Positions 1-64,000 of a stretch of 64,000 bases of DNA are shown piece by piece. Each line of letters begins with the position of its first letter. Within the stretch, counting starts at the first letter, position 1. The position numbers were made by a program, and so were the translations under genes. The notes under the pieces are model-generated. The model was not told where the DNA came from and made no database searches. It saw nothing but the letters and a program-made list of their open reading frames with translations. Origin of the DNA: a virus. The stretch spans positions 186,001 through 250,000 of the IMG/VR virus record IMGVR_UViG_3300023175_000005. The stretch is one strand, 5' to 3'.

Positions 1-2
1 TA

Positions 3-716
3 CACGGAACCAAAAGAATTGGTATGAAATTGTCAGGTGGACCTGACAGTGCAATGATTCTTTATATGATTTGTAAAAAAATAACTGATGAGAATATAGA
101 TATTGAATATATTCAACCAATTACTGCTACAGCAGATGTTAAACCATACAATATAAAATTTGCCAGAAGAGTAATTGAATGGATGCGAAATAGATATCCT
201 AATATTGAAATCAAAGATACACATTGTGCTGTATGCAGATATGAAGAATATAATTCTCGACAAGAAGAATTAGTAAGGGATTTAATTTTAAACAGAGATA
301 TTGATATTACATTTGCAGGAATTACAGCAAATCCTCCCGATGAAAAAGGCAGGAATTTTTGGCCTTGCAATCCTAAATACACTAGAGCAATTGAATTAGA
401 CTTTGACGAGCATCCTGAAGACATTTCAAATGCAGATTGGAATACAAGAGCAGTTGAAAGAGACGAACCTGATGTCGAAGTTTATTGGTCTACTTGGAGA
501 GGCAAGGACGAAAAAGTTCCAATGGTAAGACCTTTTATTAATCATGATAAAAGGAAAGTAGCAGAATTATATCATCACTACGATATTATGGAATTGTTTG
601 ATATAACAAGATCTTGTGAAAACAGAGATGGTCCTGCGCTAAACGATTTCGAAGATCATTGCGAAACAGAATGTTGGTGGTGCTATGAACGTAGATGGGC
701 CTTTGGGCGAGTTTAA
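3..716 (+). CDS. PP-loop ATPase, QueC-like (5' partial)
   Basis: A PP-loop ATP pyrophosphatase-type protein. The SGGPDS motif comes almost at once, and the reading frame stays open from the methionine at base 24 back to the window edge (H-G-T-K-R-I-G precedes it), so the true start is probably outside the window. The C-terminal part has a VRPFINHDKRKVAEL segment followed by clustered cysteines (SC, HC, ECWWC) and an R-rich end, the arrangement of the zinc site in QueC (7-cyano-7-deazaguanine synthase). QueC makes preQ0 from 7-carboxy-7-deazaguanine. FolE, QueD-like, QueE and DpdA-like genes occur between 20.7 and 28.9 kb, which fits, but this gene sits beside a radical SAM gene, so another PP-loop function is possible. 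It overlaps the next gene by 32 bases. Confidence 0.65.
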   Translation, partial: HGTKRIGMKLSGGPDSAMILYMICKKITDENIDIEYIQPITATADVKPYNIKFARRVIEWMRNRYPNIEIKDTHCAVCRYEEYNSRQEELVRDLILNRDIDITFAGITANPPDEKGRNFWPCNPKYTRAIELDFDEHPEDISNADWNTRAVERDEPDVEVYWSTWRGKDEKVPMVRPFINHDKRKVAELYHHYDIMELFDITRSCENRDGPALNDFEDHCETECWWCYERRWAFGRV

Positions 717-1620
717 GTATACAGGCTGGCACATTGAACTAACAAACAGATGTCCACTAGCATGTCCTGCATGTATTAGAACTATGCACGGGCCTGGTTC
801 TAAGTCAGACATTGATACTAAATTACTTCTCAACTTTTTGCCTAATCCTGAAAAATATGATTACATATTTTTTCAAGGTAATTTGGGAGATCCTATATAT
901 CATCCTGATTTCCACAAAATTTCAGAACATTTTTTCCCAGCAAATGAATTACAAGTTACAACAAATGGAATGCAAACAAAAGAGTTTTGGCAAAGAGTGC
1001 TAGAAACATGGCCCGAGTCTAGTATTGTTGAACTTAGTATAGACGGCCTACAAGACACTAATAGCATATACAGAGTTAACAGTAATTGGAACAAAATACA
1101 AGAACTTTTTGAACTTATAGCAACTACTAAACGCAAATGTCAGATTATATGGAAGTATATTGTTTTTGAACACAATCATCATCAAGTTGAAGAAGCAATA
1201 GCCTTAAGTAAAAAAATAGGCATGAATGAATTTAAAATTAAAAAAAGTTGGACTATACATGATGACATGTCCAATAATGGCCAAGTTAAAGACTATTATA
1301 ATCCAGAATGGTTTGATTATGTAAAAAGAGAAACACTTGACGAATTAGCACCTTTCTGTTATACTGGAGACATGCATTATATAAATTCGCAAGGTAACTA
1401 TTATCCTTGTTGTTGGATAGATAACGACATAAGTTCTGTAGGACACATATCAGAAGGTTTAGATAGTATTAAAGATAAATTTTTAAACTTTAGTAACTTA
1501 TTAATTTGGAGTAAATGTCCTAAAGTATGCAGAAAAATGTGTTGTAAAATTAGTGATAACGATAAAGAAATGATTACACCTAACAACGTTGTTGATAGAA
1601 AAATAATAGTAAATGATTGA
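685..1620 (+). CDS. radical SAM protein with SPASM-like C-terminus
   Basis: The CPLACPAC sequence (CX3CX2C, about residues 25-32) is the radical SAM [4Fe-4S] motif. A second Cys-rich region near residues 230-295 (FCYTGD, YYPCCW, KCPKVCRKMCC) resembles SPASM/twitch auxiliary-cluster domains, which are typical of enzymes that modify peptides or proteins. TNGMQT and SIDGLQDTN match core-fold segments. It resembles the radical SAM protein at 38273-39394, which has an equivalent GLEDTNHIYRRN segment and the same domain order. The ATG lies inside the upstream PP-loop gene, and the stop overlaps the TctA start (ATG-ATT-GA), so the genes look translationally coupled. The substrate is unknown. Confidence 0.85.
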   Translation: MNVDGPLGEFKYTGWHIELTNRCPLACPACIRTMHGPGSKSDIDTKLLLNFLPNPEKYDYIFFQGNLGDPIYHPDFHKISEHFFPANELQVTTNGMQTKEFWQRVLETWPESSIVELSIDGLQDTNSIYRVNSNWNKIQELFELIATTKRKCQIIWKYIVFEHNHHQVEEAIALSKKIGMNEFKIKKSWTIHDDMSNNGQVKDYYNPEWFDYVKRETLDELAPFCYTGDMHYINSQGNYYPCCWIDNDISSVGHISEGLDSIKDKFLNFSNLLIWSKCPKVCRKMCCKISDNDKEMITPNNVVDRKIIVND

Positions 1621-2902
1621 ATTAGGAATTTGGAGTGGTATCGGTTTACTAACTGGTCTTTTAGCCGGGTTAGTGCCAGGTGCTGGTCCATTTGTTGCTA
1701 TTGGTGTCTTATACCCGTTTTTAGCGTCAACTAGTGCGGTTAATATTATGGCGTGTTATGTTGCTATACTCATTACCACTAACTATACTAATAGTGTTAC
1801 AGCAATCTTATACGGTATACCCGGAGATGCTACTGCAATTAGCACAGCAAGATACGGACATAAAATGTTTCAAAAAGGCGCAGGCGGCCTTGCTGTAACA
1901 AGTAACGCAATTAGTAGCACCGTTGGTGTAGCATTTGCAATGTGTTTGTTTTTAGTTGCCTTGCCTAGTATTATGCATGTATTCAAATTTTATAACAGTA
2001 TTATACAAACAATTGTAATACTAGTTGCAATATGTATGATTACATTTTTTACAAAACAGAATAAACTTTTGACATTATTACTGTTTTGTTTTGGAGGATT
2101 AATATCACATCAAGGAATTGATCCGATTACATTTGATCAGTTTCTTGTTTTTAACAATTTTTATCTTAGTTTAGGAATACCTTTTGCAAGTGTAATGATT
2201 GGATTGTATCTGTTTCCTGAGATACTAAAAATTCATAACATTTCTATTTCCCAACCTAGCAAGATAAGTAAGTATGCAATAGGAAAAGGCACATTTGGTC
2301 CAAGCCTGTTAGGTAGCTTTATTGGATTTTGGTGCGGTCTTATTCCTGGCATAACGAATATTCTTGGTAGTTATGCTAGTGCAGGCATTGTAAAACGCTT
2401 TTTTAAAAAGCCTGTACTTAAAAGCATTGCTGCCGCAGAGGCTGCTAACAATAGTGGAGCATTATCCAGTTTGTTGCCTTTGCTAATCCTTGCTATACCT
2501 ATTACGGGTAGTGAAGTAATTGTGTACTACTTGATGTTAGAAAGTGGTTATCAATTTAATATAGAAAACACAGTAGACAAACTGTCTTCTATACTTTACT
2601 TTATACCGGTAGTGACATTAATATGTTTACTTTTAAGTTGGTATGGTTTTAACCTGTTAGGTCAAATAGTGTATCTTTATAAACAATATAGAGTATATGC
2701 AAATACGTTGATCCTAACTACTATAAGTGTAATAAGTGTCGTTATCTTTCCTATACACGAATGGATGGTAGCATGTATACTGATTGCAATGGTACTAGGA
2801 TATTTTCTACGAAATTACGATACGAGCCCAGTCATTTATGGATATTTCCTTAGTGACTTGTTCTATGAAAGTTTTGTAAGGACTGTTATAATATTATCTT
2901 AG
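1613..2902 (+). CDS. TctA-family tripartite tricarboxylate transporter, large membrane subunit
   Basis: A polytopic inner-membrane protein with about 10-12 hydrophobic segments. The ILYGIPGDATA segment followed by a glycine-rich GAGGLAV stretch, and the AEAANNSGAL...LLPLLILAIP segment, are the two halves of the TctA signature. Known TctA proteins carry out Na+-coupled carboxylate uptake with a periplasmic TctC binding protein and the small membrane protein TctB. At 429 residues it is shorter than the roughly 500 usual for bacterial TctA. A binding-protein gene follows after 8 bases. No TctB was found, so the system would rely on host TctB or work without it. A phage-borne carboxylate transporter is unusual. 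Confidence 0.8.
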   Translation: MIELGIWSGIGLLTGLLAGLVPGAGPFVAIGVLYPFLASTSAVNIMACYVAILITTNYTNSVTAILYGIPGDATAISTARYGHKMFQKGAGGLAVTSNAISSTVGVAFAMCLFLVALPSIMHVFKFYNSIIQTIVILVAICMITFFTKQNKLLTLLLFCFGGLISHQGIDPITFDQFLVFNNFYLSLGIPFASVMIGLYLFPEILKIHNISISQPSKISKYAIGKGTFGPSLLGSFIGFWCGLIPGITNILGSYASAGIVKRFFKKPVLKSIAAAEAANNSGALSSLLPLLILAIPITGSEVIVYYLMLESGYQFNIENTVDKLSSILYFIPVVTLICLLLSWYGFNLLGQIVYLYKQYRVYANTLILTTISVISVVIFPIHEWMVACILIAMVLGYFLRNYDTSPVIYGYFLSDLFYESFVRTVIILS

Positions 2903-2910
2903 GAGAAAAA

Positions 2911-3678
2911 ATGAAAAAATTTATCACAGCACTAACAGCAATGTTTATTGCAACATCTGCAAACGCAGAAATTTTAATTGTAAATCCAGGTTCAGAAGAG
3001 GGTGCTTTTAGACAAGTATTGACTGAAATTGGAAACAAAATTGATCATCAATTTGTACAGGCAAATAATCCTGTAACAGCATCAACCTATTTAGCAAAAG
3101 GCAATGCACTTACTATTTGGAGTAGTGAATGGCCTGGAGATCCTAAAATGCCATCAGTAGAAGTAAGTGAAGACACACTTGTTGCTCTAATGACATATGA
3201 AACTATGATGTGTAGTAGAGAATTTACAACACTAGAAGATCTTAACGGACAGGAAGTAAAGATTGCAACATGGGGTAGCGCACCAGTAGCGAAATTCTTA
3301 GGAAACTTAGAACAAGCAACAGGAGCAACATTTACAGTTGTACCATTTGGTGGTAGTGGTAGTACAACAAAAGGTTATCTTGCAGGTGATGCAGATACAG
3401 TGTTTACTATTACAACTAGACAAACTGCTATCGAAGAAGATGCAAACACAACATGTTTTGCATTTAGTGAAACAGGCGATCTAGGTTTCCGTTTTGTTGA
3501 TGCAATCAACACAGTTTGGCTAGACAACAACACTACAACAGAACTTCGTGCAATTGTTGGTAATTTGTCTATGACACCAGAATGGCAAGATAAGTTTTCA
3601 GGCACAAAAACTTATATTGGCGGAACACCAACAAATGTTGCTATGTTTGAAGAAGCGGTAGAAAACTTCTCACAATGA
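2911..3678 (+). CDS. periplasmic TctC-like solute-binding protein
   Basis: The N-terminus MKKFITALTAMFIATSANA is a clear Sec signal peptide with an ANA-type cleavage site at about residue 19. The mature protein is about 236 residues. The mid-protein VPFGGSGSTTKGYLAGDADT matches the region of TctC/Bug binding proteins that carries the ligand pocket and the 'gG-vd' turn, and DLNGQEVKIATWGS resembles the preceding domain-crossover strand. A strong AGGAGAAAAA ribosome-binding site precedes the ATG. The position directly after TctA argues that it delivers substrate to that transporter. It is shorter than the usual roughly 320-residue TctC, so it is divergent; a NMT1/TAXI-type binding protein is an alternative. 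Confidence 0.7.
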   Translation: MKKFITALTAMFIATSANAEILIVNPGSEEGAFRQVLTEIGNKIDHQFVQANNPVTASTYLAKGNALTIWSSEWPGDPKMPSVEVSEDTLVALMTYETMMCSREFTTLEDLNGQEVKIATWGSAPVAKFLGNLEQATGATFTVVPFGGSGSTTKGYLAGDADTVFTITTRQTAIEEDANTTCFAFSETGDLGFRFVDAINTVWLDNNTTTELRAIVGNLSMTPEWQDKFSGTKTYIGGTPTNVAMFEEAVENFSQ

Positions 3679-4196
3679 ACTTCGAAATTAGACGCCTTTA
3701 TGTAGATAATCTACCTAGTCAGATATATGACTTTATGCAGTCGTGTGCTGAACAAGGATTAGAAAACAATGTTTCAAAGGTGTCTATGAAGTTTGGTAAA
3801 TGGAAAGATGAAGCGTGGTGGTGTACTTGGGTTGACAATAAAATTGTTAGCATAAGCGGCTGCCACGCTTTTGACGATTATATACCAGATAGTTACAGAG
3901 TTTGTTTGCGCACTGCAACACTTAAAGAATACAGAGGAAAAGCACCAGGAAGTATAAAAAAGATGCATAATGATTTTAATTGGGGTCATATACTTCCTTA
4001 TCAAATTGAGTATGCTAAAAGCAAAGGTGCTAAAAGAATAGTTTTTACAACAAATAGTGAAGTTGACAAAAGTCCAAACAGTTTTAGGACCAACAGGGTT
4101 GTTGAAAAAGTTTTCATTCCGCAAGGATTGTGTAGACTTGTTGAAAAAGATGCAGAAGTCTTCTATACGAAGCAAAATATTTGGGAAGTGATATGA
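3675..4196 (+). CDS. GNAT-like acyltransferase
   Basis: A 173-residue protein with a GNAT-like layout: an N-terminal strand/helix (NFEIRRLYVDNLP), a central hairpin (WWCTWVDNKIVSISGCHAF) and the RTATLKEYRGKAPG segment, where GNAT enzymes bind the CoA pyrophosphate. The typical R/Q-x-x-G-x-G/A is only loosely kept. It is followed by AKSKGAKRIVFTTNS, like the beta5 strand. The ATG overlaps the stop of the binding-protein gene (ATGA). The substrate is unknown; its position beside the oxygenase and ATP-grasp genes suggests a modification pathway. Confidence in the fold is moderate. Confidence 0.5.
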   Translation: MNFEIRRLYVDNLPSQIYDFMQSCAEQGLENNVSKVSMKFGKWKDEAWWCTWVDNKIVSISGCHAFDDYIPDSYRVCLRTATLKEYRGKAPGSIKKMHNDFNWGHILPYQIEYAKSKGAKRIVFTTNSEVDKSPNSFRTNRVVEKVFIPQGLCRLVEKDAEVFYTKQNIWEVI

Positions 4197-4834
4197 ACGA
4201 ACAATTGATTGCAATGCAAAGATTAGCCATGATGGGAGATTGGTTAGAATTAGATGTTTTTCATCATGATAATCTTATGAAAGAAATTGAACCATTCAAA
4301 GATGATTGGAAACCATACAATACTAGAAAACCTAACAATAGATGGGGATTAAGTGTTACTAGTTTAGATGGTGGTTTGAGCGGCATTCCTGACTTAGACA
4401 GTCTTTCAGAATACAATAAAAAATATAATACTAATATTACCAATCATGACATAGACAAGCCTACACCTGTATATGAGGCTAGTCCTACATTGCAAAGCAT
4501 TTTAGAACCTTTTAAACCATGGCTAGGACGCTGTCATTTTTTAAAATTAGATGAAGGTGGCTTTTTTCCTGAACACTATGATATTAATAAAACAACATAT
4601 GATTACGATGAAATAAGATTGATTGGTTTTGTTCATAACTGTAATAAACATTTTTTAAAATTTGTTTATGAAGATACAATACCACAGTATGATGATAGTA
4701 ATTTATTCTACTTCAATGCTAATAAAAGACACACTGTTTTTAGCACAGTTGATGATTGTATTATGCTTGTTGTTTGTTTAAAATTTGATACAGGATGTTA
4801 TAAAGCTTTACTTGACCAATATATTTGCTCGTAG
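4193..4834 (+). CDS. Fe(II)/2-oxoglutarate-type (aspartyl/asparaginyl hydroxylase-like) oxygenase
   Basis: The core segment LKLDEGGFFPEHYDI supplies an H-x-D pair and a later NKRHTVFS supplies the distal histidine, the 2-His-1-carboxylate triad spacing seen in Asp/Asn beta-hydroxylase-like double-stranded beta-helix proteins. The preceding hairpin (RCHFLKL) and the following RLIGFVHNC segment fit the same fold. I take the ATG at 4193, overlapping the previous stop as ATGA, over a TTG 12 bases upstream. Many marine phages carry 2OG-Fe oxygenases of unknown substrate. Here it ends a plus-strand set and overlaps the convergent ATP-grasp gene by 27 bases. The substrate is unknown. Confidence 0.65.
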   Translation: MNEQLIAMQRLAMMGDWLELDVFHHDNLMKEIEPFKDDWKPYNTRKPNNRWGLSVTSLDGGLSGIPDLDSLSEYNKKYNTNITNHDIDKPTPVYEASPTLQSILEPFKPWLGRCHFLKLDEGGFFPEHYDINKTTYDYDEIRLIGFVHNCNKHFLKFVYEDTIPQYDDSNLFYFNANKRHTVFSTVDDCIMLVVCLKFDTGCYKALLDQYICS

Positions 4835-6127
4835 TTTATTGTTTACTGAATTATAATTATCAAATAATTCTTTTTCATTTGTTCCTGTAATATCTAAATT
4901 TACATTAAAATTTTTATCTTGTAAATTTTGAAATGCAGGAATGCGTATGCCTGTCTTTATTTCAGTGTTTTGTTTATTTAGATATGGTGTAATATTTTCT
5001 AAATTTTTTACTTCTTTAATTTTTCCAGGTTGTAATACAGCACATCCCCATAATAGTCTTTTTTGTAAATTTATTTCTTTTCCTTGCAACATATTACTAA
5101 TAATTTTGCCATCGTTCATTCTGTCTAAAATGTTAACAAATTGTCCTGGTCTTGGATTAAAGTCAATAGCAACCTTTCTACCATTGTTAAAATGAAAGTC
5201 AGGACCTGCAAAAAACATATCTTTGATTGCAAGTTTATCTACAATAGTTTGCAAGAAGAATTGACATAATCCTGGAAAATCTGTAGGAACTTCATCTGCG
5301 GTTACAATCCATACTGCACGTTCTCTAACAATATCACTTTTTTTACTTTTACTATGACTTTCTATTGGATTGCTATTATGATCTAATTCGTCGCCATATT
5401 TTATCTTACTATTTTTTACATAGAATGCAATGTTTACTTTTCCATCTTTTACATATCCGTAAGGACTAATACTAGGTTCTTCGCTCCAAATATATTCTTG
5501 AAACATAATTTTACACGGTTTAAAATTAAAACGTTGTGTATGTATACCTTGTCTGTTAAGATCAAAAAATTCATTGTGTATATTCTTAGATTTAATATGA
5601 TCTAAGAAATGATGCATGTTATTCCATCTTCTATATTCTATTACAGGATTGCTTGCATCGTCACCTGGATAAAAGACGTTACTTCCTGTACCAATGTCTG
5701 GTTTACTAAACATTTCTTTGTTTTTAAATGCTTTTAGTTGGTTGTAAAATGTAGGAGTAATACTTTTTGGTACTAGTACATCCATACCAACTTGTCTACA
5801 AAAGTCATCAAACTTCTGTTTGTTGCTCAATATTTCTGCTGCAAATGCACTTATATTTTTAATGCCGTAAAATGATTCTAGTTGTGCTTGAATAGGAAGT
5901 AAGTTTTCGCTAATAGTATAAATTCTGTCTACACAACTGAAACGTTTTGTAATTTCAAGAATGTCAAACCCTTTACAAATAAACACTTCTTGTGGTAGAT
6001 CTATAAAATGTTCATGATCTGGTGCAGGTTCAAAATCAGTTACAATACTACAATTTTTTCTTAATGCTGTAACAAGGCCTTCGCATTTGTTTAAACTTCG
6101 TTCATGTGCTATTATTAGTGTTTTCAT
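4808..6127 (-). CDS. ATP-grasp ligase-like protein
   Basis: ATP-grasp enzymes join a carboxylate to an amine or thiol through an acyl phosphate. The NISAFAAEILSNKQKF segment (about 90-106) matches the start of the ATP-grasp domain in carboxylate-amine ligases. FSKPDIGTGSNVFYP is the ATP-binding hairpin with its lysine, IMFQEYI supplies the adenine-contact strand, and AIDFNPRPGQFVNILDRM contains the Mg-binding Asp-x-Asn-x-Arg motif. The total of 439 residues fits single-chain amino-acid or peptide ligases. It overlaps the hydrolase gene upstream by 26 bases and converges on the oxygenase gene. The product is unknown. Confidence 0.75.
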   Translation of the reverse strand: MKTLIIAHERSLNKCEGLVTALRKNCSIVTDFEPAPDHEHFIDLPQEVFICKGFDILEITKRFSCVDRIYTISENLLPIQAQLESFYGIKNISAFAAEILSNKQKFDDFCRQVGMDVLVPKSITPTFYNQLKAFKNKEMFSKPDIGTGSNVFYPGDDASNPVIEYRRWNNMHHFLDHIKSKNIHNEFFDLNRQGIHTQRFNFKPCKIMFQEYIWSEEPSISPYGYVKDGKVNIAFYVKNSKIKYGDELDHNSNPIESHSKSKKSDIVRERAVWIVTADEVPTDFPGLCQFFLQTIVDKLAIKDMFFAGPDFHFNNGRKVAIDFNPRPGQFVNILDRMNDGKIISNMLQGKEINLQKRLLWGCAVLQPGKIKEVKNLENITPYLNKQNTEIKTGIRIPAFQNLQDKNFNVNLDITGTNEKELFDNYNSVNNKLRANILVK

Positions 6128-6761
6128 TTATATCATGCTTTATCATATTCATACACATTATATACGCATTTTCAGAATATTGCAACCTAATTTTTTCTTC
6201 TTTGTACGGATATTTTTGTATAGTTTTTGACATGTTAAATGTATTTTGTCTAGTATCTTCTTCTAATGGAATTATTGGCTTGATAACTTCAAATGAATTA
6301 TTTTTGTTCATAAAGCCGTGATAGCAATTTGCAAGCCTAATATGGCTGATGTTTTTTGCTTGATCGCAAAATTCAGTTATGTTATCACACCAATTGTCTA
6401 GTTCTGCACTGTAGACTGTAGTGTTTGAATAATCTTTTGATAAAGTTTCTTTTGTAAAACCTAGCATACCTGGATAAAATATATGATTACTAACAAACTT
6501 TTCTGAATGAACTAACCCTAAATATCCACCTAAACTTAATCCAATGTGTATGCATTCGTCCGGAAAAGGAATATCATAGATCATTTCTTGTAGTGTAACA
6601 TCATGTTCATCTTCTAATGTCCAGTACAAGCAATCTATACCGTGCGGGCTAAAGTAATCATTTAAGATTACTTCATGCCCTAATTCTTCAAATTCTTTTT
6701 TAAGTTTTAACTCACAATTACCAATGCCCCCACTTCCGTGAGATATTACAATTGGTAACAA
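6102..6761 (-). CDS. alpha/beta hydrolase (dienelactone hydrolase-like)
   Basis: A nucleophile elbow GLSLGGYLG (Ser about residue 95), an oxyanion-region HGSGGIG at the N-terminus, an acidic residue in AELDNW and a late CYHGF histidine give the serine-hydrolase order of an alpha/beta hydrolase. The gene starts with TTG directly after the tail-fibre stop (GCA-TAA-TTG), and its end overlaps the ATP-grasp start, so the two are probably co-translated. The C-terminal tail of about 60 residues after the catalytic His is polar and unlike the core. The substrate is unknown; partnership with the ATP-grasp enzyme is inferred from gene order. Confidence 0.6.
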   Translation of the reverse strand: MLPIVISHGSGGIGNCELKLKKEFEELGHEVILNDYFSPHGIDCLYWTLEDEHDVTLQEMIYDIPFPDECIHIGLSLGGYLGLVHSEKFVSNHIFYPGMLGFTKETLSKDYSNTTVYSAELDNWCDNITEFCDQAKNISHIRLANCYHGFMNKNNSFEVIKPIIPLEEDTRQNTFNMSKTIQKYPYKEEKIRLQYSENAYIMCMNMIKHDINENTNNST

Positions 6762-8738
6762 TTATGCAGCCGTACCATCGTCTAAATTAATCCAAGCACC
6801 GTTTTGATAACCTTGGAATCTGTCTACTGATTCGTTGTAAATAACCATGCCGTTGACAGCAGTTAATGCATTTCTATTTGCTGTTGTGTATTGACCAAAC
6901 TGTATGTAGCCACCTGATGTGATAGTATTTTCTACAGCATCTACTATAATTGTAGAATCGTCAGCAACTAAACTACCTTTAAACGCCGACGCTGTAACAT
7001 CACCCTCAAAAATACCTGAACCATTAACATCTAATTCTGCACTAACAGTTGCTTTACCAATACCTACTTTGATTTGATCTGAATCGTTTGTTGTAAACAT
7101 AACAAACTTTTCGTCAATTGTCAAATCGTTGTTTTTAGCAACACCTATGAATAATGCATCGTGTCCAGCTGTAATTTTGGAACTATTGATATCCCCGTCA
7201 ATATCTGATATTGCGCCAAATTTTATTTCGCCTCTGATATCATAAACTCCGTCATCTAGTGCTGCATCTGCTTTATTCTTTTTGAGATCTAATTGCATTC
7301 TTCCTTCAAAAGAATTAAATTGAATAACTTGATCACCTGTTGTTTGCGATCTGTTTTCAAATAAAACTGTTAAATCATTTGGCAACCATCTAGTAAAGTG
7401 CATTTCTGATAGTTCTACTGATGTTAAACTAACAGATGCTTCGTCGTATAAGTCACCGAATGTATTACCAAATAAATCACCTTGGAAAACTCCTGTCGGT
7501 GAACATTCAAAAGCACCTATAAATAAATTTCCTGTAAAAGTTTTATCCGCTGCATTTACTATTACTGCTGAATCATCTGCAATAACATTACCTTGCACGT
7601 TACCATTAAGTTGATTACTTACACCATCAACAAGTATTGTAGAATCTTCGCCGATTAGATTACCTTGTACATCAATGGTATATGTTTGTCCGTCAACAAT
7701 ACCAATAGTAGGAGGAAAATTAAACAATCCGCTTGCATCACCCGTTACTCTATCAAAGTTACCAGTTGTTGCGTTAACTTCTTCAAACTTTGTTCCTACT
7801 CTACCAATTTTACCTGTTCCGCTAACAACAGGGACAACATCTTTGTTGTTTAAAAAGTTTACACCGTTGACGTTAACAGAGCCACTTGGTGCAGTAATAT
7901 CTATGTTTTGATCTGGTGATGTAATAACACCACTGCCTGTGTATTCTGTATCTGCTCTTAATTTTCCTGCAACAGAATCTACCATTACAAAACTACTGTC
8001 TGAGAAAATACTACCTGTAACGTCACCATCTAACGGACCAAAAATTTGATCAGCTTCTATATTACCGTTGAAGAATGAATTTCCGGTAATTGTTAATCCT
8101 AAACCAGCAAACGTTTGATTTGTTGCATCTAACAATAATGTGCTATCATCAGCAACAATGTTGATATTATAGTTACCACCACCTACAACACCTTCACCGC
8201 CACCTCCGCCAGTACTTGGAAGATTTGTTAAAAGACTACCGTCACCTACAAAAAAGTTTGCTGTTACTGTTTTAGAGAACGTATCAACCATAATAGTTGA
8301 ATCATCTGCTACTACATCACCTGTAATACTAATATCATATGTTTGGCCTTCGAGGATGCCTGTGCCTCCTCCTCCTCCGCCTGTTACTGGTAAGTTTGTA
8401 AGTCCGCTACCGTCACCTACAAATGACCCTGCGGTAACAGAACCAGTTGCTGTCATTGTATTTGCGCTAACATTAGCAGCAGCAGCAACTGATGTAGGAC
8501 TAATAGTACCACCGATTGTGATATTACCTGTACCTACAATGTCAAAGTTATTAAGATCTAAATTTTGGCTTAGTACTGCTGGGGAACCACTTACACTACC
8601 TGTAACTCTGATACCGCCTAGTGTGCTGCCATCGCCCACGTAAATTTCTTGTGTATCAGTTGTGTAAACTAGTTCGCCTTCTGCAAACGTAACGCCCAAC
8701 CTTTCAAGGTTTGTTCCGCGGCGAAGTCTCAATGTCAT
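6762..8738 (-). CDS. repeat-rich tail fibre / receptor-binding protein
   Basis: A 658-residue, Gly/Thr/Asp/Val-rich beta-structured protein. The N-terminal 45 residues (RLRRGTNLERL...GELVYTTDTQEIYVGDG) are the adaptor domain found at the start of many marine-phage tail fibres. Six copies of a (A/G)(D/E)DSTIhVD-like unit occur near residues 145, 197, 247, 363, 388 and 600, and three GDGSxLTNLP-like units near 108, 165 and 333. These are separated by two glycine runs and probably form a triple-stranded beta-helical shaft. The end, GMVIYNESVDRFQGYQNGAW, is a common fibre C-terminal motif. It presumably binds the host surface. Its start lies under a hairpin/late-promoter element (8747-8792). Confidence 0.8.
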   Translation of the reverse strand: MTLRLRRGTNLERLGVTFAEGELVYTTDTQEIYVGDGSTLGGIRVTGSVSGSPAVLSQNLDLNNFDIVGTGNITIGGTISPTSVAAAANVSANTMTATGSVTAGSFVGDGSGLTNLPVTGGGGGGTGILEGQTYDISITGDVVADDSTIMVDTFSKTVTANFFVGDGSLLTNLPSTGGGGGEGVVGGGNYNINIVADDSTLLLDATNQTFAGLGLTITGNSFFNGNIEADQIFGPLDGDVTGSIFSDSSFVMVDSVAGKLRADTEYTGSGVITSPDQNIDITAPSGSVNVNGVNFLNNKDVVPVVSGTGKIGRVGTKFEEVNATTGNFDRVTGDASGLFNFPPTIGIVDGQTYTIDVQGNLIGEDSTILVDGVSNQLNGNVQGNVIADDSAVIVNAADKTFTGNLFIGAFECSPTGVFQGDLFGNTFGDLYDEASVSLTSVELSEMHFTRWLPNDLTVLFENRSQTTGDQVIQFNSFEGRMQLDLKKNKADAALDDGVYDIRGEIKFGAISDIDGDINSSKITAGHDALFIGVAKNNDLTIDEKFVMFTTNDSDQIKVGIGKATVSAELDVNGSGIFEGDVTASAFKGSLVADDSTIIVDAVENTITSGGYIQFGQYTTANRNALTAVNGMVIYNESVDRFQGYQNGAWINLDDGTAA

Positions 8739-8746
8739 TTTATGTT

Positions 8747-8792
8747 CTCCTAAGGTGATAATAGTATTTGTATGTATTTATCACCTTAGGAG
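8747..8792 (-). promoter_or_regulatory. 15-bp inverted repeat sequestering the tail-fibre ribosome-binding site, with late promoter inside
   Basis: CTCCTAAGGTGATAA (8792-8778 on the minus strand) is perfectly complementary to TTATCACCTTAGGAG (8761-8747), with a 16-base loop. The 3' arm contains the AGGAG Shine-Dalgarno sequence 8 bases before the ATG at 8738. A late-promoter-like GATAAATA (8782-8775) straddles the 5' arm and loop, so RNA starting about 6 bases downstream would lack the 5' arm. No U tract follows, so it is not a terminator. The design matches the T4 genes whose early read-through RNA is translationally silent. Confidence 0.75.
8775..8782 (-). promoter_or_regulatory. late-type promoter GATAAATA for tail fibre
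   Basis: GATAAATAC on the minus strand, seven of eight matches to the T4 late consensus TATAAATA, 37 bases before the tail-fibre ATG. The predicted start is near 8769, within the loop of the hairpin. Confidence 0.6.
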
Positions 8793-8799
8793 GTTTTGT

Positions 8800-9150
8800 T
8801 TATCGATTTAGTTTAAGGAATTTATGAACTCTTTTAGCAAGATCGCTTTTTAGTTGTTTAGTATCTAGCCTAAAATCTACGATATCAATTTGGTCTTCGT
8901 ATTGCATAAACAAATTATCAAGGGTCTCTTCGATTTGGTCAATAGTTTGTTTTTTCTTACTATCGTCAACATCGATGTCCCATTGTGTACCGTTATGAAA
9001 CTTAATTACAATTCTACTGAGGTATTCAATAGGCAGTACTTCCATTTCAATGGATTCGAATATGTCATCCCAGTGTGTTTCCGTATCTGCTTCGTAATCA
9101 ATAAGTTTCTTAGGCACTTGTTGTTGTTTTTTTCTTTTTGGTAGGAACAA
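8800..9150 (-). CDS. conserved phage protein of unknown function
   Basis: A 116-residue charged protein with a basic N-terminus, an ETHWDDIFESIEMEVLP segment, then strands and a long amphipathic C-terminal half (DQIEETLDNLFMQYEDQ, LAKRVHKFLKLNR). The start appears to be TTG at 9150, inside the end of the upstream gene (41-base overlap). No function recognised. It lies directly upstream of the tail-fibre hairpin, so read-through from here would carry the blocked ribosome site. Confidence 0.6.
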   Translation of the reverse strand: MFLPKRKKQQQVPKKLIDYEADTETHWDDIFESIEMEVLPIEYLSRIVIKFHNGTQWDIDVDDSKKKQTIDQIEETLDNLFMQYEDQIDIVDFRLDTKQLKSDLAKRVHKFLKLNR

Positions 9151-9718
9151 GTTCTTCTGCTTGTTCTCTTAAGGCTTTGGCTTCTTTAAAAAGCCTATCT
9201 GCTTGTGATCTATAACTTGCTGCTAGATCTTCATCAGATAATACACTATCTGCTGGCGCAGAGGTCTGTTGTGCAACAGGTTCTTGTACATAATCATCTG
9301 CTGGCGCTGCTTGTGTTTTTGCTTCTTTGAACTCGGGCTTAATAGCAATATCGTCTAATGCTACACCTTGTTGTTCAGCAATAATCCTATTAAGTTCATC
9401 TAACATAATCGATGTTGATCTGTCAGGAACCATCTCAATTTCATTTGTTGGAAATTTATTTAATCTTCCCGTTGAATGAAATGCTGCAAGCATATTTCTG
9501 CCATCTGGCAAAGTATCGCGAGCCATTGCTTCTGCAAGTTCGTTTGAGGTTTGACCTGCTGGTGATTCAACAAGTCTCATTAGTGCATCATGTTCGTCTG
9601 ATGGTAGTGATTCGGTCATAACAACTAAACAATTTTCAACGTCATTTGGAATTGTTCTATATGCTACTACCACAGACTTCTTATTTTTTGCAAGTCTTCC
9701 TACGTGTTTAAGTGGCAT
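9110..9718 (-). CDS. conserved phage protein, unknown function
   Basis: 202 residues. The first about 120 residues look like a compact domain (VGRLAKNKKSVVVAYRTIPND..., SLPSDEHDALMRLVES, LAEAMARDTLPDGRNMLAAFH). An Ala/Pro/Gln-rich linker follows, then an acidic/basic helical tail (SYRSQADRLFKEAKALREQ) ending in a Lys run. The pattern resembles small conserved proteins of marine T4-like phages, but I recognise no function. It overlaps both neighbours, consistent with one operon with 9708-9971 and 8800-9150. Confidence 0.65.
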   Translation of the reverse strand: MPLKHVGRLAKNKKSVVVAYRTIPNDVENCLVVMTESLPSDEHDALMRLVESPAGQTSNELAEAMARDTLPDGRNMLAAFHSTGRLNKFPTNEIEMVPDRSTSIMLDELNRIIAEQQGVALDDIAIKPEFKEAKTQAAPADDYVQEPVAQQTSAPADSVLSDEDLAASYRSQADRLFKEAKALREQAEELVPTKKKKTTTSA

Positions 9719-9971
9719 CTTCTTCTACTTCCTTTTCTGGTTTTGGCGCATCTGGATCAGGTGCGTCTCCTTGTTCAGCCTGTGCTGCTTTTTGCTGTTC
9801 TTCAACATTTTTTAAGAACGCTTCTAATTTGTTGTATACTGTACCTACAGCAGCCATCTCTCCTGGTTTAAATGAACCACGCTCACTAGCGATGTCAATA
9901 ATACCTTTCATAACTGCTAGATCTTGAATGTTTAGATCCATAGGATTTGGTTGTTGTTCTTGTTCAGACAT
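9708..9971 (-). CDS. small acidic conserved phage protein
   Basis: 87 residues: a short Gln/Pro leader, a helical core (LNIQDLAVMKGIIDIASERGSF, VGTVYNKLEAFLKNVEEQQ) and an acidic, disordered-looking Asp/Pro/Glu tail. An AAGGAGA ribosome site lies 9 bases upstream. The stop overlaps the next gene's start. Unknown function; the acidic tail could mediate protein contacts. Confidence 0.6.
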   Translation of the reverse strand: MSEQEQQPNPMDLNIQDLAVMKGIIDIASERGSFKPGEMAAVGTVYNKLEAFLKNVEEQQKAAQAEQGDAPDPDAPKPEKEVEEDAT

Positions 9972-10007
9972 ATTCGGAATCTCCTTTATAATGTAATTAT
10001 TTGATGT

Positions 10008-10289
10008 CTAGTTTCTATATTTTAAAAGTGGACAAGCAAGTGCAAAATAACTTAGTTCTTTTGATTCTTCAAACGCTATTTTAACTTTACTTGCTAACGG
10101 TTGTTCTGCTTCATAAACAACTTCTTTATCGATATAATATCTTCCTTTAAGATTTGTTTGCACCCATTCTTCTAGTGCCTTTTGAATATTATATTTTTGG
10201 GGAATAACCATACATTCCCAATAGGGTGGACAAAAATCCACCCGTCTAATATCAAAAACGTTTAAAGGGTTAATTTTGATTTTATCCAT
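10008..10289 (-). CDS. small conserved phage protein, unknown function
   Basis: 93 residues with a proline-centred N-terminal half (FCPPYWECMVIPQKYN) followed by IQKALEEWVQTNLKGRYYIDKEV, which suggests a mixed alpha/beta domain. Its ATG overlaps the end of the VWA gene by 8 bases, so it is likely the last gene of the operon started by the promoter at 11632-11659. No function recognised. Confidence 0.6.
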   Translation of the reverse strand: MDKIKINPLNVFDIRRVDFCPPYWECMVIPQKYNIQKALEEWVQTNLKGRYYIDKEVVYEAEQPLASKVKIAFEESKELSYFALACPLLKYRN

Positions 10290-11601
10290 TTAATTCTTCG
10301 TAATGTGCAGTAAGACCAAATGGTGCTTCTAGTCCTTTATCATGGTGTCCATGGATAATAAAAATAGTATCACAGTAATCTGGATCACCCCAGCTACCGA
10401 AAGGATAGCCATCTGTAAACATAATAAACTTCTTAGGCGTAATATCGTTTGCTTTCATGTAGGTCCAGTTAGCATCAAAGTCAGTGCCACCGCCTCCCAT
10501 AACTTCGTAGTCGGTGAGACTTTCGCCGCAATCGGCACTAAAATCTTGTTCATTGTATACTTTAGTATCAAAGCACCACAATTTAATATTGTAATCTTTG
10601 AATTGGTCCATAATGCCTTGTACTTCGCTTAGAAAAATGTTTGCTTGTTCGTTTCCAATGGAGCCTGACATGTCAACACCAATACAAACATCAATAGTTT
10701 CTTGAAAGTTCATGCCTGGCAAAATAACACCAGTATGCCAGCCTTTGCGTGAAGGACGCATAAATGTAAAATCATTTTTTACGGTGCTTTGGATTTGCTG
10801 ACGGATGATTTCACCCCAGTTCATTTTAGGCTCAGTAAGGTCTTTAATAATTCTTGCAATTTCGCCCGGAGTGTTACCAGCGCCTGCGGCATTTGCTGCT
10901 GAAATCATGCTCTCTTTGATTTCGTCACGAATTTGTTTCATTTCTTCTTTTGAATATTTAGGTGCTTTACCCTTACCTTCGCCTTCTTCGTCTCCGTCAT
11001 CTCCTTCTAAATCAAGGTGTTCGTCTAGCATCTCTCCTAATTGTTTTAGGAATTCTTGGCCTTGTTTTTCAAACTCTGGAAACAGATCATCGTATACTTC
11101 TTCCGAAGTCCACCCTTCGTATTTAAAGTCTTGAAAACAATCAACGATGCTGGGTTTAACACCAATACGATCGCGAACAAGTAAATTGTTAACAATATAA
11201 TCTGCTGAAATATTATAAAGCATAGGATGACGATCATCTCTACGACCTAAGTGATCAAATACACAGTGTAGAATTTCGTGTGCAATTACAAACTCAATTT
11301 CTTTATTATCCATTGCATTAAAGAATTGAGTGTTAAAATACAAATTACGACCATCTACAGCGGCAGTCGGAATCCAGTCGTCAGCAGCAACAATTTTAAG
11401 ACGTGTTGCCATATTACCAAAAAATGGATGACGGAGTAGCAAACCTACTCGTGCAACAATGATACGATCTAATACTTCTTCACGCATCACAGAAAGAGCA
11501 TCTTCTGTAATATCTAGATCAGGTTGCCAATTTTTAAGTTTACTTGCAGTCTTGTCTGTAGACATTTGCATTGCAACGTATTGCGGTAAAAAATCTAACA
11601 T
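10282..11601 (-). CDS. VWA-like protein with HEXXH metallopeptidase-like domain
   Basis: The N-terminal half carries FVIAHEILHCVFDHLGRR, the HEXXH-x(n) motif of the putative metallopeptidase domain that precedes VWA-like domains in many bacterial proteins. An acidic, Glu/Gly/Lys-rich linker lies near residues 195-225. The C-terminal half (about 300-435) is a von Willebrand factor A domain with an intact metal-site sequence D-M-S-G-S (in GVDMSGSIGNEQ) and a later GGGGTDF and FTDGYP. Such proteins act with MoxR AAA+ ATPases in protein remodelling or metal insertion, and a MoxR gene lies immediately upstream. It has its own sigma70 promoter. Confidence 0.8.
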   Translation of the reverse strand: MLDFLPQYVAMQMSTDKTASKLKNWQPDLDITEDALSVMREEVLDRIIVARVGLLLRHPFFGNMATRLKIVAADDWIPTAAVDGRNLYFNTQFFNAMDNKEIEFVIAHEILHCVFDHLGRRDDRHPMLYNISADYIVNNLLVRDRIGVKPSIVDCFQDFKYEGWTSEEVYDDLFPEFEKQGQEFLKQLGEMLDEHLDLEGDDGDEEGEGKGKAPKYSKEEMKQIRDEIKESMISAANAAGAGNTPGEIARIIKDLTEPKMNWGEIIRQQIQSTVKNDFTFMRPSRKGWHTGVILPGMNFQETIDVCIGVDMSGSIGNEQANIFLSEVQGIMDQFKDYNIKLWCFDTKVYNEQDFSADCGESLTDYEVMGGGGTDFDANWTYMKANDITPKKFIMFTDGYPFGSWGDPDYCDTIFIIHGHHDKGLEAPFGLTAHYEELNG

Positions 11602-11615
11602 GTCATTCCTCTTAT

Positions 11616-11659
11616 ATCAGTGCCTATATTTAATATAACATATTTAAGTTTTTTGTCAA
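11616..11659 (-). promoter_or_regulatory. sigma70 promoter plus shared leader element for VWA gene
   Basis: The minus strand shows TTGACA (11659-11654), a 16-base spacer and TATATT (11637-11632). Just downstream lies TATAGGCACTGAT (11628-11616), a 13-base sequence repeated exactly after the MoxR promoter (12838-12826). The leader ends with an AAGAGGAAT ribosome site before the ATG at 11601. Confidence 0.75.
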
Positions 11660-11665
11660 CCATTA

Positions 11666-11701
11666 AAAAGAAAAAATGGGCAGAGTATATACCCTGCCCA
11701 T
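11666..11701 (-). terminator. rho-independent terminator after MoxR gene
   Basis: On the minus strand ATGGGCAG (11701-11694) pairs with CTGCCCAT (11683-11676) across a 10-base loop, followed by TTTTTTCTTTTT. It lies 14 bases after the MoxR stop and just before the VWA promoter, so the two genes form separate transcripts. Confidence 0.85.
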
Positions 11702-11714
11702 TCCTGTGGCACAC

Positions 11715-12803
11715 TTACTGTTGTGCTGCCTTAATATACTTTCCATAACGATCATGGAACTCATCAAAACACTCAACAGCATCTGGATCGATTGGAAGAC
11801 TGTATTGAGTAAGAGCAAGTTTGATACCCATAACAACCAATTCCGTATCGAAATTATCCATTGCAAAACGCAAAAAGTTATTCACCTTAGCATCAAACTT
11901 TTTATCATTTTTTGCATCTGCATCTTGAAGTTCGTAACAAAGTGAAACAGTCAAGGAATACATGGCACTGATTTCTTTTGTGTTCAACTCTTTTACTTTA
12001 CCATCTAAGATGTCTGATGGATTTGGCATACTCGATGCAACTTTACGGTGTGCCATAAACTTAACAGCAAGTCCTTCGCCAACCGAACCCGCTACAAGAT
12101 CTGTAATAACTTCTTGATCATCTTCATCGTCAAGCAATTCGCTCACAAACGTCCATGTTCGTGGTGTTGCAAACGAACGACTTGGACTACGAGGATCAAA
12201 GTCAAACAAATCTTTTTTTGCAAACTGAAGATAACCAACTACATCTTTGTGTATCTTGTTAGCAACAGCCCACTCAAACCAGTCATTGAAATCAACAGCC
12301 AGTTCCAAGTGTACAAAACGGTTAGCAAGCGGAGCAGGCATGCGGTAAGTAACACCTTTGTCTGCTTCGCGGTTACCAGCCGCAATGATTACTACATTGT
12401 CAGGTAGTACATATGTACCAACCTTACGGTTAAGAATAAGTTGATATGCAGCCGCTTGTACAGCAGGTGCCGCTGAGTTCAACTCATCTAAAAACAAATA
12501 AATTGTCGAGAATTTTTTAGCAAATTCTTCGCTTGGAAGTTCTACAGGAGGAGCCCATTTCATTGTGTTATCATTTGCACTGTAGTAGGGCATACCTTTG
12601 ATATCTGTAGGTTCCCAAAGTGACAAACGAACGTCAATGAGATATGAATTAGGTGTTGAAGTTTGAATCTGTTCAACAATTTCGGATTTACCAATACCTG
12701 GAGGCCCCCACAGGAAGATTGGACGTTTTTTAGCAATTGCTCGCTGAATTCGTGATTTAGCCTTGTTAGGGCTTACAGTACGTGTAATTTCTGCAACACT
12801 CAT
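11715..12803 (-). CDS. MoxR-family AAA+ ATPase
   Basis: 362 residues. Walker A is WGPPGIGKSEIV (about residues 32-43), Walker B is LFLDELNSA (about 103-111), and VVIIAAGNREA with a later ANRFVHLEL supply sensor 1 and the arginine-finger region. This is the MoxR/RavA-like class, which acts with VWA-domain partners as a chaperone or metal-insertion machine. The VWA protein gene follows after a terminator. Its own promoter (12844-12871) shares a 13-base leader with the VWA promoter, which suggests coordinated control of a two-protein complex. Confidence 0.85.
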   Translation of the reverse strand: MSVAEITRTVSPNKAKSRIQRAIAKKRPIFLWGPPGIGKSEIVEQIQTSTPNSYLIDVRLSLWEPTDIKGMPYYSANDNTMKWAPPVELPSEEFAKKFSTIYLFLDELNSAAPAVQAAAYQLILNRKVGTYVLPDNVVIIAAGNREADKGVTYRMPAPLANRFVHLELAVDFNDWFEWAVANKIHKDVVGYLQFAKKDLFDFDPRSPSRSFATPRTWTFVSELLDDEDDQEVITDLVAGSVGEGLAVKFMAHRKVASSMPNPSDILDGKVKELNTKEISAMYSLTVSLCYELQDADAKNDKKFDAKVNNFLRFAMDNFDTELVVMGIKLALTQYSLPIDPDAVECFDEFHDRYGKYIKAAQQ

Positions 12804-12825
12804 CTGTGTATTCCTTTCAATGTTA

Positions 12826-12871
12826 ATCAGTGCCTATACAACTAATATAGCACCAAACAAGAAAGTGTCAA
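12826..12871 (-). promoter_or_regulatory. sigma70 promoter plus shared leader element for MoxR gene
   Basis: The minus strand reads TTGACA (12871-12866), a 16-base spacer and TATATT (12849-12844). The 13-base TATAGGCACTGAT copy is at 12838-12826, the same place relative to the -10 box (within 2 bases) as in the VWA promoter. The -35 box overlaps the stop codon of the upstream gene. Confidence 0.75.
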
Positions 12872-13287
12872 CCACTATTTTCTATTTTTTTTGATCTTTT
12901 TAAAGCTTTTGCTAAACCGTATTTTCTTATATCTCCTGAGAAAAGAGTAAGTTCGACTGCTTTCTTTTCATTTGTTACGTACACTGCTCTTGATGTAAGG
13001 TAATATGGACAATCTATAAAATGATCCAGCCAAATTATAATTTGTGTTGTGATAGGCATGTCTAACGGAAAAGGTATCTCATAGTTTGCTAGTTCAATAC
13101 TTTGTACTACATTCCATCCTTCATCAGTTAAACGTAGTCCGCCTTCGTCTTTTTCTCTAGTATTTTTCCACCATATAGGCAAATGTATTTTTACATTACT
13201 AGAAGAATCTGCTTCTCCTATTTGTTTTAAAAATATCTTTGTATATGCTTCTTTCCATTTCATATGGTATTTAATCGTAATCTGCAA
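12868..13287 (-). CDS. conserved phage protein, unknown function
   Basis: 139 residues, basic, with an aromatic-rich beginning (KYHMKWKEAYTKIFLKQI), central strands (IPFPLDMPITTQIIIWLDHF) and a Lys/Arg-rich helical end. It overlaps the upstream glycosyltransferase-like gene by 17 bases. No family recognised. Confidence 0.55.
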   Translation of the reverse strand: MQITIKYHMKWKEAYTKIFLKQIGEADSSSNVKIHLPIWWKNTREKDEGGLRLTDEGWNVVQSIELANYEIPFPLDMPITTQIIIWLDHFIDCPYYLTSRAVYVTNEKKAVELTLFSGDIRKYGLAKALKRSKKIENSG

Positions 13288-14182
13288 ATCTATTGTGCAA
13301 TAAGAATGCTTGATTGTATTCTATTATTTTGCTTATATCAGGCCAAATAGTTTGCCAATCTAATTTACAGATATAATCTATAGTTTCTACAATCTTTTGT
13401 AGTCTTTTTTCTTGATCTATTTCTTTATCATAATCTTCTGACCAGAAATTATTAAATGTTTTAAATCCTAATTTATGTAAACTTTTTAAACTATTATTTT
13501 TGCCTACAATGACAAAAGGATGTGCAGCAAGAATAGTTTTAAATATTTTTTCTGAATGAAACATTGCATCTTCATTAAAGAAAGTTTCATTTACAACACT
13601 AAACCATGTGTTAAGAAAAATATCTCTATTGAAATTGTTAGCCCAGTTTACATCAAAATCTTTTCTATCAACCACAAGGGGACTGTTTTCTAATTCTTCG
13701 TGCTCTGGATAACTAACAAGGTTGTTTTTTATAAGGCCTAGTTTTTTTAGTTTAATAATTATACTTAATCTGTGCTGTCTATTTTGCCTGTTTAAACAAT
13801 TAAACAAATGTTTTCTTGTATTGTTGTATTCTTTAATTGGAATAGGAACATGATCAGTTTTTACACGCTCTGCCCAAACAGGTTGTGCAATTATATTAAT
13901 AGGTGTTGTAAATTGACTTTGTGCCTTGAACCATCTTTTGTATCTTTTTTGTTCGTACAAATTGCTAGTAATTATATAAAGAGGTTTACCTCTAGGTATT
14001 TTATTGTGAATATATTTGTAGTGGTTATGTAGAGGAAATGCTTCTGACATTTGATCAATTACAAGGCGAGATCTATTCCAATGATCAATTAATTTATCTA
14101 TCCATTCGTAAGGTCCTTCACTAAGCGTATATCCACCTAATGGTTGTGCAGAAAGAACGGTACTATTCTGATACAACTTCAC
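13271..14182 (-). CDS. glycosyltransferase-like protein (GT10/fucosyltransferase-type C-terminus)
   Basis: 303 residues. The C-terminal half has MFHSEKIFKTILAAHPFVIVG followed by SLKSLHKLGFKTFNNFWSEDYD. This resembles the acceptor/donor site of GT-B enzymes of the fucosyltransferase type, where an (S/T)EK motif precedes a 'PfIv' strand. A related gene with FITEKTVRPLLCSKPFITF lies at 36375-37241. The start codon appears to be GTG, inside the upstream gene. It probably modifies a sugar on the virion, DNA or host surface; donor and acceptor are unknown. Confidence 0.55.
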   Translation of the reverse strand: MKLYQNSTVLSAQPLGGYTLSEGPYEWIDKLIDHWNRSRLVIDQMSEAFPLHNHYKYIHNKIPRGKPLYIITSNLYEQKRYKRWFKAQSQFTTPINIIAQPVWAERVKTDHVPIPIKEYNNTRKHLFNCLNRQNRQHRLSIIIKLKKLGLIKNNLVSYPEHEELENSPLVVDRKDFDVNWANNFNRDIFLNTWFSVVNETFFNEDAMFHSEKIFKTILAAHPFVIVGKNNSLKSLHKLGFKTFNNFWSEDYDKEIDQEKRLQKIVETIDYICKLDWQTIWPDISKIIEYNQAFLLHNRFADYD

Positions 14183-14450
14183 CTTGTGTCAACTTTATTA
14201 CTACAAATTTATCTGTTTTAAATTGTTGATTTAATCTTTTTGCAAGATTATGTGCATGTCCTGGATTAGAAAAACTTGTTTTCTTATACTTAGGACCTGG
14301 ATAGTTTGTAATTGAATTACTACTTTTTAAATTAAAAGGCTTGCCGTCGTAGAATACTGCCCAGATTGCATCTGCATCTAAAATTTGCTCACATTTGTAC
14401 GTTGCACTATTTGTAAATTCTAACAGTATTGTAGGCTTTGGTCTTGACAT
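14163..14450 (-). CDS. small conserved phage protein, unknown function
   Basis: 95 residues, basic, with TILLEFTNSATYKCEQILDAD, a strand-rich middle and a helix (HAHNLAKRLNQQF). Its start is embedded in a hairpin with a late-type promoter just upstream (14449-14486), so expression is probably late and structurally gated. Confidence 0.6.
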   Translation of the reverse strand: MSRPKPTILLEFTNSATYKCEQILDADAIWAVFYDGKPFNLKSSNSITNYPGPKYKKTSFSNPGHAHNLAKRLNQQFKTDKFVVIKLTQGEVVSE

Positions 14451-14486
14451 ATACGTATCCTTTTAAAAACTACGTATATATTTATC
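14449..14486 (-). promoter_or_regulatory. late promoter with start-codon hairpin
   Basis: GATAAATA (14486-14479) is followed by ATATACGTA (14479-14471), which is perfectly complementary to TACGTATAT (14457-14449), the latter running into the ATG at 14450. AAGGA lies in the 13-base loop. A late start near 14473 would remove most of the 5' arm. This is the same logic as the tail-fibre element, with a shorter stem. Confidence 0.6.
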
Positions 14487-14489
14487 TTT

Positions 14490-14732
14490 TTACCAACCAG
14501 TTCCGGCGTCTATATCAACTTTTATTACCTGATCTCCGAGTCCGCCGCTGTTTTCTTTTACATATTTTTCCATGTCGCCTTGTAATCTAGACATTACAAT
14601 GCCCATAGTAAAAGCCAAGTTTTTTGCAGTAGTAATATCTAAACGCAAATCCTTGGCTCTACTATTCTCAGCAGCCTGTACTTGTTTAATAAATTGCTGT
14701 ATAGGTTGTGTATTAAGAGGTTCTGTTGACAT
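14490..14732 (-). CDS. small conserved phage protein, unknown function
   Basis: 80 residues with a Gln-rich N-terminal helix (PIQQFIKQVQAAENSRA), a second helix (TTAKNLAFTMGIVMSRLQGDM) and a Gly-containing acidic tail. No domain recognised. Its start overlaps the end of the next upstream gene by 20 bases. Confidence 0.6.
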   Translation of the reverse strand: MSTEPLNTQPIQQFIKQVQAAENSRAKDLRLDITTAKNLAFTMGIVMSRLQGDMEKYVKENSGGLGDQVIKVDIDAGTGW

Positions 14733-15186
14733 TGCTTAACATTAATTTCATTTCTAATTCAGTTTTGTATGGACCCATATACTTATTTCGCTCAAGTGTA
14801 ATTAACTTAGGGCAAAAACTTTTTAACCAGTTTTTGTTAAATTTAATTAGATAGTATCCTGCACAATATACACTTTTAGATTTTTCACTTTTTGTAAAAA
14901 GCGGCAAGTTTCTGCTTATATCAAACATACTGTTATAAGGTTTGTTTTTTGTAGGAAAGCCGTGTATTTCTCTTGTGTCTTCATCTACATCGGGTGTTGT
15001 AATTTTTGCTGTTAAGAAACTTTTGCCAAATTCTTGTTTAATTTGTGTTTCACTATGAAATGTAACTACGCCTTTTTTTGTATAGATAAATTTATCTTCG
15101 TCTTTAGTAAGTGTACCTATACGGATGCCTTCATCCTCAACAATCCAAAATTTATCTTTTAATACTGGTTTTACATTCATTGTCAT
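14713..15186 (-). CDS. conserved phage protein, unknown function
   Basis: 157 residues, beta-rich and basic (DKFWIVEDEGIRIGTLTKDEDKF, VVTFHSETQIKQEFGKSF). The ATG overlaps the RNase H stop (ATGA), so it is translated with that gene. Being next to RNase H suggests a DNA-metabolism context, but I see no catalytic motif. I compared it with the clamp-loader small subunit gp62 and saw no resemblance. Confidence 0.6.
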   Translation of the reverse strand: MTMNVKPVLKDKFWIVEDEGIRIGTLTKDEDKFIYTKKGVVTFHSETQIKQEFGKSFLTAKITTPDVDEDTREIHGFPTKNKPYNSMFDISRNLPLFTKSEKSKSVYCAGYYLIKFNKNWLKSFCPKLITLERNKYMGPYKTELEMKLMLSNVNRTS

Positions 15187-16166
15187 TTAATATACCTCGC
15201 TTGTAAAGGTTCTGCAAATGTTGCTGCTTGATCTGCTACACGTTGCATATCCCACTTTGCACAGAATTTCATAAGGCGCATGCCTACTTGTGAAATATTT
15301 TTAGATTCTACAGTTTGAATAGTCGTATCAATTTGTTCTCTAATATCATCTGGTTGTGCTGTAAGATCACACAATGTAACATTGCGGTTGTAATCATCTA
15401 GCACACGATGTTCTGCACCTTCATGATCTACCCAACGTTGTAACATCATGTTGTTCCAGTTGAAGCCTTTTGTGTCTTTGTCAGCAAACGCTTCTAACAA
15501 ACCTACTTTGTTCTTTGTGCCTTTTTTGCGTACACCTGGATATGCACTAAACACGTTGTCACTAGTGTCACCACGCATACATTTTTCAAACAACATAAAT
15601 TCAGGGTCAGGAGCAGCCTTTGCTTCACCCGTTTTCTTATCAACTACCGCATGACCTTTATCGTCAAAGTAGCCTTTGTATGTAATAGTTGTGTTGCTCA
15701 CACCGTTGTACTGTTGTACATTATGAGCAATAAGTTGTGCAAAGTCACCGTCTGTTGAAATAATAATATGTTTGTCGTTGGGATGATTTTGTATCCAGCC
15801 TGCAATTAAGTCGTCTGCTTCTAGTACAGAATTGTGTAACACAGTGCAGTTTGTTTTTGTATCTACAAACTGTTTAAAGTCGTCAAACACTTCAAAAAAG
15901 ATTTTATCTTCTTCTGCTTCACGTGGACTCATTGCATCTCGGTGTTCTTTGCGATTACGTTTGTAAGGCTCATAATAGTCCTTACGCCAACTGCGTCCTT
16001 CTAAACAAAACACAACATGATCTGCGTCAAAGTCACGCCATGCTTTCTTTACACTGTTAAGTGTAATGTGTAGTGCCATACCGACTTTAGTATCGATGTC
16101 GCCACGCACAACATGACGAGCACGAAAGAATGTGTTAAGTGTGTCTACTAGTACATAGGTTGCCAT
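15183..16166 (-). CDS. rnh: T4-like RNase H / 5'-3' flap nuclease
   Basis: 327 residues of the FEN1/T4 RNase H family, which removes RNA primers and flaps during lagging-strand synthesis. It has the acidic metal-site series VDTLNTFFRA, YEPYKRNRKEHRDA (basic arch region), LEADDLIAGWI, IISTDGDFAQLI and MRGDTSDNVFSAYPGV, the last being the helix-hairpin region with paired aspartates. It lies between small conserved genes and the methyltransferase block, and is ATGA-coupled to the gene at 14713-15186. Confidence 0.85.
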   Translation of the reverse strand: MATYVLVDTLNTFFRARHVVRGDIDTKVGMALHITLNSVKKAWRDFDADHVVFCLEGRSWRKDYYEPYKRNRKEHRDAMSPREAEEDKIFFEVFDDFKQFVDTKTNCTVLHNSVLEADDLIAGWIQNHPNDKHIIISTDGDFAQLIAHNVQQYNGVSNTTITYKGYFDDKGHAVVDKKTGEAKAAPDPEFMLFEKCMRGDTSDNVFSAYPGVRKKGTKNKVGLLEAFADKDTKGFNWNNMMLQRWVDHEGAEHRVLDDYNRNVTLCDLTAQPDDIREQIDTTIQTVESKNISQVGMRLMKFCAKWDMQRVADQAATFAEPLQARYIK

Positions 16167-16369
16167 TAAAAAGCCTCTTCATATCCTTCATTACTAATAG
16201 CATTATAATACAATTCTGTGCCTTTGTCAAGATCTGTTTCAATCGTTTGATCAAATTTATAATCTTTATAACAATCAATAGTTACACGGTTATGTTTACG
16301 ACTTACAGCAAATGCCATCGAATCTTTGTTTTTTGTTATAATCATATTCTTTGCAACTAGTTTAGCCAT
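16166..16369 (-). CDS. small conserved phage protein, unknown function
   Basis: 67 residues if it starts at the ATG at 16369, which overlaps the methyltransferase end by 8 bases; an in-frame extension to 16390 is less likely. Basic and strand-rich (AKLVAKNMIITKNKDSMAFAVSRKHNRVTIDCY). Its stop abuts the RNase H start. Function unknown. Confidence 0.55.
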   Translation of the reverse strand: MAKLVAKNMIITKNKDSMAFAVSRKHNRVTIDCYKDYKFDQTIETDLDKGTELYYNAISNEGYEEAF

Positions 16370-17234
16370 TGTCAACCTCAAATAAATCATTGTCTAGTTC
16401 TGCTTTACGTTGTGCTCTTTTGTTTGCCCAGCCTTCACGCATTTTGTTACGCTTTGCAAGTTCTTCTGGACTAGGATCGATTGGAATAGGATCATCTTTT
16501 GGAGTAATTTGATCTAGTGTGGGTAAAAATGCATCATATGCATTTTTGTTTAATTCAAAGCCGATAAAGTTTCTACCATAACGTAATGCAGTACGTGCAG
16601 TTGTAAAGCCGCCACAGAACGGATCCATTACAGTTTCTTCTCTGTTACTACTGTATAAAACAAATTTTTCAATAAAGTCTTCACTCAATTGATTTTTGTT
16701 TTTTATTTGACCTGGCTTGTAATCACGTGGCATATCTTGTACAGTTAATCTATCATGATAACTGTCTTTTTGATCTGAGTAATATACGTTTGTATTAAAT
16801 GTACGTTTTTGTTTACCTCTATTTGGCTTTTGCCAAAACAACACATGATAGTGACTGCTTACCCATTTCTTTTTAGTGCTTACACCAAATGAATACTTTG
16901 CAATTATATGATTAATTTCTTGTAAGTCTGTTGCGTGTAGTGCGTTCAATACATGGTGTAGGTTAGTATATCCGCTTACAATATAAATGCTACCACCTGG
17001 TCGTAAACATCTAGCACACTCTGAAATCCACTCTTTGCTGAATGTATCGTATGTTTCTAATGGAACTTCTACATAACCTGGAACTACATTGCTTTCATCT
17101 CTGTGATAAACAACATCAAGTTTATCTCCTTCGATGCCATAAGGAGGATCAGTGAATATCAAATCCACTGATCCATCTGCTATATGTTCACGCATACCAG
17201 AAATACAATCCTGGTTGTAAACTTTATAAGTCAT
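16362..17234 (-). CDS. site-specific DNA methyltransferase (N6-adenine/N4-cytosine class)
   Basis: 290 residues. The catalytic motif IV FTDPPYG is near residue 30 and the AdoMet motif I MDPFCGGFTTARTA near 215, with FIGFEL as motif II. That order is the beta class. A basic loop lies between them (SFGVSTKKKWVSSHYH). DPPY is used by both N6-adenine and N4-cytosine enzymes. It is coupled to the upstream ParB-domain gene (stop and start share bases at 17234). It may protect phage DNA or be part of a modification system. Confidence 0.85.
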   Translation of the reverse strand: MTYKVYNQDCISGMREHIADGSVDLIFTDPPYGIEGDKLDVVYHRDESNVVPGYVEVPLETYDTFSKEWISECARCLRPGGSIYIVSGYTNLHHVLNALHATDLQEINHIIAKYSFGVSTKKKWVSSHYHVLFWQKPNRGKQKRTFNTNVYYSDQKDSYHDRLTVQDMPRDYKPGQIKNKNQLSEDFIEKFVLYSSNREETVMDPFCGGFTTARTALRYGRNFIGFELNKNAYDAFLPTLDQITPKDDPIPIDPSPEELAKRNKMREGWANKRAQRKAELDNDLFEVDNG

Positions 17235-18286
17235 TAATAGTCCTTTGTGTCTACTAATTTGTCACCTTCTAGTGCATGTCTATCTTTAATCTGCGGAACT
17301 GCACCTAGTATTTTCCACGGACGTTCGTCGCCTACTTTGCTTAGTGTCATTCCAATCTTTTCAAAAATTGACGTAGTTATCATATTATACGACAACTTGT
17401 ATAAAGATTCAAGTGTTTTTTCGAAGTTTCTTACACCATCTCTTGCTTTTTTAGGATTGTATGAATTTGTAAACAATATAATTTCAACTGGGTCAAACTT
17501 TTTATTACATGCATCTAAAATATGAGAAAATGTTCGTAACGGGTATGTATCGTTATCTACACTTACAAGAATTCTGCTTTTATTGTTTATATCAAATCCA
17601 CTACTTTTACACCAGTCTTCCCAGCCTTTGCGATTTTGTGTTCTAACAAGTCCTAAATCTTGTCCTGCTTCATATCCTGAAATAATATTATTGATGATTT
17701 TTGTAATGTTTCCGCTCTTGTTATTAAAAAACTTTTCAATATCTACATCGTTATATAACCACCATTCGATTTCTTCTGAGATAGGTTTTAATTCTCCCAA
17801 TCTACAAAGCTCAATTCCTGCTGTCTCAAAGTCTTTTCTAAGTGTAGGAACTGCCGGAGGGTGCTCGTTAGCAATAAGTCCGTTAGTAACATAGTTACGT
17901 TCACTATCGTCTTCGTAATCATATACTGCTACTGGGAGCCATTTTTCTTCGTTGCGTTTTGCTGCAATTACACGACCTCTACCGTCTCTAAACTTGCCAT
18001 CTGTGCCATAACATGGCGGTGCATACTTTGTTGAAAAGCCGTGGTAGAAAAAACTAGCCTGAATACTTTCGATACGCTCCTCTGTATTCTGCTCTTGTCT
18101 AATCGACATATTCCAAAGATCTGGATTGGTTTCGTCGACTGTATCTAAATCTAAAAATGTAAAATGTTGGAACTCAGCATTTTTTTGCTGACGGATATGT
18201 TCAAATCCGTATTCTCTTAAATTAATTGTTCCGTGATTGTTGAATCCTGTCACCGTTGAGGTGCCTGCGATTTCTGGTGTCGCCAT
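17234..18286 (-). CDS. ParB/Srx-domain protein partnered with methyltransferase
   Basis: 350 residues. Around residues 85-125, GTDGKFRDGRGRVIAAKRNEEKWLPVAVY matches the ParB/sulfiredoxin-fold signature (DG-x-R-R-x-x-A followed by P-V-x-V-Y). ParB-like domains often sit next to phage DNA methyltransferases, as here. The C-terminal 200 residues are not recognised. A late-type promoter at 18358-18365 drives the pair, with an AAGGAGATATACT ribosome site before the ATG. Confidence 0.6.
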   Translation of the reverse strand: MATPEIAGTSTVTGFNNHGTINLREYGFEHIRQQKNAEFQHFTFLDLDTVDETNPDLWNMSIRQEQNTEERIESIQASFFYHGFSTKYAPPCYGTDGKFRDGRGRVIAAKRNEEKWLPVAVYDYEDDSERNYVTNGLIANEHPPAVPTLRKDFETAGIELCRLGELKPISEEIEWWLYNDVDIEKFFNNKSGNITKIINNIISGYEAGQDLGLVRTQNRKGWEDWCKSSGFDINNKSRILVSVDNDTYPLRTFSHILDACNKKFDPVEIILFTNSYNPKKARDGVRNFEKTLESLYKLSYNMITTSIFEKIGMTLSKVGDERPWKILGAVPQIKDRHALEGDKLVDTKDY

Positions 18287-18357
18287 AGTATATCTCCTTC
18301 ATTGCTCTATGCGTTTGGGTAAACAGAATTTGCCTAAGCGTTTACTGTCTACATAAC

Positions 18358-18365
18358 TATTTATC
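18358..18365 (-). promoter_or_regulatory. late-type promoter GATAAATA for ParB/methyltransferase operon
   Basis: GATAAATAG on the minus strand, 72 bases before the ATG at 18286, in the 95-base gap between 18286 and 18382. The leader also has a GTAAAC...GTTTAC inverted repeat. Confidence 0.5.
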
Positions 18366-18381
18366 ATTTTGCAATTAACTA

Positions 18382-18939
18382 TCAAATACTTTCGATTAAT
18401 GCTCTTTGCATTGCACGTTTTTGATCTTTATAAGAAACTTCTACTAGATTATTAGGTTTAATCTTAGAAAAAACAAATTCTACTGCACTAAATGGAATAT
18501 GTGCTTCAATGCCATCTGGCACTGCAACTAGATATTGTTTTATGTCTTTACCGCTAATAATTGCAATACTATCTTGTTGCCCTAGTAGGTAAAAATCTGC
18601 AGGATTTTCAATCTCTACACCTTTGTTCTTACCTAAACTGTTTTTAAGTTTTACTTTGATAAATGCTTTTTCTTTGCCTGTTTTTGTAAACAGACCATTT
18701 GCCATATATTTAAATTCTAAATCTAAACCTGTTTTAACATCATGATGATCTCTACCAATATCGTCTACCCATTGTAGACGTCCTTGTGTATAAACTTCTA
18801 GAGATTGTTCAATAATGTCTGCTTTATCAAATCGATCCTTACGATCATTAAGTTGATCGCCTACACTTGCTATTAGTTTAGCATATCGATTAGATTGTAT
18901 TACTTCGCTAAGTACTTTCGCATAAGTTTGTGTGTTCAT
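18382..18939 (-). CDS. possible PD-(D/E)XK-type nuclease, otherwise unknown
   Basis: 185 residues. After helical N-terminal segments comes DDIGRDHHDVKTGLDLEFKYMANGLF, then a strand AFIKVKLKNSLG. The D-x-E-F-K and later K-x-K pattern resembles the core of PD-(D/E)XK nucleases (restriction-endonuclease-like), and the gene lies just upstream of a methyltransferase operon. The fit is by eye only and the fold could be something else. It has its own near-consensus sigma70 promoter, so it may be expressed earlier than the methyltransferase. Confidence 0.35.
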   Translation of the reverse strand: MNTQTYAKVLSEVIQSNRYAKLIASVGDQLNDRKDRFDKADIIEQSLEVYTQGRLQWVDDIGRDHHDVKTGLDLEFKYMANGLFTKTGKEKAFIKVKLKNSLGKNKGVEIENPADFYLLGQQDSIAIISGKDIKQYLVAVPDGIEAHIPFSAVEFVFSKIKPNNLVEVSYKDQKRAMQRALIESI

Positions 18940-18972
18940 TGTTGTGCCTCTATTGCATTATTAACTATTAAT

Positions 18973-19001
18973 AATATAACACACAAACACCCAAATGTCA
19001 A
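18973..19001 (-). promoter_or_regulatory. sigma70 promoter
   Basis: TTGACA (19001-18996), a 17-base spacer and TATATT (18978-18973) on the minus strand, 34 bases before the ATG at 18939. It overlaps the last codons of the radical SAM gene. Confidence 0.75.
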
Positions 19002-20233
19002 TCTTTTAAAAAACCAAATTCAGGATAAAGATCTAAGAATTTTGTTGCTCTTGTACTGTCAAAATAATCCAACATGTATCTAAAATAATCACGTTGTTTA
19101 TCTGATAAAGTTTTTTGTGGCTCCGTTTTAATCCAATCTAACCAGTTGTAGTCGTCTATTAGGTTTAAAGTTTTTAACTCTGGTAAGAAAGTTTCAATTT
19201 TTTTTACAATTTCAATTCTGTAATCAATGGGTGAGTTGGCAAAATGTAATGGCTCTGGCCAATCTAAAAATGTTGTATTAAAAGGAAACTTATTTTGTTT
19301 AATAAAGTCAAGCAAATTTGGCAAATCTTTTAGATTTAGCAATTGTATTGTAGGCTCTAAGGTAATTTGAAAATTCTCATATTGGTCGCATATTTTTTTA
19401 GATCTTAAAATCTTGCTTTCCAATGCAGACCAAGAACTAGGGTATCGAACATATTCTAAAACTTTTCCAGTAGCATCCAAACTTATTGATAAGTTTACAT
19501 GCTTAAACTTTGTAAGGTATTTTTCTATCCATGATTCTTTGATAATTGTGCCATTTGAAATTATGTGTACCTTTATATGACCGCTTTCTTTTCTATTCAC
19601 TAATTCTTCTATCAAAGATGTAAATCCCTTCATCACAAACGGCTCGCCGCCGACTGCCATAATCTCTTGAGTTCTTTTTGCATTTTCAAGTATATGGTCA
19701 ACAAATCGCTGGTTGAAATTATTAGATGATGTAGAAAGAACTTCTAGGTCTTTACTATTGGTATAAGGATTGCTTTTGCCGAATTTATTATATTCTAGCA
19801 TGTTCTTTGCAATTTGATTGCTCAATGTAGGGTTACACATCACGCACTGCAAGTTACATTCGTTGCTCATTCTCAAATCAAAACTCAGAGGACTAGGAAC
19901 AACTGTATGGGCATTTTTATAATAATAATCGGCTAATGATTTCCATTTATGATTTTCATACTGTCGGTTTGAAATGATTCCCTGTTCTTCACTTTCAATA
20001 CAACTTTTACAGATATTTTTAGGGATGATTCTTTGATTGAATTTGTGTCTTAATTTTTGTAAAGTCTTGCTGTTCCATACTTCATCGACATCCTTGCCTA
20101 GAATATTAATATCGTCTGAATCTAATTGTTTTGCATAACAACAGGCTTTCATATGCCCTGTTGTTGTCACAAACATTTTAACAAAAGGATGGACACAAAA
20201 ATTTTTGTATAAATCTTCTATTTCATTCGTCAT
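18998..20233 (-). CDS. twitch-domain radical SAM protein
   Basis: 411 residues. An N-terminal auxiliary-cluster region (FCVHPFVKMF, HMKACCYAK, ICKSC) precedes the radical SAM core with CNLQCVMC (CX3CX2C, about residues 132-139), GGEPF (SAM-binding GGE) and SNGTI. This order, Cys-rich domain first, is the same as in 37225-38394 and differs from the SPASM-type proteins. Radical SAM enzymes with twitch or SPASM domains usually modify peptides, proteins or sugars; nothing in the sequence says which here. It lies between the nuclease-like gene and the QueE region. Confidence 0.85.
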   Translation of the reverse strand: MTNEIEDLYKNFCVHPFVKMFVTTTGHMKACCYAKQLDSDDINILGKDVDEVWNSKTLQKLRHKFNQRIIPKNICKSCIESEEQGIISNRQYENHKWKSLADYYYKNAHTVVPSPLSFDLRMSNECNLQCVMCNPTLSNQIAKNMLEYNKFGKSNPYTNSKDLEVLSTSSNNFNQRFVDHILENAKRTQEIMAVGGEPFVMKGFTSLIEELVNRKESGHIKVHIISNGTIIKESWIEKYLTKFKHVNLSISLDATGKVLEYVRYPSSWSALESKILRSKKICDQYENFQITLEPTIQLLNLKDLPNLLDFIKQNKFPFNTTFLDWPEPLHFANSPIDYRIEIVKKIETFLPELKTLNLIDDYNWLDWIKTEPQKTLSDKQRDYFRYMLDYFDSTRATKFLDLYPEFGFLKD

Positions 20234-20239
20234 GCACTA

Positions 20240-20629
20240 TTATGATACTTCACTTCTTCCTTTATCTATAGGTACAACATTAATATAGCCTGCACCTCTG
20301 TCTGTATCTAAACCTTCATCTACAAGCATATTGTAAACAATATCTTTAAACCATCTATCAACAATTTCTTCTTCAGGATCAACATCTGTTCCATAACCTG
20401 CTTCTAAAAGTTGTTTAATAAAATATTCATTCCAATCTAGTTCAAAGAATCCGTTACGAATATTTTCTTCATTCACTTGCACATCTAAAACACTTACCCA
20501 TGGCTCTTTTCTTTTTGTTGCATATTCTTTTGGATCTTTCTTTTTTAGAAACTCGAGTTTTTCTTTTTCAAACTTTGCCTTTTCTTCTTCGGCTTTTTTG
20601 TCTCTAACAATTTTATTCCACCATCCCAT
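20240..20629 (-). CDS. conserved phage protein, unknown function
   Basis: 129 residues. A basic helical N-terminus (Lys/Glu-rich, residues 7-45) precedes a compact domain with WNEYFIKQLLEAGYGTDVDPEEEIVDRWFKD. No known motif. Coupled to the short upstream frame by TAATG. Confidence 0.6.
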   Translation of the reverse strand: MGWWNKIVRDKKAEEEKAKFEKEKLEFLKKKDPKEYATKRKEPWVSVLDVQVNEENIRNGFFELDWNEYFIKQLLEAGYGTDVDPEEEIVDRWFKDIVYNMLVDEGLDTDRGAGYINVVPIDKGRSEVS

Positions 20630-20715
20630 TATAAGTGTTTCCTTAGTTTTTTGTATTGTTCTTCAGTGACTATCCCACTAGCGTACTTACTAATTTCCTT
20701 ATGTTCCCCAGGCAT
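20629..20715 (-). CDS. possible 28-residue protein
   Basis: ATG at 20715, inside the end of QueE, encodes a 28-residue peptide of Lys/Glu-rich, helix-like composition ending KKLRKHL. Its stop overlaps the next ATG as TAATG, the coupling used across this genome. Short, so uncertain. Confidence 0.35.
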   Translation of the reverse strand: MPGEHKEISKYASGIVTEEQYKKLRKHL

Positions 20716-21592
20716 TTCCGAATAGGCTAATGTGGAGTCTTGGAGTGAACCTCCAGCCTCGTTCCATACAGAGCTTCGCCACCTCTTGTACCGTGATGTT
20801 GTACCCTTCCGAGCGACCGCCAAGCGGCATAAGATAGACAGGGCATTCCACACCCGCTGAACGATATTCACTAACTGCTCTACTAACTTCATCAACATCA
20901 TCCATATCAGCAACAACAAATTTAAGATACACAGAACTGCTGTCACAACGAGCGTAATCACGCAAGACGTCAGGTTTGATAGCTGAATCCCAAGTTTCTC
21001 CGCTGACGGATAACTTAGGAGAACAACTAAATGTCCATTCAATTCTGTCATTGTTGTTGATGTAATTGAACAAATCATCATGTAAAAATTGTGTAGTGTT
21101 TGTTTCAAACGTGACATTTTTTAAATCTTTCATTTTCGGATGTTCAAACAACTCTACGTAGAGTCGTTGCCATGCAAGTAATGGTTCACCGCCTGTCATA
21201 ATCAAATGAATATCTTGTCCATTATCTTGTGTCCATTTGCCTTCCGGCAATAAACTAATCAAATGATCTACAACTTCGTCTACTTCTGCAAGTTTGTTAA
21301 AGTGTTTAAACTCTGGATAGATACTAGCATATGTATCACAACCTGTGTGAATAATAGGTAAATCTTCAAATTTTTCTGTAGTTTCGTGTACGCCTGCGTC
21401 AAGTAGTGCCTTTACTTCTGGATTGTAACGATTGCCTTCTGCGTGTTGTTCCCAACGATTCTTGTCTTTTGGTAAGCCAAAATTCATACAACGAAAGTTG
21501 CAACCAAATGTACGTAAAAATACGCTAGGTACTCCTACGTATTTACCCTCACCTTGTACACTATAAAATGCTTCACTGTAACGTAATTTCAT
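20699..21592 (-). CDS. queE: 7-carboxy-7-deazaguanine synthase (radical SAM)
   Basis: 297 residues. QueE turns 6-carboxytetrahydropterin into 7-carboxy-7-deazaguanine in the preQ0 pathway. SEAFYSVQGEGKYVGVPSVFLR is the QueE N-terminal substrate-site motif. FGCNFRC gives the first two cluster cysteines; the third is displaced about 50 residues to TGCDTYAS, with an insertion between, a variant I recall from some proteobacterial and phage QueE. TGGEPLLAW is the SAM-binding GGE motif. FolE, QueD-like and DpdA-like genes are nearby, supporting a deazaguanine pathway. Confidence 0.85.
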   Translation of the reverse strand: MKLRYSEAFYSVQGEGKYVGVPSVFLRTFGCNFRCMNFGLPKDKNRWEQHAEGNRYNPEVKALLDAGVHETTEKFEDLPIIHTGCDTYASIYPEFKHFNKLAEVDEVVDHLISLLPEGKWTQDNGQDIHLIMTGGEPLLAWQRLYVELFEHPKMKDLKNVTFETNTTQFLHDDLFNYINNNDRIEWTFSCSPKLSVSGETWDSAIKPDVLRDYARCDSSSVYLKFVVADMDDVDEVSRAVSEYRSAGVECPVYLMPLGGRSEGYNITVQEVAKLCMERGWRFTPRLHISLFGNAWGT

Positions 21593-22211
21593 GTGTCTGT
21601 TCCTTTATATAATTTGCAATATTTGTACCAAACTCTTTATGCACTCCGTAACCTGGATGACGTTTGTCTTTTGCCAAATCACTATCTTTTCTTCTTCTCA
21701 TAGTATCAATGTCTTCTACTGCAATAAAATCTATGTTATTCCATTTTTCGTGTTGAAAGTGCCAAGGTTTTGCATTAGCATGGTAATTGATTATGTTATG
21801 CTCGTCTAAGTAAGATTTTGCTACTCTCATGTATAAGTTAGTTGTCCAATTAGAATCATAATCTGTATAAAGATTTTTAAAATATGATTTAATTGCTTTA
21901 TCGCCTTTCATACCCCACATCTTTACTTGTACTGAATTCATTGATATTTCGTCAGTTAGTATTGCATGTCTGTTATGAAATGTCCATAAACAAATAACTG
22001 TGTCACCTTCTTGGTATTCAAATGTCAACAAGTCGTTAAGTATTTCTTTATTTGAATAACCACTCATTCCTTTGTTAATGCATTCTAAATTTAACAATTT
22101 AGAAACAACAGAAGGCCAAGCAAGTTTGCTCGGCTCTTCATTGTGCGGCCATATATCTTTTAAATTATCACCGTATGTCAAACTACAACCAAATGCAATT
22201 AACCTTGCCAT
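21573..22211 (-). CDS. SGNH/GDSL-like hydrolase
   Basis: 212 residues. FGCSLTYGDN at the N-terminus is the block I serine region, MSGYSN supplies the glycine of block II, and DKRHPGYGVH the late Asp-x-x-His pair. One of four SGNH-like genes in the window (also 51298, 57727 and 60857), each with a G-(C/S)-S start and a late D-x-H segment. Substrate unknown; esterases of this type often deacetylate glycans. It overlaps QueE by 20 bases. Confidence 0.65.
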   Translation of the reverse strand: MARLIAFGCSLTYGDNLKDIWPHNEEPSKLAWPSVVSKLLNLECINKGMSGYSNKEILNDLLTFEYQEGDTVICLWTFHNRHAILTDEISMNSVQVKMWGMKGDKAIKSYFKNLYTDYDSNWTTNLYMRVAKSYLDEHNIINYHANAKPWHFQHEKWNNIDFIAVEDIDTMRRRKDSDLAKDKRHPGYGVHKEFGTNIANYIKEQTHEITLQ

Positions 22212-22318
22212 TCTGCTTTTGCCTTGATAAATCTTTCTGCTAGATCGTATTTAAGTTGCAGATTAAAAATGGTTGTAGTGTTATAAGGTTGTGTAAAAGA
22301 ATAATTAATTTCAAACAT
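22199..22318 (-). CDS. 39-residue protein between FolE and SGNH genes
   Basis: ATG at 22318 overlaps the FolE stop (TAATG) and the stop lies inside the start of the SGNH gene. The product is 39 residues with a strand-like start (FEINYSFTQPYNTTTIFNLQ) and an amphipathic helix (YDLAERFIKAKAEW). It fills a gap otherwise empty of genes. Function unknown. Confidence 0.5.
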   Translation of the reverse strand: MFEINYSFTQPYNTTTIFNLQLKYDLAERFIKAKAEWQG

Positions 22319-23001
22319 TAGCAAGCAAATTCCTGTTGTAGTTTGATGTTGTCAAAGAACTCTTTCTTAGTTGTAGGATCATCTTTAAAACTACCTCTTA
22401 GCACAGTTGTTTGTGTAAGTGAACTATGTGCCATAATTCCGCGATTCTCGCAGCAGCCGTGTGTTGCTTGAATGTATACACCTAAGTGCTCGGCACCTGT
22501 CGCTTTTTGAATCTCACGTGCAATATCATTTGCAAGTTCTTCTTGCAGTGTGCCGCGTCTTGCACACCACTGTGCAATTCGTGTATATTTAGAAAGACCA
22601 ATTAATTTTTCAGCAGCAATAATACCAATGTATGCAGTGCCAACAACAGGCTGGTGATGATGTGAACACATTGATTTAAGTTCACTGCGTACTACTAGCA
22701 TACCTTCATAACGGTCTTCCGAATCATTTGGAAATGCTGTTGCATCAGGCTTAGGATCATAACGTCCTGCCATAATTTCATTTATATACATTTTTGCTAG
22801 ACGTCTGCCTGTATCCTTTGAATTAGGATCATTTACAATGTCAATACAAAGACTTTCAAGAACGCTTTCGAACTTAGGTGTAAGTTCTTCTATAAGGGCT
22901 TCTTTGTCACCTTTTTGCATAACATATGATATGTTATCGCCAGCCCAGTAACGTTTACCAGCATCTTCTAATCGTTGTTTTAGTTCTAAACTTTTTGTCA
23001 T
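22318..23001 (-). CDS. folE: GTP cyclohydrolase I
   Basis: 227 residues. FolE makes 7,8-dihydroneopterin triphosphate from GTP, the first step to both folate and 7-deazaguanines. SMCSHHHQPVVGTAYIGI carries the zinc-binding Cys and the catalytic His residues, and ATHGCCENRGI carries the second zinc Cys and catalytic region. LIGLSKYTRIAQWCARR is the conserved core. Next to QueE and QueD-like genes it probably feeds the deazaguanine pathway. A strong sigma70 promoter lies upstream. Confidence 0.9.
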   Translation of the reverse strand: MTKSLELKQRLEDAGKRYWAGDNISYVMQKGDKEALIEELTPKFESVLESLCIDIVNDPNSKDTGRRLAKMYINEIMAGRYDPKPDATAFPNDSEDRYEGMLVVRSELKSMCSHHHQPVVGTAYIGIIAAEKLIGLSKYTRIAQWCARRGTLQEELANDIAREIQKATGAEHLGVYIQATHGCCENRGIMAHSSLTQTTVLRGSFKDDPTTKKEFFDNIKLQQEFAC

Positions 23002-23040
23002 TTATTTCTCCGAGTTATAGACGAGGATGTCTATTAATTT

Positions 23041-23069
23041 AATATACCATGTATTTAGGTTTTTGTCAA
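23041..23069 (-). promoter_or_regulatory. sigma70 promoter for folE
   Basis: TTGACA (23069-23064), a 17-base spacer and TATATT (23046-23041) on the minus strand. A six-base hairpin ATAGAC/GTCTAT (23034-23017) and a CGGAGAAATAA ribosome site follow in the leader. Confidence 0.75.
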
Positions 23070-23317
23070 GATATTTCTTCAATATCTGTTACATCACTAA
23101 AAGGAACTACACGTTTGATAAATTGTTTCTCAGCATCTTTAATTTCGTACAGTTCTCTTTTGCTATCTTGAGATAATAGAACACCTTCTCTTTCTAGTTC
23201 GACATATGCATTAACCGGAAGATCTGCCATGCTATACATTCCACCAAGTCTGCCAAATTTGTCTACAGGCCATTCTGCTTTATACTTGCATTTATATTCT
23301 TTATATTCAGTACTCAC
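23066..23317 (-). CDS. small conserved phage protein, unknown function
   Basis: 83 residues. A Tyr/Lys-rich N-terminus, then VDKFGRLGGMYSMADLPVNAYVELEREGVLLS and a basic C-terminal strand pair. The look is of a small beta-barrel, but no family is recognised. Overlaps the phosphoribosyltransferase end by 11 bases; its stop overlaps the folE -35 box. Confidence 0.55.
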   Translation of the reverse strand: MSTEYKEYKCKYKAEWPVDKFGRLGGMYSMADLPVNAYVELEREGVLLSQDSKRELYEIKDAEKQFIKRVVPFSDVTDIEEIS

Positions 23318-23906
23318 TTACATTCTCCCAAGGATAAACTAACCAAACATCTTCTTCTGCTTTATTGATTTCGTGTGCGTAATAACGAACTAATCCGCAG
23401 TCACTTGCTAAATTTTCAGTTAAAGTTGCGAAACGAACGTTTTGGTCCCAAACTCTGTTCCATCGATCATGATCGGGTAAACAACCACTAGTCCAGTCTT
23501 TTACAATCCAGTTAAATGTTGTACCAGTGTCGTTAATATCGTCTACAATAAGAATATTACTTTTGTTTTCAATAGTAATAATATCAACACCTGCACTTGC
23601 TTGAATGTCTTGATTATGAGTTTGAATTTTCATATCTTCATATCCAAATGCATCTTCTGCCATCCAACAGTTGCTTTCGTTTCCGTAACCTTCATTGTCA
23701 TCACGCAAACTAACCTTTAGTGCTTCGCAACGAATACCAGTCATGTTAGAAATAATAGTTGCAGGAATGTTACCACCTCGTGTAATACCTACAATGTAAT
23801 CAGGACGCCAATTATCTTTATACATCTGCATGACAATACTTGCACACATCTTTTCTACGTCTTGCCACGAATAATAATGTTTCTTAATCATTCTTTTTCC
23901 ACTCAT
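23307..23906 (-). CDS. type I phosphoribosyltransferase
   Basis: 199 residues. ILIVDDINDTGTTF (about residues 117-130) is the PRPP-binding loop of type I phosphoribosyltransferases, and YIVGITRGGNIPA is the substrate/pyrophosphate loop near the N-terminus. This is the layout of purine (Gpt/Hpt-like) salvage enzymes, which join a base to PRPP. Inserted or variable segments lie between them. In this region it could recycle purine bases or serve the deazaguanine route; the base is not predictable. Confidence 0.75.
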   Translation of the reverse strand: MSGKRMIKKHYYSWQDVEKMCASIVMQMYKDNWRPDYIVGITRGGNIPATIISNMTGIRCEALKVSLRDDNEGYGNESNCWMAEDAFGYEDMKIQTHNQDIQASAGVDIITIENKSNILIVDDINDTGTTFNWIVKDWTSGCLPDHDRWNRVWDQNVRFATLTENLASDCGLVRYYAHEINKAEEDVWLVYPWENVSEY

Positions 23907-24111
23907 CCATTTCAGTTTTTATATCAGTAATTTGTTCGTTTGCAATACCAGCAGCCATTGATTGAACTTGTTCTAGTAAGTGCCTACAAGTAGATTCGTC
24001 ATATTGTTTATAACTAATTTCAGCAAATTCATTACGAATACGATGTGCTTGTATACACAAATCTTTCATTGCATTTATACGTCTAATCCATTCTTCAATT
24101 GGATGTTGCAT
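23884..24111 (-). CDS. small helical phage protein, unknown function
   Basis: 75 residues, helical, starting QHPIEEWIRRINAMKDLC. Overlaps both neighbours (stop inside the phosphoribosyltransferase start, start at the previous stop). No function recognised. Confidence 0.5.
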   Translation of the reverse strand: MQHPIEEWIRRINAMKDLCIQAHRIRNEFAEISYKQYDESTCRHLLEQVQSMAAGIANEQITDIKTEMDEWKKND

Positions 24112-24494
24112 TAAAATGGTACCTCTGCTTCTGGTTCGTGATTACCTTTATAGTCTTGATGAACCATTTTGTAAATTGATTCAAAGTTTTTAAAAGCTTT
24201 TTCTAAACCGGGATAATGTTGACACATATCTTTAATTTTATTTAATGAAGGCATTGTATCTACAAATTCAGTTTGTTCCCAAGTAATATTGTCACTCCAG
24301 TGTGTATCATCAATTGTGATGGTTAAATTACCATCACTAATAGTACTGGCATTATTAATATTAATGTCTGATATATTAAATGTTAAATCTTCGTCAGAAA
24401 TAATGTCTATAGTTGCTGTTGTGATATCACTTATACTAGTTGAATATGTGTGGTCTGTACTTGTACCAAAAATAATATCATCATCATTACCCAT
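24111..24494 (-). CDS. beta-rich small protein, unknown function
   Basis: 127 residues from the ATG at 24494, chosen for an AGGA ribosome site and its overlap with the glycosyltransferase stop. The first 75 residues are Thr/Ser/Ile/Asp-rich and strand-like (TATIDIISDEDLTFNISDIN); the last 50 are helical (MPSLNKIKDMCQHYPGLEKA) with an acidic end. Function unknown. Confidence 0.55.
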   Translation of the reverse strand: MGNDDDIIFGTSTDHTYSTSISDITTATIDIISDEDLTFNISDININNASTISDGNLTITIDDTHWSDNITWEQTEFVDTMPSLNKIKDMCQHYPGLEKAFKNFESIYKMVHQDYKGNHEPEAEVPF

Positions 24495-25545
24495 CTGCAA
24501 TATTCCTGTATAGTTCGGTTCCGTCAAAAAATTCTTTGTTAAGTTTAGTGCGCTGTTTTTCTAAACTTATAAGATAGTCATCGTAGTTTTCCATATAGTC
24601 AACAATCTTGGCAGCAATGTCTCCTCTATGTTTTCTATATGCACTATAATCTTCAGTCCATTGACTAGGATATTTAAATTCGGGCAATGCCATTTCTGAA
24701 TAACTTAATCTATCAGGTACCATAGGAATAGCATCTACTAGAGCGCCTTCGTACCAACTGATACCTAGTGTTTCTTGTAAGTTAGCACTAAACACAAGTT
24801 TTGCTTCTCCTAACAAGTTGTGATATTCATTTTTAGTAAGCGTTTGCTCTTGACATACAACAAATTCATATTCGGGTAGTTGTTGTTTTAAATCATGGAA
24901 TATATCAACTTGTTTTTCTGGAGCAATACGATGCGGGAAAAGAATTAGATCACGCTTCTCCATACCTTTGTATTGATCTAAACTGCTACGTAAATATTCC
25001 ATAGGCCAACCTACACGATGTGTTTTATCTATATCAACTTGATAATCTTCACCTAATGTATCTGCAAACATTTCAATATGAAAGTCAGTTGCAAAAAAGT
25101 TATCATCATAACATTCAAACATTGACATTTCAGCATGTCTTACCCAGGGCTTATCTCCAATCAACCTGCCAAGAAAGTCATGAGGGTCATAACTACCAGC
25201 ATGCCAAAGCCCGCCGATGCTAACATCAACGTCCAAGAGTTCTGCCATATAACGTAACTGAATAACAGTAGGGTTCCAAGCATCGGTATATAAGAAATAA
25301 TCTCCATTTTGAATTTGCCCTTTACAAAACATTTCGCCTATGATTTCTAGTTGTTTTGATTTGTAAACATTGGTTCCGCCAAAATTGAGAAATGCCCCAG
25401 GCGTTGTTGCCTGAGGCGTCTCGCCACCACTGATGACTTTTACATTTTCGTTTGTAGATCGTGATAGTTGCTTTGGAAGGTAATCTTTCCATTGCTTAGT
25501 GTAGCGTGTATCAACTGCTTCAATATCTACAATATAAATTGTCAT
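24487..25545 (-). CDS. GT-B glycosyltransferase
   Basis: 352 residues. The C-terminal half has LILFPHRIAPEKQVDIFHDL, the start of the GT1/GT4 nucleotide-sugar domain, and FSANLQETLGISWYEGALVDAIPMV, where the E-x7-E-type donor site and the E-x(3)-G region fall. The N-terminal half is a Rossmann-like acceptor domain. It could glycosylate DNA, virion or cell-surface sugar; the adjacent deazaguanine genes make a DNA target worth considering but not shown. Confidence 0.7.
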   Translation of the reverse strand: MTIYIVDIEAVDTRYTKQWKDYLPKQLSRSTNENVKVISGGETPQATTPGAFLNFGGTNVYKSKQLEIIGEMFCKGQIQNGDYFLYTDAWNPTVIQLRYMAELLDVDVSIGGLWHAGSYDPHDFLGRLIGDKPWVRHAEMSMFECYDDNFFATDFHIEMFADTLGEDYQVDIDKTHRVGWPMEYLRSSLDQYKGMEKRDLILFPHRIAPEKQVDIFHDLKQQLPEYEFVVCQEQTLTKNEYHNLLGEAKLVFSANLQETLGISWYEGALVDAIPMVPDRLSYSEMALPEFKYPSQWTEDYSAYRKHRGDIAAKIVDYMENYDDYLISLEKQRTKLNKEFFDGTELYRNIADG

Positions 25546-25757
25546 TAATGTCTCCGATTGTTAAAACTTCGACTTGCGTTACGTGACTTAGCACGTAAAT
25601 AATTTTGATATTTAATATAAGATTGCCAAATAGGCGCATCTTTTTTATACAAATCAGCCTCGTTAAAGACTTTACCTTCAAAGCGACAATAGTCGCGGAA
25701 CTTATCCAAATCATTAAACACTTTTGTATAAGCGTCACGATTGAACTTAATAGTCAT
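25545..25757 (-). CDS. small basic conserved phage protein
   Basis: 70 residues, Tyr/Lys/Arg/Asn-rich (DAYTKVFNDLDKFRDYCR, AKSRNASRSF). Stop overlaps the glycosyltransferase start. The basic charge hints at nucleic-acid contact; no family recognised. Confidence 0.55.
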   Translation of the reverse strand: MTIKFNRDAYTKVFNDLDKFRDYCRFEGKVFNEADLYKKDAPIWQSYIKYQNYLRAKSRNASRSFNNRRH

Positions 25758-25775
25758 TTACCTAATTCCTTTTTA

Positions 25776-26243
25776 CTATGGGTAAACAATTTGACAGCCA
25801 TTTTCGCCATCTTCGGCGACATCAATAACAACAAAGCGGCCGGGATACTTTGCGTTAATCTGTGTGTACAAGTCATCTGCGATCATTTCGCACGACTTGT
25901 GATTTAGTTCAATAACCTTGTCGTCATAAAGACTTTCTAGCCAACGCTTGAACTGAATAAATTCAATGTCACGATCATTATGTGTAACTTGAATTTGTAC
26001 CTTAAAATGAAAGATGTGTCTATGAGCCACACCTAAAAAACTTACGTCATCCCAGCCACCTGTTGCTAGTGCTGGATCGTCTTTTGCCGCAGGATAAAGA
26101 TGGATACCTTCTTTACGGAATGTTACCCAAATACTACGTTTTGCATTTTCTAATCTGTGTGAAATACTCAATTTTTTATCTTCCTGTCGCATTTTCCAAA
26201 GCATCCAATCATAATAACGCTTAGGTTCTTTGTCTCTACTCAT
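25776..26243 (-). CDS. QueD / 6-pyruvoyltetrahydropterin synthase-like protein
   Basis: 155 residues. QueD turns dihydroneopterin triphosphate into 6-carboxytetrahydropterin. AHRHIFHFKVQIQVTHNDRD has the zinc-type H-x-H pair in a T-fold strand, IEFIQFKRWLESLY corresponds to the 'DF-x-x-L' helix, ELNHKSCEMIADDLY to the segment with the late His/Cys, and VAEDGENG to the end. Overall similarity is weak, and a long N-terminal extension of about 50 residues precedes the core. The presence of FolE and QueE nearby supports the assignment. Confidence 0.55.
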   Translation of the reverse strand: MSRDKEPKRYYDWMLWKMRQEDKKLSISHRLENAKRSIWVTFRKEGIHLYPAAKDDPALATGGWDDVSFLGVAHRHIFHFKVQIQVTHNDRDIEFIQFKRWLESLYDDKVIELNHKSCEMIADDLYTQINAKYPGRFVVIDVAEDGENGCQIVYP

Positions 26244-26790
26244 TTACTATAGTACCATTTTCAATACTTGTCAACTCGATAATTTCATCAGATCCATAAT
26301 TAGACCAGTCAGTAAATTTTTTCCTATCCATTAAGTCGTGTAAACTATGACACCAAACACCTGGATTAGTTGCCTTAAAATCTTTATCATCAATTTTCAA
26401 CATAGTGTTATAATTCCATAGTTTGATATATGGAATAGGAACTCTTAGTTGCGGAATAAAATTTTCGTATTCTGTTAAACCACTTTCTAGAAATGCTTCT
26501 GCAAGTGCAATAGGAATATCTAAACTGCAATAATAGTCTTCATTTAGACAATCCTTGATCATTGATTCCCACCATTCCCAGTCTTCATCTGTATCAGGAT
26601 TAAAACTATGATTAGCACCAAAAAACAAATGCTTAATTTTATTCAAATTAGCAATGCCCTTGATTTCTTCTAAAGGCTGTTTGCCTGTAATAAACAAAGT
26701 TTTTAAACCAAATGCAGGTGTACGTTCTACTTCGTTACCAATGAAGTAAACAGCATCATCTGCTGAACCTGTAGCATAATCTCTATTCAT
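26236..26790 (-). CDS. conserved phage protein, unknown function
   Basis: 184 residues from the ATG at 26790 (MNRDYATGSADDAVYFIGNE), which overlaps the upstream stop; an in-frame ATG 18 bases earlier is less likely. It has aromatic, acidic segments (DEDWEWWESMIKDCLNEDYYCSLD) and a KLWNYNTMLKIDDKDF stretch. It lies between QueD-like and SH3-like genes, in the deazaguanine block. No catalytic motif recognised. Confidence 0.6.
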   Translation of the reverse strand: MNRDYATGSADDAVYFIGNEVERTPAFGLKTLFITGKQPLEEIKGIANLNKIKHLFFGANHSFNPDTDEDWEWWESMIKDCLNEDYYCSLDIPIALAEAFLESGLTEYENFIPQLRVPIPYIKLWNYNTMLKIDDKDFKATNPGVWCHSLHDLMDRKKFTDWSNYGSDEIIELTSIENGTIVNE

Positions 26791-27104
26791 TAATATTGAG
26801 CCTCCCATTCGTTGCCGCCGTTACCATATTGAAGAACTTCTACTTTTTTAACACGATCATATCTAAAACTTCTAAAACCGTTTGATTCAATAGCCCATAC
26901 AACAACATTTTTTTCATGTTTTTGTGTTGTATCTTTCTTTGGGTCTGGAAAGAAAGACGGCATAAGAGTACAAGGCATCACTCTTTCAGTGCCGTCTAAT
27001 TTGTTAAAAGTTACTTCAACTACTTCTTTTTCTAATAGCGCAACTAATTCATCTTTTGTAGGAATACCCTTTAGGGCTGCTACTGTTTCTTCAACTTTTG
27101 CCAT
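26790..27104 (-). CDS. SH3-type beta-barrel phage protein
   Basis: 104 residues from the ATG at 27104; the upstream in-frame extension overlaps the small gene and is less likely. EVVEVTFNKLDGTERVMPCTLMPSF is typical of the small SH3-fold proteins of T4-like phages ('V-x-F-x-K-x-D-G-x-x-R'). NVVVWAIESNGFRSFRYDRVKKVEVL completes it. Biochemical role unknown. Confidence 0.6.
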   Translation of the reverse strand: MAKVEETVAALKGIPTKDELVALLEKEVVEVTFNKLDGTERVMPCTLMPSFFPDPKKDTTQKHEKNVVVWAIESNGFRSFRYDRVKKVEVLQYGNGGNEWEAQY

Positions 27105-27228
27105 TTTTAACCTTATACATCTCGTTCCAAATGTCCCAACGTTTTTTATTGTACTCATTTATTTGTTCATTAGTATAATTGTTTTTATGCATACTGTCAA
27201 TGATTTTTTCAATTTCTTCTAAAGCCAT
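27091..27228 (-). CDS. 45-residue protein
   Basis: ATG at 27228 to TGA at 27091. A Lys/Glu/Asn-rich helical peptide (ALEEIEKIIDSMHKNNYT, EYNKKRWDIWNEMYK). It fills the gap between the SH3-like and DUF465-like genes and overlaps the SH3 gene start by 14 bases. Unknown function. Confidence 0.5.
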   Translation of the reverse strand: MALEEIEKIIDSMHKNNYTNEQINEYNKKRWDIWNEMYKVKNGKS

Positions 27229-27244
27229 TTCTAATGCTTCTAAT

Positions 27245-27433
27245 CTAAGTTCTTTTTCCGAGCGCAATGATATTCTCCAGTCTGTGTATTTCGTCTTTAT
27301 ACCAAAGTTTTTTTGTTTTTAATTTCCTAATTGCGTCATCTACAATGTATGATTTTTCAAGTTCAATAATTTCTTCATCTAGTTTTCTGTGCTTTCTTTT
27401 CAGTTCGACTAAATGTTCTTCATGTCCCATCAT
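27245..27433 (-). CDS. DUF465/YdcH-like coiled-coil protein
   Basis: 62 residues. HRKLDEEIIELEKSYIVDDA and LKTKKLWYKDEIHRLENII match the H-x-L-D-E-x-I and LK-x-x-K-L-x-L-K-D-E-I pattern of DUF465 (YdcH), a small helical hairpin family of unknown role. ATG-coupled to the DpdA-like gene. Confidence 0.55.
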   Translation of the reverse strand: MMGHEEHLVELKRKHRKLDEEIIELEKSYIVDDAIRKLKTKKLWYKDEIHRLENIIALGKRT

Positions 27434-28890
27434 TACAATTCCTCGAATAGATTGTTAAATTGCGTTTGAGCATTTACAATACGCTTGCCTGTATTGCCTC
27501 TAGTACCTATAATACTATCCCAGTATCTAGAAAATTCTAAAATGACAGCCTCGGCTTTTTGTCTGTCATCAGTTTCAAAAATTGCATCAACAACATCTCT
27601 AAACGCAATTCTATCAAATTTTTCTTGTATCAACATATTAGGAATAATACCTGCGTCATATTGACGGTTTGCTTCTTGTACAGCATTAATGTGCATCCAT
27701 ACATTGTGACCCATCATAATTGCATACGAGAAACTATCCCATGAAGTTTTTCCTTCTTTACCGATCTTATTTAGATCGCCCGGACCGTATATACAAATTT
27801 CTTTTGCTTGTAGTCCTGTTGTTATAGGCGAATCTAAGAAACTAGGATGTTTTCCTTCTCTAACAAAAGCTTGTCCAAAAGCAGTTGTATCATTTGCAAG
27901 TGCTTTGTCGTCGATACTAGGTACCATTCTATATACCCACTTGCTTCTATCTTCTGTTTCTAGTTCACAGTAAATCTGTCCATTAGCAGTTGCAAGGAAA
28001 GGCGAAGCACAATCAAATGTAATAGTAAAGTTTTCGTTATGATATTTGCGCACTGCTCTTTGAATGTCAGTGAGCAGTGTAGCCCACTCTAGTTTTGAAG
28101 TTCCTAAGAAGTGCATGAAATCATGTTTGCCTTTTTCAAGCAATCCGTCAAAACGTAACGCAACAACACGTTTAAGTGCTAGGTGTACATCGCACATATT
28201 TTGTCCACCCATTGACCATCCGTTGAAATGATCTTCATATTTTTTAGGATCACAGTAGTCTTTCATTTGATCGTACCAGTCATCTGCGTCTGCATGATTC
28301 TCGCCTTGTAGTACGTTCAAAAACTTACAAGCACCTGTACGATGCTTCATCCAGTAGTCATTATTAATACGTGTTGCTTTAACTGCTTCTTGGTAAGTTG
28401 AAATGCCAGTTGCTTTTGCACCTGCAGGCGAACGTGCAACCCATGCCGGAATATCAAGGATCATACCGTAGTCCATATAAGCATCCATCCAACGCAGTAC
28501 GCCATCACGTTTCTTTTGTGCCTTTGGACAGTTTGGATCTTTCCAGTCACCTTCCCAAACACCCTTACCAATCTGGAAGCCACCTGAGTCGCCAAGTAGC
28601 CAAGTGTTTGCTCTGTCTCTGTTACGCACCATATCTTCCTTAGGTGCATGTTTTGTAGTATCTAAGTCAGCATGTCCTGCTGAGTATAATGTCCACTTAT
28701 ATTGAAACTGTCCTTGATCTTTATTTAGATAGTTAAGACTTTCAACACCATTATTTAAATTACTAGGTATTCTAGCAGGGTCGACATAGTTTTCAAAACG
28801 CTGTTTGCCTACGTAAGTAGCATAAAAGCCACTCAACGCGGGCAGAAAAACAGCATAGTCATTTTGTGTTGCAGTTAAATTTGTATTCAT
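27433..28890 (-). CDS. DpdA-like DNA 7-deazaguanine transglycosylase (TGT family)
   Basis: 485 residues. LLGDSGGFQIGKGVW (about residues 97-111) is the D-S-G-G-F-Q signature of tRNA-guanine transglycosylases and DpdA, with the catalytic aspartate. FNGWSMGGQN is the GG-loop, and LDIPAW and FDCASPF fall where the second acidic residues of the site lie. DpdA enzymes swap guanine in DNA for a 7-deazaguanine and protect phages from restriction. The whole precursor pathway (FolE, QueD-like, QueE, QueC-like) is in the window, so DNA is the likely target. Confidence 0.75.
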   Translation of the reverse strand: MNTNLTATQNDYAVFLPALSGFYATYVGKQRFENYVDPARIPSNLNNGVESLNYLNKDQGQFQYKWTLYSAGHADLDTTKHAPKEDMVRNRDRANTWLLGDSGGFQIGKGVWEGDWKDPNCPKAQKKRDGVLRWMDAYMDYGMILDIPAWVARSPAGAKATGISTYQEAVKATRINNDYWMKHRTGACKFLNVLQGENHADADDWYDQMKDYCDPKKYEDHFNGWSMGGQNMCDVHLALKRVVALRFDGLLEKGKHDFMHFLGTSKLEWATLLTDIQRAVRKYHNENFTITFDCASPFLATANGQIYCELETEDRSKWVYRMVPSIDDKALANDTTAFGQAFVREGKHPSFLDSPITTGLQAKEICIYGPGDLNKIGKEGKTSWDSFSYAIMMGHNVWMHINAVQEANRQYDAGIIPNMLIQEKFDRIAFRDVVDAIFETDDRQKAEAVILEFSRYWDSIIGTRGNTGKRIVNAQTQFNNLFEEL

Positions 28891-29618
28891 TATTTACTTT
28901 GTGCTGGCAGGATATAGTCATACTTGGCCATACCACTGTCTACTGTAATCATCATAGCACCTTGATCTGTGATGCTAATTTTCTTATCGCCATCTAGCCC
29001 TAAAATAGAAATAGTTTGCGCAACTGGCCATGCCCAAGTATGTTGTAAGTTTCCGCCAACATCATGTTGGAATGTAAACTTACCCGCATGTGTATTCAAG
29101 TCACCAAAGTAAAAATTAAGATTTCCATCTTCTGTCTTAACTTGGAATACAGGTTCTTCTGAATGAGCACCGGCCATTAGTTTCATACGTGCAATTGCTG
29201 CAACACTTGGTTGAAATTCTACATCCCATGTGCTACCTTTAAATTTTACACTTTTTAGTTTTTCTTCAATAATCGCTTTGTTCATAAAGCGATAATCATT
29301 TTGGAAGTCTCCACCTTCATTTTCAAAATGAATGTGTGTTGGAATAGTTTCACCATTCCGATCTTCTTGCACTACGTCAATTTTTGCTTTATCTTGATAT
29401 TCTGGGTTCTTCAAATGATATGCAAGTTTGTTAAGATCTGGCATACCAAATGTACCTACAAATTCTGACACTGGCGAATGTGTTGTAGCACTAAGTACAA
29501 CACTTCTATCTTCCGCCATACTTTCAATACTTGTCTCTTGTTCTGCTACAACTTTTAATGTTGTAATAAAGCCGAGACTATGTGTGTGCGACACAACATC
29601 TTGTAAGATATCTTTCAT
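28890..29618 (-). CDS. gp45: T4-type sliding clamp
   Basis: 242 residues, close to T4 gp45 (228). The FGMPDLNKLAYHLKNPEY segment and the C-terminal VDSGMAKYDYILPAQSK (strand-rich end of the clamp) match sliding clamps of marine T4-like phages. Clamps form a trimeric ring, loaded by gp44/62, that tethers gp43. Its ATG overlaps the DpdA stop side of the block and it has a perfect-consensus promoter. No gp62 gene is seen in the window. Confidence 0.75.
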   Translation of the reverse strand: MKDILQDVVSHTHSLGFITTLKVVAEQETSIESMAEDRSVVLSATTHSPVSEFVGTFGMPDLNKLAYHLKNPEYQDKAKIDVVQEDRNGETIPTHIHFENEGGDFQNDYRFMNKAIIEEKLKSVKFKGSTWDVEFQPSVAAIARMKLMAGAHSEEPVFQVKTEDGNLNFYFGDLNTHAGKFTFQHDVGGNLQHTWAWPVAQTISILGLDGDKKISITDQGAMMITVDSGMAKYDYILPAQSK

Positions 29619-30391
29619 ACTGTTTCTCCATTGTTAAGTTCTATTATATTGCCTAGTGTGTTGTTTGTCAATAGTTTTTCTATCGAGTATTTAGGTTTAA
29701 AGCCTAATGTTTTAATTTTTTCCATATTTGCACAAGTCCATTGTCTTTCATTTGGGGTATTTAGACGGATGGGCAAATCTTCTGCAAAGTCACGGACACG
29801 AAAAGGATGTCCTGTACCTATATCAATTTCTCCTTTATACTTGCTATTCATGCACAATTCTATTGCATCACATACATCTTCAATATGTATAAAATCTCTA
29901 TAATGATTTGTAACATATTCAAGTTCTCCGTCTAGATACTTTTGCATAAACATTCCTTTGCGTGGAATATCTGAATACACTGTATGAAATCTCATGCATA
30001 GTGTATTTGAATAACATGATGCTGCTTCTTCTACAATATATTTGCTGGCTGCATATGGATTTAGATGTGGTTCATATGCTGAACTAGAACTTGCAATCAA
30101 CATACGTGTATCTGGATAGCGTTCTAAAAGTCTTTTGGTAACTTCTACATTATTTTGCCAATAGCCTGCAGGATCATTCATTGATTCACGAACACCACTT
30201 TTTCCTGCTAGGTGTATAATTAAATCAAATTCTTCTTTCAATTCACAAGTTGTCAGATCTTGACTGTTGTTAAGTTTGTCTCTATCCCAACCGTCCTTAA
30301 GATCAAACCCTACAACACTATGTTTTTTTGTAAGTCTTTTTAGTAAATGACTTCCAATAAAGCCTCTATGGCCTGTTAACATAACTTTCAT
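29615..30391 (-). CDS. NAD-dependent epimerase/dehydratase
   Basis: 258 residues of the extended SDR family. MLTGHRGFIGSHLLKRL is the Rossmann dinucleotide motif (G-x-x-G-x-x-G), LIASSSSAYEP the catalytic serine strand, and YAASKYIVEEAA the Y-x-x-x-K active site. These enzymes convert nucleotide sugars. It adjoins a phosphomannomutase and a cytidylyltransferase-like gene. A sigma70 promoter for the sliding clamp lies in its last codons. Confidence 0.85.
   Translation of the reverse strand: MKVMLTGHRGFIGSHLLKRLTKKHSVVGFDLKDGWDRDKLNNSQDLTTCELKEEFDLIIHLAGKSGVRESMNDPAGYWQNNVEVTKRLLERYPDTRMLIASSSSAYEPHLNPYAASKYIVEEAASCYSNTLCMRFHTVYSDIPRKGMFMQKYLDGELEYVTNHYRDFIHIEDVCDAIELCMNSKYKGEIDIGTGHPFRVRDFAEDLPIRLNTPNERQWTCANMEKIKTLGFKPKYSIEKLLTNNTLGNIIELNNGETV
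29643..29671 (-). promoter_or_regulatory. perfect-consensus sigma70 promoter for sliding clamp
   Basis: TTGACA (29671-29666), a 17-base spacer and TATAAT (29648-29643) on the minus strand, inside the epimerase coding end. The sliding clamp starts 25 bases beyond, after an AATGGAGAAACAGT ribosome site. Confidence 0.85.
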
Positions 30392-31082
30392 TTAAGATCT
30401 CCATTGTATCCTTCCAGTCTTTGACATGATAGGATTTACCATTGCCTCTTTTGGCAATTGCAGTTGATAATGGTTCGTCATTACCACCAGGTTCTTGTTT
30501 ATCGCCAAAAAAGATTAGTTTGTCATGGTCGTTAAAATCATTAATAATTTGTGATTTGTCACAACCTGTAGGATAGATATCAATACCTGTTTCTCCTCCT
30601 ACTTTTGCTGTAATGTTTTCAAATTCTGTGTTAATTTGATAAGCAATACTTTCACGTTCTCTACTTTCGAGATCGTGTTTAATATATAATTTACGTTCGC
30701 CTAGTGTGCAATTACGCCCTACAATTGAAAAGTTTACACAACCTGGACGTACTTCGATATGGTTTCCTGTGCGTAAAGGAAAATTACTTGCTTGTAGCCA
30801 TCCATTCATTAAATCCATAAGTTCTTTTGGTGCCGTCCAGTCGTTAGTTTTTACATTTACACCGTGACTCCAAACATCATTACCAGAACAATTATAAACA
30901 ACTTTTGCTGTGTTAAACAAAACATTTCCAATTTGTTCAACTGTTTTATCTTTGTCACTACCGGTAATCAGATAAACATCGTTAGTTGTTACAAAATCAA
31001 AAAAGAATTTGTTAAACTCAGGATCAATAGTTTGTCTACTAGGAGTTAGTGTTCCGTCGACATCAAAAATAAACTTATTCAT
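30366..31082 (-). CDS. eukaryotic-type phosphomannomutase (HAD fold)
   Basis: 238 residues. FDVDGTLTPSR is the HAD nucleophile motif with the second Asp as acid. EVRPGCVNFSIVGRNC is the substrate-recognition stretch and DIYPTGCDKSQ with FFGDKQEPGGND the metal site, in the order found in eukaryotic PMM rather than bacterial ManB/AlgC. Bacteria usually lack this form, so it was probably acquired. It interconverts mannose-6-P and mannose-1-P for GDP-mannose, or acts on another phosphosugar. Overlaps the epimerase by 26 bases. Confidence 0.85.
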   Translation of the reverse strand: MNKFIFDVDGTLTPSRQTIDPEFNKFFFDFVTTNDVYLITGSDKDKTVEQIGNVLFNTAKVVYNCSGNDVWSHGVNVKTNDWTAPKELMDLMNGWLQASNFPLRTGNHIEVRPGCVNFSIVGRNCTLGERKLYIKHDLESRERESIAYQINTEFENITAKVGGETGIDIYPTGCDKSQIINDFNDHDKLIFFGDKQEPGGNDEPLSTAIAKRGNGKSYHVKDWKDTMEILNESYVNRP

Positions 31083-31236
31083 TTATGCATACCGCCTTTT
31101 CTCCTTCTGTAAACAATGCTTCAAGAACTGCTGCATTTATACTGCATTGCTGCTGTGTATTATACTCGTTAAATTTTGTAACTTTATATTCATCAATATC
31201 TACAAGTGAACTAATTATCAATAGTGTCCACATCAT
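31075..31236 (-). CDS. 53-residue protein with hydrophobic N-terminus
   Basis: ATG at 31236 (MMWTLLIISSLVDIDEYK), stop at 31075 inside the phosphomannomutase start. The hydrophobic first 12 residues suggest a short membrane or secretion segment, followed by a YNTQQQCSINAAVLEALF and AVCINE segment with two Cys that could pair if exported. Fills an otherwise gene-free stretch. Confidence 0.5.
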   Translation of the reverse strand: MMWTLLIISSLVDIDEYKVTKFNEYNTQQQCSINAAVLEALFTEGEKAVCINE

Positions 31237-31366
31237 CTTTTTCCTCTCTTATTATAAAGTGTACTTTTACAATACCTTTCTTTTCTTTTTTGATATAAAA
31301 TTCTAACCCATTCTCTATAAAAATTTTTCTAAGTTCATTAAGTGTTGGATCGGTATCTCGTATCAT
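31211..31366 (-). CDS. 51-residue charged protein, unknown function
   Basis: ATG at 31366 with an AAGG-like site 9 bases upstream; stop at 31211 overlapping the next start. Lys/Glu-rich with LNELRKIFIENGLEFYIKKE and a valine-rich strand. No function recognised. Confidence 0.5.
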   Translation of the reverse strand: MIRDTDPTLNELRKIFIENGLEFYIKKEKKGIVKVHFIIREEKDDVDTIDN

Positions 31367-31378
31367 CCTTGTTGCGCC

Positions 31379-31798
31379 TTATGCATTTGATTCCCTTTCG
31401 CATACTCGTTTTCTTAAATCGCTGCTTGAGAAGCGGTGATCTCTTTTGTTGAAATGTAGCTGGATACCCCGCTTCTTGCAAATATCCTTGCCAGTAAAAT
31501 CCTTTTCACGATACTCTTCACCTAGTATTCTAACATCAATATGATACATTGTCAAGATATCTTCTAGGTCCTGTTCAGTTGCATAAGGAATTATTTCATC
31601 TACATAACTCACTCCTTTGAGTTGTGTATAACGTTCCACTATAGTTTGTACAGGTGGATTCTTCTCTGGCCTATCTACACTGGGATCCATTTGCAATCCG
31701 CATATAAGATAGTCACATTGTTCTTTTGCTTCACGTAGCATTTGTACATGTCCTGCATGTAACAAATCAAATGTTGAACAAGTAAATCCTACTTTCAT
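31379..31798 (-). CDS. TagD-like cytidylyltransferase family protein
   Basis: 139 residues from the ATG at 31798, which overlaps the upstream stop (ATGA). GFTCSTFDLLHAGHVQML has the HxGH nucleotidyltransferase site. The layout matches glycerol-3-phosphate cytidylyltransferase (TagD)-like enzymes, which make CDP-linked precursors from CTP, with the late signature RFSSSDLRKR. It lies near the epimerase and phosphomannomutase, suggesting polysaccharide or lipid-linked sugar synthesis. Confidence 0.75.
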   Translation of the reverse strand: MKVGFTCSTFDLLHAGHVQMLREAKEQCDYLICGLQMDPSVDRPEKNPPVQTIVERYTQLKGVSYVDEIIPYATEQDLEDILTMYHIDVRILGEEYREKDFTGKDICKKRGIQLHFNKRDHRFSSSDLRKRVCERESNA

Positions 31799-32064
31799 TC
31801 GTACCAATGCCTCCTTTTTCTATTAAAACCCATTTCTTCATCATACTTTTTTATTGCATGATTTATTATTGTCCATTTTACCCAACTTTCCCAACAGTGA
31901 TCATTATTTCTAAATATTATATTAATAATATACACTAGATTTATTTTATTGTCACGTTTTCTTTGCCAGTTCCTTGCACTAAATGTTTGGTTAATTCTGC
32001 CTCCAAGTATAACATTTATAAAAATACTAAATGCTATAGAAAGTCTTTTAAGATACTTCTTCAT
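31795..32064 (-). CDS. conserved phage membrane-anchored protein
   Basis: 89 residues with a single hydrophobic N-terminal segment (about residues 8-20, LSIAFSIFINVIL), then a basic GGRINQTFSARNWQRKR stretch and an aromatic WESWVKWTII segment. No known catalytic motif. Coupled to the cytidylyltransferase by ATGA. Confidence 0.5.
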   Translation of the reverse strand: MKKYLKRLSIAFSIFINVILGGRINQTFSARNWQRKRDNKINLVYIINIIFRNNDHCWESWVKWTIINHAIKKYDEEMGFNRKRRHWYE

Positions 32065-32299
32065 TGCTCCCTAAAAGTTTATCGTCATTATTTGCTAACA
32101 TGTTATCTTTAATATCATAAATCTGTTCATGTTTAATCATAGTTATTATAGTATTAGTTAGGTCGACTTCTCTACGCAAGTATCCAATCTTAGTTTGTAA
32201 TTTTTGTAGTTCTTCCAAATAATACTCTAATTCTTTTTCTTTGCGTAACTTTTGTTCTATAAAGTCTGTGATAAGAATAAGTTTTTGTTCTTCACTCAT
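32048..32299 (-). CDS. coiled-coil small protein, unknown function
   Basis: 83 residues, helical with Leu/Lys/Glu heptad character (QKLILITDFIEQKLRKEKEL, LQKLQTKIGYLRREVD). Overlaps both neighbours by a few bases. Confidence 0.55.
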   Translation of the reverse strand: MSEEQKLILITDFIEQKLRKEKELEYYLEELQKLQTKIGYLRREVDLTNTIITMIKHEQIYDIKDNMLANNDDKLLGSNEEVS

Positions 32300-32570
32300 T
32301 TAATAAAGTACTCCATTTTTTTAATTTTTCACGTTTTTTGTTGGAACGTTCAGCAACTTCAACATGAGTAACAATTCCATGATCAATCATAAGTTCGATC
32401 ATACACTGCACATCGCCAATTTCTTCCATCAATTTAACACGCTGATCTTCTTCAATTAATTTAGTTGTAGCGTATTTCCGCATAATCTTACTACAACGTT
32501 GTGTAAGTTCTCCACATTCTTCCATAGTAATTGTCATTAGTTGTTGTAATTTGTTAATAGGACTTTCCAT
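32292..32570 (-). CDS. MazG-like NTP pyrophosphohydrolase-type protein
   Basis: 92 residues from the ATG at 32570, chosen for a GGAG ribosome site and the adjacent polymerase stop. TITMEECGELTQRCSK supplies the E-E-x-x-E of MazG-like enzymes, and LMEEIGDVQCMIELMID the E-x-x-D metal site. These helical enzymes hydrolyse (d)NTPs; phage versions are thought to tune nucleotide pools or alarmone levels. A second MazG-like gene is at 63506-63865. Confidence 0.7.
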   Translation of the reverse strand: MESPINKLQQLMTITMEECGELTQRCSKIMRKYATTKLIEEDQRVKLMEEIGDVQCMIELMIDHGIVTHVEVAERSNKKREKLKKWSTLLNE

Positions 32571-32571
32571 A

Positions 32572-35268
32572 TTATACTCCAAATTCAAATAGACTGTTAA
32601 ATGTAGTGTGCTGTTTTGTATCTTCTAGTGGATAGTTTAGCACACCGATTAAATTGTCTAGTTTGTTGTCAATAATAGTTTCTGCCATTGCTGCATCATC
32701 AAATGGCAAGTCTTTAAACCATTCTGGGATACGCAATTCGTCTGTTGGATACGCAACACTTGTATAACCTAGCGGATTCTGTTTTAATTTGCATACGATA
32801 ACCTTCATACCATCTACAATTTCCTGCGAATACTTGTCGCCATTCATACGTTTAAGTGTATTCCAATTAATACTTGCTCTCACATGTCCGGGCATGTTTG
32901 CTTTGCCTTGCTTTTCTTCAAGACGCTGATAGTGTCCGATCTTGTTTGCACGTTTAGGAGCACCCTTTTCCCATCCTGGACGTTCTGAAAATTCTTTTCT
33001 AAATTCAGTAATACGATCAAGAATTTCTTTTTGAGTTTTTTCTTGAAGTACCATCATAAGAATTTCTTTCAAAAAATCTTGCATGTATACCGGAGTATCT
33101 GATCTACGCAAATCTAAGCCCATTGCTTTTACTTTGCCCGGCTTGCCATCTGTGTCGCTTCTAAAGCCTTCTACGTCATACACAAGTGCTGCGTAACGCT
33201 TCTTAGTAATATATAAGCCAGACTCTGCAACAATTTCTCTACCTGCTGCAATAACGTCTGAGCGGCTCTTAGGGCAATGGAATGCTTGCATCATAAAATC
33301 TGGAAACGTTGCATTTGCTGCTTCGCACACTTGATCATACAGTGTAATTACATTGTCTTTGCTCCAAGGAATATTACCCGCATCAATTTCTTTACGTAGT
33401 GTTGGATATGCACTAAAGTAACAAGAGTCAGTATCACCATATATCATTGCTTCGCCGACATGATCATATTCACCTGTAATTACTTTGTTTACTTCTGCAC
33501 TCATGTGCTTAACAATAGTACGACCAGTAAGGGTAGTTGATTGGCCAATACGTTTATCAAAGAATCTACAACCTGGATTCAAAATAGCACCGTACAAACT
33601 ATTCAAGTTAATTTTTTTAACAAGTTGTCGTTTATCCCAGTATTCAATTTCTGCTTCGTTTTCTGCTTCTTTTGCTTTCTTAAGCATCTTTTGCATATCT
33701 TTGCGTTCTGCATACCAACGCTTTAGGATACCAGGAATAACGCCTTCAAACTCTGTAGTAAAAATAGTACCGTTTGAACTTAGCATCCAAGGCATGTTTG
33801 AATCAAAAACAAGTTTATGTATTTCAGCAGCACTTAATACATCTGAACGACCATCTTCCCAATCAACTGTTAGTGCAACATCTTTACGTTGATCCATGAC
33901 TGCTTCATATTCTTCTGTACTAAAGCGACCTTCCCAACTACCTGCAAATGACTTTTTCTTTAGCCCCATATCTTCAGTAACACGAGCTTCACTTATTTCT
34001 GGACGTATTTGCCCTATGATAGTTTCTGGAGCCATGTTCAATGCACGAATCACACTTGGATACAGACTGTTTAAGTCCATTGAGCCAATCCATTTGTGTA
34101 CACCTTTTTTAGGAAACGCAACATACGCACCTGCTGCCTGTGTGTTTTCGTCATCACGTTTTGGACGATTAGGAACACGTAGATCTCTGTTGTGTGCTTC
34201 GTTAATAATGCCTTGTTCTGTAACAGCAACCGCACCCATAGTTGTTTGCAGTAGCACAGTGTTTTCGTGTGCAACTGTGTTGCTTAGATCGATAAAACGT
34301 AATTTCTTATCTAGTTTGTCAAGTAGTGCAACGTCTTGTCTATTATATTCGATAAATGTTTCAAAGTCTTGATTATACAATTGATCAAGTGTACCTTCAT
34401 AAACAGTTTTGTTTTCGCCTACTTCAATTTCACCAATTGCATCTAGTCGATAAGTGTGTCTTTCTTCATATGTGTACTTGCGATACAGTTCAAGACTGTC
34501 TAAATGCACACGACCTACAAAGTCATATGTTTCTGACGTTTTACCAAATTTTTCATATTCACGCTTCTTGGGCATTTGCCCCCAAAGACAAAAGCGTCTG
34601 CAATCGTCATTACTTAATACACGTTTGATTCTATTTACAGTATAAGGAACATCATAGCCTTCTGAGTTCCAACCACTTTGTACATCTGCATCTTCAAGTA
34701 AATCCAAAAAAGTTAGCAACATCTGACGTTCGCCGTCACCGTCTTTGTCGTTAGTGAAAAGTATTACTTCGTCTCCCCAACGTTCTTTACACATAGCAAC
34801 AGCATCTTCATGCTTCATACCTTTAGGCGGAACAGCAAGTGTAATTAGCGCACTGTCTAGCCACTGTAAACATACAGTGATAGCAGTGATCGGCATAAAC
34901 GGATCTTCTACCGGAGCAAAGCCTCGCTCTGGATCAAAGTCAGTCTCAATATCCCAAAATGCAATGTTTAGTTTAGGTGCGTCTTGGTTAAGATAGTTTT
35001 CACTGAGACATTGGAAGATTGGATTAATGTCGCTTTCAAACAAGTTCTTGCCTTTGTTAATAGCAACTTCTTTTCGAAAGTCTTTTGTGTTTTTACACAC
35101 AATACGTGTAAGAGGATCTCCATAAACACTTTTGTATTTGCCTCTTTGATCTTCATAATAAAATGTATATTTTGCTTGATATTCGTGGAAATGTCGCTTT
35201 CCATCTTTGCGTTCTACAACACGAATGATATCTTGATCACGGTCAAAGAATGCATCTACATAACTCAT
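32572..35268 (-). CDS. gp43: family B DNA polymerase (T4 gp43-like)
   Basis: 898 residues, the same length as T4 gp43. The exonuclease motifs are FWDIETDF, GWNSEGYDVPY and YNRQDVALLD. The polymerase motifs are DLNSLYPSVIR (motif A), KKINLNSLYGA (motif B) and MIYGDTDSCYF (motif C). Both proofreading and polymerase sites look intact. It works with the clamp at 28890 and clamp loader at 59767. No interruption by an intron or intein is seen. Confidence 0.97.
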   Translation of the reverse strand: MSYVDAFFDRDQDIIRVVERKDGKRHFHEYQAKYTFYYEDQRGKYKSVYGDPLTRIVCKNTKDFRKEVAINKGKNLFESDINPIFQCLSENYLNQDAPKLNIAFWDIETDFDPERGFAPVEDPFMPITAITVCLQWLDSALITLAVPPKGMKHEDAVAMCKERWGDEVILFTNDKDGDGERQMLLTFLDLLEDADVQSGWNSEGYDVPYTVNRIKRVLSNDDCRRFCLWGQMPKKREYEKFGKTSETYDFVGRVHLDSLELYRKYTYEERHTYRLDAIGEIEVGENKTVYEGTLDQLYNQDFETFIEYNRQDVALLDKLDKKLRFIDLSNTVAHENTVLLQTTMGAVAVTEQGIINEAHNRDLRVPNRPKRDDENTQAAGAYVAFPKKGVHKWIGSMDLNSLYPSVIRALNMAPETIIGQIRPEISEARVTEDMGLKKKSFAGSWEGRFSTEEYEAVMDQRKDVALTVDWEDGRSDVLSAAEIHKLVFDSNMPWMLSSNGTIFTTEFEGVIPGILKRWYAERKDMQKMLKKAKEAENEAEIEYWDKRQLVKKINLNSLYGAILNPGCRFFDKRIGQSTTLTGRTIVKHMSAEVNKVITGEYDHVGEAMIYGDTDSCYFSAYPTLRKEIDAGNIPWSKDNVITLYDQVCEAANATFPDFMMQAFHCPKSRSDVIAAGREIVAESGLYITKKRYAALVYDVEGFRSDTDGKPGKVKAMGLDLRRSDTPVYMQDFLKEILMMVLQEKTQKEILDRITEFRKEFSERPGWEKGAPKRANKIGHYQRLEEKQGKANMPGHVRASINWNTLKRMNGDKYSQEIVDGMKVIVCKLKQNPLGYTSVAYPTDELRIPEWFKDLPFDDAAMAETIIDNKLDNLIGVLNYPLEDTKQHTTFNSLFEFGV

Positions 35269-35340
35269 TTATTCTCCTTCGTTGTTTCTGGCCAACGGAC
35301 CTTCTACATGCTCGTAATGTGAGCGACTCATTATTATATA

Positions 35341-35622
35341 TTACAGCAAGAATAATTGCACCATTGCTATTGAGTTCATTACAACGAACCATGCACATAA
35401 TACTATTGCAAATGCTGCTTTACGAATTACAGTGCTAATAACTCCAAGTATACTTCCGATTAAATACATCGGAATAAAAATCTCTGTTGCTGGATCTAAC
35501 ACTGTAAATGTAAGTACAGCACTTGCAGAAATTAAAATTAATGTTTCTGCCATTTCGCAATAAAATGCTAGTGGAGAAAGTCTATAACTTTCTTTACAGA
35601 AATCAATTATAGATTTAATCAT
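35341..35622 (-). CDS. small membrane protein
   Basis: 93 residues with two or three hydrophobic spans (AETLILISASAVLTFTVL, IFIPMYLIGSILGVIST, AFAIVLCAWFVVMNSIA). Could be a holin-like or inner-membrane protein. It overlaps the DsbA-like gene and precedes a 72-base gap before the polymerase start. Confidence 0.55.
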   Translation of the reverse strand: MIKSIIDFCKESYRLSPLAFYCEMAETLILISASAVLTFTVLDPATEIFIPMYLIGSILGVISTVIRKAAFAIVLCAWFVVMNSIAMVQLFLL

Positions 35623-35879
35623 TTATCTTTACCAACAGTAACAACAAGTGTTTCGAGATCTTCAAACTCGTCTTGGTGTTTATCCCAATCTCCTTTTTGT
35701 GCAACTTTAATTGCCTTGTTGATTAAACTTGGCTTAATGTTAAGTTCTTCTGCTACTGCTTTTACTGTGTCTTTTAAACCTGCTTGTAAGTCTTCAATTT
35801 CTTGAAGCACAGTCACACCTTCATTAACTAGGCGTTCTAGTTTTTGCTTTTCTTCAGAACCATATACTCGATCACTCAT
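35619..35879 (-). CDS. DsbA-like dsDNA-binding / late-transcription protein
   Basis: 86 residues, helical, with VLQEIEDLQAGLKDTVKAVAEELNIKPS and a short basic/acidic segment. It resembles the T4 DsbA-type double-stranded DNA-binding protein that helps late transcription in T4-like phages. The assignment rests on general pattern. A sigma70 promoter immediately upstream fits early expression. Confidence 0.55.
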   Translation of the reverse strand: MSDRVYGSEEKQKLERLVNEGVTVLQEIEDLQAGLKDTVKAVAEELNIKPSLINKAIKVAQKGDWDKHQDEFEDLETLVVTVGKDK

Positions 35880-35899
35880 AAGACTTCTCCTTTATTTGT

Positions 35900-35927
35900 A
35901 TTATACAGTTTATAAGGAAAAAGTCAA
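35900..35927 (-). promoter_or_regulatory. sigma70 promoter for DsbA-like gene
   Basis: TTGACT (35927-35922), a 16-base spacer and TATAAT (35905-35900) on the minus strand, 21 bases before the ATG at 35879, with an AAAGGAGAAG ribosome site. Confidence 0.8.
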
Positions 35928-35934
35928 GAGGTAA

Positions 35935-36153
35935 TTACCACTTTAATGATGTTCTTTTTTTGTAATCTTGTTGAGCACGGATGGCATTTATACATCGAAG
36001 GATTCTATTTTTCTTTTCACCAGGACGATGATAGTTATTTTTTTGTTCCCAAGTTTTGTCTCTTTCGAGTTCTTTGGCAAATTGCTCGCCTAATAGTTTT
36101 TCTAAATACGTCAAGTCGTCGTTACTAAGTTCTTGTATCTTCTTTGAAACCAT
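35935..36153 (-). CDS. small basic phage protein, unknown function
   Basis: 72 residues from the ATG at 36153; a longer in-frame reading to 36333 overlaps the next gene and looks like a shadow. Lys/Glu/Gln-rich helical sequence (SNDDLTYLEKLLGEQFAKE, KNRILRCINAIRAQQDYKK). Unknown. Confidence 0.5.
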   Translation of the reverse strand: MVSKKIQELSNDDLTYLEKLLGEQFAKELERDKTWEQKNNYHRPGEKKNRILRCINAIRAQQDYKKRTSLKW

Positions 36154-36343
36154 TTTGTCTGTCTTTCCATGCTTGTTCAAACTGTTCACTGTAGTCATAC
36201 AAAGGAGCGCCATCGGCACCATCATACCAAAGGCGTTTGAAATAACCTTCAGCACTTTGTACAACTGTTTCAGGGGATGCGTCAAGATGACCCTTGACCA
36301 TGTAAAATAATCTGTATTCTTCTTTGAGATCATTTCTTAACAT
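36125..36343 (-). CDS. small acidic phage protein, unknown function
   Basis: 72 residues (LKEEYRLFYMVKGHLDASPE, GYFKRLWYDGADGAPLYDYS), apparently a compact domain. Overlaps the gene downstream by 29 bases. A GTAAATA late-like sequence (36349-36355) lies just before its ATG, too close for a normal leader. Confidence 0.5.
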   Translation of the reverse strand: MLRNDLKEEYRLFYMVKGHLDASPETVVQSAEGYFKRLWYDGADGAPLYDYSEQFEQAWKDRQNGFKEDTRT

Positions 36344-36374
36344 ACTGTATTTACATATTTGTTACAATAGAGCG

Positions 36375-37241
36375 CTAACATAGTATTTTATTCAATCTGT
36401 TTTGTTGTATATGTTTAATTTCATTTTCCGGCATTCTAGCAATGACATCCAAATAAAATTGCGGAACAAGTGATTTATTTTTAATAATGTTATATACTAA
36501 ATTTTTATTGTAGTCAATCTCTTTTTGATCAATTTCTTTAGGAAAATTTTCAATACTTTCTATAAAAAGATCAACCCTGTTGTCAACATCTTCGTCATAT
36601 CTATAATCTACTCCAGTGTATGGTTTGAATCCTAGAGATTGTAAAAATTTATTGAATCCTGGTGCAGCAAATGTAATGAAAGGTTTGCTACAAAGTAAAG
36701 GTCTAACGGTCTTTTCTGTAATAAAAATTCTCTCTACAGATGTTTCTAATACAACATCAAATCTTGATCTTAAATATTGCATAGGTAAACTATATTGCTT
36801 ATCGATATCTGTCCATCCTTTATGAAAAGTTAGAAATGCATTATTATGCAAATTTTTACTTTTTATTTTGTCTATAATTTCGATTCTATGTGGCCTTGCT
36901 ATATTATTCATGCAAGCAAAATTATATTTTATTGGTTGTTTAGAAATTCTATCTACCAATCGATAGGCTGTGTAATTAAACCAATATGTTGGCCAATAGT
37001 ATATATTCATATTTTTTATAGGATATAATTTTGTATAATCGTACCCAGGTGCAGATCCTAATACAATATATACTTCTATGTTATTATCATTAATTATTTG
37101 GCAACAGTTTTTATATTCTAACCAACATTGATCCTCATGTTGGGCAAATATTACAATATGCTTTGGCAACTTTTTATTGTTAAGTAGGTATACAATCCTA
37201 TCAATATCAAAGTCGTGCCAAACATCAAAAAACCATGTCAA
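36375..37241 (-). CDS. GT10-like glycosyltransferase
   Basis: 288 residues. The C-terminal SVERIFITEKTVRPLLCSK with PFITFAAPGFNKFLQSLGFKPY resembles the donor/acceptor region of fucosyltransferase-like enzymes. The N-terminal half has a Rossmann-like pattern (HIVIFAQHEDQCW, IEVYIVLGSAPG). It is a paralogue of 13271-14182. Its stop is near the window's only run of AT-rich gap here and its start overlaps the radical SAM gene upstream. Substrate unknown. Confidence 0.55.
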   Translation of the reverse strand: MTWFFDVWHDFDIDRIVYLLNNKKLPKHIVIFAQHEDQCWLEYKNCCQIINDNNIEVYIVLGSAPGYDYTKLYPIKNMNIYYWPTYWFNYTAYRLVDRISKQPIKYNFACMNNIARPHRIEIIDKIKSKNLHNNAFLTFHKGWTDIDKQYSLPMQYLRSRFDVVLETSVERIFITEKTVRPLLCSKPFITFAAPGFNKFLQSLGFKPYTGVDYRYDEDVDNRVDLFIESIENFPKEIDQKEIDYNKNLVYNIIKNKSLVPQFYLDVIARMPENEIKHIQQNRLNKILC

Positions 37242-38394
37242 TACAAGTACCTCTGAATTTATCTAAATGTTTTTGGTAACTCATGCCTTGTTCAAAGTGT
37301 TTTATATTACGTTCTCGAGTAACTGCCGGTAAGCTTCTTTTAAGATCTTTATACACATCGCATAAGTCTATATAAATTTGTTTATGATCATCAGGTGCAT
37401 GACACGGTGCAAATTCTTTAGGACTGTTCACAGGATAAACTTCCCATCTTTCAAAATTATTTGACATAATCCATTCACCTAGTGATTCCATATGTTTTAC
37501 GTTAATCCAACTTACAGTTGTACAGACATCACTTGTACCAATTTGTTGTGCTTTTGCAATGTTTTTTATAATTTTATCCCAATTGCTAGGATACCTAATA
37601 TATTCATTTATTTCTTTATAACCGTCAATGCTAAAATGCCACTCCACATCAAATTTTTCTAAAATTGAAAGTAGTTTAGTGGGTAAATTGTTTCCGTTTG
37701 TAGTTATACGTAAACTAGGTTTGCTATCATATACTAAAAGATATTCGCAAAACTTTTGAAGGTAATTGTTTACAGTTGGTTCTCCACCTGTGAAACGTAT
37801 TTCATCTCTATCGTGTAAAAATTCAGCAAGTTTTTGTAAATTGTTTTCGTCTTCATACCATACATCAAACGAATACTTGTGTCTTTGTATTAGTTTATGT
37901 TGTATACCTTGGCTATCTAGTTTTGTAAGTTCTGCATCTATAAGACTGCTGTTCACAGGACCGCACATTGAACACGAAAGATTACATTTGTTTCCAAATT
38001 TTATTTCAGCGTCTTTACGATTGTTTCTATACTTTCTTTCGCTTTGCAATCGTAAACTTTCAAAGCCGTAAGATTCTTCTTCTTTACAATCTCTACATCC
38101 TTCGGGAAATATTCCATTATCAAGATCTTTCTTAACACTTGCTAAAAAGTCACTGTCTTTGTATTTTTCAATATCTGAAACTTTTACAAGATCTTTTCTG
38201 TCGCGGTCGTCCCAATTACAGCAAGGGCGTAAATTACCCAAAGTATCCATGCTGATGTGATTATCTAGCCATTTACACTTCTTCGGAGAGTTCGAAGAGT
38301 TTGTCAATTTCTCTGACTTTTCCACAGGATTTTCCGCACTGGACCCAGCATTGACTGATTGATTTTGATTGCCAACTGTCTGAATAAACTGCAA
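37225..38394 (-). CDS. twitch-domain radical SAM protein
   Basis: The frame is 389 codons. After an N-terminal part lies KCKWLDN...LRPCCNW and GCRDCKEEE (auxiliary Cys region), then the core with NKCNLSCSMCGP (CX3CX2C) and TGGEPTVN. It has the same domain order as the protein at 18998-20233. The start is uncertain: TTG at 38394 has a GGAGG site but makes a 122-base overlap with the next gene, giving a Ser/Asn-rich 35-residue leader; TTG at 38307 is an alternative. It lies between a glycosyltransferase and another radical SAM gene. Confidence 0.8.
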   Translation of the reverse strand: MQFIQTVGNQNQSVNAGSSAENPVEKSEKLTNSSNSPKKCKWLDNHISMDTLGNLRPCCNWDDRDRKDLVKVSDIEKYKDSDFLASVKKDLDNGIFPEGCRDCKEEESYGFESLRLQSERKYRNNRKDAEIKFGNKCNLSCSMCGPVNSSLIDAELTKLDSQGIQHKLIQRHKYSFDVWYEDENNLQKLAEFLHDRDEIRFTGGEPTVNNYLQKFCEYLLVYDSKPSLRITTNGNNLPTKLLSILEKFDVEWHFSIDGYKEINEYIRYPSNWDKIIKNIAKAQQIGTSDVCTTVSWINVKHMESLGEWIMSNNFERWEVYPVNSPKEFAPCHAPDDHKQIYIDLCDVYKDLKRSLPAVTRERNIKHFEQGMSYQKHLDKFRGTCIDMVF

Positions 38395-39394
38395 GTACGC
38401 CTCCGTCTATAATTTGATCAAGTCTATGATGATGTAAATTGTTAGCATCACCTAGTGCTTTTTGTAGTGTTTGCATTTCTCTTGCTTCAGGAACATATCT
38501 AGGACCTTGCATTTTATTTCCTATAAAGCAACAAGGATGAACTCTTCCCAATGCATCTATATATAGTTCAACCATTGGTTCTTCATGGTATGGATATGGC
38601 AAAGTTCTAAAACTATTACAGGCAATAACGCCTTCTTCTTTAACAGGTTCTGGCAAATCTGCTTCCCAACCTAATGGAGCAGGTGTATAATGGTCATGTC
38701 CGTAATCAGTAGCATGTTCTAACACATATTCTAAGTTATAGTCTTTGTCGTATGCAGGCATACCTGTTCCATCTACACCAAATGGATTTTTTAACACAAA
38801 ATTGATACCATTTTCTTCTGCAATTTTTCTACTGAGTTCAACTTGATGTTTGTTGTGTTTAAATTGTAAAAAGTCCCAATCAGTATGCGCACCTGTATAT
38901 GCATAGGCAATCATGTTATTCCATGCTTTATCCCAAATAACATTTCTTCTGTATATATGGTTAGTATCTTCTAAGCCGTCTATACTAAATGTAATTTTAC
39001 GCATTGGTTTTGGATCTAAACCATTTGTTGTTTCTATAAACAGTTCTCCTATTGCACGGAAATGATCCGGAGTACGCAAACCACCATTTGTGTTAATTTG
39101 TATAGTTGCTATACTGTTAGAGCATATATAATCTAATATATCATATATGTCATTACAGGCCAATGGATCTCCATGTGTTCCGCAAAATATCCAACTTTTA
39201 GATTTTTGTACAAGATCTAGTGGAAACCATCTTTTAAACAAATCAATTGTAATATCAGTCTGCACAACTTCCGGATCGACATTAGTGCTATTACGTAAGA
39301 ATCTTGGACAGCCTGGACACGCTGCGTTACAACGTGTACTTAATTCTACGTGGAAAGCATTTAAATCGTTATAATTCCATGCATTATACTTCAT
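38273..39394 (-). CDS. radical SAM protein with SPASM-like C-terminus
   Basis: 373 residues. CNAACPGC (CX3CX2C, about residues 22-29) is the cluster motif; FCGTHGDPLA, TNGGL and FSIDGLEDTN follow in core order. The C-terminal third has VHPCCFIGNK, ISQCWVQCGKSC and similar Cys pairs of an auxiliary-cluster domain. It is related to the protein at 685-1620. A late-type GATAAATA (39399-39406) lies only 5 bases before the ATG. Modification target unknown. Confidence 0.85.
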   Translation of the reverse strand: MKYNAWNYNDLNAFHVELSTRCNAACPGCPRFLRNSTNVDPEVVQTDITIDLFKRWFPLDLVQKSKSWIFCGTHGDPLACNDIYDILDYICSNSIATIQINTNGGLRTPDHFRAIGELFIETTNGLDPKPMRKITFSIDGLEDTNHIYRRNVIWDKAWNNMIAYAYTGAHTDWDFLQFKHNKHQVELSRKIAEENGINFVLKNPFGVDGTGMPAYDKDYNLEYVLEHATDYGHDHYTPAPLGWEADLPEPVKEEGVIACNSFRTLPYPYHEEPMVELYIDALGRVHPCCFIGNKMQGPRYVPEAREMQTLQKALGDANNLHHHRLDQIIDGGVLAVYSDSWQSKSISQCWVQCGKSCGKVREIDKLFELSEEV

Positions 39395-39398
39395 ATAG

Positions 39399-39406
39399 TA
39401 TTTATC
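39399..39406 (-). promoter_or_regulatory. late-type promoter GATAAATA next to radical SAM start
   Basis: GATAAATAC on the minus strand lies just before the ATG at 39394, so a transcript from it would be nearly leaderless. An ATACT/AGTAT short hairpin overlaps the start. Position may be coincidental. Confidence 0.4.
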
Positions 39407-39420
39407 ATAAAGTGCGTATA

Positions 39421-39855
39421 TTATGAAAACGCTAAATGACTATCTAAAGTAATGTGTTCAAAGCCTTGTAGTTCTTGTTTATAGGAATACAAATCTCCCA
39501 GTATCAAATAATTTAATCCTTGATCTCGAAAATAAGCACATTCGCTACGCAAGGATCTGTATCCTAATTTTAATTTTGGTGTTTTATAATTCCATGCAAA
39601 TTGATCGGCATGTGCTGTGCTCTTACTAGGATAAACCATATAGCAACTCCATGCTGCTAGTTCATCATTATCGTAATAACCAAAAACTGTACTCCTATCC
39701 CAGTCTTCTTTGAATATAGGATAAATTGTATCAAATTTTTTATATATTATATATTGTTTGTAAATTTGTTCACATTCTGCAAAGTGTGAACTGTCTAGTA
39801 GTTTAAAATCAATTGTTTTGTATTTTGTATTTTGTAAATCTATTCTACTTGTCAT
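39421..39855 (-). CDS. GNAT-like (arginyltransferase-like fold) protein
   Basis: 144 residues. Segments AAWSCYMVYPSKSTAHADQFAWNY and LGYRSLRSECAYFRDQGLNYLILGDLYSYKQEL resemble the GNAT-like C-terminal half of arginyl/leucyl-tRNA-protein transferases ('D-x-F-A-W-D-Y' and 'G-x-x-S-x-x-x-E'). If so it would add an amino acid to a protein N-terminus using charged tRNA, but the match is by eye. It lies beside two radical SAM genes. Confidence 0.4.
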   Translation of the reverse strand: MTSRIDLQNTKYKTIDFKLLDSSHFAECEQIYKQYIIYKKFDTIYPIFKEDWDRSTVFGYYDNDELAAWSCYMVYPSKSTAHADQFAWNYKTPKLKLGYRSLRSECAYFRDQGLNYLILGDLYSYKQELQGFEHITLDSHLAFS

Positions 39856-40367
39856 TCACCCACAACTTCGTTATAATAACCTTGGTCCCAATTCACGTAA
39901 TAGTTTTGTTTACGTAAAGACTTTCGTGCAAGTTCAAGTTTATCTTTTTGCTGCAAGAAACTTACAGCGTATTTACCGTTATTAAGAACTGTATTTTGTA
40001 CCTGTTCTTTTTCATTTGGATGATCTTCTAAAGCAATAAATCCTCTATTGTGTAGGAATTGGTCGTTTGCATGACCAACTGCACGTGATAGTTCTTCTGA
40101 TGAAATTAAAGTAGGGTCACAACCTAATATAACAACTTCTGTATTTTTAGGCCAATGATAAGAAAAATTTTCAAGTTCTGCTATAAAATAAGAACTCATA
40201 CTTATATTATAAATATCTTTTAATTCTACACACTTAATCTTGTCTTCTAGCATTGCTTGTTTAGCAAACGGACAAGGAGGAAGGTTATTAAATGTTTTAG
40301 AAGGTATGCTGAGAAAAGTTTCTATCCAGTTTTGTATATGTTGTTCAAACATAACATTACTTTGCAC
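39852..40367 (-). CDS. conserved protein of unknown function
   Basis: 171 residues with PPCPFAKQAML, a Rossmann-like strand VVILGCDPTLISSEELSRAV and a basic C-terminus (DKLELARKSLRKQNYYVNWD). Three Cys occur, in CPFA, KCVEL and GCDP. I recognise no family. It overlaps the GNAT-like gene by 4 bases, so it belongs to the same island. Confidence 0.5.
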   Translation of the reverse strand: MQSNVMFEQHIQNWIETFLSIPSKTFNNLPPCPFAKQAMLEDKIKCVELKDIYNISMSSYFIAELENFSYHWPKNTEVVILGCDPTLISSEELSRAVGHANDQFLHNRGFIALEDHPNEKEQVQNTVLNNGKYAVSFLQQKDKLELARKSLRKQNYYVNWDQGYYNEVVGE

Positions 40368-40542
40368 CTTTAGTCATTGACTTTTTGCGGATAGTGGCAT
40401 AGTAAACATTTTCCCAATCTTTACCATACTGTTTTTTCATATTCTTTTTCATATCACCGTCGTCATACTTTTTCTTAAGTTTTGTTTCCTTAGACTTTTC
40501 AGCCCCGGTCATTTTACGTTCAGTGAATTCGTGAATACGCAT
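40357..40542 (-). CDS. small very basic phage protein
   Basis: 61 residues, about a third Lys/Arg (KLKKKYDDGDMKKNMKKQY) with an aromatic WENVYYATIRKK core. It could bind nucleic acid or be a virion-internal peptide. Unknown. Confidence 0.5.
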   Translation of the reverse strand: MRIHEFTERKMTGAEKSKETKLKKKYDDGDMKKNMKKQYGKDWENVYYATIRKKSMTKGAK

Positions 40543-40544
40543 TA

Positions 40545-41441
40545 TTAATCACATTTACATGAGCCTGGTTCACCGCGTGGTACGCCTGCTACTTTACGAC
40601 AACCTTTCCAGCATTTATCATAAATTTTACTGTTGCCGTGACGCTTACCTTCTGGCAGATTTGCTAGTTCTTTTTTCTCTTGAGCAGTAAGCATTGTCTT
40701 GCCACATTCGTTACAAGTTTGTTCTTTCATTTTTTCAGCAAGCGTTGTTTTATAATCAGCTTTTGCTGCTTCGTCCATATTGCCTTTGAATGTTTTCTTT
40801 GACTCTCCCATCATATCATAATCTAGTGTATGATATACTGAGCCCATATAGTCTGCTGCTTTTGTGATTTTGCTTTGCATCCAACCTTCGATGCCCTCTG
40901 CCTCTGAAACACCTTTTAGCATTTCGTGTAGTTTAATTGCATACTTTGCAATTTTATAAAGTTCTGCACGAGCCATTTGTACTTCGTGATCACGTTCTGC
41001 AACACCTGCCATATCAGCCAAACCTTCTGTAACTGCATTGCAATTACAGTGTTTGCATGTTGGAGGACATGTGCAGTCTTCTGCTTTTACGTCTGAACCG
41101 CAGCATTTATCTGAACAATGTGTATCTTTTGCTTCAATCATGCCTTCGCTAGTACCACCTTTAGCAAGAGCAACTAATTCTTTAAAACGATCTACAGTAA
41201 ACTCACCTTGATCACGCATTGTTGTATATTCACTCATCGCATCTAGCAACTCTCTTGCGGTTGATACTTGCTGATTAGCAATTAGTGATCCCATATGATC
41301 TAATTGATTAAAATCAACATCATTCATAGGTGCGTTCTTGACGTTTTGAATACGTCTGCGAATCATTGGAAGCAGTGTCTTTGTCATTTGAGCGAACTGC
41401 ATCTGTGCTTTGTTTTTTGCTGCTTTATTCATTGTAGGCAT
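40545..41441 (-). CDS. Cys-rich virion-like protein, unknown function
   Basis: 298 residues: a helical N-terminal half with RRRIQNVKN and KVNxQQ-type repeats, a Cys/His cluster near residues 108-138 (DTHCSDKCCGSDVKAEDCTCPPTC...), a helical middle (AERDHEVQMARAELYKIAKYAIKLHEMLKG) and a second Cys region at the end (TCNECGKT, CWKGCRK, GSCKCD). Helical middle stretches like this occur in virion-internal proteins of T4-like phages. The Cys groups look like zinc or redox knots. A late-type promoter (41469-41476) precedes it. Confidence 0.5.
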   Translation of the reverse strand: MPTMNKAAKNKAQMQFAQMTKTLLPMIRRRIQNVKNAPMNDVDFNQLDHMGSLIANQQVSTARELLDAMSEYTTMRDQGEFTVDRFKELVALAKGGTSEGMIEAKDTHCSDKCCGSDVKAEDCTCPPTCKHCNCNAVTEGLADMAGVAERDHEVQMARAELYKIAKYAIKLHEMLKGVSEAEGIEGWMQSKITKAADYMGSVYHTLDYDMMGESKKTFKGNMDEAAKADYKTTLAEKMKEQTCNECGKTMLTAQEKKELANLPEGKRHGNSKIYDKCWKGCRKVAGVPRGEPGSCKCD

Positions 41442-41468
41442 CGGTGGCTCCGTTTTCTCTTGTTGTAG

Positions 41469-41476
41469 TATTTATC
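41469..41476 (-). promoter_or_regulatory. late-type promoter GATAAATA
   Basis: GATAAATAC on the minus strand, 27 bases before the ATG at 41441, with a CGGAG ribosome site following. It lies within 41472-41660 coding end. Confidence 0.55.
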
Positions 41477-41660
41477 GTTTCAGCAGTGATCCGCCAAATA
41501 ATGATACACCTTTCATATCCAATGCATTATCAGTTGGCTTTTGTTTTTTAGGTTTTCTTTTAGATTTTGCAACAGTTGGATTTACCACTGTTGATACACT
41601 TGATGTTCCCATTCCTGTTGCAACTTCATTTACTATAACATCTTTTATCTTCATTGTCAA
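41472..41660 (-). CDS. small basic phage protein
   Basis: 62 residues, Val/Ser/Thr-rich then Lys-rich (VAKSKRKPKKQKPTD). Its ATG overlaps the end of the upstream gene. No function recognised. Confidence 0.45.
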   Translation of the reverse strand: MTMKIKDVIVNEVATGMGTSSVSTVVNPTVAKSKRKPKKQKPTDNALDMKGVSLFGGSLLKR

Positions 41661-41926
41661 GTCCCTCCTACTAACTTTCCTCTTAAAGGATGTTTTGTTG
41701 TAGGACCTTTACCCGGCTTTGATTTCTTAGGCATTGGATCTTTGCCTTTAGCATGATCAGCATGTTTATATTCTTCATATGCCTTGCCTTTATGCTTTTC
41801 TTTCCGAGGTAGTACTTTCTTTTTATCTTTGTGAGCACCTGCTGCACCACTTTTGCGAATATCCTGCATAGTTTTACTGCTAGGATCTCTCTGTTTCACT
41901 GCTTCTAAAATATCTTGCATCTTCAT
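41657..41926 (-). CDS. small highly basic, low-complexity phage protein
   Basis: 89 residues with Lys/Gly/His-rich content and repeated KP/KG motifs (PRKEKHKGKAYEEYKHADH). Likely disordered and DNA- or RNA-binding, perhaps virion-internal. Overlaps both neighbours by 4 bases. Confidence 0.45.
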   Translation of the reverse strand: MKMQDILEAVKQRDPSSKTMQDIRKSGAAGAHKDKKKVLPRKEKHKGKAYEEYKHADHAKGKDPMPKKSKPGKGPTTKHPLRGKLVGGT

Positions 41927-42111
41927 TTGGCTCTCCTGAGGTCTGTAATGCCTGCGTTTTTACCGTATTGAGCATAAATGATGTTACGTGCTTCTCTGTT
42001 ATTTCTTGCGCTAACTTGGACAGGTATCCATTGTGTGTATGTACGCTGGCGCACTCGGACATTTGCTATCCAAACAGAAAATTGACTCTTTTTGACTTCT
42101 CTTATTAGCAT
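41923..42111 (-). CDS. small basic phage protein
   Basis: 62 residues with basic strands (RQRTYTQWIPVQVSARN, NREARNIIYAQYGKN). A late-like GATAAATA (42116-42123) lies directly before the ATG. Unknown function. Confidence 0.45.
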   Translation of the reverse strand: MLIREVKKSQFSVWIANVRVRQRTYTQWIPVQVSARNNREARNIIYAQYGKNAGITDLRRAK

Positions 42112-42115
42112 AATG

Positions 42116-42123
42116 TATTTATC
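42116..42123 (-). promoter_or_regulatory. late-type promoter GATAAATA at start of basic-protein run
   Basis: GATAAATAC on the minus strand, immediately before the ATG at 42111, so the RNA would start close to the codon. Weakly supported by itself. Confidence 0.35.
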
Positions 42124-42952
42124 TTAAACCTTTTAAGTTCTTCACAGTTCTTTCAAACTTGTGATCTTTGTGTTTAAAGCCGATGCCGCCTGCTTCAGAC
42201 CATTTGTTAATGTTAACACCATAATCGTCGATTAGAATATTTGCAGAACCGTCTGAGTTCGTAGCATACTGTGCTTTGTCGTGTGTTAAAAATATTCTTC
42301 TAGGTGGAAAAAATGACAAATTTTTCTTGATCCATTCCTTTTTATGTGGAATACTTTTAGGATCATCAGCAAGCGGACTGCTTAATATATTATAACTGCC
42401 TTTGACACGCTTGATTAACATTAACAAAGGCTTTGCATTTTTTGTAAGAGGTAAATTTAACCAAAAATCATCTACTGTTTTAATTTTATTAATTGCATTA
42501 GCAGGATCTTCGATATCAGTCCAGTGTTTTTTGTTCATTAATTTAGCCCAATCGCCAAAAAAGTCAGCAAGTACACCGTCCATGTCTACGTAAATTTCAG
42601 TATTAGGACCTATATTTTCTAGTTCTTCTACTAGTTCATTGTTATATGCAAGCCATGCGATTTCACTTCCGTGTCCTTTTGGCCATGAATGTTCTTCCGG
42701 TAGGCTATGCCCGCCCTCCATCAGTGCAAGTTCATATGCACTATAGGTTTTTTCTGCTAGTCCTAAATTAAAAAGTACGTTAGTAGATTTACCTTTTACT
42801 TTAGTTGATAGTGTAGGTGGACGTCCGTTTTTATCTACAGTATTACCAAATTTTGCTGCTTGCTTTGGTATTTCGTCTACGTCTACATCAGGAGTAGTGT
42901 TAACTCCTTTTACAATACGTCCATCTTCTTTTAAAAATTCAAATAGTTTCAT
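42119..42952 (-). CDS. 5'-nucleotidase-like HAD domain with virion-type N-terminal extension
   Basis: 277 residues. The C-terminal 160 residues are a HAD phosphatase of the deoxyribonucleotidase type: IYVDMDGVLADFF (nucleophile motif), LSSPL (motif II) and ILIDDYGVNINKW (metal motif). The first 110 residues (from MKLFEFLKED through RPPTLSTKVKGKS and NVLFNLGLAE) look like a separate basic module reminiscent of virion-associated proteins of T4-like phages. A fusion of nucleotide hydrolase with a capsid-type module is unusual. Confidence 0.65.
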   Translation of the reverse strand: MKLFEFLKEDGRIVKGVNTTPDVDVDEIPKQAAKFGNTVDKNGRPPTLSTKVKGKSTNVLFNLGLAEKTYSAYELALMEGGHSLPEEHSWPKGHGSEIAWLAYNNELVEELENIGPNTEIYVDMDGVLADFFGDWAKLMNKKHWTDIEDPANAINKIKTVDDFWLNLPLTKNAKPLLMLIKRVKGSYNILSSPLADDPKSIPHKKEWIKKNLSFFPPRRIFLTHDKAQYATNSDGSANILIDDYGVNINKWSEAGGIGFKHKDHKFERTVKNLKGLR

Positions 42953-43059
42953 TCACAATTACACTTCGTACATACATCGTTTACACAGTCTTTACAATCG
43001 GGTTGATAGCAATGGCATTTATGCCCACAACTTTTGCAAGTTCTTCTTTCGCCCTTCAT
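42949..43059 (-). CDS. 36-residue Cys-rich zinc-knot-like protein
   Basis: ATG at 43059 to TGA at 42949, overlapping the next ATG as ATGA. It has nine Cys and two His in 36 residues, starting RTCKSCGHKCHCY (C-x-x-C-G-H-x-x-H-C). The same motif starts the small protein at 55205-55351. A two-zinc mini-finger or metal-binding peptide is plausible. Confidence 0.6.
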   Translation of the reverse strand: MKGERRTCKSCGHKCHCYQPDCKDCVNDVCTKCNCE

Positions 43060-43268
43060 TTCTTTCTCCCTCTAAATTGCACGGGACCTGTCATATAAGG
43101 TTTTGAAAACCATAGTTTAAACCAATCTTCGTCTCCTGGCTTAAGACCCATTTCGCGTTCTTTCTTTTTTAGAGCAGCCGCAGTTTTATCTGGACTTTCT
43201 ATTTTATATTCTGTATAGCCTTGGAATTCATTAATTCCTGCCAGCTTCTTTAGATCTTCTATGTTCAT
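43056..43268 (-). CDS. small conserved phage protein
   Basis: 70 residues with a helical start (MNIEDLKKLAGIN), Lys/Glu core and GDEDWFKLWFSKPYMTGPVQFRGRKK end. It resembles small internal/virion peptides of marine T4-like phages. Overlaps the upstream gene. Confidence 0.5.
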   Translation of the reverse strand: MNIEDLKKLAGINEFQGYTEYKIESPDKTAAALKKKEREMGLKPGDEDWFKLWFSKPYMTGPVQFRGRKK

Positions 43269-43461
43269 CCCAGTATTTGTTTCTTTCGTTTGTGCTTGTT
43301 CTGTTTTCTTCGTGTTGTTTATATTTGGCTATATAGTGTGCCCATTCTATGTCATCGATACTCATATCTTCGTGTTCTCTCCACGTTTTGCTATACCCAT
43401 CTGGGTATTCTTCTGCCCAGTCTATTTTTTCTTTTTGCCCGACTTCATGTTTGCGCACCAA
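43231..43461 (-). CDS. small conserved phage protein
   Basis: Up to 76 residues. The convincing part is DWAEEYPDGYSKTWREHEDMSIDDIEW; the start is unclear because the leading frame overlaps the end of the larger gene and begins at TTG. Lys/Glu/His-rich tail. Unknown. Confidence 0.4.
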   Translation of the reverse strand: MVRKHEVGQKEKIDWAEEYPDGYSKTWREHEDMSIDDIEWAHYIAKYKQHEENRTSTNERNKYWDEHRRSKEAGRN

Positions 43462-45506
43462 TGATACATCCTCGCTTTTTCACCACTACTATTTTTAGCC
43501 CTCTTGCGTAGTGCTGTAACACTACCATTACAACTAGCACCTGAACGCTTTACACGCCCTGGTCTGCTTTTGCCTTTTACTTTACCATCAGCAAAGTTTT
43601 CATTCATTCCAAGTTGATCAACCATTATTTCTAACGCTGAATCTACATCATTTAAACCATTTTCTTCTTTTGTTTTCTCATACCAACTTCTTACAAAGTT
43701 TGATGCTGCGTGTCCATAAGTATCTGGCGCCATCATCATTTGATAAAGAACTTGATCAGGTGCTTCTCGTTGAGACCTAACAAATTTTCTAAGACTATCT
43801 AAGTCTGTACTTTCATTATATGCTATATTTGTTGCTGCTTTTGCTTTTGCACCGTGTGGATGTTTAGGATTTATACCCACAGGTTCGCCATTTATAAGTT
43901 GTGAAATATCTACACTCTTGCCTAGTCTATCTAGCAGTTGATGTAATTTGTCAGTGGGATCGTAATTACCGCTTTCATAACCACTTTTACCACGCACTTC
44001 GGTACGTTTACCTGTAGCAGTATCTACAATGTGTAGTATCATTAGATCGCCGTCACGTTCTAATGTTAGTTTGTAACCTTCAGTAATTTTTTTTTTGGGT
44101 TTTGTCTTTTTTGGCTTTTCGTCTGAACTATGACCAAAATACTTGTGAACTAATTTGTCTAGTTTTCTATGGAATTCATCTTCTTCATCCGGAGAAGCAT
44201 CTTCAGATATGTCAATTGATTCGTCGGCCATCTTTTTAACAAGTTCGTCACCTTTTTTCGTAAAGAATTTTTGTAGGGCAACACCTCCTAAGATCAATAT
44301 TACTGCCATCATAATACTAAACTTGTTTGCAACAAGGAATTTAACCATTTCAGCACCAAGTATACTTTCAACCCAGTCCCATCCTTTTTTAGCATAATAT
44401 GCCGCTGTGCCGCCTATTGCTATTTTGCCGCCATGCCGTCTAATTGCCCATTTGACTACAGGAACTGCGCCTCTCCTTGCAGCCCATCCTAAAACCCAAC
44501 CTGCTGCTTTTGCACCTGCCCATAATACTGCTGGTGCAATTTCATTAACTTGTTGTTCATTGACATTATCTGCCATTCTGATACTGTGTTTTATGCCAAT
44601 ATTGTTAAAAAGTTTACTTGCATTTTGCACACTTGTTAGTGCTCTTTTCATTCTATCTTGATATTTAGGATTGTTATCAAACTTTGAAATAAATTTCTTT
44701 GCTTCATCAGGTTTAACATATATAAGTTTGCCACTCCATGCAGCACCTTTCCTATAAAAACTTAAAAAATGTTCTTTACCGTCTGCGCGATCTGCAATCC
44801 AACTTAGTACTTTAATTTTATTAGGATCTTGGCTTTTTATACTTGTATTATCGTTACCTAAACCAAATAATTCTTTAACACTTTCTTCTGCTGGTGCTTC
44901 AGTATCTCCTAATGCTTGATTAAGTAGTTTTACAGCAACAGGAGCACCATTACCGTACATAAGTTTTGCGGCTTTTAATTTATCTTCGTCTGACATTTCA
45001 GGCCATGTTGCTCTAAGTTCACTAGCACTCTTAATTTGTATACCTGAAAAACCAAAATCTATAGTAGGACCATAGGCCATATAGCCCATTTCATCACTAG
45101 TTCTAAGATTTTTTCCTTTGTATGACCTTAAATAACCAGGCTCACCATTCTTCTTTGTTTGATCTGGCAACGGTTGTTCGCCTTTGTCTTTTAGACTTCG
45201 TACAAATACTATTGCTGCATCGTCTCCTAACATGTCTTTATAACTGTTTAAGTTAAAAGGTGACTTGACTTGTATAAAACGCTCTGCAGGAACTCCTGCC
45301 ATACTAGCAAGTTTCTTTTTTACATCGAAAGGAAATGGTCTAGTTTTAGTGTCTGCTGTTGCAGCAACATATACATTTTCACTGCCAAATGTTTTTGTTG
45401 CCCAATCATATAAACTTTTGTGACCAGGATGAAAAGGATGAAATCCTCCAGGCATAATTGCAACAATTCGTCTTGCCTGTGCTTCAAATAGGTCACGGAC
45501 GAACAT
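43422..45506 (-). CDS. large virion-like protein with N-terminal cytidylyltransferase-like domain
   Basis: About 694 residues from the ATG at 45506, which overlaps the upstream stop (TAATG). RIVAIMPGGFHPFHPGHKSLYDW is a nucleotidyltransferase HxGH-type site, though the rest of the N-terminal 180 residues is not a standard cytidylyltransferase. A hydrophobic segment (IMMAVILILGGVALQKFF) lies near residue 410, with Lys-rich linkers. The end KVKGKSRPGRVKRSGASC and ARMYHWCANMKSGKKKK resembles that of the 45853-46611 protein. It may be a capsid- or injection-related protein. Confidence 0.5.
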   Translation of the reverse strand: MFVRDLFEAQARRIVAIMPGGFHPFHPGHKSLYDWATKTFGSENVYVAATADTKTRPFPFDVKKKLASMAGVPAERFIQVKSPFNLNSYKDMLGDDAAIVFVRSLKDKGEQPLPDQTKKNGEPGYLRSYKGKNLRTSDEMGYMAYGPTIDFGFSGIQIKSASELRATWPEMSDEDKLKAAKLMYGNGAPVAVKLLNQALGDTEAPAEESVKELFGLGNDNTSIKSQDPNKIKVLSWIADRADGKEHFLSFYRKGAAWSGKLIYVKPDEAKKFISKFDNNPKYQDRMKRALTSVQNASKLFNNIGIKHSIRMADNVNEQQVNEIAPAVLWAGAKAAGWVLGWAARRGAVPVVKWAIRRHGGKIAIGGTAAYYAKKGWDWVESILGAEMVKFLVANKFSIMMAVILILGGVALQKFFTKKGDELVKKMADESIDISEDASPDEEDEFHRKLDKLVHKYFGHSSDEKPKKTKPKKKITEGYKLTLERDGDLMILHIVDTATGKRTEVRGKSGYESGNYDPTDKLHQLLDRLGKSVDISQLINGEPVGINPKHPHGAKAKAATNIAYNESTDLDSLRKFVRSQREAPDQVLYQMMMAPDTYGHAASNFVRSWYEKTKEENGLNDVDSALEIMVDQLGMNENFADGKVKGKSRPGRVKRSGASCNGSVTALRKRAKNSSGEKARMYHWCANMKSGKKKK

Positions 45507-45859
45507 TAGTACTCTCCGTTGCGGAAGTTTTCTATTTCGCCTCTTAGTATTTGATCGATTACCATCATCTTTTCTTCTCTTGTACACATCTCTTCGGGCA
45601 TTTTTTTGATTTTAAATTTATTAACATATTCTTTTATAGCACATTCGACAGTAGGAAGTAAAGACTTTTTATCGTATCTTTTGCCTTTTTTTACAACTTC
45701 TTGTACATCACACATTTTTGGATATAACTGGCGTCTATAAAATTCAGGATCATTCTTCATATACACCACTAAATCGTCAACAACGTTAAACGGAAGTTTA
45801 TCTCCCGTTTTTGTATCCATGTCTTGGCTAAGATCGTGAAACTCGTTGATTTTTACCAT
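45506..45859 (-). CDS. conserved phage protein, unknown function
   Basis: 117 residues from the ATG at 45859, with a GGAG site 9 bases upstream and the preceding stop just after it. VVDDLVVYMKNDPEFYRRQLYP and REEKMMVIDQILRGEIENF segments look like a compact helical domain. TAATG-coupled to the 694-residue gene. Confidence 0.55.
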   Translation of the reverse strand: MVKINEFHDLSQDMDTKTGDKLPFNVVDDLVVYMKNDPEFYRRQLYPKMCDVQEVVKKGKRYDKKSLLPTVECAIKEYVNKFKIKKMPEEMCTREEKMMVIDQILRGEIENFRNGEY

Positions 45860-46611
45860 TTGCGGCAACTCCAGTAACGTGCTTTTGTTCTTGGTCCTGG
45901 ATTATCACAGTTATGTCTAGCACGGAATGAACGTCTACGTGCTGGGTTAGACTTTTTGATCTTCATGTTTGGATCACCAAAGTTAACTTTCTTAATATTT
46001 TTAGTCTTTGGATCTCTTACATATACTTTGAACTTTTTAACATCGCCGCGCATAGGTTTGCCAAGTTTAACTTTGCGTCCTTGATATTCAGCTTCGTCCA
46101 TTGATTTTCTATCACGTCTTAATTCTAAATATTTTGTTCCACTAGTTGCTACCATACCCATTGCTTTTGCATCGTTTTGTGCTTGCATTTTATTTGTTAT
46201 TGGATAGCTTTTTTTAACTTCTAGTGTTCCTGGATCATAGACAATATACATATTTCTATATTTTTCAAACTCTGATCTTTCTTCTAAACCTTCATCTTCA
46301 TCTTCGTTGAACCACATGACACCGTAGTTTTCAAAAAACTCGTCGCCGTCATATGTTTCTTCAATATCTGAAATTTCTTCGTTAGCAGATATTTCAATAT
46401 CAAAGTCGTCATAACCTTGTTCAAACATATAATTTGCTAGGTGCTCTGCATATCCATCTGCTTCTTCTTCTGATAATTCCCTAGATAGAGGAATTTCAAA
46501 AACTGTTGCACCCTGTTCTGATTCAAAAATGTCGTTGCCTGGAAAAATTGACTCATCTAACTTTTCAGCAATATCAGTTTTTTCCATGACTACTCGGATA
46601 AAATGTTCCAT
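45853..46611 (-). CDS. virion-like protein with C-terminal ARYWSC motif
   Basis: 252 residues. An acidic N-terminal half (FEIPLSRELSEEEADGYAEHL, DIEISANEEISDIE) is followed by a basic C-terminal half with DVKKFKVYVRDPKTKNIKKV, RRRSFRARHNC and KARYWSCRKW. The Cys-containing basic end is shared in form with the 694-residue protein downstream. A late-type promoter precedes it. Confidence 0.5.
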   Translation of the reverse strand: MEHFIRVVMEKTDIAEKLDESIFPGNDIFESEQGATVFEIPLSRELSEEEADGYAEHLANYMFEQGYDDFDIEISANEEISDIEETYDGDEFFENYGVMWFNEDEDEGLEERSEFEKYRNMYIVYDPGTLEVKKSYPITNKMQAQNDAKAMGMVATSGTKYLELRRDRKSMDEAEYQGRKVKLGKPMRGDVKKFKVYVRDPKTKNIKKVNFGDPNMKIKKSNPARRRSFRARHNCDNPGPRTKARYWSCRKW

Positions 46612-46614
46612 GAT

Positions 46615-46654
46615 CGATCCTTTGTAAATTTACTAATACTATTTATCTAGATCG
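46615..46654 (-). promoter_or_regulatory. late promoter with short ribosome-site hairpin
   Basis: GATAAATAG (46647-46640) lies between CGATCT (46654-46649) and GGATCG (46620-46615), which can pair for six bases (one G-U) and cover the AAGGA site before the ATG at 46611. A weaker version of the 8747-8792 design. Confidence 0.4.
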
Positions 46655-47337
46655 TGTTTGTAAATTAGTTTATCGATCCTTGAAATATTACCACCTGCAA
46701 GTAGTTCAAACAATGTAAGTGCTTTGTCGTTCTTAATATAAACGTATTGCCCTTTTATCCAGTTTTTGTTTTTTATTTTTTGTAACAGTTTAGTGCCGCA
46801 TTTGCATAAATTAGGATTTTTTACAATCCAATTAGCCATTTCAGGATTAACATTCTTGCCACCAAATGTAACTTTATAATCAAACTCTGTTTCTTTGTTA
46901 ACAATAATTACATTTTTATTATTTTGCAAATATTCTATCATATCAGGACTCGGCTTCCAAACTTTAATGTAGTCTGCTGATAAAGTATTGGCTAATTTGT
47001 CTATCAAACTCTCGTTGTTTGAATAAATGTTTAAGAAACTTTGCTCTATTCTAACAGTATAGTCTGTTTCATGCATTAGATTGGTAATGATTCTTTCGAC
47101 ATCTAATATCTCATTAGTATCAATAGAAATATGTGAGTGACCAAATCTTGCGTTTACTTGAAATGTTTTACTTCCAGGAAAAATTCTTGCTTTAAATGAA
47201 TTAAGTTCTCGTCTTGCGTACTGAAAGTTTTTCCCGTGCTGTATTTCAGTACGCAATATATGTGCTATATAAAGTCTTGTTTCTAATTTATATAGATATT
47301 TGTTATAATGTAGTTTTGTAGTCTCAGCTTGTTGCAA
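46639..47337 (-). CDS. conserved phage protein, unknown function
   Basis: 232 residues beginning at a TTG, with IVNKETEFDYKVTFGGKNVNPEMANW and a late CKCGTKLLQKIKNKNW segment. Mixed alpha/beta look, possibly nucleic-acid binding. Overlaps the ClpA-type gene by 14 bases. No family recognised. Confidence 0.5.
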   Translation of the reverse strand: MQQAETTKLHYNKYLYKLETRLYIAHILRTEIQHGKNFQYARRELNSFKARIFPGSKTFQVNARFGHSHISIDTNEILDVERIITNLMHETDYTVRIEQSFLNIYSNNESLIDKLANTLSADYIKVWKPSPDMIEYLQNNKNVIIVNKETEFDYKVTFGGKNVNPEMANWIVKNPNLCKCGTKLLQKIKNKNWIKGQYVYIKNDKALTLFELLAGGNISRIDKLIYKHDLDK

Positions 47338-49573
47338 TTACAGTACTCTCAACATTTAAGACGATGTCTTTGCCTTTTGCGTTGATTGATAGTTTACCAC
47401 CGTCTTTCAAATCACCAAACAATAGCATTCTTGACAAAGGACGTTTAATATCTTTGTCAATAACACGCTGTAATGGTCTTGCACCCATTTTACGATCAAA
47501 GCCTTTGTCTACTAACAAATCTAATGCTTCGTCTGTAACAGAAACTTCTACGTTTTTATCCGCAACTTGATCTTTAAGTTCTTTTAAGAACTTGCCAACA
47601 ATTTTTAACATCACAGGCTTACCAAGTTTAGCAAACGTAATAACGCCATCTAGCCTATTTCTAAACTCTGGTGCAAAGAATTTTTTCAATTCGCCATCTT
47701 CGTAGTCAGAACCGTCTGATTCTTCACCAAATCCGATAGCATTTTTCTCTGCTTCTCTTGCACCAAGATTTGTTGTTAGGATTAGGATACTGTTACGTGC
47801 ATCTGCTTCCTTACCGTTGCTGCCAGTGATCATACCGTTGTCCATAAGTTGCAATAAAACATTACTTACATCTGGGTGTGCTTTTTCAATTTCATCTAGC
47901 AACAACACACAGTTGGGATTTTCTTGCAGTTTGATAATCAACTGTCCTGCATCGTCTTCAAATCCTACATAACCTGGAGGTGCACCGATAAACTTTGCAA
48001 CACTATGCTTCTCTTGATATTCACTCATATCAAATCGTACAAGTTGTACACCTAAATGATGTGCAAGTTGTTTTGCTGTTTCTGTTTTACCTGTACCTGT
48101 CGGACCCATAAACACAAATGATCCAATCGGTTTATCTTCTGGTTTAAGTCCTGCTTGCGAAACAAGTATTTTATCAACAATACCTTCGATTGCTTCGTCT
48201 TGACCGTAAACACTACCTTTCATATTAGTTTCTAAATTAGCAAGATTTTCTGTCTCACGTTCTGCAACTTGCTCTTTTGGTATTTTAACCATTTTTGCAA
48301 GTTCAAATTGAATACTTTCTTCTGTGACAATTTTATTTTCTGTCTGATTATTGACCTTGAACCTACTACATGCAACATCAATAACATCAATTGCTTTGTC
48401 AGGTAGTTTTTTATCTGCTTGATATTTGATTGTAAGTTTTACTGCTGCTTCAATTGCTTCATCTGTAATTTCTACAGTATGAAATTCTTCATAATATTTC
48501 TTAATACCATGTAAAATATCTTTTGTAATTTCTGCACTCGGCTCGTCAACAGTTACACGCTGGAATCTTCTCATAAGCGCACGATCTGATTCGAAGTACT
48601 TGCGGTACTCTTCCCAAGTAGTTGAAGCAACAACTTTGATATTACCTTTAGACAATGCAGGTTTTAACATATTTGCTAAATCATTTGCACTATTACTTCC
48701 ACCTGCGCCAGCGCCACTAATCATGTGTGCTTCGTCAATAAACATAATAGTTTTGCCTTTTTTCTGTAGTGCAGATAACACAAGTTTAAAGCGTTCTTCA
48801 AAGTCGCCGCGGTATTTTGAACCTGCAAGCATACTGCCGATATCAAGTGCATAAACATTGTATTCTTTTAAAAACTCTGGAACATCGTTGTTTACAATTT
48901 TCCATGCTAAACCTTCAGCAATAGCAGTTTTACCCACACCTGGATCGCCGACCATAAGCACATTTGATTTTGTGCGGCGTCCTAGTGCAAGTGCTAGTGA
49001 TTCTATTTCGTCTTCCCGTCCGATAACAGGATCTATACGACCTTTTTTAACATCGGCATTGAGATCGTCAGTAAATGCTTTTAATGCTTTGTTAGCAATA
49101 CCAGCATTTTCCATGTCTTCGTCTGCTACTATATCTAATTCAAGTTCTGCACTCATATATTGGATAAACTTATCTTTCTGAATGCCTGCTTGTTGACATG
49201 CAAAGAACGCATAACTTCTTTTTTCGCTTAATGTACTAATAAAAACATCAGTAATTTCGATTTGATTGCGTCCTTGAAATAATACTTGTGCAAAAGCTCG
49301 ATTTAAAACCCGCTCAACAGTGCCTGTCTTAACAGGTTTATATTTTTTTGCTTCTGTTTTAATTTCGTTTAATTTTGTTTTGAGATAATTTTCTACATTC
49401 TTTTTCAATAGGTCTACATCTGTATCAAACCCTTTTAATGCTGTAGAAAATTGTTCTTCACACAGCATTGCAAACAGAAGATGTTCAAGAGTAACATATT
49501 CATGCTGTAATTTCTTTGCGTCTTTAACTGCCTTATCAAATACTACTTGTAATGCTTGGCTAGGTTCTACCAT
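47324..49573 (-). CDS. ClpA-type AAA+ unfoldase
   Basis: 749 residues: an N-domain (1-140), a first AAA+ domain with Walker A GDPGVGKT (209-216) and Walker B MFIDEAHM, and a second with GPTGTGKT (490-497), LLLDEIEK and an arginine-finger region FRNRLDG. NAIGFGEES near residue 612 falls where ClpA/ClpX have the IGF/L tripeptide that docks to ClpP, so it may work with host ClpP. It is close to ClpA (about 758) in length; the longer coiled-coil middle domain of ClpB is absent. It overlaps a deformylase gene. Confidence 0.85.
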   Translation of the reverse strand: MVEPSQALQVVFDKAVKDAKKLQHEYVTLEHLLFAMLCEEQFSTALKGFDTDVDLLKKNVENYLKTKLNEIKTEAKKYKPVKTGTVERVLNRAFAQVLFQGRNQIEITDVFISTLSEKRSYAFFACQQAGIQKDKFIQYMSAELELDIVADEDMENAGIANKALKAFTDDLNADVKKGRIDPVIGREDEIESLALALGRRTKSNVLMVGDPGVGKTAIAEGLAWKIVNNDVPEFLKEYNVYALDIGSMLAGSKYRGDFEERFKLVLSALQKKGKTIMFIDEAHMISGAGAGGSNSANDLANMLKPALSKGNIKVVASTTWEEYRKYFESDRALMRRFQRVTVDEPSAEITKDILHGIKKYYEEFHTVEITDEAIEAAVKLTIKYQADKKLPDKAIDVIDVACSRFKVNNQTENKIVTEESIQFELAKMVKIPKEQVAERETENLANLETNMKGSVYGQDEAIEGIVDKILVSQAGLKPEDKPIGSFVFMGPTGTGKTETAKQLAHHLGVQLVRFDMSEYQEKHSVAKFIGAPPGYVGFEDDAGQLIIKLQENPNCVLLLDEIEKAHPDVSNVLLQLMDNGMITGSNGKEADARNSILILTTNLGAREAEKNAIGFGEESDGSDYEDGELKKFFAPEFRNRLDGVITFAKLGKPVMLKIVGKFLKELKDQVADKNVEVSVTDEALDLLVDKGFDRKMGARPLQRVIDKDIKRPLSRMLLFGDLKDGGKLSINAKGKDIVLNVESTVIATS

Positions 49574-50084
49574 TTTTGTTCCTTTTTGCTTGCTTTTTTA
49601 AACCCATGTTAAGTTTTAGTCTGCTAACTCTATTAATGAATTGTATTCCTTGTAAGTGATCATATTCGTGTAAAAATATTCTACTGTCAATATCATTAAA
49701 TTTTGTCTCTACATGTATAACATCTTTATAGTCATTTGTCAACGTATCAAATTCAACAACACAACTAATTGGACGTCTTACTTTAAGTGTCAACCCCGGA
49801 TGGCTTAAACACCCTTCAATTCCTTCTTCTAATTCTTTACTAATACCTTTAATGTGCGGATTTATTACAACGATTGTATCGCCGTATTTTTTATTTAACA
49901 AACATTTCATAACAAATATCTGCCCATTTATTCCCACTTGATTTGCTGATAATCCTAACCCTCCTTCCTTTTGCATTAATTCAATCATTTCAAATGCAAG
50001 AGGTCTTGGATTGTCTGTAGCCAAATCAAACTTTGGAACAGGATTTTCTAGTCTTGTATCAGGCGCTACGATTAATTGCATCAT
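49560..50084 (-). CDS. def: peptide deformylase
   Basis: 174 residues. The three deformylase motifs are present: [10 protein letters not shown] (motif 1), EGCLSHPG (motif 2, with the metal Cys) and HEYDHLQGI (HExxH motif 3). It removes the formyl group from new proteins. Marine phages often carry one, usually matched to photosystem or host proteins. Overlaps the ClpA-type gene by 14 bases and the J-protein gene by 26. Confidence 0.9.
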
Positions 50085-50889
50085 TTATTAATTTTACCTT
50101 TTCTAGCATATTAGGATCTTTTATTTTTGGTGTAATACCTTTCAACTTTACATATAAATTTCCTGTACGTCCTGTATTAAGTTCTGGCAAACCTTTTCCA
50201 GATATACTTAATATAGTACCTGGGTTTGTTCCTGCAGGGATATTCAATCTAACCATGCCTCCTTCTAGAGTTGGAATGTTTTTAGTTGTACCTGCTATAA
50301 ATTCCAATAAATTGACCTTTTCTTCAATATGTAAGTGTGCATTATCCCTTCTAAACCTAGGATGTTTAACAATGGCTATTTGCATAATCAAGTCACCTCT
50401 AGGTAAACTATGTGCAGAGTGATCTCCTAATCCTCTGTATCTCATTAATTGACCATCCATTACACCAGGAGCAATTCTAATACTTGCACTTGTTTCTACA
50501 CCATTCAACATATTATAAGTTGCAAGAAAATCTTTACCTCGTAAAACATCTTCTAGTGTGAGACTTACCCGCAACCTAATATCTTTGTTTCTGACTGCAC
50601 GATGTTGTTGTGCAAAACCTTGTCCAAACATACTGCCAAAAATATCATTAAAATTACCGAAGTTATCAGTAAACGCATTACCTTGAAAATTATTATTAGT
50701 TGCAGGATTGTCATACAACGATCTTTTTTCAGGATCTTTTAACGTATCATATGCTTCGTTAATTTGAGCGAACTTTTTGCCATCACCACCCTTGTCAGGA
50801 TGGTGTTGCATTGCAAGTTTTCTATATGCTTTCTTTAATTCGTCTGACGTGGCGTCTTTGTTTACACCCAGTACGCTGTAATAGTCCAT
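50059..50889 (-). CDS. DnaJ-like co-chaperone lacking zinc finger
   Basis: 276 residues. The J domain (1-65) has the HPD motif in [10 protein letters not shown] and the start DYYSVLGV. A Gly/Phe/Asn-rich linker (about 70-105) and two beta domains ([38 protein letters not shown]) follow, with no CXXCXGXG zinc region: the CbpA-type layout. It should stimulate host DnaK. With the ClpA-type gene it suggests phage protein-folding control. Confidence 0.85.
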
Positions 50890-50912
50890 ACTATTACTTA
50901 TTTACTACTTTG

Positions 50913-51308
50913 TTATTTTTTGCTAGTTCCGGTGTATAGTCCAAACCATGCTGCGCCAGCACCTACAATTACGGAAATTAGTGCAGACTGATTCATGCTA
51001 GGATCAGGTAGTTCCATATACCATAAAACTGTTTTGTAAAGCAAAAAGATATAAACTGTTAGGAATGCTCTTGGAAAAATCCTCCATGCATCTACTGCTT
51101 TTGCTAAATGTATAAGTTTAGCATAAGGATTTGGTCCTAGATCTTTTACAGTTGTATCAACTTCCAAATCAAGTTTTACTTTCTTTGTTGCTCCTTCAGA
51201 ACTTGCTGGAACTGCTACTGTAGAATCATATGTAGGCATTTCAGTCATTTGTTCTGCTTTTGCTTTAGGTGCTGCTGGTTTTAAATCTTCTGGTTTTTTA
51301 CGCGGCAT
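50913..51308 (-). CDS. membrane protein, holin-like candidate
   Basis: 131 residues. A Pro/Ala/Lys/Thr-rich 75-residue cytoplasmic-type N-terminus precedes two hydrophobic spans (AFLTVYIFLLYKTVLWYM and SALISVIVGAGAAWFGLYTG) and a short Lys tail. The topology and its place near the endolysin and spanins would suit a holin, but sequence alone cannot prove it. Confidence 0.45.
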   Translation of the reverse strand: MPRKKPEDLKPAAPKAKAEQMTEMPTYDSTVAVPASSEGATKKVKLDLEVDTTVKDLGPNPYAKLIHLAKAVDAWRIFPRAFLTVYIFLLYKTVLWYMELPDPSMNQSALISVIVGAGAAWFGLYTGTSKK

Positions 51309-52041
51309 TCTTAAGCCCTCCTTTTAAGTAATCAAACATTTGTTCCGCTATACGTTTATGTCCTTGAGGACTAGGGTGCGGATCTTGTTTTCCTATTATA
51401 TCATAACTCATCGTTGGCATGATGTCTATGTCTTTATATAATTCTCGGTATTCTGGTGGATATTGTTTTGGTACAGATCCGAACTGCATCCACCAATAAG
51501 TTTTAACATTAAAACTTTTAAATATCCTATCTAATGATAAAACATGGCTGATACTTTCGTACATTCCTTGCACTTCGGTAAATGATCTTGTTCTGGCTTC
51601 GTGTATTGTTTTATTTGATGGAGGTAACGACTTATGAAAATCGTTACCCCATACGTTTACCCTAACCCATTTTTTATCATCGTGTGTATAAGTATAATCT
51701 TTTCTTTTCCAAAAACGTCCATCTTCAAACGGTACTTTAGTTTCTACATATTCATCCTTGCCTGTGTAATATTCCATCCTGAATGCTTCTGTAGTCTGTA
51801 AAACTGCAATTGTATTATCTAAGATTACTTGAGGTGTATTGACTAACCAGTCTATACTTGTCCTTACCATCCTTTGATTACTACCACAACCTTTAGCATG
51901 TTGAATCGGAGTTCTGTCTAACAATTGTGCTAGATAGTAAGGCCAAACTAGTTTTTCTCTATCGGCTTCTTTGTATCCGTGGTCTTCGTTAATACCGCCT
52001 CCCCATGTAAAACTACATCCGTTAGTGTAAAGATATTTCAA
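51298..52041 (-). CDS. SGNH/GDSL-like hydrolase
   Basis: 247 residues. TNGCSFTWGGGI is the block I serine region, GCGSNQRM the block II region, and DPHPSPQGHKRIAEQ the late Asp-x-His pair. One of four related proteins in the window. It lies beside the lipase gene, so envelope lipid or glycan esters are possible substrates. Confidence 0.65.
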   Translation of the reverse strand: MKYLYTNGCSFTWGGGINEDHGYKEADREKLVWPYYLAQLLDRTPIQHAKGCGSNQRMVRTSIDWLVNTPQVILDNTIAVLQTTEAFRMEYYTGKDEYVETKVPFEDGRFWKRKDYTYTHDDKKWVRVNVWGNDFHKSLPPSNKTIHEARTRSFTEVQGMYESISHVLSLDRIFKSFNVKTYWWMQFGSVPKQYPPEYRELYKDIDIMPTMSYDIIGKQDPHPSPQGHKRIAEQMFDYLKGGLKNAA

Positions 52042-52787
52042 TCCATGTTTCCTATGTGTTTAATATATTCAGTCATTGAATGATCGCCAAAGTTGTCAAT
52101 TTTGCCCTGTTTGAGTCCCATCCACATACCGCGCCAACGATCTTTAGTACGTTGCCAAGGTGTTAATGGACGAAACTTGCCATATGCGTTTATGTAATGT
52201 TCTGTACCGTGATGTTTGTAAGCCATAACTGCTAATGGAACTCTTGTTACAATATCGTTATTATTAACAAATCTATGATGCTCTACACATAAACTTTTAC
52301 AATAACCTTTCCAACCCACACGTGGAGAACCGAATGTGTAAAGTTCTTCTACTGGATTAATGCCTTCGTACAAATGGCATCTGCTTGCCATAATAGTTGC
52401 CATTGCTGCACCTAAACTATGTCCACAGAACCATAATTTTTTCTTTTCATTTGCTTTGCGATCAATATCTTCTAGTACCATTGGCCAAAGTTCGTCAACT
52501 TCTGCTTTAAAGCCTCTGTGTACTCTTGATACTGTTTCTGCCATTACAGGCATTGCTTTTAAATCTGCCTTAATATCATTAAATTCGCTCGGCTGTGTTC
52601 CCCGGCAAGCAATAACTAAATCTTCTTTATTCATGAAGCGCCAAGCTTGTGCGCCATCTTTATTATAAAACTCTGTTGTTGTAAAGCCTAGTTTTTTGGC
52701 TTCTTTCGTTGCATCATCTAAATATGCTATACTTGCTAAACGTGCAAAAAGGAGACTGCGCTCCTTAAAATTCATTTCACTTATCAT
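52038..52787 (-). CDS. class 3 lipase-type hydrolase
   Basis: 249 residues. FCGHSLGAAMATIMAS holds the GHSLG nucleophile elbow, YTFGSPRVG the conserved 'GSPRVG' strand and a following Asp/His pair (NNNDIVTRVPL, and HGTEHYI). This is the Lipase_3 family. Placed in the lysis region it may attack membrane lipids or storage esters. Overlaps neighbours by 4 and 11 bases. Confidence 0.8.
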   Translation of the reverse strand: MISEMNFKERSLLFARLASIAYLDDATKEAKKLGFTTTEFYNKDGAQAWRFMNKEDLVIACRGTQPSEFNDIKADLKAMPVMAETVSRVHRGFKAEVDELWPMVLEDIDRKANEKKKLWFCGHSLGAAMATIMASRCHLYEGINPVEELYTFGSPRVGWKGYCKSLCVEHHRFVNNNDIVTRVPLAVMAYKHHGTEHYINAYGKFRPLTPWQRTKDRWRGMWMGLKQGKIDNFGDHSMTEYIKHIGNMD

Positions 52788-53064
52788 TTTTGCCCTCCAA
52801 ATCTGCTAAACGTTTTTCAATGCTATCAATTTTTGCAGTTATTTTTGGATATTTTTTACGCCAAGCATCTTCCGGTTGTTCTAACCAAGTAAGGCCCCAC
52901 CGTTCTACCAGATAATCTATTGCTCTATCTACTTGAGCATATCCCCATAACCCTATACGAGTTGTGCTTATGTATGCAACAAAAATTGCACCAAAAACTG
53001 ACCCTGCTAGTGCTGTGTATATCCACAGCCTATCACTGGCCATCCTTTCTATCATTTCCCACAT
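52777..53064 (-). CDS. small membrane-anchored protein, possible lysis accessory
   Basis: 95 residues from the ATG at 53064, which has a GAGGG site; GTG at 53073 is an alternative. One hydrophobic segment (IYTALAGSVFGAIFVAYI) then a charged, coiled-coil-like tail (KITAKIDSIEKRLADLEG). A perfect TATAAATA late promoter (53091-53098) lies 27 bases upstream. Confidence 0.5.
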   Translation of the reverse strand: MWEMIERMASDRLWIYTALAGSVFGAIFVAYISTTRIGLWGYAQVDRAIDYLVERWGLTWLEQPEDAWRKKYPKITAKIDSIEKRLADLEGKNDK

Positions 53065-53608
53065 CGTTAACACCCTCTATTAACTGTGTGTATTTATACC
53101 TACGTATACCTAAAGCATGTTTAGGATTGTATAAATCATATCTAACTTCGTTTTTTTGATTTCCGCCTAGTATTACCCAATACGTTTGTCCGTTTACTGT
53201 CTGTGTTTCAGTGTAAAAACCTACATGTCCTTGCCAACCTCTATCGCCTCTAGGAAATATTACAACGTCACCACGTTGAATATTTTCAGGTTCTACTGGA
53301 TCGCCCCAAGTTAAAAAACTTCGTGCCATTAGAGGAACATCACTTACGCTTTCGCTGCCAGGTATACCGTCTAGTTCAAGTACAGCATTTACAAATGCCG
53401 CACACCATTCTGTACGAACAGGATCAACACCTACAAATTCTTTGATTTGTTTCCTATCTTGACGTTCTTCTAAACCTATGAAAGGCTGTGCTGATACTAC
53501 TGGATCCGGTTGAGATGCATTACATCCTGCTAAGACGCTCGTAAAACTAATCGTCCACAATAACTGCTTTATCAAGTGCCTGTTCTGCCTCTTTATAATA
53601 ACCTTCAT
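53033..53608 (-). CDS. CHAP-like (TIGR02594-type) lipoprotein
   Basis: 191 residues. The N-terminus has a Lys/Arg head, a hydrophobic stretch and a lipobox-like LAGC near residue 29. The domain has WCAAFVNAVL (catalytic Cys), a central AxSFLxWG segment and RGDRGWQGHVGFY (catalytic His), the NlpC/CHAP amidase-type layout. Likely a peptidoglycan hydrolase tied to the outer membrane. Its start overlaps the neighbouring spanin-like gene by 62 bases. Confidence 0.65.
   Translation of the reverse strand: MKVIIKRQNRHLIKQLLWTISFTSVLAGCNASQPDPVVSAQPFIGLEERQDRKQIKEFVGVDPVRTEWCAAFVNAVLELDGIPGSESVSDVPLMARSFLTWGDPVEPENIQRGDVVIFPRGDRGWQGHVGFYTETQTVNGQTYWVILGGNQKNEVRYDLYNPKHALGIRRYKYTQLIEGVNDVGNDRKDGQ
53091..53098 (-). 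promoter_or_regulatory. perfect T4 late-promoter consensus TATAAATA
   Basis: TATAAATAC on the minus strand, inside the end of the CHAP-like gene, ahead of the membrane-protein, lipase and SGNH genes. This is an exact match to the T4 late consensus. Confidence 0.65.
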
Positions 53609-53939
53609 AGGCTGCTATAATTGCTTGTTGTTGTTGAACCAACGCCCGTATATCTGAGAAGTTCAATCCTAGGTTACCGTAGCCTTCGCCCGTAAGTGCA
53701 TACAGAGCAAATGCTTTGCCTTCGCTGTTTAGTTTGGCAATTACTGCGTCTACATTATTTTCATTGAGGACAATCCATTCAACATTCCGCATATTGAGTT
53801 CGTCAACAGGAGGAAGTTCCAGTGTTGGTTTTTCAACTGGTGATGTGGTTATTTCAATCTGCTGTGGTTTCGTTGAGCAGGCCGCGAGACTTATAAGTAT
53901 CGTAAAGCCAAGGACACTCTTTGTTAAAAGCGATGCCAT
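53547..53939 (-). CDS. outer-membrane lipoprotein, o-spanin-like
   Basis: 130 residues from the ATG at 53939, preferred for an AAGGA site; 53963 is an alternative. A signal-type start (LTKSVLGFTILISLAAC) ends in a lipobox with Cys at about residue 20. The mature part is Pro/Glu-rich then helical. Its beginning overlaps the end of the gene upstream by about 85 bases, as in Rz/Rz1 spanin pairs. Confidence 0.5.
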   Translation of the reverse strand: MASLLTKSVLGFTILISLAACSTKPQQIEITTSPVEKPTLELPPVDELNMRNVEWIVLNENNVDAVIAKLNSEGKAFALYALTGEGYGNLGLNFSDIRALVQQQQAIIAAYEGYYKEAEQALDKAVIVDD

Positions 53940-54342
53940 TTTCAGCGTTCCTTTCTTTGTCATTCAATTCTGCCCCCGAAAGCAATTCAAAACATCTGCC
54001 AGCATTTACAGTTCCTCTATTTACAGCACGTTCAATACTTTCAGCATTTGCTATTGCTGCTGCTGTTAAATCAATTTCCTGTAATTTGTCTGCTAGTCTT
54101 TGGTTTTGTCTACGTATAGCAGTGTATGCTTCGTTTAAACTAGCAAGTTCACTAGATGCTTTTTCATAGTCTTGTTCTAGTGAACTTATAGTTTGTTCAT
54201 TTAATTCAACTGCGGTGTTAAGTTTAGCATTGTTTTCTTGTAGGATAGCCATACGTTCTTGTGTATCGTTATAATACCAATAACCTATACCGCCTGCTCC
54301 TAAGAGCAACATGAACATAACAATAGCTAATTTAGCACCCAT
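53854..54342 (-). CDS. i-spanin (Rz)-like protein
   Basis: 162 residues: one N-terminal membrane segment (KLAIVMFMLLLGAGGIGYW), then a long coiled-coil region (ILQENNAKLNTAVELNEQTI, LASLNEAYTAIRRQNQRLADKL) and a C-terminal tail with two Cys. This is the layout of inner-membrane spanins. The overlap with the lipoprotein gene is the main support. Confidence 0.6.
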   Translation of the reverse strand: MGAKLAIVMFMLLLGAGGIGYWYYNDTQERMAILQENNAKLNTAVELNEQTISSLEQDYEKASSELASLNEAYTAIRRQNQRLADKLQEIDLTAAAIANAESIERAVNRGTVNAGRCFELLSGAELNDKERNAENGIAFNKECPWLYDTYKSRGLLNETTAD

Positions 54343-54347
54343 ACCAC

Positions 54348-55205
54348 CTACCCTAGTAATTTTCCCAATGTTTTGGGTCCTACTATGCCATCAGCAACAA
54401 GTCCATTTGCACTTTGCCATTTTTTTATAATGCGCTCTGTACCAGGACCAAAAATACCGTCTGCTGGAGAAATATCAAGTTTTTCTTGTACTTCTGCAAC
54501 TAGTGGTCCTCTGCTGCCTTTACGTATAGTTTGATTTAGATTTAATTCTTTTTCTTCAGGCTCTTCAAAATCACCACCTAACACATCCATTGCATGTAGA
54601 TAATGTTTTTTACGATCGTCTAAACCAATTGTACCACCGTTGATACGTTTTGTAGCGCCTACTACATCCATATCGTCACAATATTTGTTAATGTTGTTTG
54701 TATCCCAAAACCAGCAAGCACTATCTAATGCACCTTTTTTAGTGCGTACATAGTCGACTGCTTCTTCTGGTGACATGTCTACTTCTTTACCAAATTTTGT
54801 GTAGTTGTAACGTCCAGTAAGCTGAAGTATGCCGCCTCCGCGAAAACGCCAACCATCACCGCTTTCTGGACTTCCGTTATCCATACGATTTGCATAAATG
54901 ACGTTAGCAATCTTTTCAGGCTGTCTATGATAATCATTTGCATCTCTTCCTGCTCTTTTAAAATACTTTGGGAAAATTGTGTTTAATGCTTTTGCACTAT
55001 AATTTAAGTTTTCGCTTAACACTCTAAAGCCGCCACTTTCGTGTCCACATTGAGCAACAAACATTGCTACACGTTCAATAGTGTCTACTTCCCATAAAGG
55101 AAGAATTTCACACATTGCTTCGTACCATTCTTCCCAGTCATCTCGGTGGATCAGTTCTTCTGCCATCCACGGTTCAAAATCAAATTTAAAATTTTCAGCG
55201 CCCAT
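54348..55205 (-). CDS. GH19 endolysin with peptidoglycan-binding domain
   Basis: 285 residues. The catalytic part (1-200) is chitinase-19-type: FVAQCGHESGGF holds the catalytic Glu, NLNYSAKALN follows, and RFRGGGILQLTGRYNY is the conserved G-G-G-x-L-Q-L-T-G-R-x-N-Y. The C-terminal 65 residues (GSRGPLVAEVQEKLDISP, DGIVGPKTLGKL) are a PG_binding_1 domain. It cleaves peptidoglycan glycans and ends infection. TAATG-coupled to the small Cys-rich gene. Confidence 0.85.
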   Translation of the reverse strand: MGAENFKFDFEPWMAEELIHRDDWEEWYEAMCEILPLWEVDTIERVAMFVAQCGHESGGFRVLSENLNYSAKALNTIFPKYFKRAGRDANDYHRQPEKIANVIYANRMDNGSPESGDGWRFRGGGILQLTGRYNYTKFGKEVDMSPEEAVDYVRTKKGALDSACWFWDTNNINKYCDDMDVVGATKRINGGTIGLDDRKKHYLHAMDVLGGDFEEPEEKELNLNQTIRKGSRGPLVAEVQEKLDISPADGIFGPGTERIIKKWQSANGLVADGIVGPKTLGKLLG

Positions 55206-55351
55206 TACTTTTCCTTATTTGGCTGGCAATCATTGCAGCGACAACAATCACAGACTTTTATAGCGTAAATTCTATTATCGTAATCTTTTTCATCACGATA
55301 GAGGGGAGTGTTACAATGTGCAGTATGTCCACAATTTTGACAATAGGTCAT
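55205..55351 (-). CDS. 48-residue Cys-rich zinc-knot-like protein
   Basis: ATG at 55351 overlaps the upstream stop (TAATG) and its stop TAA overlaps the endolysin ATG. It begins YCQNCGHTAHCN and ends with KVCDCCRCNDCQ. The CxxCGHxxHC motif is shared with the protein at 42949-43059. Probably a small metal-binding protein. Confidence 0.6.
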   Translation of the reverse strand: MTYCQNCGHTAHCNTPLYRDEKDYDNRIYAIKVCDCCRCNDCQPNKEK

Positions 55352-56067
55352 TATAATCTTTCTACTACTAGTGTATGTCCCTCGTTTTCAAAAGTTAAAG
55401 TTTTAGATCCATATTTCATAATATTATAATCACCGATATATTTTGTTAAAAACAAAATTTCTGCATAATCATTCATATTTACTTTTTCGTTAATACTTTC
55501 TTGTATTTGCTGACTTGGACCAAAGTCTTTGATAGCAAAACCTATTGGATCTGCATATGCTTTTTTGAGAATTAGATCTTCGTATTCATCTAAGTCACAT
55601 TCTTCTAAATAACTTTTGTTAAAAAAGTTTTTAAAATTATTCATATTTGCTTCATTAACAGTTGCTTCGTATGCTTCATTATCTGCTGGAATAGTTGCTG
55701 CCAAACTTTCTAGTGTTGCAGGCTCGCTTTGAAATCCTTTGTAGTATCTATATCTAAAATTTGTTCCTGTAAGTTTGCCTACACCATCTAGCATCTCAAC
55801 AATCTGTTCAGGTACATCTGAGTTTCTTTCCATCTCTACATATACTCTGTACATTCCGTCGCTTTGCTCGCCTGCTGTAACATCTGCATCTAATACAAAG
55901 CCGTAACCTTTTTCAATAAAATTAACTAAGTCTTCACCGATTGCTTTTTCATTTACTGAAAAACTTACTACAACGATCTCCGAATCACTGCCCATTTTAC
56001 TTTTGTAAGCATCTACTTCAAATACTGGATAAATCATATCTTTTAAATCATTTGCTTCTAATGTCAT
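55351..56067 (-). CDS. conserved phage protein, unknown function
   Basis: 238 residues. EIVVVSFSVNEKAIGEDLVNFIEKGYGFVLDADVT and YRVYVEMERN look like a mixed alpha/beta domain; NNFKNFFNKSYLEECDLDEYEDL is helical. It resembles proteins found in marine T4-like phages, but I cannot assign a function. ATG-coupled to 56064-56597. Confidence 0.55.
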   Translation of the reverse strand: MTLEANDLKDMIYPVFEVDAYKSKMGSDSEIVVVSFSVNEKAIGEDLVNFIEKGYGFVLDADVTAGEQSDGMYRVYVEMERNSDVPEQIVEMLDGVGKLTGTNFRYRYYKGFQSEPATLESLAATIPADNEAYEATVNEANMNNFKNFFNKSYLEECDLDEYEDLILKKAYADPIGFAIKDFGPSQQIQESINEKVNMNDYAEILFLTKYIGDYNIMKYGSKTLTFENEGHTLVVERL

Positions 56068-56597
56068 ACTTCTGTATCCAATGTCTCATCTGGCGCAGGT
56101 GCTGCGGCTTGTTGTACTTGTGCTTGTTGTTGCTGTAATTGTTCATCTGGTTGTGCTTCTGGTTCTAAATTTTCAGCACTTGCAGCATAAAAATCCATTA
56201 ACATTTTTTTAGGTACTGCAATCTCTACAACCCAAATAGGGTTTCTATCTAATTTACCAAATTTTGTGCCAGGACGTAAATCTTCTTTCTTTGTAACTTT
56301 GCGTGGTTTTAGCAAAGACATTTTTTGATAGTTAACTTTGCAATCATAATCAAGAAGTCTCTTTGCACCCATTGGATCTGGCATTGTTTCTCTTGGCCAC
56401 ATAAACTTTGCAGTCACCCAATGCCTGTCAATATTAGGTCCTTCAGCAAGTTCACCGTCGCTCCAATTTTTGTAAACATATAGATCTAGTTCGTCTATAA
56501 TACGCTCAAAGTCTTTTAGCACATTGAATGCTGTGTTACTTTCGTACATGTTTTCAATGTTCTTAATTACATCAATTTCATCTAGGATATTGGCCAT
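56064..56597 (-). CDS. conserved phage protein, unknown function
   Basis: 177 residues, with DELDLYVYKNWSDGELAEGPNI and RHWVTAKFMWPRETMPDPMG in a compact domain, and a C-terminal Gln/Ala/Pro-rich tail (residues 140-177). It reads away from PhoH across a 121-base divergent promoter region. Unknown function. Confidence 0.55.
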   Translation of the reverse strand: MANILDEIDVIKNIENMYESNTAFNVLKDFERIIDELDLYVYKNWSDGELAEGPNIDRHWVTAKFMWPRETMPDPMGAKRLLDYDCKVNYQKMSLLKPRKVTKKEDLRPGTKFGKLDRNPIWVVEIAVPKKMLMDFYAASAENLEPEAQPDEQLQQQQAQVQQAAAPAPDETLDTEV

Positions 56598-56717
56598 TAA
56601 AAAAATCCTTTTTTGTTAATAGTATTTAGTCGATTTCGATTGTCAAAAGGTTAAATACTGTTGCAGGGAATGCTTCCTGCGTTGGAACATTCCCATTATC
56701 CATACAAGGAGGACTAC
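56598..56717 (+). promoter_or_regulatory. divergent promoter region and PhoH leader
   Basis: A CTAAATA late-like box (56639-56633) points left toward the gene at 56597, and TTAAATAC (56651-56658) points right toward phoH. The leader contains overlapping stems GCAGG/CCTGC (56663-56667 with 56676-56680) and GGGAATG/CATTCCC (56666-56672 with 56688-56694), which cannot both form. The ribosome site AAGGAGG is 6 bases from the phoH ATG at 56718. Confidence 0.5.
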
Positions 56718-57440
56718 ATGGGTGCTAAAAGGGCCAAACGGCACAACATTTCAAACGGCAATAATATTGTAAAACTTAATTCATTCCTTCCAAAAAAACA
56801 AAAAACAGTAAATATTCTACCTAGAAATTACAATCAAGAAAATTACGTTATCAAACTACTTGACTCTGATAAGAGTATTGTATTTGGTATTGGACCTGCA
56901 GGTACAGGTAAAACTCTACTTGCTTGTCAAGTAGCAGTTAAGAAATTTCTTGAAGGAGAAGTAGAAAAAATTATTGTTACTCGTCCAGCAGTAAGTGCAG
57001 ATGAAGATATTGGATTCTTACCAGGTACACTAGAACAAAAAATGGCACCTTGGACAAGACCTATTTTTGATGTATTTAGAGACTATTTTTATGCTAACGA
57101 GATCGAAGGCATGATTGCAGAAGGTGTGATTGAAATTTCTCCATTAGCATATATGCGTGGTAGAACTTTCAAGGACAGTTTCATCATTGCTGATGAAATG
57201 CAAAACGCAACCCCAAACCAGATGAAAATGCTACTAACAAGAATTGGTACTGGTAGCAAAATGGTGGTAACTGGAGATCTTAATCAAGCAGATAGGTTAA
57301 AAGAAAATGGATTAATTGAATTTACTAAATTACTATCCAAGCATAACAGTCATAGGATAGACATTGTAAATTTTGTCAGCAAGGACATCGAACGGCATCA
57401 AGCGGTAAAAGAAGTTTTACAAGTATACGGCGAAGTCTAA
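56718..57440 (+). CDS. phoH: PhoH-like ATPase
   Basis: 240 residues from the ATG at 56718, chosen for the AAGGAGG site; an in-frame start at 56661 is inside the leader. Walker A is VFGIGPAGTGKTLLA; DEMQNATPNQMKMLLTRIG carries Walker B and the conserved Q-N segment; GSKMVVTGDLNQ follows. PhoH is common in marine phages and often taken as a phosphate-stress or RNA-related ATPase. It is the only plus-strand gene between 4.8 and 64 kb. Confidence 0.9.
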   Translation: MGAKRAKRHNISNGNNIVKLNSFLPKKQKTVNILPRNYNQENYVIKLLDSDKSIVFGIGPAGTGKTLLACQVAVKKFLEGEVEKIIVTRPAVSADEDIGFLPGTLEQKMAPWTRPIFDVFRDYFYANEIEGMIAEGVIEISPLAYMRGRTFKDSFIIADEMQNATPNQMKMLLTRIGTGSKMVVTGDLNQADRLKENGLIEFTKLLSKHNSHRIDIVNFVSKDIERHQAVKEVLQVYGEV

Positions 57441-57446
57441 ACATTC

Positions 57447-57475
57447 AGTAAGGGCTATTGAGCCCTTACACTTTT
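57447..57475. terminator. bidirectional hairpin terminator between phoH and 57455 gene
   Basis: GTAAGGGCT (57448-57456), loop ATTG, AGCCCTTAC (57461-57469), then ACTTTTAAA. A 9-base perfect stem with a weak T run on the plus strand; the minus-strand gene's stop codon lies in the stem. Separates two convergent genes. Confidence 0.7.
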
Positions 57476-57727
57476 AAATACAGGTGCTCCTAAGGGGTGC
57501 TGGTACTTATTTTCGTCTTGTTTTAACAAGTACATTAGATACTCATTTTCAGTATAAATGAGTTTCCAACTTTTCTCTTTGATTGGCGGTCGACCCATTG
57601 CGTCATAATAAATTTCACCAACGTGATACTTTTTAAACCATATACGTTTTTTACTCCAACTACTGCGTACAGGCCACCATGCGTAGTATTCATTCCACTC
57701 TATGTCTACTTCAATTGTTGCTGGCAT
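57455..57727 (-). CDS. small conserved protein, unknown function
   Basis: 90 residues, Trp/Tyr/Lys-rich (EWNEYYAWWPVRSSWSKKR, HVGEIYYDAMGRPPIKEKS). Basic and aromatic; unknown. Its stop lies inside the terminator stem at 57455-57457, and its start overlaps the SGNH gene end. Confidence 0.5.
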   Translation of the reverse strand: MPATIEVDIEWNEYYAWWPVRSSWSKKRIWFKKYHVGEIYYDAMGRPPIKEKSWKLIYTENEYLMYLLKQDENKYQHPLGAPVFKSVRAQ

Positions 57728-58590
57728 TATATTATTTCACCCGCCCTTTGTCCTTTCGGCCCAATTATTTCATTTTGATGCCAATGTAAATTTTGATTTA
57801 TTTTTCCTGGATCTATATCCATATACTTTTTTACCAGTCCTATGGTTTTATCATGCACGCCTTTTACATATTCTTTTGTGGTTTCTTTCATTTGGTAGTC
57901 AAAAGTTTCTGTTAAAAATTTATAATGCTCACCAGGCAAAGGGTGAGTATCCCAAAATAAATCATGAATATGTTTTTTATTCCAATTCACTTTCCAAGTA
58001 AGATTATCTCTCCACAATGTATCGTAAAAACTTTTTCTCATCTCTTGTAATGCTGGTTTATAAAATCTAAGAAATTTATTATCGACTTTAAGTCTTTGGT
58101 CCATTCCAAGATGTGCTGTTTCATGCTGTTGATCAAACCATCTAGACAAATCTAACATTTGCAAAAAATGTACATTTGTTTTTAACTTTAACATTTCATG
58201 AACAGGTTGAATATATGCCATGTCACGTAGTAATAAATCTGTTTGATCAATTTTCTTCAAATATTTGCGACTGTAATTTTCGTTGTTAAAAATATTACCA
58301 TTTAAATGCCACCTATCTTCTGTTGAATCATATCTATCTATTCTTGCAACATTAGTCCAACACACTATTACTAAATCATTTTTTGTAAATTTATGTTTTA
58401 CATCGGCCATACCAACTCTAGTGGCAATAAATCTATTGCCAGCTCCGGATGCAGCATAATTATAAAAAGGAACTTGTAGGTCTAGGGCAAGAATATTTGC
58501 CCAAGTCATCCAGCAGTATTCTGTGAAACTACAACCAAATACAAAAAGTCTTTCTGGTTTATTTTTGTATAACTTAATTCTCTTCGCCAT
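57727..58590 (-). CDS. SGNH/GDSL-like hydrolase
   Basis: 287 residues. FVFGCSFTEYCWMTW is the block I serine region, SGAGNRFIATR the block II-type Gly/Asn and DTHPLPGEHYKFL the late Asp-x-His. Longer than the other three, with a basic C-terminal 50 residues. Function unknown. Confidence 0.6.
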   Translation of the reverse strand: MAKRIKLYKNKPERLFVFGCSFTEYCWMTWANILALDLQVPFYNYAASGAGNRFIATRVGMADVKHKFTKNDLVIVCWTNVARIDRYDSTEDRWHLNGNIFNNENYSRKYLKKIDQTDLLLRDMAYIQPVHEMLKLKTNVHFLQMLDLSRWFDQQHETAHLGMDQRLKVDNKFLRFYKPALQEMRKSFYDTLWRDNLTWKVNWNKKHIHDLFWDTHPLPGEHYKFLTETFDYQMKETTKEYVKGVHDKTIGLVKKYMDIDPGKINQNLHWHQNEIIGPKGQRAGEII

Positions 58591-59269
58591 ATGTTACTGC
58601 TAGTGGAAAAATTTCTGCTATAACTTTTGCACATTCATGTGCAATATCCATGTGTTCTTTTTGTGTACCATTTGCACCACGTAATTCAATGTAGTGTACC
58701 CAACTACGTAAAGTACCGTTCATATATAAACGTGTTTTGGTAAGTCCTTCTGGCAACACTTTGCGAGCAACTTCTTTAGCAATACCTTGTTTAATTGCCC
58801 AGTCATATGCTTTACCTGCTGTAAAACAAACATCTTGCTGTAGTTCTTCCCATTTTGTAACAAGTTCAGCAGCACCTTCTTGCCCTAGATCGATTTCAAT
58901 AGAGTTTTGCCTATTTTTATGATCCTGTAAACGGGCTTCACTTGTAATAAAAATCTCGCCCATTTCACCCGGCTCGGCATAACGTTGTGAGAACTCTTGG
59001 AATGCAAAACTACGATGACGCACAATTTGATGTGCAATATCACGTGTAGTATCAATCTCCATACACACGTTTACCATTTCGAGCGGGCTCCAGTGTGCAT
59101 GTTTAATAAGATATTTTACAAGTTTTTCACTTGTTTCTGAATTCATTTGATTAGCAGGATTTGAAACCCTTGCACAAAATGCTACAAGATCTAATAAATC
59201 ATTGTCAGCAATGCCTTCGTTTACAAATTCTTCTGTTGGTTTAGTGTAACTTACTAAGCGAACGGCCAT
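58574..59269 (-). CDS. thyX: flavin-dependent thymidylate synthase
   Basis: 231 residues. VRHRSFAFQEFSQRYAE carries the ThyX motif RHR-x(7)-S. ThyX makes dTMP from dUMP using FAD and methylene-tetrahydrofolate. LYMNGTLRSWVHYIELRG is the conserved region around the substrate-binding arginine. Overlaps neighbours by 17 and 16 bases. Common in marine phages needing extra thymidylate. Confidence 0.95.
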   Translation of the reverse strand: MAVRLVSYTKPTEEFVNEGIADNDLLDLVAFCARVSNPANQMNSETSEKLVKYLIKHAHWSPLEMVNVCMEIDTTRDIAHQIVRHRSFAFQEFSQRYAEPGEMGEIFITSEARLQDHKNRQNSIEIDLGQEGAAELVTKWEELQQDVCFTAGKAYDWAIKQGIAKEVARKVLPEGLTKTRLYMNGTLRSWVHYIELRGANGTQKEHMDIAHECAKVIAEIFPLAVTYGEEN

Positions 59270-59439
59270 CCCGTTATTTCTCCTTTTAAATTAGAAAGTC
59301 TTTGACTCAAGAAACTTATTGTTGTGTTAATGTGTCCTGTGTCATGGGGTTGTAGTAATGTTTTGTAATATTCTATTTCTTCTTCTAGTACGTTTATACG
59401 TACAATATCATTTATCAGTTTTTTATTTTTAGTCACCAC
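59254..59439 (-). CDS. small helical phage protein, unknown function
   Basis: 61 residues with two helices ([21 protein letters not shown] and [19 protein letters not shown]). Resembles small conserved peptides of marine T4-like phages. Unknown. Confidence 0.5.
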
Positions 59440-59770
59440 GGCCGGGCTCCTCTGAAAAATATTGCATTTTATTTTCTACGCCTTCCCATTCCTTTGCATC
59501 TGATGGAACATCTTCTGGACGCATTTCTGTAATATTTGGCCACACTTCACTCCATTTTCTATTGAAGTCTACCCACTGTTCTGTGCCCTCTACTGTGTCT
59601 GGTAAAATTGCATCAGCAGGACACTCTGGTTCGCATACACCACAGTCAATGCATTCATCAGGGTGAATAACCAACATGTTCTCACCTTCATAAAAACAAT
59701 CCACAGGACACACTTCTACACAATCCATGTGTTTACACCTAATACAGGCGTCATTTACAATATAAGTCAT
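59429..59770 (-). CDS. fdxA: seven-iron ferredoxin (FdxA-like)
   Basis: 113 residues. [17 protein letters not shown] and [12 protein letters not shown] keep all nine cysteines at the spacing of Azotobacter FdI/alphaproteobacterial FdxA (C9, C12, C17, C21, C25, C40, C43, C46, C50), so a [3Fe-4S] and a [4Fe-4S] cluster are expected. The C-terminal region [23 protein letters not shown] also follows FdxA. It is an electron carrier, possibly for the phage's radical SAM or oxygenase enzymes. Gene order: between thyX and the clamp loader. Confidence 0.9.
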
Positions 59771-60681
59771 AATGATCCTAATCTGATTAATGTTGCTGCA
59801 AGGTTAATTTCTGGATCAACAACTAGCGTATGATCTACTAAACCTTGCTTAATAATTAGCACTGCTTTGTCTTGTTGTTCCTCATCTCCGAACAATTCTA
59901 TATTGTCATAAAGCCAACGATAGATTTCTTCCATTTCTTCTGCTCGCACAGTACCACATAATAATTTACGTGCATCTTGAATCTTACCTGCTTTGAACAG
60001 TTCTACCATATCCAGTTTCCAGTCTGCTTCACCTGAGTCACCTTCTGTTGGTGAAACAAGTTTACCGTCTACACTATTCATTTGCACCATGTTGATACAT
60101 TTGCGCAAGTCTGGATATGTTGCTTTTACATATGTATCAAGTGTATCCAAGTCTGGAGTTACGCCTTCAGTAATTAGAATTTGGGCAACTCTTGCTGTAA
60201 ACTCAGTTTGATCAATTTTTGCAATATGAAAACCTTGACATCTACTATGTATTGCTGGAATGATCCTATTTGGATAATTACAAGTAAGAATAAAACGTGC
60301 AGTTGTATGATATTCTTCCATAACGCCACGTAATGCTGCTTGTGCGTTTGGCGACAAGTAATCAGCCTCATCTAGTAACACAACCTTGAAGTCACCAAAT
60401 GGAATCATTTGCACAAACGCAACAATCTTGTCTCGCACATCATCTACTGAGTTTGTGCGACTTGCGTTGATTTCTAATATGTCTAATGGATTTACATCAA
60501 GTTCATTAAAAAGTAATTTAGCAAGAGTAGTTTTACCAATGCCAGCATTGCCACTAAAAAGCAAATGCGGAATAGTTTTATCTTTGATCCATGTTTTAAC
60601 TTGGTTTCTTTGTGCGTCATCTCTAAATACATAACCGTCCACTGTGTTTGGACGATACTTCTCTACCCATAGTTCTTTCAT
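59767..60681 (-). CDS. gp44: clamp-loader large subunit (T4 gp44-like)
   Basis: 304 residues from the ATG at 60681 (ATGA overlap with the upstream stop). AAA+ of the RFC/DnaX type: [15 protein letters not shown] start, Walker [14 protein letters not shown], Walker [12 protein letters not shown] motif in HSRCQGFH and a later helical collar. It loads the clamp at 28890 onto DNA. The partner small subunit gp62 is not seen. Confidence 0.9.
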
Positions 60682-60860
60682 TCTTCTTCCTGTTCCCAAT
60701 AGCGACTATACTTACTTGCTACATCTAACATACTATCTGGATATCCATTTTCTGTCAAGTATTTTCTAAATTCCATATCATTGCCTATACACTTTTTCGG
60801 AATAGGTTTAGGAAAGCCGTAGCGCCAACCGCTAGGTGGATCAAACATTATAACTTTCAT
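60678..60860 (-). CDS. small conserved phage protein
   Basis: 60 residues from the ATG at 60860, which overlaps the upstream stop (ATGA); an in-frame extension to 60926 lies in the SGNH gene. MKVIMFDPPSGWRYGFPKPI and a helical DMEFRKYLTENGYPDSMLD segment. Unknown. Confidence 0.55.
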   Translation of the reverse strand: MKVIMFDPPSGWRYGFPKPIPKKCIGNDMEFRKYLTENGYPDSMLDVASKYSRYWEQEEE

Positions 60861-61651
60861 TTTGTTAACCATCCTGCGTCTTCCAATCCAGGTATCAACC
60901 ATTCTTTTACAAGATGTTCGTAACATTCATCAGACAAATGGTCGCCATCACTTAAAGCTTTATTACCATATTCTCTTATGTAATATTCTTGTGCTCCTTG
61001 TGGAATATCTAAATAATGTGCAGATTCCATTCCTCCTAAACTTTCTTTAAGAGATGTATCTTTCAGCCTTCTGTACTCCCAAAGCAAAACATTAATATCT
61101 AACTGCTCTGCTAGTTCTAATGTCCAATATATTTTTTCTAGTGTCCAAAAGTTCCAACTATGCATGTCTTCCATAACTTTGAATTTAACATAAGGCATTA
61201 GCCAATCTTTTTTAATACCAGGTATAGTTATATCCCAAACAGGATCTGTTTCTGATGGATCTCTATAACATGCAATGCTTTTTGTAATTTTCCTTAGTTC
61301 ATGAGGATCGGTTGCAATCTTGTATAGATCTTCTGTATCTAAACAATCATATTTCAACAAGTCATCATAAACGTCTTCATTATCTGGCATTCTTGATATA
61401 ATTTGACTACGGTCACTACACATTTCAAGCACAACTGTATCAATACCAAGTTTGGCTGCTCGTATAATCGATTTGTGATATTCTTCGCTGCCTCTTCCTG
61501 GTATAGCAAAGTTATGCACTTCTACATCTGCATGTTTTTCAAACCATTTATCGATAGGCTGACAATGCTCTCCAACATTGTCTAGTAACGGATTTGTAAT
61601 TTTATGACTTCCGCTACTATAACTGCTACCAATGATTCCTAATCTTAACAT
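60857..61651 (-). CDS. SGNH/GDSL-like hydrolase
   Basis: 264 residues. IIGSSYSSGSHKI gives the block I serine region (Ser for Cys versus the other three), PGRGSEEY the block II Gly, and DGDHLSDECYEHLVKE the late Asp-x-His. Start close to the exonuclease gene, ATGA-coupled downstream. Function unknown. Confidence 0.6.
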   Translation of the reverse strand: MLRLGIIGSSYSSGSHKITNPLLDNVGEHCQPIDKWFEKHADVEVHNFAIPGRGSEEYHKSIIRAAKLGIDTVVLEMCSDRSQIISRMPDNEDVYDDLLKYDCLDTEDLYKIATDPHELRKITKSIACYRDPSETDPVWDITIPGIKKDWLMPYVKFKVMEDMHSWNFWTLEKIYWTLELAEQLDINVLLWEYRRLKDTSLKESLGGMESAHYLDIPQGAQEYYIREYGNKALSDGDHLSDECYEHLVKEWLIPGLEDAGWLTK

Positions 61652-62166
61652 AGTCCAAGTTCCTTGTATGCCATTTGCACACCTTTTGCTTGAAAATATG
61701 CATCTGCAAGTGCATTGTGTAAATCACTTTGCATTGCTTTGCGTGGATCTACTTTACAACAAGCAAACAATGTTCTGCTGTCACGCACTTGCCAAAATTG
61801 CCATGGAATAGGCTTGCCACGCTGTCGTAACATATCTTCAATAATAGTAATGTCAAAGCCATAACCATGACCCCAAAGCACATCAACACCTACCATCCAT
61901 TTGGGCAAACTGTCTAAGAATACGTCAACATGTTCACGCCCTTCTGCACCGAACGCTTCTTCTTGTACTTTAGGATCTTGTTGTCCCCACCATGCGATTG
62001 TATCATCGCTTACTGCACGATCTTGCGTATCTAAATCTAGTTTATAGTAAAACTCTCCATAAGGTTCGCTATTGCTTTTTGGATCGAACTTTACACCCCC
62101 GACTGTAAGGACTGCTGCTTGAGGTGTAGTGTGCAGTGTTTCTAAGTCGATCATTGCATGGATCAT
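61645..62166 (-). CDS. DexA-like 3'-5' exonuclease (DEDD family)
   Basis: 173 residues from the ATG at 62166. MIDLETLHTTPQAAVLTVGGV is the exo I D-x-E motif, GHGYGFDITIIEDML the exo II region and HNALADAYFQA the exo III D with an H before it. This is the DnaQ-type fold as in T4 DexA, which degrades DNA to nucleotides. Follows the HAD gene after a short gap. Confidence 0.8.
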   Translation of the reverse strand: MIHAMIDLETLHTTPQAAVLTVGGVKFDPKSNSEPYGEFYYKLDLDTQDRAVSDDTIAWWGQQDPKVQEEAFGAEGREHVDVFLDSLPKWMVGVDVLWGHGYGFDITIIEDMLRQRGKPIPWQFWQVRDSRTLFACCKVDPRKAMQSDLHNALADAYFQAKGVQMAYKELGLC

Positions 62167-62167
62167 T

Positions 62168-62758
62168 TTATTCCTCGCTGTTAGTAATAAGATTATAAAT
62201 TTGCTGCCAGTTTTCAACCACAGTCACATCTGCTTCGACAAAGTCTAGATTATAGTCGTGTTGTATCAAAATAGGCTTGTGGCCTGCATAAAGTCCTGCC
62301 ATTGCATTTTCAGGCTTATCTTCAATCCACCAATGACTATGTTCATAGGCTTTTAAATACTCATCTTTGTCTGCACCAGTTGCTATACATTGCACTCTAC
62401 GCATTGCGCCTCTGCCAAACCAATGTTCTAAGTTCATTTCTCGTAATCGTGCAGCATAAGGATCATCTGACAAACTAGTGATACATTCAAAATGCCAACC
62501 TTCTGATACTAGTTTATGTACCCAATCTACAGCATCACGCAAAGGATTTAAATATCCAATCCATGCACTGTTATTAAAAATTCCTACTAGATGATCAGCA
62601 GTGTGTTGTTCAATACCATATTTGATTGACATTTTATATTGGGCTGGTGCTGCAATTTCATATCCTCGTGCAGACATCCAACGTTCAAATGCTTCTTCCC
62701 AATTAAGAAAAACACCATCAACATCTGCTAGGATCTTGCGATCCTTGTTATAATTCAT
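62168..62758 (-). CDS. HAD-superfamily phosphatase-like protein
   Basis: 196 residues. ILADVDGVFLNWEEAF is HAD motif I, ITSLSDD motif II and WWIEDKPENAMAGL motif IV. The layout suits a 5'-nucleotidase or phosphatase acting on small phosphate esters. A sigma70 promoter lies just upstream. Exact substrate unknown. Confidence 0.7.
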   Translation of the reverse strand: MNYNKDRKILADVDGVFLNWEEAFERWMSARGYEIAAPAQYKMSIKYGIEQHTADHLVGIFNNSAWIGYLNPLRDAVDWVHKLVSEGWHFECITSLSDDPYAARLREMNLEHWFGRGAMRRVQCIATGADKDEYLKAYEHSHWWIEDKPENAMAGLYAGHKPILIQHDYNLDFVEADVTVVENWQQIYNLITNSEE

Positions 62759-62786
62759 AGTTGAACCTCGTTGTTAATTATGCTTA

Positions 62787-62815
62787 AACATAACACAAAA
62801 CGTACACGATGTCAA
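62787..62815 (-). promoter_or_regulatory. sigma70 promoter for HAD gene
   Basis: TTGACA (62815-62810), a 17-base spacer and TATGTT (62792-62787) on the minus strand, between the Bax-inhibitor-1 stop and the ATG at 62758; CGAGGTTC serves as a weak ribosome site. Confidence 0.7.
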
Positions 62816-62820
62816 GTAAA

Positions 62821-63504
62821 TTATTCTCTATTACCTAATAGTGCTAATAAGAATTGGAACAAGTTCACAAAGTCAAGATATAAACTCAATGCCATTTGGA
62901 CACCATATTTGTCTGCAACTTCCATATTAGGAGCAGAAAGAAATAAATTTTTTGCTGTTTGCGTATCCCATGCTGTCATACCGACAAAAATTAGTACACC
63001 GATAATACTAATTGCAAATGCAAATGCTGAACTTGCTAGAAAGATGTTTACAATACTAGCAATAATAATGCCAATTAATCCTACAATAAGAAAACTACCC
63101 ATTGCGGTTAGATCACGTTTAGTTGTATATCCATATAAACTTGCTGCTGCAAATGTTGCACTTGTAATAAAAAATACCTGTGCAATACTTGTCATTGTAT
63201 ATACAACAAATATTGTACTCATACTAATTCCCATTACTGCTGTAAATGCGTAATAGAATCTTGTGATGCCTTGTAGTGTCCAATTGCCGCCTGCAAAACT
63301 ATAATATAAAATCATACCTAGCGGCGCAAACATAACCACAAGACCTAATAATCCAGTTGGAATAAATCCTGTTGTGTAACATAGATATGCAACAAATCCA
63401 CTTACTGCTAATCCTAGAGCAGTGTGATTGTACATATTAATCATAAATTTACGCAAGCCTTCATCATAAGCTCGACTTGCAACATTAGCAGTTCTTGCTA
63501 CCAT
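62821..63504 (-). CDS. Bax inhibitor-1 / YccA family membrane protein
   Basis: 227 residues with seven hydrophobic segments. The conserved C-terminal region DTQTAKNLFLSAPNMEVADK, with MALSLYLDFVNLFQFLLALLG as its last helix, matches BI-1 (TMBIM) proteins such as YccA and YbhL, and MTAWDTQ is the family motif. In bacteria YccA restrains the membrane protease FtsH; other members leak Ca2+. A phage copy could protect membrane proteins during infection. Confidence 0.9.
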   Translation of the reverse strand: MVARTANVASRAYDEGLRKFMINMYNHTALGLAVSGFVAYLCYTTGFIPTGLLGLVVMFAPLGMILYYSFAGGNWTLQGITRFYYAFTAVMGISMSTIFVVYTMTSIAQVFFITSATFAAASLYGYTTKRDLTAMGSFLIVGLIGIIIASIVNIFLASSAFAFAISIIGVLIFVGMTAWDTQTAKNLFLSAPNMEVADKYGVQMALSLYLDFVNLFQFLLALLGNRE

Positions 63505-63505
63505 A

Positions 63506-63865
63506 TTAGTCTCCTATAAACTGTGCAAGTTCTGGAGCCTTCCAACCTTCTGGCTTCAGTACCTTGCCATCTTCACGTTTACGAACTTTGCCAGTGTCTG
63601 GATCGATCTTAGCAAAGTTTGTATCCATTACTTCTTTCCAAGCACCTTCTCCGTCCCAACCTGCGGCACGGATAGCACCCATAGTAACAACTAGAATATC
63701 AACTAGTGCGTCAAGTTGTTCTACCTTATCGTTGTCTATAATGGCTTCTTCCAGTTCGTCTGTTTCTTCTCGAATTAGATCAAGATACATTTTGTAGTTT
63801 GCTTCATTAGGCTCTTGATCACACGCTGAGCCAAAGCGTTCAATATCTGCGAATGGGTTTGTCAT
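63506..63865 (-). CDS. MazG-like NTP pyrophosphohydrolase
   Basis: 119 residues. YLDLIREETDELEEAIID supplies the E-x-x-x-E-x-x-E metal site and LDALVDILVVTMGAI the D-x-x-V-D helix, as in MazG-like nucleotide pyrophosphatases. These can sanitise nucleotide pools. A second, smaller MazG-like gene lies at 32292-32570. Overlaps the next stop (TAATG). Confidence 0.8.
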   Translation of the reverse strand: MTNPFADIERFGSACDQEPNEANYKMYLDLIREETDELEEAIIDNDKVEQLDALVDILVVTMGAIRAAGWDGEGAWKEVMDTNFAKIDPDTGKVRKREDGKVLKPEGWKAPELAQFIGD

Positions 63866-64000
63866 TATGCCCCCACAAAATTTGATGGGTCTATAGTTGT
63901 TGATTCGCCATTCGCATATTCGTCACCAATGTAAACATCATTTGGCTTTTCATTACTATACCCTATAATACATTCTTGATCAATCATTCTTAGTTCTATT
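63865..64000 (-). CDS. partial gene at right edge, unknown
   Basis: A minus-strand frame open to the window edge, ending IDPSNFVGA at TAA 63865-63867, TAATG-coupled to the MazG gene. If it begins at the internal ATG 63987 it is 40 residues; it may start further upstream. DQECIIGYSNEKPNDVYIGD looks beta-rich. Unknown. Confidence 0.4.
   Translation of the reverse strand, partial: IELRMIDQECIIGYSNEKPNDVYIGDEYANGESTTIDPSNFVGA

Follow-up and report, generated by a model that had tools for sequence, protein, structure and literature searches.

A conserved module of a putative solute importer and associated enzymes, with an exchangeable transporter, in T4-like phages

Four genes, encoding a TctA-type permease, a solute-binding protein, a predicted ATP-grasp ligase and a putative 2OG-type oxygenase, constitute the fixed set in a comparison of 101 related viral contigs, and the module that they form has, in our judgement, about an even chance of letting the phage take up a single type of small molecule into the infected cell and convert it there. 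The gene content, its linkage, the folds of two of the proteins, the replacement of one importer by another and purifying selection were established directly; from these we infer import itself, the class of solute, the action of the enzymes on it and the use of the product. The binding protein (TctC/Bug fold) would catch a periplasmic solute, most likely a carboxylate, and pass it to the inner-membrane permease; some relatives also have a BtuB-like TonB receptor, which would carry the solute, or a corrinoid, through the outer membrane. Inside the cell, the ATP-grasp enzyme, a carboxylate-amine ligase by type, would couple a carboxylate to an amine, and the oxygenase would hydroxylate the ligase product or a related molecule.

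The window, i.e. the whole stretch of 64,000 nucleotides that was analysed, belongs to a T4-like phage record of 256.6 kb (G000), which contains 20 radical-SAM ORFs, 16 of them above the Pfam cut-off. The module and its neighbours lie at the following positions of the window:

1..716, plus strand: PP-loop (QueC-like) protein, optional (QueC 22.4 bits, cut-off 22; SGGPDS)
685..1620, plus strand: radical SAM protein with a SPASM-like end, optional (CX3CX2C; TIGR04317, E 3.3e-15)
1613..2902, plus strand: TctA-type permease, 429 aa, the inner-membrane part of the module (PF01970, E 2e-57)
2911..3678, plus strand: predicted secreted solute-binding protein of TctC/Bug fold, 255 aa, with a signal-peptide-like N-terminus (AlphaFold2 model)
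3675..4196, plus strand: GNAT-like protein, 173 aa, optional (PF00583, E 0.097, under the cut-off)
4181..4834, plus strand: putative 2OG/Fe(II)-type oxygenase, 217 aa (HxD...H motif)
4808..6127, minus strand: predicted ATP-grasp ligase, 439 aa, best fold match an L-amino-acid ligase (AlphaFold2 model and fold comparison)
6102..6761, minus strand: alpha/beta-hydrolase-like protein, optional (GLSLGG motif; no Pfam match)
6762..8738, minus strand: tail protein with a major-tropism-determinant N-domain, adjoining the module (PF18454, E 7.6e-9)

The first eight ORFs are all present and closely packed: neighbouring genes overlap or are separated by no more than 8 bases. The two strand halves converge, as an earlier note on this DNA had described, and overlap at 4808-4834. 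That note had presented the genes as a cassette of enzymes with a transporter. The genes exist, yet this cassette was cut in the wrong place and is the tail of a longer enzyme array. It forms the 3' end of a plus-strand run of about 55 kb that begins upstream of the window, and since the run extends about 50 kb upstream the boundaries of the cassette are arbitrary; the longest frame of the PP-loop protein begins at G000:185973, 28 bases before the window. The upstream run also holds cobalamin-type radical SAM proteins, a methyltransferase and a redoxin, and IscU (NifU_N) had no match in 13 records. Vibrio phage K566 was rejected as an annotated relative because its radical SAM genes sit in another setting. 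The order of the eight genes is kept in the four contigs closest to G000 and in relatives of the L005/L006 type, and dN/dS is 0.03-0.12 across all eight (window versus L005, at 91.5-98.5% DNA identity); the cassette genes are under purifying selection and are more than chance ORFs.

All four module genes were found in 63 of the 101 contigs, most of the others being cut by contig ends. Where flanks of 4 kb were available, TctA was accompanied by the binding protein and the ligase in 43/43 contigs, the binding protein by both partners in 37/37, and the ligase by the TctA-binding protein pair in 38/40, the other two carrying an OpuAC-ProW pair, such that no ligase among these 40 was without a transporter of some kind. 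The oxygenase was reachable within these flanks in 24 of 40 ligase, 22 of 37 binding-protein and 26 of 43 TctA contigs, counts that are low because in many contigs of the TctA-binding protein order it lies 4-8 kb away; with 9-kb flanks an orthologue was near the ATP-grasp gene in 13/13 contigs, and two contigs, L186 and L191, have no oxygenase even at that distance. Oxygenase matches below 60 bits (four-gene survey) or 200 bits (flank counts) were dropped. The transporter, binding protein and ATP-grasp genes, with the 2OG-type oxygenase nearby, are thus the part of the cassette that is conserved together. Its content is the same in two gene orders, one with TctA-binding protein facing the ligase and the other with oxygenase-TctA-ligase facing the binding protein. 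The contig pool is redundant, and each contig had been retrieved by a search with a module gene; the 58 contigs left after exclusion of incomplete proteins represent 31 non-redundant versions of the module. Pairwise divergence of the four proteins is correlated (r 0.90-0.94), which is also expected from plain descent of whole phages.

The protein previously called an importer is indeed a transporter component, and specifically a TctA permease; the gene after it, which had been left unnamed, encodes a secreted binding protein. The permease matches PF01970 with 195 bits (cut-off 28.9) over positions 3-418 of 423, i.e. the whole domain, and its relatives in viral contigs are 49-100% identical. 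In a tree with 20 bacterial TctA proteins the phage sequences form a single clade (support 100/100), and they are shorter, about 419-430 aa versus 500-675 aa in these 20. A phage TctA profile gave at most 144 bits for bacterial proteins versus 658-677 for two phage-type copies in the same search, which covered 398 genomes of one phylum, with 55 matching at E 1e-30 and at most four first-look candidates scored per genome. Four matches in the phages collection were discarded, with less than 30% identity over 41-54% of the protein; they came from three records (2.3-6 kb) without annotation and one Salmonella WGS record.

A search of PDB sequences with the binding-protein and ligase profiles returned nothing credible, so that structure models were needed for both. 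The AlphaFold2 model of the binding protein (pLDDT 80.7, pTM 0.78; residues 149-159 poor) indicates a TctC/Bug fold: the top 11 rows of the PDB fold comparison are of this type, with Z 12.1-14.5 and rmsd 3.4-4.6 over 226-232 residues, and the next row has Z 11.1. Foldseek placed Bug27 first (E 9e-8) in a mixed list with numerous other type-II binding proteins and regulators. Pfam gave no match in this protein, and PF03401 (TctC) none in G000 at E 10, in a search that was positive in 6 of 14 controls. A loose AxA-like pattern lies near the N-terminus in 20/20 aligned binding proteins. A scan for this protein found 92 relatives, of which 80 were retained; among the representatives, L005 was left out of all three alignments and L072 out of that of the binding protein.

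The earlier assignment of the ligase to the ATP-grasp class, on which Pfam is silent, is borne out by its predicted fold. Its model (pLDDT 89.5, pTM 0.90) matches 3vot over 355 residues with Z 24.7 and rmsd 3.9, the ATP-grasp fold extending over the whole chain, and Foldseek gave E 1.4e-16; PurK structures reach Z 24.0, within 1 of 3vot. No relatives were found in the phages collection at E 1e-5. The sole match in bacterial genomes is L215, an 8.9-kb contig of a Rhodobacteraceae MAG. Besides the full module, L215 carries radical SAM and PP-loop genes related to those of the phage, and another phage-type TctA contig, which has an in-frame TAG, is found in its bin. L215 is therefore treated as phage DNA in the bin and, given the phage-like gene content of contig and bin, was rejected as a bacterial source or as proof of a host. 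The assignment of the putative oxygenase is motif-based: H132, D134 and H184 are invariant, and the HxD...H spacing is kept, in 22/22 aligned proteins, with no Pfam match.

The importer part of the module is exchangeable. In three contigs, two of which are probably the same phage, an OpuAC binding protein (E 3.6e-38) and a ProW-like permease (BPD_transp_1, E 5.5e-28) replace the TctA-binding protein pair in the same slot; the best matches of this permease, to the choline and ProW permeases, lie below the equivalog cut-offs. Importers of the TctA and ProXW types usually carry different solute classes, so it is not obvious how one ligase would serve both imports. This swap, like the binding protein and an outer-membrane receptor, had been missed earlier. 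In 18/18 contigs of the set that carry it, the BtuB-like receptor lies directly 5' of TctA. Three of the 18 were tested: that of L009 matches TIGR01779 (E 3e-53) and PDB BtuB (E 6e-30), and TIGR01779 is also the best match for those of L172 and, more weakly (E 3e-27), L008; the best score is 181 bits versus an equivalog cut-off of 599.7. No receptor plug domain was found in G000. The receptor has a B12-type radical SAM gene near it in two different settings. One is that of the TctA-bearing loci, with such a gene upstream in eight of ten, the other two being cut short. Among seven TctA-less loci the receptor is directly beside such a gene in four, two reach the contig end, and L233 has no such neighbour; those four contigs are related to one another and were detected with a profile built from two of their number, and in the two that were tested the B12-binding domain falls below the Pfam cut-off. 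It might be conjectured, and we hold this as rather unlikely, that T4-like phages carry their own acquisition line across the envelope (BtuB-like receptor, TctC-fold binding protein and TctA), in which the receptor would supply a corrinoid to the cobalamin-type radical SAM methylases of the phage, and the carboxylate that the phage ATP-grasp enzyme and oxygenases would turn into a product would enter through the exchangeable inner importer. The passage retrieved by a btuB literature search concerns a host's riboswitch.

The genes around this core could be read quite differently, as a compact pathway of biosynthesis or peptide modification made by all the listed enzymes, and this had been the proposal of the earlier note. 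Such an enzyme mix occurs in peptide-modifying clusters, the genes of G000 are packed with their order kept in the closest relatives, and the upstream run adds further radical SAM, methyltransferase and redoxin genes. The labels themselves differ in strength: the PP-loop match is just above its cut-off, the radical SAM match to TIGR04317 is far under the equivalog cut-off and under that of Pfam too, the GNAT match is also under its cut-off (its counterpart in L218 is 60% identical), and the hydrolase has only the GLSLGG motif, which we take to be nucleophile-elbow-like. Joint conservation of the neighbours had been offered as the test of the proposal, and the radical SAM, PP-loop, GNAT and hydrolase genes are not kept with the core: they were found near the module in at least 27, 6, 7 and 11 of 102 contigs, respectively, lower bounds given that a single locus was taken per contig and many loci reach contig ends; a second PP-loop-like family occurs in five further family members. 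Two records with core genes, fragments of 42-49 kb, have 0 or 1 radical-SAM match, and the one of 49 kb (G013) has the core with none. No precursor peptide is evident between the cassette genes, where no gap in 24-6761 is large enough for one; a conserved small ORF family nearby (f5) was rejected for this role because its alignment looks like that of a common small globular protein and because G000:110001-250000 contains no match to it. The evidence thus supports a set of enzymes that modify small molecules or peptides, carried by a phage together with a transporter, but one compact pathway of six enzymes, four of them optional by contig counts, is not, and we regard it as improbable.

More plausible, though still on the unlikely side, is that independent auxiliary genes share a hot spot near tail genes, the transporter boosting nutrient uptake by the host, as does the cyanophage gene pstS, and the ligase and oxygenase having another task, e.g. 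modification of the neighbouring tail protein or of the cell surface. In many contigs the module has tail-like genes on its flanks (by our own labels, Pfam having been applied to the tail protein of the window only), the transporter type changes while the ligase and oxygenase remain, and many contigs have the oxygenase at a distance of several kb. Yet the module genes persist through two orders and wide divergence while other genes of the region vary, and every ligase with 4-kb flanks has a transporter. The envelope itself might be the target, with the secreted binding protein and the receptor acting as decoys or as a block to superinfection, without import. Both are predicted to be exported and TonB receptors are common phage receptors, but a permease and a cytoplasmic-type enzyme stand beside the binding protein in all 37 contigs with 4-kb flanks, and the swap retains a matching pair of binding protein and permease; we consider such interference very improbable. 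Import and conversion of a solute by the module is the reading that we prefer. Phage nutrient genes have mostly been described singly. Here a binding protein, a permease and possible processing enzymes stay together as a unit whose importer can be exchanged, which is an argument that the phage requires a specific external molecule for chemistry of its own. The purified binding protein would be a direct handle on the identity of that molecule.

Among known systems, the tripartite tricarboxylate transporters share with the phage set a full-length TctA domain and, beside it, a binding protein of predicted TctC/Bug fold, and they differ in that the phage permease is shorter, is tied to ATP-grasp and oxygenase genes and has no detected TctB. 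PF07331 had no match in G000 (E 10) or in 13 related records (E 0.01), and therefore the phage importer is not a canonical tripartite system, with the reservation that this weak model, above its cut-off in 3 of 14 controls, could miss a TctB. The receptors of relatives resemble the vitamin B12 receptor BtuB in their TIGR01779 and PDB matches and differ from it in lying far under the equivalog cut-off, G000 itself being without a plug domain. The predicted fold of the ligase matches L-amino-acid ligases (3vot, RizA, BacD/YwfE) over its whole length, but at 10-14% identity and with PurK structures in a near tie. A T4-like marine phage genome with 12 radical SAM genes (PMC5332604) resembles G000 and its 20 such ORFs; the passages retrieved from that report do not mention this importer module. 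The same functions have been described in other viral contigs: SUP05 phages carry putative genes for tctA and a 2OG oxygenase (PMC4164917), and tricarboxylate transport was noted close to viral norB/nirK (PMC8115048). The retrieved passages of these two reports make no mention of a binding protein, a ligase, fixed linkage, a swap or a receptor. Viral tctA was therefore known earlier (PMC4164917), and the four-gene module was not found in the literature searched. The role of tctA was called unknown in the SUP05 phages, in the part of that report retrieved (PMC4164917), and the module described here gives such unexplained viral genes a context.

Four core genes, encoding a TctA permease, a TctC/Bug-fold binding protein (SBP), an ATP-grasp ligase and a 2OG-type oxygenase, lie in the window as follows.

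1613-2902, plus strand, TctA permease
2911-3678, plus strand, SBP
4181-4834, plus strand, oxygenase
4808-6127, minus strand, ligase

Following a single-protein TctA scan, viral contigs were queried separately with profiles of the ligase (A2), SBP (A1) and TctA (A3), and the loci of all queries pooled are spread over 101 contigs. All four core genes are found in 63; the others carry ligase and SBP (13), ligase, SBP and TctA (10), ligase alone (4), oxygenase and TctA (4), ligase, oxygenase and TctA (3), ligase and oxygenase (2) or SBP alone (2), and a contig end accounts for most of these incomplete sets. In counts that contain redundant contigs, and in which every pool mixes contigs retrieved by any query, flanks of 4 kb or more to either side place TctA with SBP and ligase in 43/43 contigs, SBP with TctA and ligase in 37/37, and the ligase with TctA and SBP in 38/40. 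The oxygenase is inside this 4-kb reach in 26/43 TctA, 22/37 SBP and 24/40 ligase contigs, and with 9-kb flanks it accompanies 13/13 ligase, 18/18 SBP and 15/17 TctA contigs.

The main rival to a functional unit is that these genes share a hot spot but serve separate tasks. The 58 contigs with four complete proteins comprise 31 versions (more than 5% mean difference), and the pairwise distances of the core proteins correlate at 0.90-0.94, a pattern also expected from the common descent of entire phages. What argues most strongly for a functional unit is that the core gene content is kept despite rearrangement between two main architectures. In one, (receptor)-TctA-SBP faces the ligase, and the oxygenase is either upstream or, for G000 (the virus record containing the window) and its close relatives, located between the SBP and ligase genes. 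In the other, oxygenase-TctA-ligase faces SBP. Between the window and its relative L005, dN/dS is 0.03-0.12, indicating purifying selection.

The predicted importer can also be exchanged. The gene coordinates of L029 and L030 coincide and their OpuAC proteins are identical, so the two are probably one phage. Both retain the ligase, oxygenase and hydrolase genes as well as genes for a methyltransferase and B12-type radical SAM proteins (these last two kinds at 80-83% identity to G000 in L029), but in place of TctA and SBP they have an OpuAC binding protein (E 3.6e-38) together with an ABC permease (E 5.5e-28) nearest to choline and glycine-betaine permeases, below their cut-offs. A third contig, L218, is arranged likewise, with an OpuAC protein 78% identical. 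No ATPase gene was evident at first sight next to these pairs.

L029:11310-13183, OpuAC binding protein with a ProW-like permease, replacing TctA-SBP
L218:7995-9872, the same pair in the same slot

The model of the binding protein (pLDDT 80.7) has its best structural matches among TctC/Bug proteins (TphC, Z 14.5; Polaromonas TctC, 14.2; Bug27, 14.1), other binding proteins following from Z 11.1 down; Foldseek alone places Bug27 first (E 9e-8) and a mixed list after it. Since the titles of the matched TctC/Bug entries name carboxylate ligands (terephthalate, oxoadipate, malate), a carboxylate may be guessed as the solute. The ligase model (pLDDT 89.5) scores Z 24.7 against the L-amino-acid ligase 3vot and Z 24.0 against PurK, and so is likely a carboxylate-amine ligase, these scores being too close to assign a subfamily. 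TctA and SBP would then import the solute, and import may be coupled to the ligase and oxygenase.

A TonB-dependent receptor lies immediately 5' of TctA on 18 contigs. The three receptors run against NCBIfam are nearest to BtuB (TIGR01779, E 3e-53, 1e-52 and 3e-27), with scores far below the equivalog cut-off, and one compared with the PDB matched BtuB at E 6e-30. A separate receptor scan gave 17 loci, 10 with the module and 7 without. Cobalamin-type radical SAM genes lie upstream in 8 of the 10, the contig ending first in the other two. In four of the 7 loci in which the TctA module was not observed (L229:8001-11002, L228, L227 and L225), the BtuB-like receptor gene directly abuts a gene for a B12-type radical SAM protein; L233 has no such gene and two loci are cut. 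Because L227-L229 are close relatives, and the profile behind the count was built from the L229 and L225 proteins (B12-binding matches below the Pfam cut-off, E 6e-6 and 0.045), these four adjacencies amount to two or so observations. The receptor is not obligatory, as no match to its plug domain was found in G000, although B12-type radical SAM genes are present.

The phage TctA is distant from bacterial copies: across 398 genomes of one bacterial phylum, with at most four candidates scored per genome, the best bacterial TctA reached 144 bits on the phage profile, versus 658-677 for two phage-type copies. A tree built from 20 phage and 20 bacterial rows places the phage sequences together on one side of a very long branch (100/100). 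A second phage-type TctA (G014:C173:11755-13014), in the MAG of the Rhodobacteraceae contig L215, carries an in-frame TAG.

A capsid protein of the T4 Gp23 type is encoded by G000 (256,558 bases) and by 8 of 13 related records; the other five, in which no match was found, are 42-91 kb long. The earlier note had delimited a cassette of six enzymes and an importer at window 3-6761, which proves to be cut arbitrarily from a larger island, since the module genes end a plus-strand run extending from near G000:136.4k to window 4834, with a radical-SAM array mostly upstream. The start of the run is preceded by large, putatively structural genes. In G000, Pfam Radical_SAM matched 20 ORFs (21 matches at E<=1), of which 16 exceed the Pfam cut-off and 17 are located at 140-187 kb. 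B12-binding domains over the cut-off occur in three of these ORFs, and a redoxin gene sits between two of the three.

G000:140375-187128, radical-SAM ORFs (Pfam), for the most part before the window starts
window 18998-20233, 37225-38394 and 38273-39394, radical-SAM ORFs (Pfam)

The record of L029, a 91-kb related fragment, has 20 radical-SAM matches at E 0.001. At L050:3852-4543, on a contig that stops just past the module ligase, two iron-sulphur assembly genes are adjacent, one IscU-like (E 6e-52) and the other encoding an A-type carrier (E 3e-20). The protein at window 27433-28890 has 36% identity to a hypothetical protein of the Pseudomonas jumbo phage PA5oct and relatives.

The four-gene module was not found in the open-access literature searched. 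Passages of published work on marine relatives describe partial counterparts: viral tctA with 2OG-oxygenase in SUP05 contigs, the role of tctA being called unknown (PMC4164917), and listed again in a review (PMC6359870); tricarboxylate transport noted by a norB/nirK scaffold (PMC8115048); and a T4-like genome with 12 radical SAM genes (PMC5332604). In Vibrio phage K566 (OZ196521.1:144820-180190), NAD-salvage genes annotated by the depositors as PnuC-like and nicotinamide phosphoribosyl transferase lie near several radical SAM genes.
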